From a virus, in the IMG/VR virus record IMGVR_UViG_3300031800_000007, positions 1-34,972 of that record: DNA of 34,972 nucleotides. One strand, 5' to 3'. How positions within the stretch are numbered: the stretch's first letter is position 1; every line of letters starts with the position of its first letter. The position numbers and the translations under genes are program-made. Below are positions 1 through 34,972 of the stretch, one piece after another. The notes below the pieces were generated by a model, which did no database searches, was not told the origin of the DNA, and worked only from the letters and a program-made list of their open reading frames with translations.

Positions 1-34
1 CTTGTTCCCCTCCGTTGATTTACTTGACATGGAT

Positions 35-63
35 AATATATCACCAAATGCAAGGGTTGTCAA
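35..63 (-). promoter_or_regulatory. Leftward early promoter at the circular junction
   Basis: On the minus strand a perfect -35 TTGACA (63-58), a 17-base spacer and a -10 TATATT (40-35) form a near-consensus sigma-70 promoter. The second copy lies at 34833-34861. Predicted initiation near base 28 gives a short leader containing GGAGGGG, directly before the ATG at 34798. It should drive the leftward early operon. The spacer contains the AACCC-TTGCAT motif shared with the divergent promoter. Confidence 0.8.
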
Positions 64-108
64 CACCTAGAGCAAGGAATATTTACATATTGCGAAAACC
101 CATTGCAT
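48..108. promoter_or_regulatory. Inverted operator-like pair between the divergent promoters
   Basis: ATGCAAGGGTT at 48-58 and AACCCATTGCAT at 97-108 are inverted copies of one motif, differing by one inserted base. Each lies just downstream of a -35 box in the spacer of its own promoter, in the same orientation relative to transcription. That placement suits a repressor blocking RNA polymerase at both promoters. The nearest candidate regulator is the adjacent 63-residue helix-turn-helix protein. Binding is inferred. Confidence 0.55.
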
Positions 109-118
109 CCTGTAGAAT
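90..118 (+). promoter_or_regulatory. Rightward promoter for the helix-turn-helix gene
   Basis: TTGCGA (90-95), a 17-base spacer and TAGAAT (113-118) make a good sigma-70 promoter on the plus strand. The usual start point, about 7 bases past the -10 box, falls on the ATG at 125. No Shine-Dalgarno sequence precedes that ATG, so the mRNA is probably leaderless. The spacer carries AAACCCATTGCAT, matching the element in the opposite promoter. Confidence 0.65.
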
Positions 119-124
119 ATACCC

Positions 125-316
125 ATGATGATTGAAGAGCGAACAGTCAAGAATTTGGTGGATGCCCTGCGGGCCCGCCGGTGGTCTGACGCAGAGATCG
201 GTGAAGAGGTTGGGGTATCGGGGGCAACGGTGTGGCGGTGGCGCCAGGGGCAACGCCGGGTCCAGTCGCCCCGGATGGTTGTCAGAGCGTTAGAGGAGCT
301 GCTGAGGCGGCCATGA
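125..316 (+). CDS. Small helix-turn-helix DNA-binding protein, likely Cro/repressor-type regulator
   Basis: This 63-residue protein is the only convincing plus-strand gene. Residues about 20-42 form a helix-turn-helix (WSDAEIGEEVGVSGATVWRW), followed by a basic stretch and a short C-terminal helix. It has no oligomerisation or peptidase domain, so it is Cro-sized rather than CI-sized. It faces the leftward early promoter across an intergenic region with an inverted motif. The start at 125 rests on the promoter, since no ribosome binding site is present; ATG at 128 is an alternative. The terminal repeat shows Met/Val variation at residue 2. A role in an early-gene or lysogeny switch is inferred. 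Confidence 0.8.
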   Translation: MMIEERTVKNLVDALRARRWSDAEIGEEVGVSGATVWRWRQGQRRVQSPRMVVRALEELLRRP

Positions 317-322
317 ACGATA

Positions 323-351
323 GGCCTCCAGCTTGCCCAGGGCTGGAGGCC
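323..351. terminator. 10-bp hairpin between convergent genes
   Basis: GGCCTCCAGC (323-332) and GCTGGAGGCC (342-351) form a perfect 10-bp stem with a 9-base loop. It lies 7 bases past the stop of the rightward regulator and 34 bases past the stop of the last leftward gene, so it could terminate both. Neither side has a U tract, so it is not a textbook intrinsic terminator. Confidence 0.5.
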
Positions 352-385
352 CACCGCAGGGGAGAAATGGTAGAGGAATGCTCGG

Positions 386-652
386 TCAGGTAATGATACG
401 TAGGCCCTCGAAGATGACTGCCATCAATCCCATCCCGCCGGCGGCCGGCGGCCCCGCCGACTTTGCCTTGTCCCGCAGGCGCCGGCCATTGCCATTGCTT
501 ATGAGCTTCGCGGTCTCTGCAGGTATAAGATGGATGTCTCGGTGCATGGCATCAAGCAAGATTATCACTTTGTCCACCGCTGCGGCGTCACCCCGGGCGT
601 AGGCCGCGTTGGCCCCATCAACGATCGCTTTAGGTACGCCTTCGTAACTCAT
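386..652 (-). CDS. Hypothetical 88-residue protein, last gene of the late operon
   Basis: I do not recognise this protein. The start overlaps the upstream stop in a TAATG arrangement, so translation is probably coupled. The N-terminal half is helical and Ala-rich. The middle is basic (NGNGRRLRDKAKS), and the C-terminus (GGMGLMAVIFEGLRII) is hydrophobic enough for weak membrane association. It closes the leftward gene train, next to the membrane-protein cluster. A lysis-related accessory role is possible but not shown. Confidence 0.6.
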   Translation of the reverse strand: MSYEGVPKAIVDGANAAYARGDAAAVDKVIILLDAMHRDIHLIPAETAKLISNGNGRRLRDKAKSAGPPAAGGMGLMAVIFEGLRIIT

Positions 653-1572
653 TACCTCACCGTAATCGGTGTGTCCACCATGCTGTCTGTCGCGACGCGG
701 TACTTCACCGAAGACTGTATCACGTAGTCAGGGCTATTTATTCCCGACCCTGTGCCAAACATGCTGGTCGCGTCCTGGGTGATGGTCCCGGCCTTGATGT
801 AATCCAAGTCAAACCCACCCACCGAGCAGGACACGTTGGTCAGACTCAGGGTCTTCACGTTGGCAGACCCGAGAAGGTTGATAACCACCCGGTCAGCACT
901 GGCATTGGTGGCTGAGAAGGAACCAGCGCCGCGAATCGAATCCATCGACTGTTGAGAAATAGTATCGTCTAGCGTGGAACCATTCGTCCGACCATCCGCA
1001 GAGCCTGCCAGCGTAAGGATTCCAGCTTCTGAGTTAGCCATGTCAAAGGACGGCGCGGAGATGTTGGTGAGAGTCATGGCGTCGACGTAGAGGTACCCCG
1101 TGGTTGTACCGTCGCGTTTCACCTGGAAGCAAGTGGTCAGGCCCGTCTTTCCCAAGCTCACGTCTGAGAAGGAGAGGGTAGCTATACGCGCCCCGGCCGC
1201 AATGTTAACCTGGATCGTCTGACTCTGGCGCTCCGGTTCTGCCGGGTCCGGAGGGAGCCACCGGCCTATCTTGCTGTCGGGGAGGATGTACTCCGCCCCT
1301 GCATCGGGCCAGATCGGGGAACTGGGTTTAGTAAAGGATGTGATTAGCCAGAGAGCAAGGGCGGACCCAATCCCAACAGTAAGTAGACCGAGGAAGATAG
1401 GCTTCATCCCACTGGTGCGGATGCGGGCAATCCCTGGAATTCGCAGTCCCTTTATCTTCGGTGTCTGCGGAGTCTCCAACTGCGGGGTGTGTAGGGCGTG
1501 GATAGAGAACCGTGGCAGAGGAAAGGAAGGCACGGTGAACGCAGGTAGCTTTATGGGGCCGAGCTTCTTCAT
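652..1572 (-). CDS. Membrane-anchored beta-rich protein, unknown function
   Basis: 306 residues. Residues 1-55 are rich in Pro and basic residues, 57-80 form one strong transmembrane segment (GLLTVGIGSALALWLITSF), and the remaining 220 or so residues are Thr/Ser/Gly-rich and look beta-structured, with Cys at several places. This suggests an inner-membrane anchor with an exported domain. It overlaps the upstream membrane gene by ATGA and lies beyond the tail-fibre genes. Candidates include a lysis accessory, a superinfection-exclusion factor or a surface protein. I see no muralytic motif. Confidence 0.65.
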   Translation of the reverse strand: MKKLGPIKLPAFTVPSFPLPRFSIHALHTPQLETPQTPKIKGLRIPGIARIRTSGMKPIFLGLLTVGIGSALALWLITSFTKPSSPIWPDAGAEYILPDSKIGRWLPPDPAEPERQSQTIQVNIAAGARIATLSFSDVSLGKTGLTTCFQVKRDGTTTGYLYVDAMTLTNISAPSFDMANSEAGILTLAGSADGRTNGSTLDDTISQQSMDSIRGAGSFSATNASADRVVINLLGSANVKTLSLTNVSCSVGGFDLDYIKAGTITQDATSMFGTGSGINSPDYVIQSSVKYRVATDSMVDTPITVR

Positions 1573-1883
1573 TCCTTCTTGTTATCCGCCAGTGCCATCT
1601 TGGTAACCAGGGCACCAAGCAATCCGCTCACCGGATTTCCGAAGATGGCGAAAGCCAGAAGTATGGGTTCCAAATGAGGGGCTACCTCAGCCGGATTCGA
1701 TGTGGTTTTCCAGACAATGATAATTCCCAGGAGAACAAAGGCCAGTAGGAGCGGGCTTGCCATAAAGAGAAATAAGAATTCCACGCCGGATAAGGTGGTG
1801 GACGGTTTCCTAGCTTTCTCCTCCTTGAGTGCGGTTTCCGCTTCAGCCAGGGCCTCCTGAAGCCGGGCTACTTCGTCTTCCAT
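1569..1883 (-). CDS. Holin-like protein: coiled coil plus two membrane segments
   Basis: 104 residues. Residues 1-26 are a charged coiled coil with heptad-like spacing (EDEVARLQEALAEAETALK). Hydrophobic helices lie at about 36-58 and 72-92, and the tail ends ADNKKE. Size, two segments and a charged C-terminus fit holins and small phage membrane proteins. It sits after the tail genes, where lysis genes often lie. No endolysin gene is recognisable nearby, so the lysis role is inferred from topology only. Confidence 0.6.
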   Translation of the reverse strand: MEDEVARLQEALAEAETALKEEKARKPSTTLSGVEFLFLFMASPLLLAFVLLGIIIVWKTTSNPAEVAPHLEPILLAFAIFGNPVSGLLGALVTKMALADNKKE

Positions 1884-1896
1884 TAGTCAGGTCTAC

Positions 1897-1989
1897 TCAC
1901 GATGTAGCCCACCAGACGAACGCCATCCCCAAGGCCCATAGTGTTGTGAACAGCAGAAGCAAGAATCTCTTCTCGATAGGTTGATGCAT
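1897..1989 (-). CDS. 30-residue single-pass membrane peptide
   Basis: An ATG at 1989 opens a 30-codon frame (start MHQPIEKRF, then FLLLLFTTLWALGMAFVWWA) ending in TGA at 1897. The short basic N-terminus followed by one hydrophobic helix with three Trp is typical of tiny phage membrane peptides. It starts two bases after the upstream holin-like gene and fills an otherwise empty gap. The ribosome binding site is weak (GAAGG). It could be a holin component or pinholin, but it is unproven. Confidence 0.5.
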   Translation of the reverse strand: MHQPIEKRFLLLLFTTLWALGMAFVWWATS

Positions 1990-1990
1990 G

Positions 1991-2170
1991 TTATTCGCCT
2001 TCGCTTTCGAGAATCTTAATGGCCACAACTACAAAGAGGCTAAGAAGACCGCTACTAACCCCAACCACAACTTCCACGTGATTCATTTTGTACCCTATCC
2101 AGGCAACGAACAAACCAAAGATGGTTGCACACAGGAGCGCCACCATGATTTGAGGACGTATGCGACTCAT
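1991..2170 (-). CDS. Small two-pass membrane protein, holin candidate
   Basis: 59 residues starting MSRIRPQ. AAGGAGG lies six bases before the ATG at 2170 and fixes this start over upstream in-frame codons. Hydrophobic helices lie at residues 8-27 and 33-52. The N-terminus is basic and the C-terminus acidic (ESEGE). This size and topology match short class II holins. With the 30-residue peptide and the 104-residue protein downstream it forms a run of three small membrane proteins. Confidence 0.65.
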   Translation of the reverse strand: MSRIRPQIMVALLCATIFGLFVAWIGYKMNHVEVVVGVSSGLLSLFVVVAIKILESEGE

Positions 2171-2198
2171 ACCCGGCCTCCTTGACCCAAGCGCCAGT

Positions 2199-2792
2199 CT
2201 AAATAATGATGGGCCGGACACCAGCAGGCCAAAGGGCTTTTAGTTCCTCCGGAGTGGTGATGTTCGTCAAATCCGGAATCTCCCCGATGGCCGATAGACG
2301 ACGTCTCAGGTTTGTTTCTTCATTTACTTTGCCCCGAGCCGTAGCCGCCATCAACAGCGCCCCGAGGTAAGACAGTTCCCGGTCCACCATTGAGATCATG
2401 TGCCCGGCGTGGATCGCCCGGCACTTGTCCATATTGCATGTGAACACGGCGGCGCCATTGACTATCGCCATTTCCATGGCATCCCGAAAGTAACGGTCGT
2501 GACACTCTGGGTCGAGACAGGAACCCTCAGCGTGGGCGTCGGTATCCCTGAAATGGTAGGGAAGGTCAACGTCCTCCATCCGAACATACGGGATGCTGGA
2601 GACATGCTGACTGGGATCGAAGCGGGTGTTCTTGACTTCCTTGGAAGCCTGACCACCAGATATCATGGCCCGACGGGTAACCTTCTCGAAGAACGTTTTC
2701 TGCATTACCCGAGCCTCGTCGAATCCATCCCCGAAGGTCGTGACGGACACACACGACTTGATTGGATTATTCCAAACACAACAATTTGTCAT
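2199..2792 (-). CDS. Cys/His-rich protein next to the fibre gene, unknown function
   Basis: 197 residues, not recognised. The central part has clustered Cys and His (CLDPECHDRYF, then FTCNMDKCRAIHAGH), suggesting a bound metal. The C-terminal half is helical and ends in a TPEELKALW segment. It starts right after the stop of the fibre-like protein upstream. The position between fibre and membrane genes would suit a tail-tip, fibre-assembly or host-contact function, but no family is evident. Confidence 0.6.
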   Translation of the reverse strand: MTNCCVWNNPIKSCVSVTTFGDGFDEARVMQKTFFEKVTRRAMISGGQASKEVKNTRFDPSQHVSSIPYVRMEDVDLPYHFRDTDAHAEGSCLDPECHDRYFRDAMEMAIVNGAAVFTCNMDKCRAIHAGHMISMVDRELSYLGALLMAATARGKVNEETNLRRRLSAIGEIPDLTNITTPEELKALWPAGVRPIII

Positions 2793-3515
2793 TTACTGAT
2801 CACCAAAACCATGGTTGCCACTACCGAGATCATAGAGGTTGCCAGTGCTATCCACGTACACCTCAAAGTCAACTGAACCGACAGCAGCAGCGTCATACCT
2901 AGTGTGGACATCGGAGTTGCTTGCTGCCTCATTAATCTCCGCTGTGCAGGGGTAAACACTGGTAGAGAAGGCAACATCAAATACTATGGTCCGGTCACCA
3001 GCCCCATCATCAGTAATGCTGGCCACGTTATAGCTAGGGGACTCCAAGGCCCCCGCTCCTGTAATACGGCACCAGAATTTACAGGCCCATGGACCATATT
3101 TCAGCAGGTCTGGTGGCAGGTACTTGTTGACGTTACTCTCAGCCTCAGCCTCAGTCTGAGTAGCCTGGGCTGGGGCTGCCGTCGTGATGCTTAGGGTGGT
3201 GCCAGAAATGGTCAGCGTACTGTCAACGGCCAGGTAGGCATACACCCCAGCACCGTCATCCCAGAACAGGATGCGGTCAGCGTTGGGGTCCGCAAGAGCA
3301 ACCTCCAGACCACCATTGGCTCTTTTCAGAGTGCCGGTGGAGCTCGTGAAAGCCCCCAGGCGCACACCGACATTGGCACCGCTAGCAATATGAATGTCTC
3401 CATCTGTCGTGAAGATGTCCGGCGCCATGGCAATGAAGTTGTTGACAAACTCATTCCAGTTTGTCGCCAGGACTACGTACCCCGTTGCCCGCGTTGTTGG
3501 TGTCGAATAAGCCAT
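2793..3515 (-). CDS. Tail fibre / receptor-binding-like protein
   Basis: 240 residues. The start (PTTRATGYVVLATNWNEFV) resembles the N-terminal anchor common in environmental phage tail proteins. A repetitive Thr/Ala/Gly-rich middle follows, with a short acidic Gln/Glu helix. The C-terminal domain has a pattern frequent at fibre ends (YNVASITDDGAGDRTIVFDV). The gene lies downstream of tape measure and tail-tip genes and overlaps its neighbour by TAATG. Host recognition is inferred from position and composition. Confidence 0.6.
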   Translation of the reverse strand: MAYSTPTTRATGYVVLATNWNEFVNNFIAMAPDIFTTDGDIHIASGANVGVRLGAFTSSTGTLKRANGGLEVALADPNADRILFWDDGAGVYAYLAVDSTLTISGTTLSITTAAPAQATQTEAEAESNVNKYLPPDLLKYGPWACKFWCRITGAGALESPSYNVASITDDGAGDRTIVFDVAFSTSVYPCTAEINEAASNSDVHTRYDAAAVGSVDFEVYVDSTGNLYDLGSGNHGFGDQ

Positions 3516-3958
3516 TACTCGCCCTCAGCCTCGATACGCTGCCGGCGCAACTGCGATAGTGTCTCTGGGCCACCGTTGGGCTTCCCGTTCCGGTCAAGGC
3601 CGCCTCGAGGATCCCAGTTCGCATGGGGTAGGCCCATCCGGTTCTTCCGGCGTTTCATTACTTCTTTTTCGATCTCGCCCATGTTGGACGGAAACTCAAC
3701 GTCGAACCAGCCGGCTCCACAATCCACGCAGAATGTGACTGGGTTGAGCGAGGTGACAACTGTCTCACCATAGCAGCCGTCTCCCATCGGGCACCGGGCG
3801 AGCCACAGTCCATGATCGAGGATCGCTTTAATCGTAATGCCAATCTTTTCAGAGTCCGGTGGAAGTGTCCGACGGAATGGGGCAAGGTAATCACGCATGG
3901 ACTTACCAGGCATGGCCTGATGTTGTTGTTCGCAGCGGTCGCGGGGCATCATTACCAT
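3515..3958 (-). CDS. Zinc-ribbon protein in the tail module
   Basis: 147 residues. Two Cys pairs (CPMGDGC and, about twenty residues later, CVDCG) form a probable zinc ribbon at residues 56-81. The C-terminal third is basic and Arg-rich. It overlaps both neighbours by TAATG, lying between the LamG-bearing tail protein and the fibre-like protein. Metal-binding proteins occur in phage tail tips, but the role here is unknown. Confidence 0.6.
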   Translation of the reverse strand: MVMMPRDRCEQQHQAMPGKSMRDYLAPFRRTLPPDSEKIGITIKAILDHGLWLARCPMGDGCYGETVVTSLNPVTFCVDCGAGWFDVEFPSNMGEIEKEVMKRRKNRMGLPHANWDPRGGLDRNGKPNGGPETLSQLRRQRIEAEGE

Positions 3959-6159
3959 TAGTAAACCAACTTGGTTTGAGTACCCAGGGCTGACGTTCCT
4001 AGTATCCAGGCATCAGAGAATTGTTCTGCGTCCGAGGCCAATAGCGTCACCTCCAGCGGTCCTACTGGACCCTTCATATCGTAGCGAAGGCCCTCGATGT
4101 AGAAGTCCTGGTTGAACCCGAGGCCCGCGTTGCCATTGGCCCGTATCGTGATTCGATCACTGATGTCACGCTCCAGGAACTCGTCGAAATGGGCCTGGTC
4201 TTTGTTCGCTAAGAACTTGATGATGATCGGTATATTCGGGTCTTTATAAATGGATAGGTTGTAATTGGCCCAGTCCAACGCTTCCTGGCTGGTTGGAATG
4301 TATTGAGGTCTCCTCGGCCAGATGCGCTCACCGAAAGCGGTCTGGCTCGTCGAATCCAACTCGGAGATCTGCCCGGGATCCTTAACCGTAACCGGCGTTC
4401 CCCGAGCGACGTTTTTGGTTAAGAATCCGTCCGTCCCGCCGTTATTGGTGAATACGAGTTTCATCTGATTGCCGAGTTTAGTTTCGACCAAGGCGAGATC
4501 GGAGATCAGATCGGTGCCGCCCCCACCCGACTGACTGTTGAACGTGTAATCCGTACTGGCAACGGGTGTTGTCCAAGCATCAACCGCCCAGGCGTCTGTC
4601 GCACTAGCAGGGTTTGGGAACCGGGCCCAAAATGTTTTGTTTTCTCCCGCAGCTATCGGAGGGGAATCTGATCCGACTTCTGGATGGGTCCATAGGCCCG
4701 CAAGGGAACCGACGGTGTACAACCGAACGTCAGCTTCAAACTGGTTGAAGACGAAGGGTAGCGGATCCTCTTGTTGAATCATCGCATAGTCGAGGGCCGC
4801 TCCGTTCGCATCACTAAACGTCGCTTGACTCGTCAAGAAGGCGCCCGACCGTCGGAATTGTCTGTCATCGAATTGTATCCGGGCATCCTTGGTCTCGCGA
4901 AAGAAACCATTCTCCGCGAGCTCCATTTCGTGGATGGCCGTCAGGGTCAACTTACGGTCAGCGGTGTACCGGGTAATCGTGGTCCGGCCAGTCGCTAGCG
5001 TGCGGTCATTCGTCGCCCAGCCTGCATCGTCTAGAAGGGTCGCAATGATCTGATCGGTCCTCTGGGTAGTCTGCATCGCGATGGAGACTTCCTGCTGGTT
5101 GATAATACCGATGGGCCCGATACCTTCAAGAATCGCGGTCTTATCCCCACCGGGCACAATGCGCGGGAGCAACCGGAGCAGGAACCCTTGCCATGTTGGA
5201 TAGTTAGGGATGCCAGCCGCGTCCACGACGGTGTTGTTGTCGGTTAGATTGTTCGCGTTCTCCGCATCAACACGGGTGCCGGACGCTTCGTTGAGGTCAT
5301 ACCAGGCCGAGAGGGAAGTCTTGAGAGCTGACCCGTTGCCGGTCAACCCGATGAAGGCGTGGCGCCGGCCGTTCCCATCGTTGTAGAGGAAGGTTCTCTC
5401 GTCGGAAGAAAGGAGCTTGCCCCAGTGGCCGGCTGCAACCATGCGGCCACCATAGAACCGATCAGCGGAGCTTGAGAAGCCCTCTCCAAGCCCGAAGCGA
5501 ATCGCGTTGGCCAGGGTGCCGTTCTGGGAAGTAATATCGGTAGCGCCCTCGGCAGCGCCAGCGTTGATATACCACTGGGCATTCCCGTCTCTATCTGCTG
5601 TGAAGATGCAAAAGGCCCAGGTGCCAGCCGTCAAGGCTGTTGTTGACGAAATCGTGGTGACCGATGTGCCATCCGAAATGAAGGCGTCCAGCGTCCCATC
5701 TGATTGGAGCTCGACCGCATACCCCAGGTTGGTCGCAGAGGCGCGATCCCGTTTGTTGATAATGCCCACTTGGGCCCGGGCTGTAATATTGATCCAAAAA
5801 GCGAAGGAATAGTCCTCTGTCGTTATATCGAGGACGTCTCCACCGGTTAAGGACTCGGAGTTAGCCGTAGTAAAGAACGCCGCTCGTCCTTCATGGGATA
5901 GCCGGATCACGCGACCAGGGAGCACGTTCCCAGTGAGCGGGGAACTCGTATTGAAGCTCGAATAATCCTCGCTGGCGTTATTGAGAATGAGGTGTAAGCG
6001 GCTAGCTACCGATCTACCCTCCAGTTGTGACGCCTTGTCCCGACCATAATTTGTCACACGCCAGGAACGTACGCGGTTCTGGTCGATGACTTCGCCGGTG
6101 TCGCGAAAGTCCAGGTCATTATTCCAGTCAATTTCTAACTTGGCGACTGGGATTACCAT
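3958..6159 (-). CDS. Tail-tip protein with an inserted LamG/concanavalin-like domain
   Basis: 733 residues, directly after the tape measure, where distal tail and tail-associated lectin or lysin genes lie in siphoviruses. Residues 1-90 and 330-733 read as a tail component. Residues about 92-265 form a LamG/concanavalin-type jellyroll (DYSFAFWINI, GTWAFCIFTADRDGNAQWYI), likely a carbohydrate-binding insertion. The C-terminal part resembles the baseplate-hub region of environmental siphoviruses. The start overlaps the tape-measure stop by TGATG. Roles in tail-tip structure and glycan binding are inferred; no hydrolase motif is visible. Confidence 0.7.
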   Translation of the reverse strand: MVIPVAKLEIDWNNDLDFRDTGEVIDQNRVRSWRVTNYGRDKASQLEGRSVASRLHLILNNASEDYSSFNTSSPLTGNVLPGRVIRLSHEGRAAFFTTANSESLTGGDVLDITTEDYSFAFWINITARAQVGIINKRDRASATNLGYAVELQSDGTLDAFISDGTSVTTISSTTALTAGTWAFCIFTADRDGNAQWYINAGAAEGATDITSQNGTLANAIRFGLGEGFSSSADRFYGGRMVAAGHWGKLLSSDERTFLYNDGNGRRHAFIGLTGNGSALKTSLSAWYDLNEASGTRVDAENANNLTDNNTVVDAAGIPNYPTWQGFLLRLLPRIVPGGDKTAILEGIGPIGIINQQEVSIAMQTTQRTDQIIATLLDDAGWATNDRTLATGRTTITRYTADRKLTLTAIHEMELAENGFFRETKDARIQFDDRQFRRSGAFLTSQATFSDANGAALDYAMIQQEDPLPFVFNQFEADVRLYTVGSLAGLWTHPEVGSDSPPIAAGENKTFWARFPNPASATDAWAVDAWTTPVASTDYTFNSQSGGGGTDLISDLALVETKLGNQMKLVFTNNGGTDGFLTKNVARGTPVTVKDPGQISELDSTSQTAFGERIWPRRPQYIPTSQEALDWANYNLSIYKDPNIPIIIKFLANKDQAHFDEFLERDISDRITIRANGNAGLGFNQDFYIEGLRYDMKGPVGPLEVTLLASDAEQFSDAWILGTSALGTQTKLVY

Positions 6160-8387
6160 CAGATGCCGCCGCCAGCGAGAGAATTGTCACGAACCGTTTG
6201 AAGGATGCGCGAATCCAAATCGTCTACGCCAATGACGTCGCCGGCCACGGTTAGATTGACGATGACGGTCTGCCCCCCTACCGTGCGTACCCCGGCAACC
6301 CCGCCTGTCTCAAGGACTCCACCACTACCGAACAACACATTTTGGTTGATACGCCGATTTTGATTTTCGTTAGCCTGCTGCTGAAGATTAGAGATGACTT
6401 GAATGAGTGCATCCCTTCGGCTGAAGTTTGGATTAGCCGAAGCATCGATGGTGGCAATCTCGGACCTGGCCGCCGTTAGGCGAGACTGGATTCCAGAGGC
6501 AGCAGCGTTGAAAGACGGGGCGCGGACCCCCACTGCGGCCGCCACAGCGGCGGGCACTTTGATCAATTCGTCAAGGATGCCGGAAACCGTTTCCTCGGTT
6601 ACCGCACCTAGCAACCCCAAGAAGTCCCCGAATTTAACTTGGGCAATCTCAAGGAAATCCGCCATCCGTGCAGGGAGAATCCCAAATTTCTCGGCTAATC
6701 CCTTAACAAGATCCTCAAAGCTGATTCCTGCCTCGCGCATCCGGGCGATGACTGGGTTCAAGCCGAGTCTAAAATCCTTCCAGCTATTGGTTACCCTCTC
6801 CGCCGCCCGTGCCGTATCATCGGCTATCCTCTTGTTGATCTTCTCCAACTCATCGGCAGCGACCTGGGCTTGACGCGCAATGCTCTCAGTATGGTCTACA
6901 AAGTCCTTATGTATGAGGTCTTGTACTTGATCATTTGTCCTCCTGACCCTCTCCCAGAAGGCCTCATTGACCCTCACCCTTTCATTGAAAGCCCGCTCCT
7001 CGACCTCGCCCACCCTGGCTTCAAGATCACTAAGTGTTGCCTGGTCGCCTAACACAGCAAGCATCGCTCTTCGCGAATTGAAGACAACCTTTTTAGCCAT
7101 CTCCTCTACAGACTTGACTACGTTGGTCTTCATGGTGCCTGTACTAGATACAATCCCTTTGGTGAACTGACCAACGTCGTCTGCTGTCTCTCCCCAAACG
7201 ACGGCCAGATCCGCCACCTTCTCTGCCGTGATGTCTATGTCCGGTATCCCGGCCCTGATTTTGTCTATGGCCGACTGCATCGCTTCGCCGAACTTGTTGG
7301 CGCCGGGGAGAGCGTCAAGGACGGCCTTGGCCGCGACGAGCATCCCTGCCAACGCTTGCCTATGAACGAAAGTCATCTTGTTGAAAAGATTGATTATGAA
7401 ATTGACCGACGCTTCTGTGCCGGTTTTTATGGCACTCCAGACGGTATCCCAGTTCTTTAGCAACAGAGGTAAGACCACCGTCGCCAGAGTGCTCAGGATT
7501 ACGACTATTAAACCGACCCCGGTAGCGCCCATGGCCACTCGGGATGTGATACCCAGTATTTTGATACTGGTGATTAGAGTCGGTAGCATGAGCAGTAACG
7601 GTCCCAACACCAACAGGATGCCACCAATCGCTACACCGACAATGGCTAATATCTTTGCCAGCTTCGGGTTCTCGTTGGTCCACTCGATGACCCGGCGAGT
7701 TATCTTCTCCAGCACCACGGCACCCTTTTCGAGGAGGGGCAACAGCGCGTCTCCCAAAACCTGCAGCAAGTCTCCCATACGATTCTTCATCTGGGTTAGA
7801 GGATCGGCTGCAGCAGCGGCAGCGCCGTTGACCTTCTCCTGCACGGCGGCCAGGCGTTCTTCAAAGGTAGCCAGCTTGTCTACGGTGACACCGGCCGCGA
7901 TTGAAGTGTTGGAGACTCCCGCGAAGAACCTCGGCATGGTCTGAAGGACGGCGTTGAGGTCTTTGCCGGAAAAGGCGGCGGCGTCCAGGACGGTTGGGAG
8001 AATCTGGAGGGCCTTCTCGTGATCCCCAATAACGCCTGTCAGTAGTACCAGGGCCTTACGTTGTTCTTCATCCCCGAAATTGGTCTTGCGCTGCTGGGCC
8101 TCTATGACGGCTTCGATTTGCCGTTTCTGGATCTCATAGGTGGTGCCAACGTTCTTTAAGGCCTGGTCAAGTCTTGCAATGCCTACCTGTTGGTCAAGAG
8201 AAGACTTGACCGCTAGAATCCCAACGCCGGTAATAGCGGCGCCGATGGCCGTCATCCCGATACCGATCGCCCGGCTATTCTTCACGATGCCGGAACGCAA
8301 CTTGTCAAAGGCGGTCTGGGTCTTCTTGAATTCCGCCTGAGCGTCCTTCGAATCGGCGCTGATGACTATTTTGACTTCGTTAGCCAT
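6159..8387 (-). CDS. Tape measure protein
   Basis: 742 residues, long and helix-rich, the second-longest gene product here and next to the tail assembly chaperones. Hydrophobic stretches lie at about 41-60 (GIGMTAIGAAITGVGILAV) and about 240-310, with long charged helices between and after, and a Gly-rich C-terminus. This is typical of siphovirus tape measures, which set tail length and may insert into the host membrane. At about 1.5 angstrom per residue the tail would be near 110 nm. The start overlaps the end of the frameshifted chaperone. Confidence 0.9.
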   Translation of the reverse strand: MANEVKIVISADSKDAQAEFKKTQTAFDKLRSGIVKNSRAIGIGMTAIGAAITGVGILAVKSSLDQQVGIARLDQALKNVGTTYEIQKRQIEAVIEAQQRKTNFGDEEQRKALVLLTGVIGDHEKALQILPTVLDAAAFSGKDLNAVLQTMPRFFAGVSNTSIAAGVTVDKLATFEERLAAVQEKVNGAAAAAADPLTQMKNRMGDLLQVLGDALLPLLEKGAVVLEKITRRVIEWTNENPKLAKILAIVGVAIGGILLVLGPLLLMLPTLITSIKILGITSRVAMGATGVGLIVVILSTLATVVLPLLLKNWDTVWSAIKTGTEASVNFIINLFNKMTFVHRQALAGMLVAAKAVLDALPGANKFGEAMQSAIDKIRAGIPDIDITAEKVADLAVVWGETADDVGQFTKGIVSSTGTMKTNVVKSVEEMAKKVVFNSRRAMLAVLGDQATLSDLEARVGEVEERAFNERVRVNEAFWERVRRTNDQVQDLIHKDFVDHTESIARQAQVAADELEKINKRIADDTARAAERVTNSWKDFRLGLNPVIARMREAGISFEDLVKGLAEKFGILPARMADFLEIAQVKFGDFLGLLGAVTEETVSGILDELIKVPAAVAAAVGVRAPSFNAAASGIQSRLTAARSEIATIDASANPNFSRRDALIQVISNLQQQANENQNRRINQNVLFGSGGVLETGGVAGVRTVGGQTVIVNLTVAGDVIGVDDLDSRILQTVRDNSLAGGGI

Positions 8388-8966
8388 AAACTTCGTCGGG
8401 CTCCGCCGGCGCTCCGGCCGCTAAGATTGCTAACATGGGCAGGATTAGATCGGCACGTTCAGCCAGTATCTCCGAAGGCAGTTTGCTCCACCGCTGGCAT
8501 AGACTATCTACGGCGCGGGCCCGGGTGAGGGCGCCTGGCTCTTGGATGATGCGCCCAGATCGAGTTGTTCCAGGTCCGACAGCTCGCCATTCGACGAGTT
8601 GGGCTCTAAAGGGTCTGACACTTTGTCCAGACTGTCGAACCAATCCACCACAATAGCCAGGGACATTGAGGCCCCAAGGGCGTTCATACCGGCGCCGTTG
8701 GGCGGCAAAGCCTCATCGTCTTCACCTACCAAGTTCCAGTCGATGAGTATGTGGTCACCGAAATAGCCAGCCAACAGTTCGCCCTCTTCATCGGCGATTA
8801 GCCGCTTGAGTTCGAAGTAGGTGTCCATCGAGACATCGGCCCAAACCTCTATCTCACCGCCCATCAAACCTTCGTGGGTAAGCTCCAATATCTTCTTGGG
8901 CCTGACAACCCGTATGGCAGCCGTCCTAAAGCCATTGTGGCTAGGCATTCGTGGTTTCCTTGCCAT
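8380..8966 (-). CDS. Tail assembly chaperone, -1 frameshift fusion (GT-like)
   Basis: A -1 shift at CCCTTTA (8613-8607) joins 120 codons of the chaperone frame to the overlapping frame that ends at 8380, giving about 195 residues. The T-like extension begins RAQLVEWR and ends with a helical hydrophobic segment (LPMLAILAAGAPAEP). Its stop overlaps the tape-measure start. In lambda-like phages the rare GT product links the chaperone to the tail-tube subunit. The joined form is predicted from the sequence signal. Confidence 0.8.
8508..8966 (-). CDS. Tail assembly chaperone, short form (G-like)
   Basis: 152 residues in the zero frame, directly upstream of the tape measure, the standard place of the G/GT pair. 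The body is acidic and includes GGEIEVWADVSMDTYFELKR. The unshifted C-terminus is a low-complexity Ser/Pro tail (SSKSQAPSPGPAP), as expected for the part beyond a frameshift site. Such proteins bind the tape measure and guide tail-tube assembly. Assignment rests on position, overlapping frames and the slippery site. Confidence 0.8.
   Translation of the reverse strand: MARKPRMPSHNGFRTAAIRVVRPKKILELTHEGLMGGEIEVWADVSMDTYFELKRLIADEEGELLAGYFGDHILIDWNLVGEDDEALPPNGAGMNALGASMSLAIVVDWFDSLDKVSDPLEPNSSNGELSDLEQLDLGASSKSQAPSPGPAP
8583..8613 (-). promoter_or_regulatory. Programmed -1 ribosomal frameshift signal
   Basis: On the minus strand, codons GAC CCT TTA give the heptamer C CCT TTA, an exact X XXY YYZ slippery site in the correct frame. 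After an 8-base spacer (8606-8599), CUCGUC (8598-8593) and GGCGAG (8588-8583) pair into a 6-bp stem with loop GAAU and one G-U pair. Heptamer, spacer and hairpin match known stimulators of -1 frameshifting. Confidence 0.85.
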
Positions 8967-8973
8967 ATTACCT

Positions 8974-9390
8974 CTACGTCGTCCAAGTGGGGTCGGTGCC
9001 GCTCTGAAGCACAGCAGGGGCCGTTATGATCAAACTGCCATCCGCTGCCCGGCTCATCACCATATCGGTCAAAACAACTTCGTTGAGTAAAATTTGCCCG
9101 CTGACCCGCAAGTCTTCCGATCTCACCACGTTCGAAGTTGAAACCGTTTTGTGGACTTGATAACTGGACGCTCCGGCCGCATCGTTATACACCATGGTCC
9201 ACGCACTGGAATAATCCCCCAGCAACAACAACCTTTCCGCGGCAGACTTATCCATCCCCGTCGTGTCCTGCGTGTTCCGGGTTATGGATAAGTCAACATT
9301 GGTTACATCGTTGACGATAGCCCGCAAGCTGCCCGCGCTGTCATCCCGGCTGGCAACTGACCAGCCGAGTCCACTTTCTTTTCCCGCCAT
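8974..9390 (-). CDS. Tail-tube-like structural protein, paralogue 1
   Basis: 138 residues, closely related along its length to the next gene upstream (shared SITRNTQDxTGMDKS, ERLLLLGDYSS, DGSxIITAPA). It also shares a TGxxKSAxERL core with the 244-residue tail protein encoded further upstream. It ends 8 bases before the chaperone gene. AGAGG precedes the ATG. The motif and position point to a tail-tube or tail-associated protein, here a shortened duplicate. Confidence 0.7.
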   Translation of the reverse strand: MAGKESGLGWSVASRDDSAGSLRAIVNDVTNVDLSITRNTQDTTGMDKSAAERLLLLGDYSSAWTMVYNDAAGASSYQVHKTVSTSNVVRSEDLRVSGQILLNEVVLTDMVMSRAADGSLIITAPAVLQSGTDPTWTT

Positions 9391-9400
9391 GCCTTACCTC

Positions 9401-9808
9401 TTACGACCAGGTCGGATCAGTGCCACTGGACAGGGCGGCCGGCGCCGTGATGATGAAGCTCCCATCCGCACCTCGGCTCAGAGCCATGTCGATCAGGGCG
9501 ACCTCGTTGTTGAGGGTCTGACCACTGACCACCAGGCTTTCGCTCCGAAGAACATCGGCGCTGGCAATGGTTTTATGGACACAGAAGCTCTTGCACCCAC
9601 AGTCGTTGAATAGTAGAGTCCAGGTGCTTGAATAGTCACCGAGTAGGAGCAACCGCTCCATCGAGGATTTGTCCATGCCGGTGAGGTCCTGCGTGTTTCT
9701 CGTGATGCTGAAATCCACGTTGGTTATGCAGTTCACCAATGCCTTCAGGGCAGCCGAGCTGTTGTCCCGGGATGCCGTAGTCCAACCAAGGCCCGATTCT
9801 TTGGCCAT
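9401..9808 (-). CDS. Tail-tube-like structural protein, paralogue 2
   Basis: 135 residues, a tandem duplicate of the following gene but with extra Cys (NDCGCKSFCVHK, where the sister has NDAAGASSYQVHK). An AGAGAGG ribosome binding site lies 7 bases before the ATG. The Cys-rich loop may bind metal or form disulphides, unlike its sister. It is presumably an additional tail-tube or tail-terminal ring component. Which of the three related genes makes the tube cannot be decided from sequence alone. Confidence 0.7.
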   Translation of the reverse strand: MAKESGLGWTTASRDNSSAALKALVNCITNVDFSITRNTQDLTGMDKSSMERLLLLGDYSSTWTLLFNDCGCKSFCVHKTIASADVLRSESLVVSGQTLNNEVALIDMALSRGADGSFIITAPAALSSGTDPTWS

Positions 9809-10237
9809 CTAAATACCTCTCTTGCTCTGCTCGATTTGTACCACCGTTTCGTTAAAGTTCTCGTGGAACTCATCGTAGTCCATCTCCCGCTTCTCCCGCC
9901 CTGGAATGTGCAGGGTGAAGGTCGGGTCGCGGTCTACAGGCATCGTATGGGTGCGGAAGCATTTCTGCCCTGCCTCAAAATCGAATCGGATCAGACCCCC
10001 TCCTATCGGAACCTCTTTGAAAGCCCGGCCAGAGGTACGACGGATGTAGTCAGCTTGCCTTGCCCCAAGGTCCGCCTTGATGTCAATATCCGTCACCCAC
10101 CCCATCAGGTAGTGGTCACAATTGAACTTGCGGCAGTCGGCCGCTTCCCACCAACCCGACTTGGGGGTGCCGTCCTTGTTGCCCCGGTTCATCCGAAAGG
10201 TTTGGGTTCCCTTGTGGATGCCGTGAATCATCGGCAC
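9809..10237 (-). CDS. Conserved-looking tail-region protein, unknown function
   Basis: 142 residues. GTG at 10237 is favoured by GAGGGG eight bases upstream. The N-terminal region contains GWWEAADCRKFNCDHYLMGW, with Cys and His that could bind metal, and the rest is mixed alpha/beta. It sits between the 244-residue tail-tube-like protein and its two shorter paralogues. The pattern feels like a widespread siphovirus family of unknown role, but I cannot name it. Confidence 0.6.
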   Translation of the reverse strand: MPMIHGIHKGTQTFRMNRGNKDGTPKSGWWEAADCRKFNCDHYLMGWVTDIDIKADLGARQADYIRRTSGRAFKEVPIGGGLIRFDFEAGQKCFRTHTMPVDRDPTFTLHIPGREKREMDYDEFHENFNETVVQIEQSKRGI

Positions 10238-10239
10238 GT

Positions 10240-10974
10240 TTAGTACCCCTCAGTATCTACCGCTTCACCGCGGCGGGTCGCCACCACCACATCAACGCTG
10301 GAGAACGTTCCAGCATGATTGACCCGGGTGTATTGATTGACCGTGCCGCTCACCGTAACCCGCTCCGATTTATTGATGGCCGTAATCTGGGCAAAGGCTT
10401 TCAGGGTACAGAAACAGACGCCGTTCGTACTGTCCTGGATGGTGGCCGTATAATTGCTCCCGCTGAACGCGGTCAAGTGAATCATGCCCGCCAAACCAGC
10501 GGAACTACTGGCGCAGTTATTGTCGCTAGCTGAGTTACCAGTGCCCGAGATAGTCGCTTTCGCCAACAGGATGATGCCGTATTCCCATCCCCGGCCGTTG
10601 GCAAGCACTTGCCCTTTGGTGGTCAAGGAACCGTCGGCGGGGCGAGCAATATCGTAATTAATCTGTTTCCCGTCACCCAACATGGCGGCGCTGCTTCCCT
10701 TCGCGCCACCCTGGAGGGCAATCAAAACATCCACATCAGTGGTGGGTAGGGTCCGCAAGGCCAAATGCTGCTGGCCAGTGGCCTTGTTGAAGAACGTCGT
10801 GAAGTCCAGGCTGGAATCGATCTTGCCGTACAGCCGCTCTATGGCGGACTTGTTGATGCCGGTGACTTCGAAGGTGCCACGAGGTGAGGCCATGCTATCG
10901 AGGGCCCCGACATCCCCGGAGAGATCAAAACCCTGGAAGTAGAAACTCATCGCTAGTGCGGTTGCTTTAGCCAT
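10240..10974 (-). CDS. Major tail (tube) protein
   Basis: 244 residues from ATG 10974; a TTG fifteen bases upstream is less likely. The core (TGINKSAIERLYGKIDSS, then FFNKATGQQHLALRTLPTTD) fits phage tail-tube proteins of this type, followed by a beta-rich segment (ARPADGSLTTKGQVLANG). Residues beyond about 150 form an extra beta domain, possibly surface exposed on the tube. Two shorter paralogues lie downstream. It follows the connector genes and precedes the chaperones, as in siphoviruses. Confidence 0.75.
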   Translation of the reverse strand: MAKATALAMSFYFQGFDLSGDVGALDSMASPRGTFEVTGINKSAIERLYGKIDSSLDFTTFFNKATGQQHLALRTLPTTDVDVLIALQGGAKGSSAAMLGDGKQINYDIARPADGSLTTKGQVLANGRGWEYGIILLAKATISGTGNSASDNNCASSSAGLAGMIHLTAFSGSNYTATIQDSTNGVCFCTLKAFAQITAINKSERVTVSGTVNQYTRVNHAGTFSSVDVVVATRRGEAVDTEGY

Positions 10975-11170
10975 CTTCGTCCGCCTCAATCAGGGATCCA
11001 TCCGCTAACCAGCCTATGATCATTTTCTCGGTAGTAGCCGGCCCGGGATACCAAGTGTCCCCCTCGTAAAAGTCCACGTCAGGCTCACTCCCTTCATCCA
11101 CTCTTCGGGACTTGATGGGGCTACCGGCTGGGATGGCCCGGGGGTTCCCTATGATGTACTTCTTAGCCAT
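10967..11170 (-). CDS. Small hypothetical protein upstream of the tail-tube gene
   Basis: 67 residues, not recognised. It starts MAKKYIIGNPRAIPAGSPI and is acidic at the C-terminus (ADEDG). It overlaps the upstream gene by 8 bases and the tail-tube gene by 8, so it is translated as part of the tail operon. Small proteins here can be accessory head-tail joining factors, but there is no motif to support one. Confidence 0.6.
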   Translation of the reverse strand: MAKKYIIGNPRAIPAGSPIKSRRVDEGSEPDVDFYEGDTWYPGPATTEKMIIGWLADGSLIEADEDG

Positions 11171-11699
11171 CGAACTGCACCACTCCGGTTCTAAGATTCA
11201 ACCGAGGCTGACCGGTAACGTGGATATGGGGCCCGCTGTCCATCCACCGGATATTAATCAACCCCCGGTAACCGTTGGTATTCCAGATCTTCTCCGAGTC
11301 CACGTCGTCGTCCCGGATTCGCCAAGTCTTCATTGCGCGATTAAGGCAAAGCCTCCACCGCTTCGAATGGCGGTCCTGCGGGAAGTCAGCCCACTCATTC
11401 TCCCTTGCATTGGCTGGCGCGGCTGTGTGTTCGTCCTGGAGCGCCTGCAGTAGGTTTCCATCGGGAGCCCACACCGTCGCATTCCCATCCCCGTCGATTG
11501 ACAGTTCACCCACCAAGAAGAGGCGACCGGCTACTGGGTCAGCCCGGCGGCACCAGACCTGGCCGGCGATGCTCTTGCATCGCCGCACCTGGCCTTGATG
11601 GCGCCAGCGCATCTCCCCCGTGGACCGGGAATAGGAGAACTCGTACTCCACTACCTCAGTGGGCGGGCTTGAGGGCTTCGAGTGCGTCTGTAAAACCAT
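11163..11699 (-). CDS. Hypothetical structural-region protein
   Basis: 178 residues. The ATG at 11699 is preceded by GGAGG at a 9-base spacing, which favours it over GTG at 11723. Composition is rich in Trp and Arg (SYSRSTGEMRWRHQGQVRRC, YRGLINIRWMDSGPHIHV), with few clear motifs. It overlaps the preceding gene by 44 bases. It lies between the connector group and the tail-tube gene; function unknown. Confidence 0.6.
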   Translation of the reverse strand: MVLQTHSKPSSPPTEVVEYEFSYSRSTGEMRWRHQGQVRRCKSIAGQVWCRRADPVAGRLFLVGELSIDGDGNATVWAPDGNLLQALQDEHTAAPANARENEWADFPQDRHSKRWRLCLNRAMKTWRIRDDDVDSEKIWNTNGYRGLINIRWMDSGPHIHVTGQPRLNLRTGVVQFDG

Positions 11700-12135
11700 T
11701 TTGGCTTTCCTCCGGTGCCACACAATGAGGATGGAAATAGTGTCCCGGCAGTGTAATGATTTCCTGACCGGGTTGGATGGCTTTCAGACATCCAACGCAG
11801 ATGAAAGAGGCAAATGCGGGTGGTTTCACGTCTAGTAGTTCCAGTGGGTTGGTCCTTTCGCCAGTCAACTCTTCTTCGCCGGTAGTCTTAGGGGGTCGCT
11901 CCGCGATGATCTGCCAACCGTCGCTGTTGACGATCAGCCGCCCTTCCGGTAGCCCGCCGTCCAGGGTCGCCTGGAACACCTTAAGAGTCTTCGCATGGGC
12001 AGTCCGCTCCAGGAATAGGTTCCGGTAATATTCCTTGATGATCGGCATCAGGGCGCCGAGCAACACATCGGGGAGATTGGCCATGTCTTCAGTAGCGATA
12101 CCACCACTCCCGGGTCCGTCATACTCTTCGGGCAT
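11656..12135 (-). CDS. Zinc-binding (LIM/RING-like half-site) protein
   Basis: 159 residues starting MPEEYDG. AAGGAGG lies eight bases before the ATG at 12135, excluding the longer frame. A helical N-terminal half is followed near the C-terminus by CVGCLKAIQPGQEI and GHYFHPHC, spaced like one zinc site of a LIM or treble-clef domain. It lies between the tail-completion and tail-tube genes. The function is unknown, but the ligand pattern is clear. Confidence 0.65.
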   Translation of the reverse strand: MPEEYDGPGSGGIATEDMANLPDVLLGALMPIIKEYYRNLFLERTAHAKTLKVFQATLDGGLPEGRLIVNSDGWQIIAERPPKTTGEEELTGERTNPLELLDVKPPAFASFICVGCLKAIQPGQEIITLPGHYFHPHCVAPEESQNGFTDALEALKPAH

Positions 12136-12158
12136 CTTGGGTTCCTCCTTACAAGTTG

Positions 12159-12617
12159 TCATGCTGTAAATGCGGCCGAGTCGTCCACGATTAAAGGCAT
12201 GGTGAAATCCGCCATCCTGAATACCTTGCCGCCAATATCTATGTAGCCGAAGTCCACGGTATAGGCGACACCGTACTGCCCTACCACGTCTATATTCCGG
12301 ACGGTGGCGCCCAGGGTGAAATCGGCCATGAGGCCTTCGTCGCCCTTAGATACGGCTTCGGTCAGCTCCACCTCTATGGATTCGACTGGCTCCTGAAAGT
12401 TGGTAGGCAACATCATCCGCATGGTCAGGGTGTAAACTTGTATGGTTTTATCCCCAGTGGTCGCCACATGCCTCATGCCGTTCACCCAAATGTGAACCGT
12501 TAATTTGGCATCTGTCGGCGGCGCCTTCGCCTCCCCAATCTGCACGGTGCTGAAGTAATTCGTCTTCGCCAGCGCATCCCGGATTGCGTCGAAGGTAGCT
12601 TGTATCAGGAACGCCAT
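12159..12617 (-). CDS. Tail terminator / tail-completion-like protein
   Basis: 152 residues with alternating alpha/beta character: an N-terminal helix (FDAIRDALAKTNYF) and then beta strands. Position directly after the gp10-like gene and size match the tail terminator (lambda gpU type) or minor tail proteins that cap the tube. The start overlaps the upstream stop by TAATG. Assignment is by gene order; sequence similarity is not obvious. Confidence 0.5.
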   Translation of the reverse strand: MAFLIQATFDAIRDALAKTNYFSTVQIGEAKAPPTDAKLTVHIWVNGMRHVATTGDKTIQVYTLTMRMMLPTNFQEPVESIEVELTEAVSKGDEGLMADFTLGATVRNIDVVGQYGVAYTVDFGYIDIGGKVFRMADFTMPLIVDDSAAFTA

Positions 12618-13039
12618 TATCCGAGGCTCCGGATGAACCGGTTAGCATGGCGTGTGATGACCACTCCGGCCCCTTTCTCCAATTCCTGGCCCACCTTGCG
12701 GAACGACTGGTATCCCTTGAACCGGCTCGTGGCGTTCCTGGCACTGTCCCCCTCCAGCCACGGTCCATACACCACGTTGGATTGAATGATCCCGTTGCGC
12801 TGGCTGCGGCGGGAGTTGACACTCCGCCGGAAGTGCCCAGTGCTGGCATGGCCGCGCTGTGCCTGACCCACCGACAGATATACGCCGGCCGGCCGGGGCC
12901 GGAGCCGTTCATCCAAGAGGGATTCCCCTTTTTGGATGAGCTCGCCGATGATGTCACCCATAACCTTCGCCAAGGCAGGCGCCTGATCCTGGGTCAATAG
13001 CTTCCCGGTTGCCGTCATGCTGAGTTTAAGCGTTACCAT
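12617..13039 (-). CDS. HK97 gp10-like head-tail joining protein
   Basis: 140 residues, basic, with an N-terminal helix, an Arg-rich middle (GHFRRSVNSRRSQRN) and a pattern (VVYGPWLEGDSARNATSRF) characteristic of the HK97 gp10 / tail-completion family, where a variant of YAxxLExGT precedes a C-terminal helix. These proteins help join the head to the tail. Gene order supports this. Confidence 0.7.
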   Translation of the reverse strand: MVTLKLSMTATGKLLTQDQAPALAKVMGDIIGELIQKGESLLDERLRPRPAGVYLSVGQAQRGHASTGHFRRSVNSRRSQRNGIIQSNVVYGPWLEGDSARNATSRFKGYQSFRKVGQELEKGAGVVITRHANRFIRSLG

Positions 13040-13308
13040 TCCCGCCGATACTGCCGGTCTACCCCTATGCCCATGAATGTACGAACTTCTTCAGATGGTC
13101 GAAATCGAACTGCCGGATCAACAACGGCTATGAGTAAACGTCGCTCACCGCTCAACGCTTGCTCCACTGCCTTGGCGTCGTTGGGAGTAGTGTCTACCAC
13201 GATATTCTCTTGTTCAAACTTTGTAACCTCAACGGCTCCATCTTGAATGTCTCGGATTAACCGCCATAGTTGGTCACACATGAACATCTTTCCTTGTTCG
13301 TCGAACAT
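13033..13308 (-). CDS. Small duplicated structural-region protein, copy B
   Basis: 91 residues, paralogous to the next upstream gene: both have an amphipathic helix, then a xLEN/QDGxxExxxF segment and an ALxGERxxxxxV motif. Copy B is more divergent, with Cys near the N-terminus. The DNA just before its start still carries GGATGGCAGCGG, which in copy A is the end of the connector gene, so the duplication included that boundary. Function unknown; probably a small structural or joining protein. Confidence 0.6.
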   Translation of the reverse strand: MFDEQGKMFMCDQLWRLIRDIQDGAVEVTKFEQENIVVDTTPNDAKAVEQALSGERRLLIAVVDPAVRFRPSEEVRTFMGIGVDRQYRREW

Positions 13309-13348
13309 GCCGCTGCCATCCTTCCCGTTGACTCCGAGCGCTACACCA

Positions 13349-13588
13349 TTACCCCGGTTCCCTCTCCGTAAACACCGGCCCCCCGTTGGAGCGAACGCCC
13401 AGATGAATATGGCGTTCTCCGGTTAGCGCCCGCGTCTCGTCCTGCGCCTCTGGCGGGGTTGTCTCCACTGAACTTTGAGCCAGATTGAAATACATGAGTT
13501 CGATAGACCCGTTTTCCAACCCACGCAGTAGATGTTCAAGGGTCTTGATGGCGATTTCGTTCGCGGTGTCTCGGGCGTTCTCTTGCAT
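13349..13588 (-). CDS. Small duplicated structural-region protein, copy A
   Basis: 79 residues (MQENARDT start) from ATG 13588, which overlaps the connector stop in a TGATG arrangement. It contains HLLRGLENGSIELMYF and TRALTGERHIHLGV, the core shared with copy B. Neighbouring genes are head-tail connectors, so it may be a joining or minor head protein. I know no named family. Confidence 0.6.
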   Translation of the reverse strand: MQENARDTANEIAIKTLEHLLRGLENGSIELMYFNLAQSSVETTPPEAQDETRALTGERHIHLGVRSNGGPVFTEREPG

Positions 13589-14649
13589 CAAACCGCTGCC
13601 ATCCTCACCCATTCGTATCGGTCAATGTCCATCTCCCGCCGAGCGGTAAGATCCACACCGCGGAACTCCCGAGCCCCTTCGCCCTGGCCGATCTCCCGTC
13701 CGAAGCCGGCGCCCTCTTGCAAGTATTGAGCGATGGCTTCCCGCCGGCACCAGCTCACGATGTTGAACTCCGGCTCATACTTGAGGATGGCCGTGGCGTC
13801 CGCATGGGTCGCCGCGGTAGTCCCGTTAATGCCTCTCTCGATGGTTAGGGTCCGACTGACGAAGATATCCACGGCGGTAGCGTGGGCGACCAGGAGAGTG
13901 CCGTTGTAGGCCCTTGTGACCGTGATGGTAGTTCCCGACACTGCCTCAACGAACATCTCCTCTGAATCGAGTCTGATGGTCTCTCCAGCCAGGACACCGT
14001 GCCCGGACTCCGCGGTCAAGGAGTTGTTGGCAACGCTGGCAGTGATCGAGCCGTCATTCATATTCTTCGCGAGATCCGCGAAGACTCGCTCACTGACGAA
14101 AATCTGCTCACTCTCGATCAGAAGCGTATCGCCCACGTCGATGAGAGAACCATCGCCACATACGAACTCGGTGGCGCTGGAGCTCGAGGACAGACCGCTG
14201 GCAACCGTACCCCGGGACCGCGTGTTATCGGAATAACCCCAAGATCCCAACACACTGAGGGATCGCTGGGGAGTATCGCCAGATTCAAAAGCGGCCGTGC
14301 TGGATAGGTCTATCTCAATCCGGTCATAAGGTGGGCCGTCATTGTTGGGCTCAAGGAAGAAATCGCTTGAGGATATAGTCGTGGGGCTCGAATCCTGCGC
14401 CATGGTTTTGAGCGTGGTAACGGAAAGCAGGTCGAAGTCAAGCCAGAGAATGTGGGCCCTGACGAATTGCCTGGGAAACCATTCGTAGAGGCGCGTCTGA
14501 GTCTTGGGGATGAAGATGCGGCCGTGGCACCAACGCTCGATCTGCCGGCTTATCGATTCAATGGACTCGTCGATGAAACGATCCTGAGCAATGCCATTGA
14601 CCTTGAGGGCCCGCTTTACGGATTCCCTAGATGTTAACCAGTTGGCCAT
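13588..14649 (-). CDS. Head-tail connector with an internal beta-repeat region
   Basis: 353 residues. Residues 1-60 (LTSRESVKRALKV, IDESIESISRQIERWCHGR) match the helical N-terminus of HK97 gp6 / phage connector proteins, and the C-terminal 70 residues supply the rest of the connector helices. Between them lie about 150 extra residues of beta repeats with SEQIFVSE / SEEMFVEA motifs and Thr-rich stretches. Connector proteins form a ring under the portal. The insertion is unusual in length (typical gp6 is about 110-200 residues). GGGGTAAGGA precedes the ATG. Confidence 0.7.
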   Translation of the reverse strand: MANWLTSRESVKRALKVNGIAQDRFIDESIESISRQIERWCHGRIFIPKTQTRLYEWFPRQFVRAHILWLDFDLLSVTTLKTMAQDSSPTTISSSDFFLEPNNDGPPYDRIEIDLSSTAAFESGDTPQRSLSVLGSWGYSDNTRSRGTVASGLSSSSSATEFVCGDGSLIDVGDTLLIESEQIFVSERVFADLAKNMNDGSITASVANNSLTAESGHGVLAGETIRLDSEEMFVEAVSGTTITVTRAYNGTLLVAHATAVDIFVSRTLTIERGINGTTAATHADATAILKYEPEFNIVSWCRREAIAQYLQEGAGFGREIGQGEGAREFRGVDLTARREMDIDRYEWVRMAAV

Positions 14650-14692
14650 TCCTTACCCCTGCTTTCTAAGCTAGGAATTACCAGATGTTTCT

Positions 14693-14818
14693 TTAGGTCT
14701 TTACTGTTTTCCGCTCCCGCCAAGTGCCTGGGACGATGGCATGACCACGCTTTTTACATTCCTGGGTCCAATGGACATCCCGAGCCTTCAACAATGAGCA
14801 CGAAGCACAATAAGCCAT
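14693..14818 (-). CDS. 41-residue zinc-knuckle protein
   Basis: ATG at 14818 shares bases with the stop of the previous gene (TGATG), and GAGG lies 8 bases upstream. The peptide begins MAYCASCSLLKARDVHW and contains ECKKRGH, giving a C-x2-C ... C-x4-H metal site. A longer reading of this frame overlaps the 59-residue gene and has no ribosome binding site. Function unknown. Confidence 0.55.
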   Translation of the reverse strand: MAYCASCSLLKARDVHWTQECKKRGHAIVPGTWRERKTVKT

Positions 14819-14997
14819 CAAATAATCCTCGGCCCACCACTCCACCGATAATTTCCGAGAGGACAATTCCTCACCCCATCGGAGCGGACTACCAAGGGCG
14901 TCCCATCGAACGGGCATGCTACCGGCGGCTCCCGTTCTTCCTCGCGCCGGATCTGCCGGTTCTCCTGCTGGACGGATGATAATTGTTCCCAACTCAT
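14818..14997 (-). CDS. 59-residue head-region protein with two Cys
   Basis: ATG at 14997 starts MSWEQLSSVQQENRQIRR, followed by PPVACPFDGTPL and NCPLGNYRW. Short proteins with an MSW-type helical start and a CPxDGxPL segment commonly lie between capsid and connector genes of siphoviruses. The CPFDG ... CPLG pair looks like a reduced zinc ribbon that has lost second Cys residues. It starts 7 bases after the upstream stop. Role unknown; probably a minor head protein. Confidence 0.6.
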   Translation of the reverse strand: MSWEQLSSVQQENRQIRREEEREPPVACPFDGTPLVVRSDGVRNCPLGNYRWSGGPRII

Positions 14998-15004
14998 GTG
15001 TTAT

Positions 15005-15484
15005 CTAGTCGTATTCAAGAGTGGCGCTGAAACTTATCGTGGCCGTCCCGTCCACTTCCTCTAATTCGAGTACGATGTCACCGGCCCCAGGGCCAGTGTT
15101 GCTCCCGGTAGGATTCGCCAACGTCACATCGGTCTGCCAGTTCGTTGAACCGTCAACGTCCTCACTCGAAATAGCCGTCAAATTATCAAGTGTCCTACCG
15201 GGTTTCAGAATCAATGGGACGTGCTCATTAAGAATTGTGTGCCCTGCACGTAACTGCCGGACATGGAAAAAGGTAACGCTTCCATTGGTGGCATCGACTT
15301 CTTCAACGACTCCCACCCGAAGGATCCAATCGCCGGTCCCTTCCTTGTCCAATTGGATGTTAAGACTTTTGGGGAAGAGCTCGGCGGCAGCCACATGCGG
15401 ATAGGAACTGCTGGATTTATCGACGAGGATGTAGCGGGTTGTCGCCGCTACATCCACCGCAGATACGTTTGCATAGAAACTCAT
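15005..15484 (-). CDS. Beta-rich structural protein, unknown
   Basis: 159 residues, almost entirely beta-prone, with features such as VDKSSSSYPHVAAAELFPKS and TLANPTGSNTGPGAGDIVLE. It has no membrane segment and no Cys. It lies between the beta-helix gene and the connector group. Candidates are a head decoration or fibre-like protein. I do not recognise a family. Confidence 0.6.
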   Translation of the reverse strand: MSFYANVSAVDVAATTRYILVDKSSSSYPHVAAAELFPKSLNIQLDKEGTGDWILRVGVVEEVDATNGSVTFFHVRQLRAGHTILNEHVPLILKPGRTLDNLTAISSEDVDGSTNWQTDVTLANPTGSNTGPGAGDIVLELEEVDGTATISFSATLEYD

Positions 15485-15486
15485 GC

Positions 15487-16761
15487 TTAGGCATCCACCA
15501 CTGGGTCGAGAAGGCCGGACTTATCGGCGGTATTCAGTACGTAGTTTTCAACCGCGTAGCCTGAAGTCCCGACGTCGCAGATGCCCGCTATGCCAGTGCT
15601 GCCGCACGCAAGGCCGTTGTATGCCGCCAGACCCGTGGCACCGTTGGTGAACAGGATAGCGCTGACCTGCGTGGTCCCGCCAAGTTGGACGATTAGGTTG
15701 TGATGAACGTTGAAGGACCGCACGCTGCCATCCCCGCTAATCGTGGCATCGGTGGCCCCATTCTGCAGCGTCAAGGTAAAAATGTTGTGGGCGATCTCGG
15801 GGCTATCGCAGCCAATCAGCCGGATCCACAATTGGGCCGAAGCTGCCGCCGTGGTTGTGTTGTGGTGACAGTTCAGGACTTTAAGGTTATCCGAGGCCGC
15901 AGTGGTCAAGAGGAACTGGATGATCTCTAACGCTGCCCCGGGGTCTTTCACGTCAACCGCATCTAACATCAGGTCCGACGCGGAACTGGAGAACATCACC
16001 ACCAGCTCGTTGACCGACGAGGTCACCACGATGTTCCGAATCAGCACCGAAGCCCCTGCGACCGTCCATGTGCTGCCAGTGGCGGACCAAGTGACTAACG
16101 GACGTGCTGCCCCGTGACCCAAACCGATTAAGGTGATCCCAGCCGTGTCGAACGCTACGCCCCCAGCAGCGGAGATCGTATCGGTGTGCCCCGTGAGAAC
16201 CAGAATGGTATCGCCCTGGCTGGCTGTACAGAGGTTGTGTGCCGAGTCGATGTCGGTAACGGCGCGGTCAGGGTGTTGGCCGAAGCCCGCTGTGGTCCCA
16301 CCAGTATCGGTTCCCGTATCTACAAAGAAGATATTCCCGGTTGTGAAAAAGGAATCCGAAATTACCGGGAAACCACCAGGCTGGGTCCGGTAAAACAACC
16401 CGCTCATCGGAGATGACCGCGTAACCCCGCCAGCAACGGCCAAGTACACCCAACGTTTGGTGCGCTTGTATGTCTCCCAGGTGACTGCCAGACGGTAATA
16501 GTAGCTTTCTACCTTGAACCAGACCCGGTTCTTACACCAAGTCAGTAACGGCTCTCTACGCGCCGTGCGCCAGTCGGGATCTGGGATAGGGCCGAACTGA
16601 AAGGCGACCATCCCAAGATATTGGCGAGAGAACCACCAGGGGCATTGACCCAGGTTGATCTTGAAGTAGCCCCGGATGTCGTCCAGGACCGCATAAAGCA
16701 CCACCAGGGCAATCACCAGAGGGTTGCCATGCAAATAAGGGGTTTTTAGTAACGTCCGCAC
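15487..16761 (-). CDS. Beta-helix protein with a membrane-like N-terminal domain
   Basis: 424 residues. GTG at 16761 is fixed by AAGGAGG eight bases upstream. Residues about 14-28 are strongly hydrophobic (PLVIALVVLYAVLDD), and residues 30-118 are Trp/Arg/Tyr-rich and unfamiliar. From about residue 135 it becomes a right-handed beta-helix (SQGDTILVLTGHTDTI, GITLIGLGHGAARP, repeated hydrophobic rungs, NCHHNTTT), a fold used by phage spikes and decoration proteins. The internal ATG at 16407 lacks a ribosome binding site, so the two parts appear genuinely fused. It lies in the head module rather than the tail, suggesting a capsid-surface appendage. Confidence 0.65.
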   Translation of the reverse strand: MRTLLKTPYLHGNPLVIALVVLYAVLDDIRGYFKINLGQCPWWFSRQYLGMVAFQFGPIPDPDWRTARREPLLTWCKNRVWFKVESYYYRLAVTWETYKRTKRWVYLAVAGGVTRSSPMSGLFYRTQPGGFPVISDSFFTTGNIFFVDTGTDTGGTTAGFGQHPDRAVTDIDSAHNLCTASQGDTILVLTGHTDTISAAGGVAFDTAGITLIGLGHGAARPLVTWSATGSTWTVAGASVLIRNIVVTSSVNELVVMFSSSASDLMLDAVDVKDPGAALEIIQFLLTTAASDNLKVLNCHHNTTTAAASAQLWIRLIGCDSPEIAHNIFTLTLQNGATDATISGDGSVRSFNVHHNLIVQLGGTTQVSAILFTNGATGLAAYNGLACGSTGIAGICDVGTSGYAVENYVLNTADKSGLLDPVVDA

Positions 16762-16803
16762 TTGTGCGACCTCCTTAGTTTTTCGGGGTTCTGACCCTTG
16801 TTA

Positions 16804-17019
16804 CTAAAGCCGATGTAATGGATGGACGGCGCCGCAAGCACACGTCCCATCTTGCCGGTAGCTGTGCTTGTGCCGTGGGGCCTCCTCGGCCTCTTCCTTG
16901 GTAGGCTCAAAAGGCAGCGGCTCTACGGAGAGCTCGTGCCCACATTCCGGGCAAGCCGAAGGGAAGGGACTGCCGTCATGGTTGGAGCTCCAATTCCTCC
17001 CACATCCTTCGCACTTCAT
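16804..17019 (-). CDS. Zinc-ribbon protein, SSNHDGS type, copy 1
   Basis: 71 residues. The N-terminal half is a classic zinc ribbon: CEGCG, then CPECG. An acidic linker is followed by a second Cys pair near the end (CACGAVH). GGAGG lies ten bases before the ATG, which overlaps the upstream stop by ATGA. The SSNHDGS segment and a 22-bp stretch of DNA are shared with the gene ending at 17427. It lies between capsid and beta-helix genes; function unknown. Confidence 0.65.
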   Translation of the reverse strand: MKCEGCGRNWSSNHDGSPFPSACPECGHELSVEPLPFEPTKEEAEEAPRHKHSYRQDGTCACGAVHPLHRL

Positions 17020-17147
17020 TTCTGCCGTACCTCCGATGGCTTCCGGCGGCTGATCTGCTTGTCCTCCGGCGGCCGGTCGAGGCCACGAATGGGACGACCC
17101 TTTCCCCGGGTCCGCCGCGGTCGTTTATTCGGGTTCGCCAGCGTCAT
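17016..17147 (-). CDS. 43-residue basic peptide gene between zinc-ribbon genes
   Basis: A frame from ATG 17147 to TGA 17016 encodes MTLANPNKRPRRTRGKGRPI followed by RGLDRPPEDKQISRRK. It bridges the gap between two zinc-ribbon genes, overlapping the upstream gene by 23 bases and the downstream ATG by ATGA. The strongly basic N-terminus suggests nucleic-acid contact. The ribosome binding site is weak, so translation would depend on coupling. Confidence 0.45.
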   Translation of the reverse strand: MTLANPNKRPRRTRGKGRPIRGLDRPPEDKQISRRKPSEVRQK

Positions 17148-17445
17148 CTTCGTCTTCATCGGTGATCGGTTTCGGCTTCGGCCTCGTCACGATGCGACCC
17201 ACTCCCGGGCCGTACCACTTGGCTTCTTTCAAGGCCATCTTGTTTGCGAATTCCAACACCTTCGTCGGGTCCATGGGTCCGCCACAGCGTGGGCAGTCAG
17301 GAGACGGCGCTTTACGCCAATCCATGACTATCACGGGGCGACCGTCCGAGCGTTCTTCAACGGTTGAGCAATCCGTCTTCAACCCGCAATAATCACAGAC
17401 GCAACATATCGCGAGATTCTGTTCGACTATTCGCGCTTGGACCAT
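17125..17445 (-). CDS. Zinc-binding protein with two Cys pairs
   Basis: 106 residues. CCVCDYCGLKTDC near residue 15 and CPRCGG near residue 50 form a two-pair zinc site separated by a beta segment. The C-terminus is acidic (ITDEDEDDAGEPE). GAGAGG precedes the ATG. It lies in a run of four small genes between the capsid and beta-helix genes, three of them with zinc motifs. Function unknown. Confidence 0.65.
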   Translation of the reverse strand: MVQARIVEQNLAICCVCDYCGLKTDCSTVEERSDGRPVIVMDWRKAPSPDCPRCGGPMDPTKVLEFANKMALKEAKWYGPGVGRIVTRPKPKPITDEDEDDAGEPE

Positions 17446-17888
17446 GATTCAACCTCTCTTTCGTCGGATACGACCAGCCAAAGCCGGTCGCACAGTTTGC
17501 ACCTATCTGTATGGCGACTGCCGTCATGGTTGGAGCTGCAGCGGGCCCCACAGAAGCCGCAATATAGGATCCCATTGGCGTCAATCCTGGCTTCGACTAC
17601 TTCGGTGGTGTGGGGCACCTGCCCGTACCGTCTCCCAAGGCGCACAGGCCACCAATAAGCAACCTCTTCGGGCCACTCCCCTGTATACGACCGCCATACC
17701 ACTGCCTGTGCCCTGAACCGCCTTAGAAGCGCAGAGTCGAGATATTCCATCACGGGATGCACCCAGGGCAGATCCGATAGCGCCGGGTCATCCACGATGT
17801 CCCGCATGTCCTCGAACCACTGCATATACGGAACGTCCGGGGGTACTTCCCGTTTATTCCCTTGCGGATGTATGAGCGTGGTGGTCAT
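17427..17888 (-). CDS. Zinc-ribbon protein, SSNHDGS type, copy 2
   Basis: 153 residues. An N-terminal region of about 100 residues (Trp-rich, RDIVDDPALSDLPWVHPVME) is followed by CGFCGARCSSNHDGS and CKLC. The zinc module matches the ribbon of the 71-residue protein at 16804-17019, including a 22-bp identical DNA stretch, while the N-terminal domain is unique. The start has a poor ribosome binding site, 3 bases after the upstream stop. Function unknown. Confidence 0.6.
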   Translation of the reverse strand: MTTTLIHPQGNKREVPPDVPYMQWFEDMRDIVDDPALSDLPWVHPVMEYLDSALLRRFRAQAVVWRSYTGEWPEEVAYWWPVRLGRRYGQVPHTTEVVEARIDANGILYCGFCGARCSSNHDGSRHTDRCKLCDRLWLVVSDEREVESWSKRE

Positions 17889-17891
17889 CGC

Positions 17892-18425
17892 TTAGGCAGA
17901 TGAAACTGTCTTGGTGTCCACGTAGACATTATTATCCGACCTTGCGCCCTGAAGTTCTTTCCGCAGAGAGACGGAGCCATAGCGGATCAACTGACCGAAA
18001 CAGTCGTCTTGGCCTCCGTTGTCATCTTCCTTGACCAGAGCCCGAACGAAATAGAACGGGAGGGAACCGGTGCCGGAAGTCGCCGTAATGTCTAGGGCGA
18101 AGTCCTCTGCCCTGACTTCGATGACCACGAAATCGCCGTCAGAGCCGATTTTGTTGTCCGTGTCGTAGTTGCCGCCCGATGCGTCGGTTGTCAGATCCTT
18201 GACGTTGCCGCCAGACGAGGTGTCCGCTTGTTGTAGCCGAACCTCGTCCAACTCGTCAGAGCTGTTGAAGGTTCCAAGCTCCACCTGCAAGATGCACCGC
18301 TCGAAGGTCTTCATTGAGACATAAGCCGAGTTGTTGGTCGCGGCGCCGATGTCGATAGTCGCGGCCCGTGTGCTGCCCGGCTCAACTACAGACCAAATCG
18401 AATGTTCCGAGAGTCTTTCGCTCAT
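17892..18425 (-). CDS. Probable capsid-associated (decoration-type) protein
   Basis: 177 residues, acidic, beta-rich, starting directly after the major capsid gene. It contains AATIDIGAATNNSAYVSMKT and a Gly/Asp-rich middle resembling siphovirus head-accessory proteins. AGGAGA lies at good spacing before the ATG. Decoration is inferred from gene order and composition; no catalytic motif is present. Confidence 0.6.
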   Translation of the reverse strand: MSERLSEHSIWSVVEPGSTRAATIDIGAATNNSAYVSMKTFERCILQVELGTFNSSDELDEVRLQQADTSSGGNVKDLTTDASGGNYDTDNKIGSDGDFVVIEVRAEDFALDITATSGTGSLPFYFVRALVKEDDNGGQDDCFGQLIRYGSVSLRKELQGARSDNNVYVDTKTVSSA

Positions 18426-18451
18426 TGTCTTCTCCTATTTCCCGCCGCTGC

Positions 18452-19894
18452 TTACGACCGAACAGCCAGGTTAATAAAGGGGCTGAAGGTGTTGGACCCG
18501 TTCCGAGGGGTCAGCGCGGAGTCGATCCAAGGCTTACCATCCAGCCGTTCGATGAACCGCCACTCGGTTTCATCGGTATTGAACCGGGTGTGCATGGAGC
18601 TGGCTACCTCGAGGCTCTGCCGGTCACCTATGAGGTAGTAGCTCAGGTCTGTGAAGTAAATGTCGCCTGCGGCCCCGAGAGTCTGGGCCTTCTCCGTGAA
18701 GAGTACCGGGCGACCCAAGATGGTCGCAGGGGGGCCGGCTACGCCGTTGTTTATCCAGACGGCGGACCCGCCAGTCCCTACGTTCAAGGCCATGGTGGCG
18801 AGCTGGGGGAAGGTATCGTTGTGGGCTATCCATACCGCATTCCCGAGGGACATCGGCAGCATCCGGGAGTACATTTTGATTAGGTTTTCCCAAACGATGG
18901 TGGTCGCGGCCTGGCCTGTCTCTTTGGCTACCGACACCAGGGCGTCAGCATTGAGAATGCCGATGGGCTGGCCGGCGCCTACCCCGTTGATGAAAGCGTC
19001 ATCTTCAAAGTATGCGAGGGCCTGGGAGAACAAGCGATTCAGCAATGCCTCTAGAGAGATCGCGCTGTCCTTGATTAGCTCATTTGCAACGCGAGTCCCA
19101 CCCATGAGCTTTTTGGCTTCCAGCGCCACTTGGCTGAAGGTGGGCTCACTCTGGGTGAAACTGCCGGACTCGGGAGTCCAAAACGCCTGGATGCCGCCGA
19201 AGACTGTAGTCGCATGGGACGTATCCCGGATGGCGGGGATCTTTACCTTGAGGGTTGTCATGGGGATGACCATGGCACGGGGACGCACGATAGCTTGCTC
19301 TAGCGCCAAGGAGAGGAGTTGGACCCGGAACTCCTCGGGCACAAGGAAGCCGCCAGCATCGCCCTGAGACTCACCCAACACCTTGTAGTGAGCATCGGTC
19401 AGCTTATCCCATGGGGCCCGGTTACCACTGGCTAACGCCTTTTGGGTCTGCCAGTCAATCCCAATATAGTAATCGGAGATCCGCTGGAACGTGCCGTCCA
19501 TTACGGCCCCCGGCGCTTCCGGCTCGTACATGGCCAGCGCCGCCGCCTTCCGGGCCGGGGTCATCATGGAAAGAGGGTTGCCGCCTTTAAACCAGGGCAA
19601 CTCCTGCCCACCGTTGTAGGCCATCTGCCGGGCAACGCTCTGGTCCATGGGGATACGTTTGAGCTTCCCCCCAAAGCCGTTGTCATCCATAAACTCTTTC
19701 AGGCCCTCTTCCATCATCTCGCGGCCTTGAGCCAACAGATCAGGGTCTTTACTGTGGACCTCAGTCGCGTAACCCTTGACGAATTGCTTAAACCCGGCAG
19801 GGTCTTGCATGAGGGCTCTTAACTTGGTTTCATCGTTCAGCACGTCTTCCAAGTCGGCTGCATTGCCGGGAATCTTCAAAGTGATTTCAGCCAT
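18452..19894 (-). CDS. Major capsid protein, HK97 fold
   Basis: 480 residues. The N-terminal 165 or so residues are charged and helical, like the scaffolding delta domain, and are followed by the HK97 core (GDAGGFLVPEEFRVQLL, then KIPAIRDTSHATTVFGGIQ, LMGGTRVANELIKDS, FINGVGAGQPIGILN). The beta-hairpin and C-terminal regions follow the normal pattern. It overlaps the protease stop by 8 bases, with GGAGG upstream. Protease cleavage near residue 165 is expected from the HK97 paradigm. Confidence 0.95.
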   Translation of the reverse strand: MAEITLKIPGNAADLEDVLNDETKLRALMQDPAGFKQFVKGYATEVHSKDPDLLAQGREMMEEGLKEFMDDNGFGGKLKRIPMDQSVARQMAYNGGQELPWFKGGNPLSMMTPARKAAALAMYEPEAPGAVMDGTFQRISDYYIGIDWQTQKALASGNRAPWDKLTDAHYKVLGESQGDAGGFLVPEEFRVQLLSLALEQAIVRPRAMVIPMTTLKVKIPAIRDTSHATTVFGGIQAFWTPESGSFTQSEPTFSQVALEAKKLMGGTRVANELIKDSAISLEALLNRLFSQALAYFEDDAFINGVGAGQPIGILNADALVSVAKETGQAATTIVWENLIKMYSRMLPMSLGNAVWIAHNDTFPQLATMALNVGTGGSAVWINNGVAGPPATILGRPVLFTEKAQTLGAAGDIYFTDLSYYLIGDRQSLEVASSMHTRFNTDETEWRFIERLDGKPWIDSALTPRNGSNTFSPFINLAVRS

Positions 19895-20783
19895 GGGTCA
19901 GAGCCTCCTCTATTGCCTCTCGGAATATCTCGCGGTAGTTGATGGGGCTGATTGCCTTCCCGCCGTCGTGGTCATGGGAGCCGTTCCCGTCGGCGTCGTG
20001 CTCGCCATGCCCAGCCTTCAAAATCAATTTGGCTAGTTTAGTATCCCGGTCGGGGTCATCGGCGTCTACGTCCGGCTCAGGGCCGCCAGGGTGGGTGTGG
20101 AGTAGCTTGACCAATGGGGCCATAGCTTGTTCCAAGTCGTCCATCCGCAGGCCGATGTCTTTCAGGAAGGCCCGCAGCTCATCGTCATCCTGGGGGCCAG
20201 CGCCCTTATCGTCATCAATAGTGATGGTAATTAGCTTTTCCGCTATCATGTCGTCAATGAGCGGGTGAAGCCCTATCATGCGCTGCATTGCGTCCGGGTT
20301 GCTCGGGACCGATACCTGGGAAACTTCCAGGAGTTGCTGGCCGTTAAATTCAAAGTTCTGGAAGAACTCATTCTTCCCGTCAATTTCCTTGGCCTTGCTC
20401 ATATCGGGGATAAAGCCAACGCTAAATGCGGCCCCGCCATCCTTAGCGATATCAAAGGCGATGTCTGCGTTCTGCTGGCCGCGACCAATCCGGTAGGTGG
20501 CCTCCCCGATTAACTTCTTACCCTTGACTTCCATAGAATCCCACCGGCCGATCACCGCTTCCAGAGAGCCGTAGCGATGGGAATCAAGCATGACCGGGTT
20601 TTTCATAAAGTTGTCGAGATCCCATCCCGCCTGCCGGATGATGTCACCATCCCGGTCTCGCGTCTCGGTGGACACGACGGCCTCAACCCGGCCAGCCTTA
20701 CGATCAATGACCTTGACCTCGCCACGCTCAAAGAGGCGGATGACATTGGGCCGTGGGCTGTCCTTACTGCCAGTAGGGTTCAT
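19887..20783 (-). CDS. Prohead maturation protease (HK97 gp4-like, S78 family)
   Basis: 298 residues. The protease core spans about residues 20-165, with the expected His (MLDSHRYGS, His 69) and Ser (GGAAFSVGF, Ser 121) and the strand EVSQVSVPSNPDA. Residues 190-298 form an acidic, His-rich tail (HTHPGGPEPDVDADDPDRD, HGEHDADGNGSHDHDGG) that may act as scaffold or bind metal. It cleaves the capsid delta domain during prohead maturation. The next gene is the capsid, as expected. Confidence 0.9.
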   Translation of the reverse strand: MNPTGSKDSPRPNVIRLFERGEVKVIDRKAGRVEAVVSTETRDRDGDIIRQAGWDLDNFMKNPVMLDSHRYGSLEAVIGRWDSMEVKGKKLIGEATYRIGRGQQNADIAFDIAKDGGAAFSVGFIPDMSKAKEIDGKNEFFQNFEFNGQQLLEVSQVSVPSNPDAMQRMIGLHPLIDDMIAEKLITITIDDDKGAGPQDDDELRAFLKDIGLRMDDLEQAMAPLVKLLHTHPGGPEPDVDADDPDRDTKLAKLILKAGHGEHDADGNGSHDHDGGKAISPINYREIFREAIEEALTHG

Positions 20784-20789
20784 GCCTTT

Positions 20790-20900
20790 TCAATCCTGCT
20801 CACGGGCCCCACAGTATGCTTCGGGGTCACGAATGTCGTTGCTTTGAGCCCAGGCGATACACTCATCCCAAGTCATCTCACAGTTAGGACCGGTTGGCAT
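20790..20900 (-). CDS. 36-residue protein with a DPEAYCGA motif
   Basis: ATG at 20900 opens MPTGPNCEMTWDECIAWAQ, ending DPEAYCGAREQD at TGA 20790, 6 bases before the protease. A D-x-C-(I/V)-A ... D-P-E-A-Y-C-G segment recurs as a short module near prohead proteases and in head proteins of many phages, so I consider this real. Its start lies within the stop region of the gene before it. Function unknown. Confidence 0.6.
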   Translation of the reverse strand: MPTGPNCEMTWDECIAWAQSNDIRDPEAYCGAREQD

Positions 20901-21021
20901 CTGCTAGGCACCGTCTCGCTAATCTCACGCCGTTAAACAGGACCATTGGTATCCCATGCCCAGCCCATCGGGTTGCACTGTAATAACCTCTGAATAATCC
21001 AACAGCGAGGTTCAGCGGCAT
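20884..21021 (-). CDS. 45-residue protein in the head module
   Basis: ATG at 21021 overlaps the previous stop; GGGAGTG lies upstream. It encodes MPLNLAVGLFRGYYSATRW followed by AGHGIPMVLFNGVRLARRC. A longer frame reaching 21246 lies over the previous gene and has no site, so the short form is preferred. The Gly/aromatic pattern looks protein-like, but I know no family. Confidence 0.45.
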   Translation of the reverse strand: MPLNLAVGLFRGYYSATRWAGHGIPMVLFNGVRLARRCLADANRS

Positions 21022-21230
21022 ACCATCACTCCCAAGGGATTCACCTGGTGGTCGTCCCAGGGCTGTCGGCATCGGGGGCAGCGCCCGGGATCCTGATTGG
21101 AGCGCGCCGCCTTGCAGGATCGTCTTTTCGGTTTTACCGAAGGGTTGGTGCTTACCCACACAGTGTCGGTGCTGTTGGCAGTGGTGGTAGTTGCCTCGTA
21201 ATAAATCACTTCGCCAACTTGATAAAACAT
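21012..21230 (-). CDS. Small zinc-ribbon-like protein
   Basis: 72 residues, beginning MFYQVGEVIYYEATTTT. The C-terminal half has SCKAARSNQDPGRCPRCRQ and ends MVCR, giving about four Cys for a zinc site. AGAGGTGGG precedes the ATG at 21230. It is the first gene after the 229-bp intergenic region with the terminator, so its expression depends on readthrough or a nearby promoter. Confidence 0.6.
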   Translation of the reverse strand: MFYQVGEVIYYEATTTTANSTDTVWVSTNPSVKPKRRSCKAARSNQDPGRCPRCRQPWDDHQVNPLGVMVCR

Positions 21231-21243
21231 CCCACCTCTCAGG

Positions 21244-21279
21244 CAATAAAAAAGCGCGAAACCTATAAAGGCTCGCGCT
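21244..21279 (-). terminator. Rho-independent terminator between portal and capsid modules
   Basis: On the minus strand AGCGCGA (21279-21273) and TCGCGCT (21259-21253) form a 7-bp stem, with an inner CCT/AGG pairing, followed directly by six T (21253-21248) and then ATT. This is a textbook intrinsic terminator. It ends only 14 bases before the next start codon (ATG at 21230), so it stands in front of the capsid genes and may be an attenuator. Confidence 0.85.
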
Positions 21280-21332
21280 GCGTCTAGCGTCTGGCTGAGA
21301 CTCTGGAATCGGCTCTGCGTCTAGCGTCTGGC
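21278..21332 (-). repeat. 18-bp direct repeat in the intergenic region
   Basis: Two exact 18-base copies lie at 21278-21295 and 21315-21332, 37 bases apart. On the minus strand each reads GCCAGACGCTAGACGCAG and contains two GACGC units. The proximal copy abuts the terminator stem. They could bind a regulator or form part of a structured leader. Confidence 0.75.
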
Positions 21333-21423
21333 CGGTCTACTTATTCAGTTGTTAGGGCCGGCGGGATTGTTAGTTCAGACCACACAACCCCACCGGCGCA
21401 GGTGGGAACCGTGCCAAGACCAA

Positions 21424-21451
21424 AGTATCATGGCCTGAGCGCGGTTGTCAA
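21424..21451 (-). promoter_or_regulatory. Candidate promoter just after the portal gene
   Basis: A perfect -35 TTGACA (21451-21446) starts 8 bases after the portal stop. A 16-base spacer leads to GATACT (21429-21424, 4 of 6 consensus); TACTTT at an 18-base spacer is an alternative. Predicted initiation near 21418 gives a transcript of about 175 nt up to the terminator. Confidence 0.5.
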
Positions 21452-21459
21452 TTCCAAGG

Positions 21460-23700
21460 TCACAGTACCTTCTCTTGCCATTGACCGCCATGTGCACGCT
21501 CGGTAGATATGACCGCCTTGCATTTCCGACAATACATCCCTGGCCCCTGGTTATTAAGGACAAGAGAACCACCACAGAACGGGCACCGGGTAATGGAGTG
21601 GTCCGCAGCCAACTCCACCACGGGTGCCCGTCTGTATCGGACGTTGCAACGACAATTGGGGTGAGCCGGGATGGTGTCAAACCCCGAGATGAACGGGTCG
21701 CCCATTTTGATCCAGCCCTGGGCCTCAGCATCAAGGCAAGGCGTTCCGCCGCCGGTGGCGTCCACCACGTCATCCCCCTGAGTGATCCAACGTTTCTCGT
21801 TGAAGTCCTGGGCCACGGCGGCCCCCAGCGCACCCTGGCCCTGAGCGGTCGCTGTCTCGGTCCTGGCCACGGTGGTCGCTCTCTGTGGGCTAAAGGCCAG
21901 GTCATCGCGTAAGGCCCGCTGTAGCGTCTGTAGGCTGTCTCCGCGCTCTATGGTCTGAGCCACCAAAGAGTTGACCCTACTCCGCGTAGCGTTGACGATA
22001 TTCAGATCCCCGTCCACCCGTAGGAGCCGGGCGCCGCGGGTTTCTGCATACTGGGTTGCGAGGTCATCGGCCAGGAGTGGCTCCATCGGGAAGATATTAA
22101 CCATCGCCGCCTTGAACGCAGCCGCGAGTTCTTCGATTACCTCAGTCTTGTATTTGGTCCACCAGTCCCAATCGTAGGCCGCGACGTCGCCGACTTCTAT
22201 CTTAGTAATTTGGTCTAGCCATCGGTAGTCAATGAGAGCAGTCAGGCGTTCATCAACAATGGGGTCTTTAAGATTCAGGGTGCCAGCGAATTTCGCAAAC
22301 TGCTCCTCGAGAAACGCAACCAACCCCTCGGCCTCGGCCTTCAGCCGCCGGGTCCACGCTAGTTGCATGACCCGCTCGGCTATGTCTAGGGGAGTGGGGG
22401 CCTTTAACTGGGGTGCTCCCCCTTTGTCAGGGGGTATCCCATCGAATATACCCAATTGATCAGCAAGGGCTTTGCCATGATCACGCCGCTCAATATATCC
22501 GAAGTCCTTCACCCCAAGGGTGAAGGGACTCCCACCAGTAGGCTTAACTTTGTCCCCGCCTTCTATCTCGCCCAGGCCCAAGATGGCCCGACCTTCATTC
22601 AGCAGCATTAGCCCAGCTTCGTAACCCTTCGTCGCCTCTTCAAGATCCAACTCGCGGTTGTTCGGCGTCGGATCAACGAACTCAAAGTGTAGGCCTCGCT
22701 CTGGATAGAGCTTTAATAGCTTCGTGTTGAGCGACAACCGGATGCGCTCCAGGCGAGGCTTGATGGTCCACCGGGCAAAGATGAACTCGGCCGCTTGAGC
22801 ATTACTTCTACTTGGCGCTTCCATGACGCCAAGCATCGGGAGCGGAACCCCGTAGGCAGCCAAAACGAGGTCGCGTGTCTGTTGCCTCAACTGGACAAAT
22901 TGCATATCGCGTTGAGTGTATTTGCGCTCAACAAACTTGGCCCTTTCCAAGAAGCCCATACGCCCGGCGTTGGCCGTACCCTGGTGCATGGTCTTCCACC
23001 GCTCGACCAGTTTGTTAAAGTCGGTATTGCTCATGGCCCGGTCTGTTTCGATGATCCCGCCTGGTGTTGCGTCATTGCGGAAGAACGACCGATTGAAGTT
23101 CGCCGCCTCCACCTCAGAACCGAGGTCGAGAATGAGGGACTGGATCGGGCCCATGCCACGATATGGGTCAAGCGGGTTCGGGTGCCGGATGAAGATCACG
23201 TCCTCGAGATCGAAAAATATCTTCTCTGAGCCGAGAGTGTAGATATAACCTTTTATGTATTCGTCATGGTCCTTGATTGGCGCCATACGGTCAGGTCGGA
23301 CGGCCCACATCTCAACCGGGATACCACGCGCATTTCTGACCAACACCCACCACATCTCTCCTGTCAACTCAAAGTGTTGTTGGCTCATCTCCAGGAAGTC
23401 TTGGCGTGTGTCGAAGGCGTTGGCTGATTCCCAGAGCGTAAGGGCGGGATGGGTGAATATCTCTTTCGCTGTACCAGGGCCTTGGTATAGATGCCACTCG
23501 CTGGAGGCAACGGCTTCGGCTATCTTGCTTACCGCGGCGAACACCCAAGAAATGGTGGAGTAGGTGGCCATGTGGCTGAGGTTCCCACCGCCCAACCCTC
23601 CAGACGTGAAGTTGCCCGCGCCTTGGTTGATCGCCGGCGGGCGCTCCTGGTTGTGGGCCTTGCTGATTAAGCCGTCGTACAGGGCTTTAAGTAGCGTCAA
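21460..23700 (-). CDS. Portal protein fused to a Mu gpF-like domain and a zinc ribbon
   Basis: 746 residues. Residues about 40-410 are an HK97-type portal (TYSTISWVFAAVSKIAEAVAS, DVIFIRHPNPLDPYRGMGPI, AAYGVPLPMLGVM). A helical linker leads to a phage Mu gpF/SPP1 gp7-like domain ending in DTIPAHPNCRCNVRY (residues 678-685 PAHPNCRC). The last 45 residues carry CPFCGG (706) and CRKC (724), a zinc ribbon not usual in portals. Portal and MuF proteins are normally separate neighbours. A TTG start at 23700 overlaps the upstream stop by TTGA, with GAGG seven bases before it. Confidence 0.9.
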   Translation of the reverse strand: MTLLKALYDGLISKAHNQERPPAINQGAGNFTSGGLGGGNLSHMATYSTISWVFAAVSKIAEAVASSEWHLYQGPGTAKEIFTHPALTLWESANAFDTRQDFLEMSQQHFELTGEMWWVLVRNARGIPVEMWAVRPDRMAPIKDHDEYIKGYIYTLGSEKIFFDLEDVIFIRHPNPLDPYRGMGPIQSLILDLGSEVEAANFNRSFFRNDATPGGIIETDRAMSNTDFNKLVERWKTMHQGTANAGRMGFLERAKFVERKYTQRDMQFVQLRQQTRDLVLAAYGVPLPMLGVMEAPSRSNAQAAEFIFARWTIKPRLERIRLSLNTKLLKLYPERGLHFEFVDPTPNNRELDLEEATKGYEAGLMLLNEGRAILGLGEIEGGDKVKPTGGSPFTLGVKDFGYIERRDHGKALADQLGIFDGIPPDKGGAPQLKAPTPLDIAERVMQLAWTRRLKAEAEGLVAFLEEQFAKFAGTLNLKDPIVDERLTALIDYRWLDQITKIEVGDVAAYDWDWWTKYKTEVIEELAAAFKAAMVNIFPMEPLLADDLATQYAETRGARLLRVDGDLNIVNATRSRVNSLVAQTIERGDSLQTLQRALRDDLAFSPQRATTVARTETATAQGQGALGAAVAQDFNEKRWITQGDDVVDATGGGTPCLDAEAQGWIKMGDPFISGFDTIPAHPNCRCNVRYRRAPVVELAADHSITRCPFCGGSLVLNNQGPGMYCRKCKAVISTERAHGGQWQEKVL

Positions 23701-23843
23701 TATTGATCCTCGTCAAGTCCGTCATACGACTCAGGATCATCAAATTCGTTGCACCGGCAAGCCAAGCATTGCTTGCCATCCATATGCTCGCTCTCATCGT
23801 GGCCACATTCGCAGACGAGATCATCGTCAATTATGCCACTCAT
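23697..23843 (-). CDS. 48-residue zinc-binding protein
   Basis: ATG 23843 to TGA 23697 encodes MSGIIDDDLVCECGHDESEH, then MDGKQCLACRCNEF and an acidic tail. The CxCGHxxxxH ... CxxCxC arrangement is a known style of small phage and bacterial zinc protein and is also seen in the 64-residue gene at 27722-27916. Its stop overlaps the portal's TTG start. Function unknown. Confidence 0.65.
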   Translation of the reverse strand: MSGIIDDDLVCECGHDESEHMDGKQCLACRCNEFDDPESYDGLDEDQY

Positions 23844-24033
23844 ACCAACCGTCAGCTCCAGGCTTTTTCTTTATGTGCATTCCAACAGACGGGGAATCAT
23901 CAACTAGACAGGGCCGGGCGCATTCAGGATAACACTCGTAGGCATATTGGCCCCCGCTCCTGTAAACCTCACCAACAATAATAGATAGATGACAAAGGCC
24001 ACACACCCTCCGGCGGTCGGCAGTCAACAACAT
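23827..24033 (-). CDS. Small Cys-rich zinc-binding protein
   Basis: 68 residues. RRRVCGLCHLSIIVGEVY near the N-terminus and YECYPECARPC in the middle form a likely treble-clef-type site. GGAGG precedes the ATG by 6 bases. It overlaps the next small gene by 17 bases. This fold type (C-x2-C, then strand, then C-x3-C) is common in phage proteins of unknown role. Confidence 0.65.
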   Translation of the reverse strand: MLLTADRRRVCGLCHLSIIVGEVYRSGGQYAYECYPECARPCLVDDSPSVGMHIKKKPGADGWYEWHN

Positions 24034-24036
24034 ACC

Positions 24037-24201
24037 CTACCTCCGCATCAACTGGGCGTATGTGATGGCCGCCACACCAAGGACAATCCACCCCAGGGGC
24101 TGCCACACCAGGAAGAGGCCGACCAGCAGCACGGCGAAGCCTACCGCCTCCACGCTCCGGGACCGGAGACGGAAGGTGGCCGCCGAGGTTAGGTGCCTCA
24201 T
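24037..24201 (-). CDS. Small membrane protein with an in-frame stop near its likely original start
   Basis: 54 residues from ATG 24201. A strongly hydrophobic stretch (GFAVLLVGLFLVWQPLGWIV, then LGVAAITYA) suggests one or two membrane passes. The best ribosome binding site (GGAGGAG) sits before ATG 24230, in the same frame but separated by TGA at 24212-24210 after six codons. The gene may therefore be broken by a nonsense change, or restart at TTG 24209 or ATG 24201. It ends 3 bases before the next ATG. Confidence 0.5.
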   Translation of the reverse strand: MRHLTSAATFRLRSRSVEAVGFAVLLVGLFLVWQPLGWIVLGVAAITYAQLMRR

Positions 24202-24263
24202 CCAATCAATCAAATGCTATCTCGGTTCATCGTAACTCCTCCTCCCTGGAACACCCGCTCTCA

Positions 24264-24330
24264 CCTGGGGGCCTAGCTAGCATGGACAGGGTCACCAGAT
24301 ACGCTGATAACGACGCCTTAGACCCCCAGG
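24264..24330 (-). promoter_or_regulatory. Long-range 12-bp stem in a 117-bp gap
   Basis: On the minus strand CCTGGGGGTCTA (24330-24319) can pair with TAGGCCCCCAGG (24275-24264), 12 pairs with one G-U, enclosing 43 bases. No U tract follows, so it is not an intrinsic terminator. The gap 24231-24347 holds no convincing gene; an 18-codon GTG frame (24348-24292) is the only one seen. Confidence 0.45.
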
Positions 24331-24347
24331 AGACAACAGGCGTTTCA

Positions 24348-24512
24348 CTAGGCCTTCTTCTCATTCTGTTGGTAAACGTGGCCGCCTGGTGCCACCTCGT
24401 TGGTAACATACCCCTTGGCATTGAAGACCACGCCTTCGTCAGGTGTCAACCCAAGGCGCCCCCGCCAGTAGTCAGCGTGGTTCCCTTTGAGCCGTCTCAG
24501 GGTTTTAGCCAT
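24348..24512 (-). CDS. 54-residue hypothetical protein
   Basis: ATG 24512 shares bases with the preceding stop (TGATG). The product is basic and compact: MAKTLRRLKGNHADYWRGR, then GLTPDEGVVFNAKGYV, then a short hydrophilic tail. No motif is recognised. It lies between large terminase and portal in a series of small genes. Confidence 0.55.
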   Translation of the reverse strand: MAKTLRRLKGNHADYWRGRLGLTPDEGVVFNAKGYVTNEVAPGGHVYQQNEKKA

Positions 24513-24655
24513 CAAACACTCTCGCCTGACATGATACTCCCCGGTGTGCCACCTAGGTTTCTACGCAACTTATGAATACACCAGTACATCGCCTGGATAT
24601 GAACATCGTACGGGAAGTAGAAGTATCTAGCCACCAGTGCTAACCGCTCATACAT
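24512..24655 (-). CDS. 47-residue hypothetical protein after the large terminase
   Basis: GGAGGG four bases before ATG 24655 supports a real start. The product begins MYERLALVARYFYFPYDVHI and is rich in aromatic residues, helical and basic in the middle. It has no recognised family. Its stop overlaps the start of the next gene, consistent with coupled translation after the terminase. Confidence 0.55.
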   Translation of the reverse strand: MYERLALVARYFYFPYDVHIQAMYWCIHKLRRNLGGTPGSIMSGESV

Positions 24656-24672
24656 GGAACCCTCCTCACTCC

Positions 24673-26097
24673 CTAGAGATCGAAGAACCTCAACGATGGC
24701 GAGCCGCAGAGCGGAGAATAGGCCATCGCCAAGGCATCAGCGTCATCTGGAGACCTCTTGATCCGTTTCTTGTACTCATCCTTGGATTCTAACCGTAGGC
24801 GCCGGTCCCCCTGGATGCGCTTCCGCCGGGCGGCCAATTGGGCGATCACCTGGGGGTTATCATCCAAGTCTACCATATCGGCCTTAAAAGCCTTGGCAAG
24901 ATCTAACCAAGCCTCGGCTATAGCGTTGACGTAATGACCTTCATCATCGGCCTTCTCCCCCCCATTGAAGGGGATGATGGGGCAATCACCACCTCGGATC
25001 CTGGCCGCCTCTTCGTTGAGCCGGTCCGTGACGCCGCCACCAACCCCGGTGTCATCCACGATGATCTCTACCTGCCAAGGTAGGCAGTCATCACAATCAG
25101 ATCGCCACTCACCCTCGTGGTCGTCACAGGCACCCTCGGCATTTGCCAATAATCCCAAGTTGCCAGCCACATCCTGGGTATCATGCCCCTGAACATCCCA
25201 AACCTTGCGGCATTGATGCCCCTGGCGACGATATACGACGGTTCTATCGCTGCCGAATCTCGCAACGTCACAGGACAGCGTTACGGTATCATCATCGTCG
25301 GGCGGGAGGTCACGCTTTACCGCCGCCATGATTTCAGACCGAGCAACAATGGTGTGCTCCAAGCTATCAGAGAACTGCCCCAAGGCGGACCCTATATACA
25401 GCGGATCATCGTCCCCCCAATCCTTGGCCATCTGCGCCACTGAGGCAACCGAAGCCATGCCCGGGATAACGGTTCTGCCTTCTATCAAGTTGGGTGTGTC
25501 GAAGGCGCTGATACGGATAGTGATCCAGTTATCCTCGCCGGCGTTGAAAGCATCGTAGAACTCGCCGGCCTCACAAAAGGGATTCCCCGTCATCAGAATA
25601 CAGGTCGGGAGTAGGCGCTTGACGCTGTCGATGTGGGCTTGGCTGATATTATGGGCCTCGGTAATGATTACCAGTAGATGCGGAGAGTGGAAGCCAAGCG
25701 CGTTATACGGGTCTGTGGTGGCGAAACCCCGGGCATAATATTCGTCCCCGATGTTCCACGCCGAAGTCTGGAGGAAGGTGCCATCAAGAGGATACTTGGC
25801 CTGGTTGAACGCCAGCCGGGCTTCGCTGAAAACGATGTCGCTAACCTGACGGTGGGAGGGCCCCACCACGATCACCTTGGCCGGCTTATGCGTGGACATC
25901 CACCAGAGCATGATCCGGGCGCTGGTCCAGTCCTTACCAGTCCCATTGGCACCACAGACGGCAACCCGGGGCTTGTCCCTTACGGCCGCAAGGATCTCCC
26001 GTGGCTTGTCCCACATATGCTCTACCCCGAGGATGTTGGTGAAGAACCAATCGGGATCTGCCTGAACGTGCTGTATTAGTTCAAGGTCGGTGGTCAC
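24673..26097 (-). CDS. terL: Terminase large subunit with an inserted zinc-like cluster
   Basis: 474 residues. Walker A is GANGTGKD (49-56), the Walker B region LLVIITEAH (141-149), and motif III MTGNP (169-173). The nuclease domain has SCDVARFG (Asp 277), VDDTGVGGG (348-349) and SPDDADALAMAY (451-454). Two oddities: Thr stands where the acidic Walker B Asp is usual (ITE rather than VDE), and residues 323-338 (CDDHEGEWRSDCDDC) form a Cys/His cluster inserted in the nuclease domain. The subunit packages DNA through the portal and makes the ends. GTG at 26097 overlaps the upstream stop by GTGA. Confidence 0.9.
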   Translation of the reverse strand: MTTDLELIQHVQADPDWFFTNILGVEHMWDKPREILAAVRDKPRVAVCGANGTGKDWTSARIMLWWMSTHKPAKVIVVGPSHRQVSDIVFSEARLAFNQAKYPLDGTFLQTSAWNIGDEYYARGFATTDPYNALGFHSPHLLVIITEAHNISQAHIDSVKRLLPTCILMTGNPFCEAGEFYDAFNAGEDNWITIRISAFDTPNLIEGRTVIPGMASVASVAQMAKDWGDDDPLYIGSALGQFSDSLEHTIVARSEIMAAVKRDLPPDDDDTVTLSCDVARFGSDRTVVYRRQGHQCRKVWDVQGHDTQDVAGNLGLLANAEGACDDHEGEWRSDCDDCLPWQVEIIVDDTGVGGGVTDRLNEEAARIRGGDCPIIPFNGGEKADDEGHYVNAIAEAWLDLAKAFKADMVDLDDNPQVIAQLAARRKRIQGDRRLRLESKDEYKKRIKRSPDDADALAMAYSPLCGSPSLRFFDL

Positions 26098-26339
26098 TCT
26101 GCCGCGGCTCCGGGTGCCAGCGGTAGGTCCATATCATGTAGAAACATTACTACCTCAAGCCCATGGCTGCACACGGCCTTGAAAGACACGCCATCCGTCG
26201 TGAGAGCCGCCACCCCATCACTAGACAATGCAAACCCACATTCATCATCAAAGGTTACCATCAGGAAAACCCCGTCAGGCACACTCTCTGGATCAATCAG
26301 AAACGGTTCTACTAATTTCGGTTCATTTTGGTCCACCAT
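26094..26339 (-). CDS. 81-residue hypothetical protein between terminase subunits
   Basis: Starts MVDQNEPKLVEPFLIDPES with AAGGGAG just upstream; the longer reading frame lacks a ribosome binding site. The product is acidic and mostly beta (GVFLMVTFDDECGFALSS). It overlaps both terminase genes, by 17 and 4 bases. It might modulate the terminase, but no family is known to me. Confidence 0.6.
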   Translation of the reverse strand: MVDQNEPKLVEPFLIDPESVPDGVFLMVTFDDECGFALSSDGVAALTTDGVSFKAVCSHGLEVVMFLHDMDLPLAPGAAAE

Positions 26340-26811
26340 CGTCTCCCTTCGGCACCAAGTCCAACAGCTCCGAGAATGACATCCGCACCGGACCGCCATC
26401 CTTTCCAGAGACTTCCTTCCGTTGCGGGGCATCGAAGCCCAACATCTCGGCCCGGCGCTTCTTGATAGCCAGACGTCGGTCCCACCAATGACCGTCTCCC
26501 CTAATCCATATGGGCTCAGGCTCTTCGCCCTTCGTTTCTTTACCCATAGTGAAATATCCTAGCCCACGGTCAACGGCCTCCCGTTCCATGTCATCCATCT
26601 CTGCTAGTTCTTTGGCCTTCACCGCAACGGGGTCCGTGAGGAGCTCCTGGCGCCACTGCGCCTCGAGCCACCGGATATCTGATGCAATGGTATTTGGATC
26701 CACTCCCATAGCCAGAGCGATCCGCCCTTTGCGCTCCCGACGCAAGTAGAGAGTAGCGACCTGTCGACGTCGCTCTTGAATCACTGCCCTTTGTTGGTTA
26801 CTTTGACCCAT
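26323..26811 (-). CDS. Terminase small subunit
   Basis: 162 residues. An N-terminal helix-turn-helix (YLRRERKGRIALAMGVDPNTIASDI) is followed by an oligomerisation-type helical stretch (LAEMDDMEREAVDRGL) and a C-terminal tail ending LVPKGDDGGPK that probably binds the large subunit. It recognises the packaging start and recruits the large subunit. It lies just upstream of the large-subunit gene. AGGG precedes the ATG; a TATAAT box lies about 20 bases upstream. Confidence 0.8.
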   Translation of the reverse strand: MGQSNQQRAVIQERRRQVATLYLRRERKGRIALAMGVDPNTIASDIRWLEAQWRQELLTDPVAVKAKELAEMDDMEREAVDRGLGYFTMGKETKGEEPEPIWIRGDGHWWDRRLAIKKRRAEMLGFDAPQRKEVSGKDGGPVRMSFSELLDLVPKGDDGGPK

Positions 26812-26830
26812 TTCCCTACTCGTTAGCTAT

Positions 26831-26836
26831 ATTATA
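26831..26836 (-). promoter_or_regulatory. -10 box of a candidate late promoter before the terminase
   Basis: A perfect TATAAT reads on the minus strand at 26836-26831, so transcription would start near 26825, 14 bases before the small terminase ATG. No recognisable -35 box lies at 15-18 bases, which would fit activation by a phage factor. A small stem (GCCGC/GCGGC) spans the upstream gap. Confidence 0.45.
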
Positions 26837-26878
26837 CTAAATTGTGCCGCTCATTAGGTTCCTGGTTCAGCAGGCGGC

Positions 26879-27220
26879 TTAGTTGCCCGCCAAAAACTTG
26901 TCCCAGTCGGCTGTGACTGCCGCCACTGGAAGCAGAATTACGTCGGCCCCGCAAGTAGTGCAGCACCCATCCTCATCGAAAGGGCCGAAGAACCGGCAGT
27001 CCACACAAAAAGGCACCTCTGGGGCCATTCGTTCGAGCAATGCCACCAGCCCCGCCGCCGCTTCCTTGGCCTCGGCGCGACAGGTGTCCCAGGCGAGGTC
27101 GGCACCCAAGTCAGCAACAACTTCGTCGGTAATATCTTTGAACAACATCGTCTCTCGATAGGCTTGAATAGAGGTTTTTAGGTCGTCTTTGGTCAACCGG
27201 GCTCGTTCAGGTGCGGACAT
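26879..27220 (-). CDS. Hypothetical protein with a zinc ribbon
   Basis: 113 residues. AAGGAGG precedes ATG 27220. The first 65 residues are helical and charged. CVDCRFFG and, after a loop, CCTTCGAD give a four-Cys ribbon near residues 72-92. It is the last gene before the terminase operon, downstream of the nuclease and methyltransferase genes. Function unknown. Confidence 0.6.
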   Translation of the reverse strand: MSAPERARLTKDDLKTSIQAYRETMLFKDITDEVVADLGADLAWDTCRAEAKEAAAGLVALLERMAPEVPFCVDCRFFGPFDEDGCCTTCGADVILLPVAAVTADWDKFLAGN

Positions 27221-27229
27221 CACTCCTCC

Positions 27230-27553
27230 TTAGTACAGCACCGCTTCAATTTTGTCCCAATCGGATGGGCGCCAGAGATAGTATTCGATTTCTGGAACAA
27301 GTTCCAAATCGTCTTGCCACTCTTTCTGATCCGCTGACAAGATACCACGCTCTGACTTCACCTCGGCAAAAATCAACCTTAGTCCCCGCACTAAAACAAG
27401 GTCTGGGAAGCCACGAGAGCCCTGTAGCGGCGTCCGCCACCCTTTGTCGGTCTTAGCTGGGCGGAAGTGGGTCCAGCGCCAGCCACGTAGCGTAGCGTAC
27501 TCTGTAACGGTGTCCTGGAACTGGGCCTCGGTTATCAGGTGGCTAGCGGTCAT
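27230..27553 (-). CDS. VRR-NUC nuclease
   Basis: 107 residues from ATG 27553 (TGATG with the upstream stop). The VRR-NUC core is clear: Glu 9, GWRWTHFRPAKTD, GFPDLVLVRG (Asp 51), IFAEVKSERG (Glu 64, Lys 66) and LSADQKEWQ (Gln 76). Standalone VRR-NUC proteins are common in phages and act as structure-specific or Holliday-junction-type endonucleases. It may resolve recombination or replication intermediates made with the RecT-like protein. Confidence 0.85.
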   Translation of the reverse strand: MTASHLITEAQFQDTVTEYATLRGWRWTHFRPAKTDKGWRTPLQGSRGFPDLVLVRGLRLIFAEVKSERGILSADQKEWQDDLELVPEIEYYLWRPSDWDKIEAVLY

Positions 27554-27729
27554 CAGCTTCCCTGGGGAAGATTCCGTGTCCACGAACGTAAGTGCTTGAG
27601 GCAGGATTTGCAGGTAGCCTCGGGAAAGGAGTTTGTTAGCTGCTTATGCGCTACTACATTTCGCCCACAATAGGTCAAAAGAGATCCCGGCTGTGACGAC
27701 CAGCGTAGATGAATTTTCAGTTCAGTCAT
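27553..27729 (-). CDS. 58-residue zinc-finger-like protein
   Basis: ATG 27729 starts MTELKIHLRWSSQPGSLL, followed by TYCGRN and CKSCLKHL. The product is basic with three Cys and one His, consistent with a small zinc or Cys-His site. AGGGG precedes it, and the start lies inside the end of the preceding frame. Its stop overlaps the nuclease start. Function unknown. Confidence 0.55.
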   Translation of the reverse strand: MTELKIHLRWSSQPGSLLTYCGRNVVAHKQLTNSFPEATCKSCLKHLRSWTRNLPQGS

Positions 27730-27916
27730 CTGTGTACCCCTGCCAGCGGTGCCAGCACCACCCGTTTGGATAGCCGGGCCTTTCGTATCCTGGGCACCGC
27801 AAGCACAGTTCCCTTCTTGAATCAATGTCGGTAAAGACGTGGCGCTCCTGGAGATGCTCGGATTGCTCATGCCCACAGACACATTCGGTTGGGCTATGTT
27901 CAGTCAGTTCGATCAT
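27722..27916 (-). CDS. 64-residue zinc-binding protein, CxCGHxxxxH type
   Basis: Contains ECVCGHEQSEHLQERH and, 17 residues later, CLRCPGYERP with a last CWHRW. It shares the CxCGHxxSEH core with the 48-residue protein ahead of the portal (23697-23843). It starts 17 bases inside the end of the preceding gene. Function unknown. Confidence 0.6.
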   Translation of the reverse strand: MIELTEHSPTECVCGHEQSEHLQERHVFTDIDSRRELCLRCPGYERPGYPNGWCWHRWQGYTDD

Positions 27917-28166
27917 AGTTCCGATACTCCGTTACCAGTATCAACTCTGGCGACACGTATCCTACCCTGGCGCCCTCTAACTGCTCGGAGATGGCGGCCC
28001 GAATGTTCGACGCTAGCTTCTTGTCTACCGGCATGTTGTATGCCAGAGACCCCACCAGCTCCGCCAGTTCGACATGCCACATGGCGGCCGCCTGATGCCC
28101 GTGAACCCGCCACTGGTAGCCGTCTACCTCTACGGTCAGACGGGTTACTTTGGGCGTGCCAGCCAT
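27900..28166 (-). CDS. 88-residue hypothetical protein
   Basis: ATG 28166 overlaps the stop of the 14-codon frame before it (TGATG), which favours it over the GTG four codons upstream. The product has VTRLTVEVDGYQWRVHGHQ, a helical middle (ELAELVGSLAYN) and an acidic end. No family is recognised. It lies between the methyltransferase and the small zinc genes. Confidence 0.55.
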   Translation of the reverse strand: MAGTPKVTRLTVEVDGYQWRVHGHQAAAMWHVELAELVGSLAYNMPVDKKLASNIRAAISEQLEGARVGYVSPELILVTEYRNYDRTD

Positions 28167-28210
28167 CAAGAGCGCCACCCGTGGCCGCAGCGGAGGCAGG
28201 TGTGGATCAT
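28166..28210 (-). CDS. 14-residue zinc-knuckle microprotein
   Basis: A frame MIHTCLRCGHGWRS starts at ATG 28210, overlapping the methyltransferase stop by ATGA, and ends at TGA 28166, overlapping the next ATG. It looks like the front of a zinc-ribbon protein cut to one C-x2-C-x-H. It could be a remnant, a coupling device or a translated microprotein. No ribosome binding site of its own. Confidence 0.35.
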   Translation of the reverse strand: MIHTCLRCGHGWRS

Positions 28211-29553
28211 AGCTGCATCGGCAGCGGCACGCCTTCCAGCCGCTTTACCGCCTGTTGTAGATACGCTTCGCTCAGATCCACACCCACGGCCCGGCGGCCA
28301 AGCCACTGCGCCGCCAACCCCGTGGTGAACGTTCCCGCGAAGGGGTCCAGCACCAATGCCGGGACCGGGTTGCCAGCGCCACAGGTGCAGGTGGCCCTCC
28401 AGCCGAGGGTCGCCGTTTCCCGGTCAGCGTTACATGCCATACCAGAGTCGTTCCTGTCCAGGTTGGCACTATCTGTAGGAGCTACACGATTGAGTGTTAG
28501 TTTCTCCACCACCCGGGCGTATTGGTTACCACACTCGGGGCAGCAACCCCGCTCCGACGTGCTGGCCTGGATGCAGATGCGGGGTAGGTCGCTGGGGAAG
28601 GTGGCGAAGTGGGCGCCGCCGTAGGGCTCCGGGCTGATGTCGTTCCATACGCTCCGGCGGTTGGCGCCACTGCTAAAGTCTTTCATCCCAGCCGTAATCC
28701 CAGTCCCGTGCCCATCATTGAACTTTCCACCGTCGGCGATGAACGGATATGCCTGCCGCGCAAGGCTAGATGCTTGAACCGCCGTCTTCACCGCCTCCGC
28801 ATCGCAGTAGTACCCCATCCCCTTGGTCAGCATGAAAATGTACTCATGGCTGGACGTGCAGCGCCAAGAGCCCTTCCGCAGTACCAGGCCATCGTTATCG
28901 ACGCACTTGGGGCAGCCGGGGCAATCGGTGTATTGAGCTTGCAACTCGGGATCGCGGCTGCTATCAGGATTACGACCGTTGGCTCCTTCCCAAGCTACAA
29001 CTCCAGCCATTTGACCTTGGCTATTACTCCGCCCTGCTGGGCTCACCTTCACACGGCACTGCTCCCAGCGCCAGCCGTTGACCGACTCGGGCATGGCCGA
29101 CTTTTTCGCCCAGATAACCGTGTCGCGCCACGTCCAGCCGTCGTCCTGCAACGCAAGCACCACGCGCTCGGGGATGCCGAGCCGGTTGCCATCGCTCTCG
29201 TTGTTCCGGCCCATGAATGGCTGGCTGCCGGCGTTACTCAGTTGTTTCTCAGATGCGGTCCTGGGGCCGCCACCGCGGTTCTGAGCGCCCATGCTGTCCC
29301 CGAGGTTCAGCCACAGCACCCCGTCATCCCGCAGCACCCGGCGGACCTCCCGGAACACATCCACCAGGTTTGCCACGTAAGCCTCAACGCTGGCCTCTAG
29401 CCCAATACCCTGGTCGTCTAACCCACTGTAGACCCGGAGGCCGTAGTATGGCGGCGACGTGACCACGCAGTGGACGCTCTGGTCCGGCAGAGGGATGCCC
29501 CGGGCGTCGGAGTGGTAGAGCTGCACGATGCCATTGTCGTAGTAGGGGGTCAT
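28207..29553 (-). CDS. DNA methyltransferase, SPPY type, with zinc-ribbon insertions
   Basis: 448 residues. The catalytic motif TSPPYYGLR (32-40) lies N-terminal and the AdoMet site VLDPFAGTFTTGLAAQWLGR near the C-terminus, the beta-class order of N4-cytosine or N6-adenine methylases. DPFAGTFTTG has Phe where many members have Gly. CPGCPKC and CCPECG ... CTCG add Cys clusters of a kind common in phage orphan methylases. No restriction partner is evident, so it likely guards against host cutting or alters regulation. Target base and site cannot be read from sequence. The start overlaps the upstream stop by ATGA. Confidence 0.85.
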   Translation of the reverse strand: MTPYYDNGIVQLYHSDARGIPLPDQSVHCVVTSPPYYGLRVYSGLDDQGIGLEASVEAYVANLVDVFREVRRVLRDDGVLWLNLGDSMGAQNRGGGPRTASEKQLSNAGSQPFMGRNNESDGNRLGIPERVVLALQDDGWTWRDTVIWAKKSAMPESVNGWRWEQCRVKVSPAGRSNSQGQMAGVVAWEGANGRNPDSSRDPELQAQYTDCPGCPKCVDNDGLVLRKGSWRCTSSHEYIFMLTKGMGYYCDAEAVKTAVQASSLARQAYPFIADGGKFNDGHGTGITAGMKDFSSGANRRSVWNDISPEPYGGAHFATFPSDLPRICIQASTSERGCCPECGNQYARVVEKLTLNRVAPTDSANLDRNDSGMACNADRETATLGWRATCTCGAGNPVPALVLDPFAGTFTTGLAAQWLGRRAVGVDLSEAYLQQAVKRLEGVPLPMQL

Positions 29554-30038
29554 TCCTGCACTCTCCCGATCACCCGGCGACCCAGGCTGGCTTCATGCTT
29601 TGCCCGCTCCTGCTCCTCCCGCTCCTCGTAGGTTGTTCCCGCGGTAGGACGGTGGGCCTCTCGGTATCCCACGGCCCTCTTCAGCCAGCCTCTCACATCA
29701 ACCTGCTTATCGTTATACGCGAGATGCGCCTTGCGCCCAACGGCCTTGTCGATTTCGTGTTGAACCTCGTCCACTCCTCCCAGCTCCACCGTATAAGTTT
29801 CGCCAGTACGTTTATAGATAGCCGTGTTCATAGCTTGCCGGAACTCGTCCGTAATCTCAGTCACCCGCTTCGGGCGCCCGGTAGGCGTGCGCTCGGGGGC
29901 GCGAGCAGCGAGGAGACTATCAGCTTCTTCTTGTGTCAGTGCCGCAGCAGGGACCTCCCCCGTGGTGAGCAGGTTCAGTATTGAGTCCAGCTTGTCTACA
30001 ACGTTGAGCTGCATCCAGGCGCGGTCTGCTGCGTTCAT
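29550..30038 (-). CDS. Hypothetical 162-residue protein upstream of the methyltransferase
   Basis: AGGAG lies 7 bases before ATG 30038. An N-terminal helix is followed by an Ala/Glu-rich linker, a central segment (RVTEITDEFRQAMNTAIYK), and a helical Glu/Arg-rich C-terminus. No clear motif. Overlaps with both neighbours (ATGA) place it in one operon with the methyltransferase. A DNA-binding role is possible but unsupported. Confidence 0.6.
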   Translation of the reverse strand: MNAADRAWMQLNVVDKLDSILNLLTTGEVPAAALTQEEADSLLAARAPERTPTGRPKRVTEITDEFRQAMNTAIYKRTGETYTVELGGVDEVQHEIDKAVGRKAHLAYNDKQVDVRGWLKRAVGYREAHRPTAGTTYEEREEQERAKHEASLGRRVIGRVQE

Positions 30039-30235
30039 GGGCGGGCTCCTATAGGCAAAAACAATGGATAGCGATGCATAAGATTACACCAAAACATTTC
30101 GCGCACTCCCGACCCCATTCGGAACACGATATAACTGCCGCATCTAGGACACGGGGGCTCTACTAAGTACGTACTCCGTGCCCCGACCCCGCGGCGGCGA
30201 TTGAGCCGAGTGAGGCTGACGCCTGCTGCGCTCAC
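30035..30235 (-). CDS. 66-residue zinc-ribbon protein
   Basis: GTG at 30235 overlaps the previous stop by GTGA, with GAGG 7 bases upstream. The N-terminus is Arg-rich (SLTRLNRRRGVGARS), followed by PPCPRCGSYIVFR and, later, FWCNLMH. This gives C-x2-C plus C and His ligands. Function unknown; the basic N-terminus could contact nucleic acid. Confidence 0.55.
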   Translation of the reverse strand: MSAAGVSLTRLNRRRGVGARSTYLVEPPCPRCGSYIVFRMGSGVREMFWCNLMHRYPLFLPIGARP

Positions 30236-30480
30236 TGAGTAACCTCGTGAAATAGACGGCATTGCTCGTTGGATCCGTACGGCCCGATAGGGATCAAACT
30301 ATCTAAGATGGCTTTGCCGGGCGATTCCATGTGAGGGACGTTGGTTAGTTCGTAGTTATATGCCAGATGAGCACCCCATATGGGGCATCCGGGCCCGTCC
30401 TCTGGTCCGTAATGAACACACCGGCGGCAGTAGCGGTCTTGGTACAGGTCGCCCTCAGTTCCATTGCTGAAATATCCCAC
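30232..30480 (-). CDS. Conserved-looking Cys-rich phage protein
   Basis: 82 residues from GTG 30480 (GGAGG six bases upstream). The start MGYFSNGTEGDLYQDRYC and the later CRRCVHYG, GCPIWGAHLAYNY and CRLFH pattern match a recurring small phage protein family that I recall from Actinobacteria-type and environmental phages, of unknown function. The Cys arrangement suggests metal binding. Confidence 0.7.
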   Translation of the reverse strand: MGYFSNGTEGDLYQDRYCRRCVHYGPEDGPGCPIWGAHLAYNYELTNVPHMESPGKAILDSLIPIGPYGSNEQCRLFHEVTQ

Positions 30481-30550
30481 TCTGAACCTCCACGGTATAC
30501 GGAATCTTGCGGGCCTCCATGCAACGCTGCCGGAGACAGTGGTAGGTCAA
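30455..30550 (-). CDS. Possible 31-residue Cys peptide
   Basis: A TTG at 30550, preceded by a GGAAGGGG run, opens MTYHCLRQRCMEARKIPYTV and ends at TGA 30455, overlapping the next gene by 26 bases. The frame is open further upstream without a good start. It is the most plausible reading of the 272-bp gap 30481-30752, which otherwise shows only short direct repeats and a TAAGG/ACACCG repeat. Confidence 0.35.
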   Translation of the reverse strand: MTYHCLRQRCMEARKIPYTVEVQSGIFQQWN

Positions 30551-30752
30551 CGCCCCCCCTTCCCCCCTCAAAGGGGATGGTTGGGCTAGGTCAACGCTGA
30601 CTCCCCGGACTGACTGCCTATTTAACTGGGGTGGTCGAGAACGTCCGACTGCATCCCTAACCTTACGGTGTCGGCACCCCAGTGTCAGTTGCTGGTTGTT
30701 TCTTGGCCACCGTCGCCAGCTTGCTCTGTCAGCCTAGCCCCCTACGGTGTCC

Positions 30753-30935
30753 TTACCAGGTTGTGTCGTTAGCCGGATAGTTGCCGTGGTCAAGCCATTT
30801 CTCTAAGCAATCACGGTTACAGAACCGTCGCGTTATGGTGGACTGGCCTTTAAAGATGCTCAGAGTTACTCGGCTCCGCCCGACAACGTTGGCACAGTAC
30901 CCGCAATTGAGTCTGTTCATCTGTGCCACCGGCAT
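30753..30935 (-). CDS. 60-residue treble-clef zinc protein
   Basis: AGGAGG five bases before ATG 30935. Contains LNCGYCANVVGRSRVTLSIF and RRFCNRDCLEKWLDHG: C-x2-C and C-x3-C, a treble-clef pattern similar to the second zinc site of the sigma-like protein upstream. It lies just after the large terminator hairpin, so it heads the middle operon. Function unknown. Confidence 0.65.
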   Translation of the reverse strand: MPVAQMNRLNCGYCANVVGRSRVTLSIFKGQSTITRRFCNRDCLEKWLDHGNYPANDTTW

Positions 30936-30986
30936 TTAGACCTCCTGCAAGAATAAAGCTCCTGCCCTGATTGGCCTGCGGAAAAG

Positions 30987-31066
30987 GCAAAGAAAAACCG
31001 CTTCTCCAAGCTGCCGTTGCTTCCGAGACTGCTATATGCAATCTCACGGCAGCCTGGAAGCAGCGG
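30987..31066 (-). terminator. Strong hairpin terminator after the sigma-like gene
   Basis: On the minus strand 31066-31046 pairs with 31017-30998 over roughly 20 positions with few mismatches, including a perfect GCTGCCGT/ACGGCAGC. An inner hairpin GAGATTGC-ATATA-GCAGTCTC sits in the loop. TTTTTCTTT follows the 3' arm. It would end the early operon. The inner stem makes it unusually elaborate, so an antitermination or processing role is possible. Confidence 0.75.
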
Positions 31067-31093
31067 CCGTTGGTGCAATCCTGCTTTAGTATA

Positions 31094-31903
31094 TCACATT
31101 ACTCTGCTTGATTGCTTAGCAGAAGCCCGGTATCTCCAGATCCCAGTTCGAGTGCTATTTGCATAAAAGCAAGCCTTATTATGGAAAAGTGCATATTGAG
31201 TACGCCCATGAGTTTTGGTAAAACTGGTCAGTTGTGACGGCCGACGAGAGAATTTTATGCCACATCCGTCACACACGGCCACAATCTGGCTCTTTAATTC
31301 AAGGTGAACCAAGCACCAATCTGATTGTGGCAATGATGGCTCCCCGCATAGAAGGCATGCACCTATTTCGGTTTGAAATTGACATGACCAGGCTGCTAAA
31401 CGGCCAAGGTGTTTGAACTCCGCACTCCTGAGAGCCCTGAAGGCGGCAGCCAGATACCGTCTCCGGAGTCGCATCACAAATTCGTAGGAGAAAGTATCTG
31501 GGTATATCTGTTGTAGTAGAAGACACAACTCCCCACGGGCCAAGGCCGCTCTTTTATCCGCGTGGTTATCAAGATACATAAACGGTCGGAGAAAGTGTGC
31601 TCGTGTGGGATGACGTAGTTTGCGTAAGCCTTTCATCTCTATTTGTCTTATACGCTCTCTGCTTACCCCAAACGCTACACCTACTTGGTCAAAACGCAGG
31701 CCCTCCCCTGTCCGAAGGCCGAAGTGCATCATAATGACCCGCGCTTCCCTCTCTGAGAGGGTATGAAGCGCCTGACGAATTGCCCAAATCACGGTATGTC
31801 CGTCTGGATTCTCCCAGATAAACCGGGGGCGGTCAGAGAAAGCTAGAAAGTTCTCGCCGAAAATCGCCGATAGCAGCCTTTCAGCCTGTTTTCGTTGACT
31901 CAT
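31094..31903 (-). CDS. Sigma-70 region 4 protein with C-terminal zinc motifs
   Basis: 269 residues. Residues 45-101 match sigma region 4 closely: LSEREARVIMMHFGL, then a helix-turn-helix (FDQVGVAFGVSRERIRQIEM) ending KGLRKLRHPT. Regions 1-3, including the -10-binding region 2, are absent. Residues 100-180 are helical. Then C183/C186/C197/H200 and C211/C214/H241/C245 form two zinc sites, the second treble-clef-like. It is the last gene before the terminator and may bind -35 elements or RNA polymerase to control middle or late genes. It is not a complete sigma factor. Confidence 0.8.
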   Translation of the reverse strand: MSQRKQAERLLSAIFGENFLAFSDRPRFIWENPDGHTVIWAIRQALHTLSEREARVIMMHFGLRTGEGLRFDQVGVAFGVSRERIRQIEMKGLRKLRHPTRAHFLRPFMYLDNHADKRAALARGELCLLLQQIYPDTFSYEFVMRLRRRYLAAAFRALRSAEFKHLGRLAAWSCQFQTEIGACLLCGEPSLPQSDWCLVHLELKSQIVAVCDGCGIKFSRRPSQLTSFTKTHGRTQYALFHNKACFYANSTRTGIWRYRASAKQSSRVM

Positions 31904-32063
31904 GCTTCCCTTCCCGCTTCCGCTTGTTGGTAAAGGCGCCGCCGAAGATCGAGTTCACGAAGTGCCGGATCTCCCCGCAGAACTTACACACTCCAGGGCT
32001 CGTGGGCCCGTTGGACGGCTCTATGATCCAGTAGTGGACGCAGGCCGCGGTCTCAGTTGCCAT
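31881..32063 (-). CDS. 60-residue zinc-finger-like protein
   Basis: Starts MATETAACVHYWIIEPSNG; CVH and CKFCGEIRHF give one C-x-H plus C-x2-C site. The pattern CVHxWxIEPxNGPTSxGxCKxCGExR is common in small phage and bacterial proteins of unknown role. A basic tail (NKRKREGKHESTKTG) follows. GGAAG precedes the ATG. It overlaps the sigma-like gene by 23 bases. Confidence 0.65.
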   Translation of the reverse strand: MATETAACVHYWIIEPSNGPTSPGVCKFCGEIRHFVNSIFGGAFTNKRKREGKHESTKTG

Positions 32064-32499
32064 CTAACTTCCGCCCGAACTTGAGACGACCGCGGCCCGG
32101 GAGCTTGGCCCTATCAACGATGTCGGCCACAGCCCTGATCCGCCGAGCTATCGGATGGACCTTGGTCATGTTGAAACTCTCTTGATGGTCAACCTCCCTC
32201 GTCTCGGTCCATGCAGAGGTGTAGCACTTCTGCAAGTCGGAATCCGGCATCGCTTCTTTCAACGCTACGAGTATGGCGGGGTTATAAGATGGCTTGCCAG
32301 GTACGAGCTCGCAGATGTAGACCTCGCTGGGAATGCTGGGGAACTGGGCGCCGAGGGCTTCCATCCGGCGGTAGATTTCTTGCTCGAGCCGACCAGCAAC
32401 GCCCTGATAGTATTCCACTTGGTTAGACATGGTCTCGTACTCGAACAAGAGTTGGTCGTCGTTGAGAACCGCGTTGCGGGCATCCCTCTCTGTGGTCAT
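32053..32499 (-). CDS. Hypothetical 148-residue protein in the RecT operon
   Basis: AAGGAGG seven bases before ATG 32499. Helical and charged with a central coiled stretch (EYYQGVAGRLEQEIYRRMEAL) and a basic end (RAKLPGRGRLKFGRK). Location just after the annealing protein suggests a recombination accessory, but sequence gives no proof. No nuclease motif seen. Confidence 0.6.
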   Translation of the reverse strand: MTTERDARNAVLNDDQLLFEYETMSNQVEYYQGVAGRLEQEIYRRMEALGAQFPSIPSEVYICELVPGKPSYNPAILVALKEAMPDSDLQKCYTSAWTETREVDHQESFNMTKVHPIARRIRAVADIVDRAKLPGRGRLKFGRKLDGN

Positions 32500-32666
32500 T
32501 CCCGGGCCTCCTTCTCTGCCTTACTTAACTCCAGGTCGGCCATGACCAGGAGAATCTTGCCAATTGCTCGAAGGGTTGCTACCTGCTGTTGATCTGGTCG
32601 ATCTGATGGGTTATGTAGACTTAGATCAGCGTTCTTGAGAATCACCCTCAACTCACTTAGGACCAT
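32496..32666 (-). CDS. 56-residue helical protein downstream of recT
   Basis: ATG 32666 lies 2 bases after the RecT stop, with AAGGGG eight bases upstream, and the stop overlaps the next ATG by ATGA. The product is MVLSELRVILKNADLSLHN, then DRPDQQQVATLRAIGKILLV, then an acidic helix. No family recognised; probably two helices. Confidence 0.6.
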   Translation of the reverse strand: MVLSELRVILKNADLSLHNPSDRPDQQQVATLRAIGKILLVMADLELSKAEKEARE

Positions 32667-32668
32667 GG

Positions 32669-33946
32669 TTAAGCCCCTTCTCTTTCGGCTCGTTGCGCCG
32701 CCGCCTCTCCAGCGAGGAATTGCTGGTACTCCGCGTCGTCGGGTGGTAGTTCAGGTGCCTCCGCGTCCGCCGGTGGCTGTGTGTCCGGCTCAGGGCCAGT
32801 GGGAGGGGTTGCTAACAGGGTCACCGCCCGCAACATCTGGACCGGCTCCATCTTGCTCCACGTCTTGCCATTGAAGTTGTCTTTGAGCCAAGTGTCGGCT
32901 TCGGGCTTTTTGTACTCACCGAACCGAGACTCGTAGGCCGTCCTGAAAGCGACTGCCTCCACGTTCCCGAACCGGCACCACTCGTTGGTTCCCTCAATCT
33001 TGTGGGACGCCTGGACGGCGCCCCAGTTGGTTTCACTCACGAACCATGTCGTGTCGTGTTCGGGGCAGGCGCCGAGGTCTCCCTGGGCCAACGCCTTGTT
33101 GTCTTCCTCAACAACCCGGGCAGTCCCTTCGATGACGTTGGGTTCATCCCCCTCGTGTAGAATCTCGATCCCTTCCAACCCCATCGGCTTGGCCACGGGT
33201 CCGAACATTTGCTCCCGCATCCGCCGTTCCCCCCGCTTCTGAGCCATTTCGATTTGCCGGTTGATGAGCGGCAAACGTTCACGGGCCCGCGCGATGTTTT
33301 TTGAATTGGCAATCAATCGCTCCCCCTCCCCGTCCAACACGCGGCCCATGCCTTCCACGACGGCGCCACTCGCCATGTCCTCACCGATGCAAATTTGAAT
33401 AACATCCTTCGGTTTCATGGCGCCTACCTTCAACCAGTAGGATTCCTCCTCCGTCGTCGGCGGACGATAGCGAACGCTTATAAAGTGGCCGGCCGCATTA
33501 TCCAGCCGACGCCGCCCGGCAATGGTAATGTAGGGGCGGCCCTGGTAGGGCATGATCTCGCCCATCAACGGATCCAGCCGGTAGGCCAAGGCCACTTGCG
33601 CCAAGAGCGCCAACTGGTCCGAAGACTGGTCCTTGTCAGGGAATAATCCAAGATTCATGGCTCGGTTCACAGTGGCCAGGGCTGTCGCTTGATCCGTGAT
33701 GGGCGCCAGTGCTGTTACTTCCTTCTGGGTCACAATATCTACCTCCCTCGTTGTTCCGTCTGGATGGGCTAAGAACTTGGTCCCGGTGTCTTTCTTCTGG
33801 TAGGTCTGGTGCGCTGGGTCGTCTATACAGGTTAGGACATAATCTCGCGGCCCTCCACCTGCCTTGAGTGGCATCCGAAACCGCCCACCGCAATCGCCGC
33901 AGTGGTGCGAGTTGGGGGTGACCCCTGCGGGGACTGGGTAAATCAT
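32669..33946 (-). CDS. RecT-like single-strand annealing protein with an N-terminal zinc cluster
   Basis: 425 residues. The RecT/Red-beta-type core spans about 90-300 (LDPLMGEIMPYQGRPYITIA, GRRRLDNAAGHFISVRYR, then IQICIGEDMASGAVVEGMG). Residues 14-46 carry HHCGDCGG and LTCIDDPAH, giving C16, C19, C40, H46, a metal site I do not expect in RecT. A Pro/Glu-rich C-terminal tail follows. It anneals single strands in recombination and replication restart. No exonuclease gene such as recE or exo is apparent nearby, though VRR-NUC lies 5 kb away. The start overlaps its upstream gene by ATGA. Confidence 0.8.
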   Translation of the reverse strand: MIYPVPAGVTPNSHHCGDCGGRFRMPLKAGGGPRDYVLTCIDDPAHQTYQKKDTGTKFLAHPDGTTREVDIVTQKEVTALAPITDQATALATVNRAMNLGLFPDKDQSSDQLALLAQVALAYRLDPLMGEIMPYQGRPYITIAGRRRLDNAAGHFISVRYRPPTTEEESYWLKVGAMKPKDVIQICIGEDMASGAVVEGMGRVLDGEGERLIANSKNIARARERLPLINRQIEMAQKRGERRMREQMFGPVAKPMGLEGIEILHEGDEPNVIEGTARVVEEDNKALAQGDLGACPEHDTTWFVSETNWGAVQASHKIEGTNEWCRFGNVEAVAFRTAYESRFGEYKKPEADTWLKDNFNGKTWSKMEPVQMLRAVTLLATPPTGPEPDTQPPADAEAPELPPDDAEYQQFLAGEAAAQRAEREGA

Positions 33947-34242
33947 GCCGGGTCCGTGGCCTTGGCTATGGCTTCTTTCCCTGACTCAAGGATGTCAAGG
34001 AAGTGGGCCCGGCGTAGCTTGCTGGTCAAGACCCCATTCCCTACCATGTCTTTGACTACCTCCAGCAGCTCCGGGGCAGCGGCTATGAGTCGGGCATTGG
34101 CTTCTTCCGTGGGCCACCCTTTAACACTTATAGGGTCTGGTTGAAGATAGACAGCAGCAACCACAACTTCCTTTGACCCTATTACTTCAATCCGCCCTAA
34201 TTGTTTCCAATCTGGGATTATCCACGGTCCTGGTGTGTGCAT
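33943..34242 (-). CDS. Conserved-looking small phage protein (MHTPGPW family)
   Basis: 99 residues. GGAGGAGG at good spacing before ATG 34242. Begins MHTPGPWIIPDWKQLGR and contains PTEEANARLIAAAPELLEVV, a pattern common to a small protein family found in many phages near replication genes, with no known function. Longer frames upstream lack a ribosome binding site. Confidence 0.7.
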   Translation of the reverse strand: MHTPGPWIIPDWKQLGRIEVIGSKEVVVAAVYLQPDPISVKGWPTEEANARLIAAAPELLEVVKDMVGNGVLTSKLRRAHFLDILESGKEAIAKATDPA

Positions 34243-34252
34243 AATCCTCCTC

Positions 34253-34411
34253 CTAGTTTCTGGAAAGGGTGGCGCAACTTGCTTGTAGCTCGGGCCACCG
34301 GCGCACCATTGAGAGAACAAGGCTGTGGAAAACTCCAGGAAATGGTGGCTGGTCGTGGTCGTACTTCCAAGAGGGCCATTCTATGATGTTAGACAGATAG
34401 GTAGGGATCAT
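34253..34411 (-). CDS. 52-residue hypothetical protein in the early operon
   Basis: AAGGAG eight bases before ATG 34411. The product MIPTYLSNIIEWPSWKYDHD, then PFPGVFHSLVLSMVRRWPEL, is aromatic-rich and helical at the end. It ends 10 bases before the next ATG. No family is known to me. Confidence 0.55.
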   Translation of the reverse strand: MIPTYLSNIIEWPSWKYDHDQPPFPGVFHSLVLSMVRRWPELQASCATLSRN

Positions 34412-34432
34412 TTGTGTCTCTCCTTCGTCCCG

Positions 34433-34573
34433 TTATCCCCTTGGCGGCCATTCTCGTTGTGGGCAATTGTGGTAGCGACATTCAAATCCTTCCTTGCCAC
34501 TGCCGCCTGGGGCCTTTGCCATTGCTTTGACCTTGCCACATCCAGCGCAGATTATCACTTCGGTTTTCCTCAT
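34433..34573 (-). CDS. 46-residue zinc-ribbon protein
   Basis: AGGAGGGAACAAG directly before ATG 34573, the same leader form as the gene ahead. VIICAGCGKVKAM and FECRYHNCPQREW form C-x2-C and C-x4-C, a small zinc ribbon. Function unknown; the basic character suggests nucleic-acid contact. Confidence 0.65.
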   Translation of the reverse strand: MRKTEVIICAGCGKVKAMAKAPGGSGKEGFECRYHNCPQREWPPRG

Positions 34574-34597
34574 CTTGTTCCCTCCTACTTTCTATTG

Positions 34598-34649
34598 CCC
34601 CGGCTTTGGCCGAGGCCTGCGGGTTACGCCCGGTGTCGGCTTCACCGGG
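34598..34649 (-). promoter_or_regulatory. Tandem GC-rich hairpins between early genes
   Basis: On the minus strand CCCGGTG/CACCGGG (34649-34629) is a 7-bp stem with a 7-base loop, and CCTCGGC-CAAA-GCCGGGG (34615-34598) a 7-bp stem with a tetraloop. They fill the 87-bp gap before the zinc-ribbon gene. No U tract follows. They could be leader structures that affect mRNA stability or downstream translation. Confidence 0.45.
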
Positions 34650-34660
34650 TGCCATCCCCT

Positions 34661-34798
34661 CTAGGTTGGCGGGTTGTAGGTCCAGCCGGTTTCTCCGACT
34701 TTGTGGCCTTCCATGTAGCGAAACTCATAAGCGAGTTTCCCATGAAGTTCCGCGCTATTCCCGGTGTACTCAATCTTGTCCCCTTTGAAGTATTCCAT
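34661..34798 (-). CDS. First early gene, 45-residue hypothetical protein
   Basis: ATG 34798 with GGAGGGG at good spacing (GGAGGGGAACAAG). The product MEYFKGDKIEYTGNSAELHG, then KLAYEFRYMEGHKVGETGW, is beta-prone. It is the first gene of the leftward early operon, with the junction promoter 28-63 bases upstream. Longer frames starting upstream lie over the promoter and are not credible. Function unknown. Confidence 0.65.
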   Translation of the reverse strand: MEYFKGDKIEYTGNSAELHGKLAYEFRYMEGHKVGETGWTYNPPT

Positions 34799-34972
34799 CT
34801 TGTTCCCCTCCGTTGATTTACTTGACATGGATAATATATCACCAAATGCAAGGGTTGTCAACACCTAGAGCAAGGAATATTTACATATTGCGAAAACCCA
34901 TTGCATCCTGTAGAATATACCCATGGTGATTGAAGAGCGAACAGTCAAGAATTTGGTGGATGCCCTGCGGGC
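34799..34972. repeat. Right copy of terminal direct repeat
   Basis: Second copy of bases 1-174. It ends inside a truncated copy of the plus-strand helix-turn-helix gene (its ATG at 34923-34925). The mismatch at 34926 changes the second codon from ATG to GTG. An exact assembly-graph overlap would carry no mismatch, so this may record real variation in the phage population or a base error at a contig end. Confidence 0.95.

Follow-up and report, generated by a model that had tools for sequence, protein, structure and literature searches.

The 229-bp gap that separates the portal gene from the protease-capsid genes of this phage (21459-21231, minus strand) is, in the reading that we favour with modest confidence, a conserved transcription attenuator that serves the protease-capsid operon as 5' leader; its behaviour as RNA we infer from its sequence. 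The source is the virus record IMGVR_UViG_3300031800_000007, and the window analysed here is that whole record of 34,972 bases. Although classed as linear, the record represents a nearly complete genome of about 34.8 kb, since its two ends (1-174 and 34799-34972) form a 174-bp direct repeat with 99.4% identity. This terminal repeat also holds a very strong minus-strand promoter (TTGACA, a 17-nt spacer and TATATT, with TG).

The late operon is encoded on the minus strand, in the order terminase large subunit, portal, gap, 72-aa ORF, 36-aa ORF, maturation protease and major capsid protein. The portal (21460-23700, minus) includes a fused head-morphogenesis domain, and its tail, CPFCGG...CRKCK, resembles a zinc ribbon. 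The first ORF past the terminator (21012-21230, minus; 72 aa) carries a CPRCRQPWDDH motif and has the SD sequence GAGAGGTGGG at 21240-21231. The 36-aa ORF, MPTGPNCEMTWDECIAWA..., sits between the leader and the protease (20790-20900, minus). Stretches resembling it open the ORF that follows the leader in two relatives, L062, where that ORF is fused to the protease, and L065. The head maturation protease (19887-20783, minus) matches PHROG families of head maturation proteases and major head proteins, while the major capsid protein (18452-19894, minus; phrog_10, 9.5e-51) is presumed to be the main product of the controlled operon. A preliminary description had placed the gap between portal and capsid; it does lie there, but the two small ORFs and the protease come before the capsid gene.

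Read along the minus strand, the gap holds TTGACA, an 18-nt spacer, TACTTT, an 18-bp hairpin, a box AACTGAATAAG, two copies of GCCAGACGCTAGACGCAG, a GC hairpin with T6, and the ATG. This arrangement of elements is far beyond chance. When the gap was shuffled 20,000 times by mononucleotides, repeats of at least 12 nt arose just 16 times, and the leader folds more strongly than its dinucleotide shuffles (z -3.1). The TTGACA mentioned in the preliminary description was confirmed on the minus strand at 21451-21446, where it begins a predicted late promoter (21422-21451, minus). Its 18-nt spacer ends in TG-A, directly before the -10 element TACTTT (21427-21422), and the resulting stretch (21430-21422) has the form of an extended -10 sigma70 promoter with a predicted transcription start near 21415 (minus). 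Nearly all relatives with a leader show the same TTGAC-spacer-TGnTAnnnT layout in their gap. Elsewhere in the genome there is only one minus-strand promoter of comparable strength, at the early end.

The 18-bp hairpin (21357-21397, minus; -28.3 kcal/mol) lies directly upstream of the box; some relatives have a tRNA instead, and others have neither. The CCCACC/GGTGGG hairpin described earlier exists (-10.2 kcal/mol), but its GGTGGG pairs far better with CCCGCC inside the 18-bp hairpin. The box itself (21340-21350, minus; consensus AACTGAATAG) was recognised from the alignment of relatives and from a covariance model match. Next comes hairpin P1 (21310-21334, minus; CGGC-CAG-A-CG-CTAGA-CG-CAG-A-GCCG, -5.1 kcal/mol), which likewise falls in the model match and shows covariation in relatives. 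By eye, P1 can be read as a C-N.N-G motif, with staggered single bulges, set between an outer and an inner stem and topped by a CTAGA-type loop, and it recurs among the leaders with different bases in its arms. The exact 18-bp direct repeat that had been noted before was found at 21332-21315 and 21295-21278 (minus), 37 nt apart, and both copies match the P1 motif. The first copy is contained in P1 and the second in a P1-like hairpin, CTC(A)GC-CAG-A-CG-CTAGA-CG-CAG-C-GCGAG (21272-21299, minus), which we propose as a candidate antiterminator by analogy with a hairpin, P2, of relatives.

The intrinsic terminator, GCGCGAGCC-TTTATA-GGTTTCGCGC followed by T6 (21248-21278, minus), forms a hairpin of -14.0 kcal/mol whose arms covary in relatives. 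It is a good terminator rather than the perfect one first claimed, as it has one bulged U, and it is missing from the list of a generic terminator scan, presumably because the rules of the scan forbid a bulge. The distance of 14 bases to the next start codon holds when counted from TTTTTTATT, with the ATG at 21230 lying 17 nt past T6. The leader thus has an intrinsic terminator ahead of the controlled gene, as an attenuator does. The preliminary description reasoned that the capsid genes would need antitermination or a separate start. The latter is hard to fit in, as too few bases separate the terminator from the gene to hold another promoter, and the protease-capsid operon would therefore need read-through.

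The sequence GCGAG serves both as the 3' arm of the second hairpin and as the 5' arm of the terminator, so that the two structures are mutually exclusive. In the window the antiterminator pairing is weak on its own, at -2.5 kcal/mol versus -14.0 kcal/mol for the terminator. Most relatives carry at this site P2, a short hairpin of the form GGCN-loop-NGCC, and here too the 3' arm of the hairpin doubles as the terminator's 5' arm. P2 was 83.9% paired and scored 0.193 versus 0.136 +/- 0.022 for shuffled controls, 4 of 500 shuffles reaching its score; a single-sequence shuffle test was weak (Fisher p 0.02). Its fourth pair is U-A in 11 leaders, C-G in 9 and G-C in 1, with 13 unpaired cells, changes that are suggestive of P2 but not proof of it. 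The candidate antiterminator hairpin that overlaps the terminator is thus supported no more than moderately.

A covariance search across related phages, named in the preliminary description as a check, was run with a model built from 14 leaders, which excluded the window and were aligned by sequence alone. The sole match of the model within the window was at 21350-21247 (minus; E=1.5e-4). Across 90 loci it gave 43 matches, nearly all of them in portal-protease gaps, and none in the terrestrial loci of that set. A whole-record search with the model (R1) returned neither the window nor G005 and G006, probably owing to the looseness of its first look, whereas the direct search of the window did return it. 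In the unfitted alignment the pairs of P1 and the terminator covary, with a score of 0.361 compared to 0.185 for shuffled and at most 0.124 for slid controls, the slid control being somewhat flattering since the structure was read from those same sequences. In the fitted alignment 92.5% of cells pair, two-sided changes occur in 21 of 22 pairs, and the score is 0.454 versus at most 0.063 when slid; because fitting inflates this score, the unfitted count is the one that matters. This covariation strongly supports the view that the leader is a real, conserved, covarying structured RNA. Rfam scans of the window and relatives matched no family other than tRNA, in four leaders, and thus no T-box or known riboswitch model. 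Judged from these alignments and scans, the leader RNA, whose expression is predicted, forms a new family within a type of regulation that is already known.

Portal and capsid served as queries to collect relatives, most of which are genome fragments; the protease protein used alone as query retrieved none. About forty related phages share the arrangement, and in 38 non-redundant cases (window included) the gap from portal to protease likewise holds a promoter, a leader of 70-270 nt and a T-tract hairpin. Under a strict rule, promoter and terminator occurred together in 17 of these 38 regions; the same rule was passed by 3 of 1,140 shuffles from a first-order Markov model and by one of 50 relatives that were leaderless or terrestrial. 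From the end of the T tract to the start codon behind it, usually that of the protease, the distance is 1-29 nt in 39 of 40 leaders and 66 nt in L050. Among the matches listed by a DNA pattern scan for box and P2 in all viral contigs, those with a promoter and a terminator were all elements of this kind. Going by contig names, the leader-bearing relatives are apparently mostly marine. The element is absent from actinobacterial prophages and from Streptomyces phage Dagobah, in which the portal and protease genes overlap, although these have the capsid in common with the window. The leader instead co-occurs with one type of protease: capsid and portal are also common to leaderless phages, and three of these that were compared (G011-G013) share both, while their protease is not recognisable. 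That the leader is tied to one protease type argues for control in cis.

These observations bear on whether the gap is an independent sRNA gene, the other option offered at the outset. The product would then be a stable RNA, about 168 nt long here and about 72 nt in compact forms, which lack P1; with the box as seed it would act in trans on targets in host or phage, and capsid would be made by leakage or from upstream transcription. The element does have its own promoter and terminator, the terminator loop ACCGGA is conserved, and in many relatives the box either opens the predicted RNA or lies just behind a tRNA, so that tRNA processing would leave it exposed. Nonetheless, with the one exception given above the leader always precedes the same kind of gene at close range, its link to one protease is not what a trans-acting RNA would call for, and a hairpin overlapping the terminator is unexpected for a plain sRNA. 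The complement of the box is not enriched in the phage's own mRNA, and a role for the box as a trans seed there was rejected on that basis. We consider an sRNA gene rather unlikely. A structured RNA with its own promoter stands from the earlier proposal, and conservation in cis together with the terminator-overlapping hairpin favours an attenuator over an independent sRNA.

The 5' end of the leader is variable. The box lies at the predicted RNA start in about 15 leaders and at +60 to +140 in others. A hairpin directly precedes it in the window, L006, L050, L051 and L056, while a tRNA above the Rfam threshold, with a CAU anticodon by eye, lies between the late promoter and the box in L065 (766-837), L086 (4016-4086), L098 (4028-4100) and L179 (3041-3113). 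In L065 and L086 the T loop of the tRNA, UGCAACU, is unusual. Since the box occurs at varying distances, at the RNA start or after a hairpin or tRNA, the conserved unit comprises box, P1, P2 and terminator rather than a distance from the promoter. The tRNAs and strong 5' hairpins could also mean that the leader is an mRNA 5' element serving processing, stability or translation, in which a leaky terminator sets dosage and there is no switch. Interrupted T tracts in several relatives would fit such leakiness. However, a strong hairpin with a T tract is retained in 38 of 38 leaders and P2 overlaps it, neither of which stability alone would need, and we regard this explanation as unlikely.

The layout has a precedent in lambda pR'-tR', where a promoter yields a short terminated RNA ahead of the late genes (PMC6606751, PMC7171158). 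As in the pR'-tR'-Q systems of lambda and 21, a strong sigma70 promoter here precedes a short terminated RNA, with late genes past the terminator. In a system of that sort a protein would load at promoter DNA and render polymerase insensitive to the terminator, the RNA hairpins being secondary. A 269-aa protein of the window (31094-31903, minus) could be proposed for this role: it contains a genuine sigma-70 region 4 (PF04545, 1.4e-15) with no other sigma regions recognised, and the H3-H6 fold of 21Q resembles sigma region 4 (PMC6606751). This protein is possibly a phage transcription regulator. It was not found in the leader-bearing relatives searched, and was rejected as a universal partner of the leader for that reason. 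Moreover, searches for the Q families PF06530, PF03589 and PF06323 (Q82; a search that had no working control) gave no match in the window or in four relatives, which are fragments, so no Q21 or lambda Q gene was found. In contrast to lambda and 21, the element lies inside the head operon, from portal to protease, its signal is conserved as RNA hairpins, and no fixed-place pause element is evident: the box is not fixed near +1 and resembles TATAAT poorly, and no conserved repeat was seen in the promoter spacer. We regard a lambdoid Q system as very improbable.

The attenuator reading that we favour also has parallels among RNA-based systems. Lambda N/nut, with its boxA and boxB, likewise has a conserved single-stranded box and, after it, a hairpin whose pentaloop is conserved, both ahead of a terminator. 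In contrast to nut, the hairpin here overlaps the terminator and contains an internal C-N.N-G motif, and the sequences of box and P1 are presumably unlike boxA and boxB. An N-like protein was not recognised, though N proteins are short and diverse. The HK022 put and EAR (epsC) RNAs are likewise structured leader RNAs proposed to carry polymerase past a terminator, but the leader has no Rfam match and differs in anatomy from EAR and, we assume, from put. In the compact leaders of L254 and L111, the segments AGCC, GGCT, AGCCC and GGGCT permit 1:2, 2:3 or 3:4 pairing, as in trp-type attenuators. Most compact leaders, though, lack a plausible leader-peptide ORF, and leader-peptide attenuation was rejected on this ground. 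A NusG domain, as expected for the LoaP protein of EAR antitermination, was absent from the window and four relatives in a search whose control worked, and no convincing non-structural gene was common to all leader-bearing genomes, most of which are fragments.

In the mechanism that we propose, a strong host-type sigma70 promoter would start an RNA of about 168 nt carrying the box (AACUGAAUAG), P1 and a second hairpin that shares an arm with the terminator. By default, polymerase would halt 17 nt ahead of the first start codon. A factor acting on the box and hairpins, or the second hairpin replacing the terminator, would allow read-through and with it bulk production of protease and capsid. 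The switch would operate as lambda pR'-tR' does, except that conserved RNA structure would carry the signal, in the manner of nut-type or put-type antitermination. The role of the factor may fall to a host protein, to a structural protein or to the RNA itself. What the sequences show directly is the parts and how well they are conserved, the covariation in P1 and in the terminator, and the location in cis; from these we infer transcription, termination and read-through. We put forward more tentatively, as the lesser chance, that this is an undescribed phage antitermination system, in which a portable RNA signal (box, P1 and P2) travels with the maturation protease and passes the terminator alone or through an unrecognised protein, the tRNA or hairpin being an interchangeable 5' part. 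The literature searched, of partial coverage, held no description of such an arrangement.

The arrangement probably represents a switch of a new kind that turns shell production on and off. A single, strongly covarying RNA here marks a control point in the timing of head genes across a whole group of uncultivated phages. If confirmed, the leader would add an RNA family and perhaps a new mechanism of antitermination, and its covariance model could serve to locate and annotate the late promoters of phages from metagenomes.
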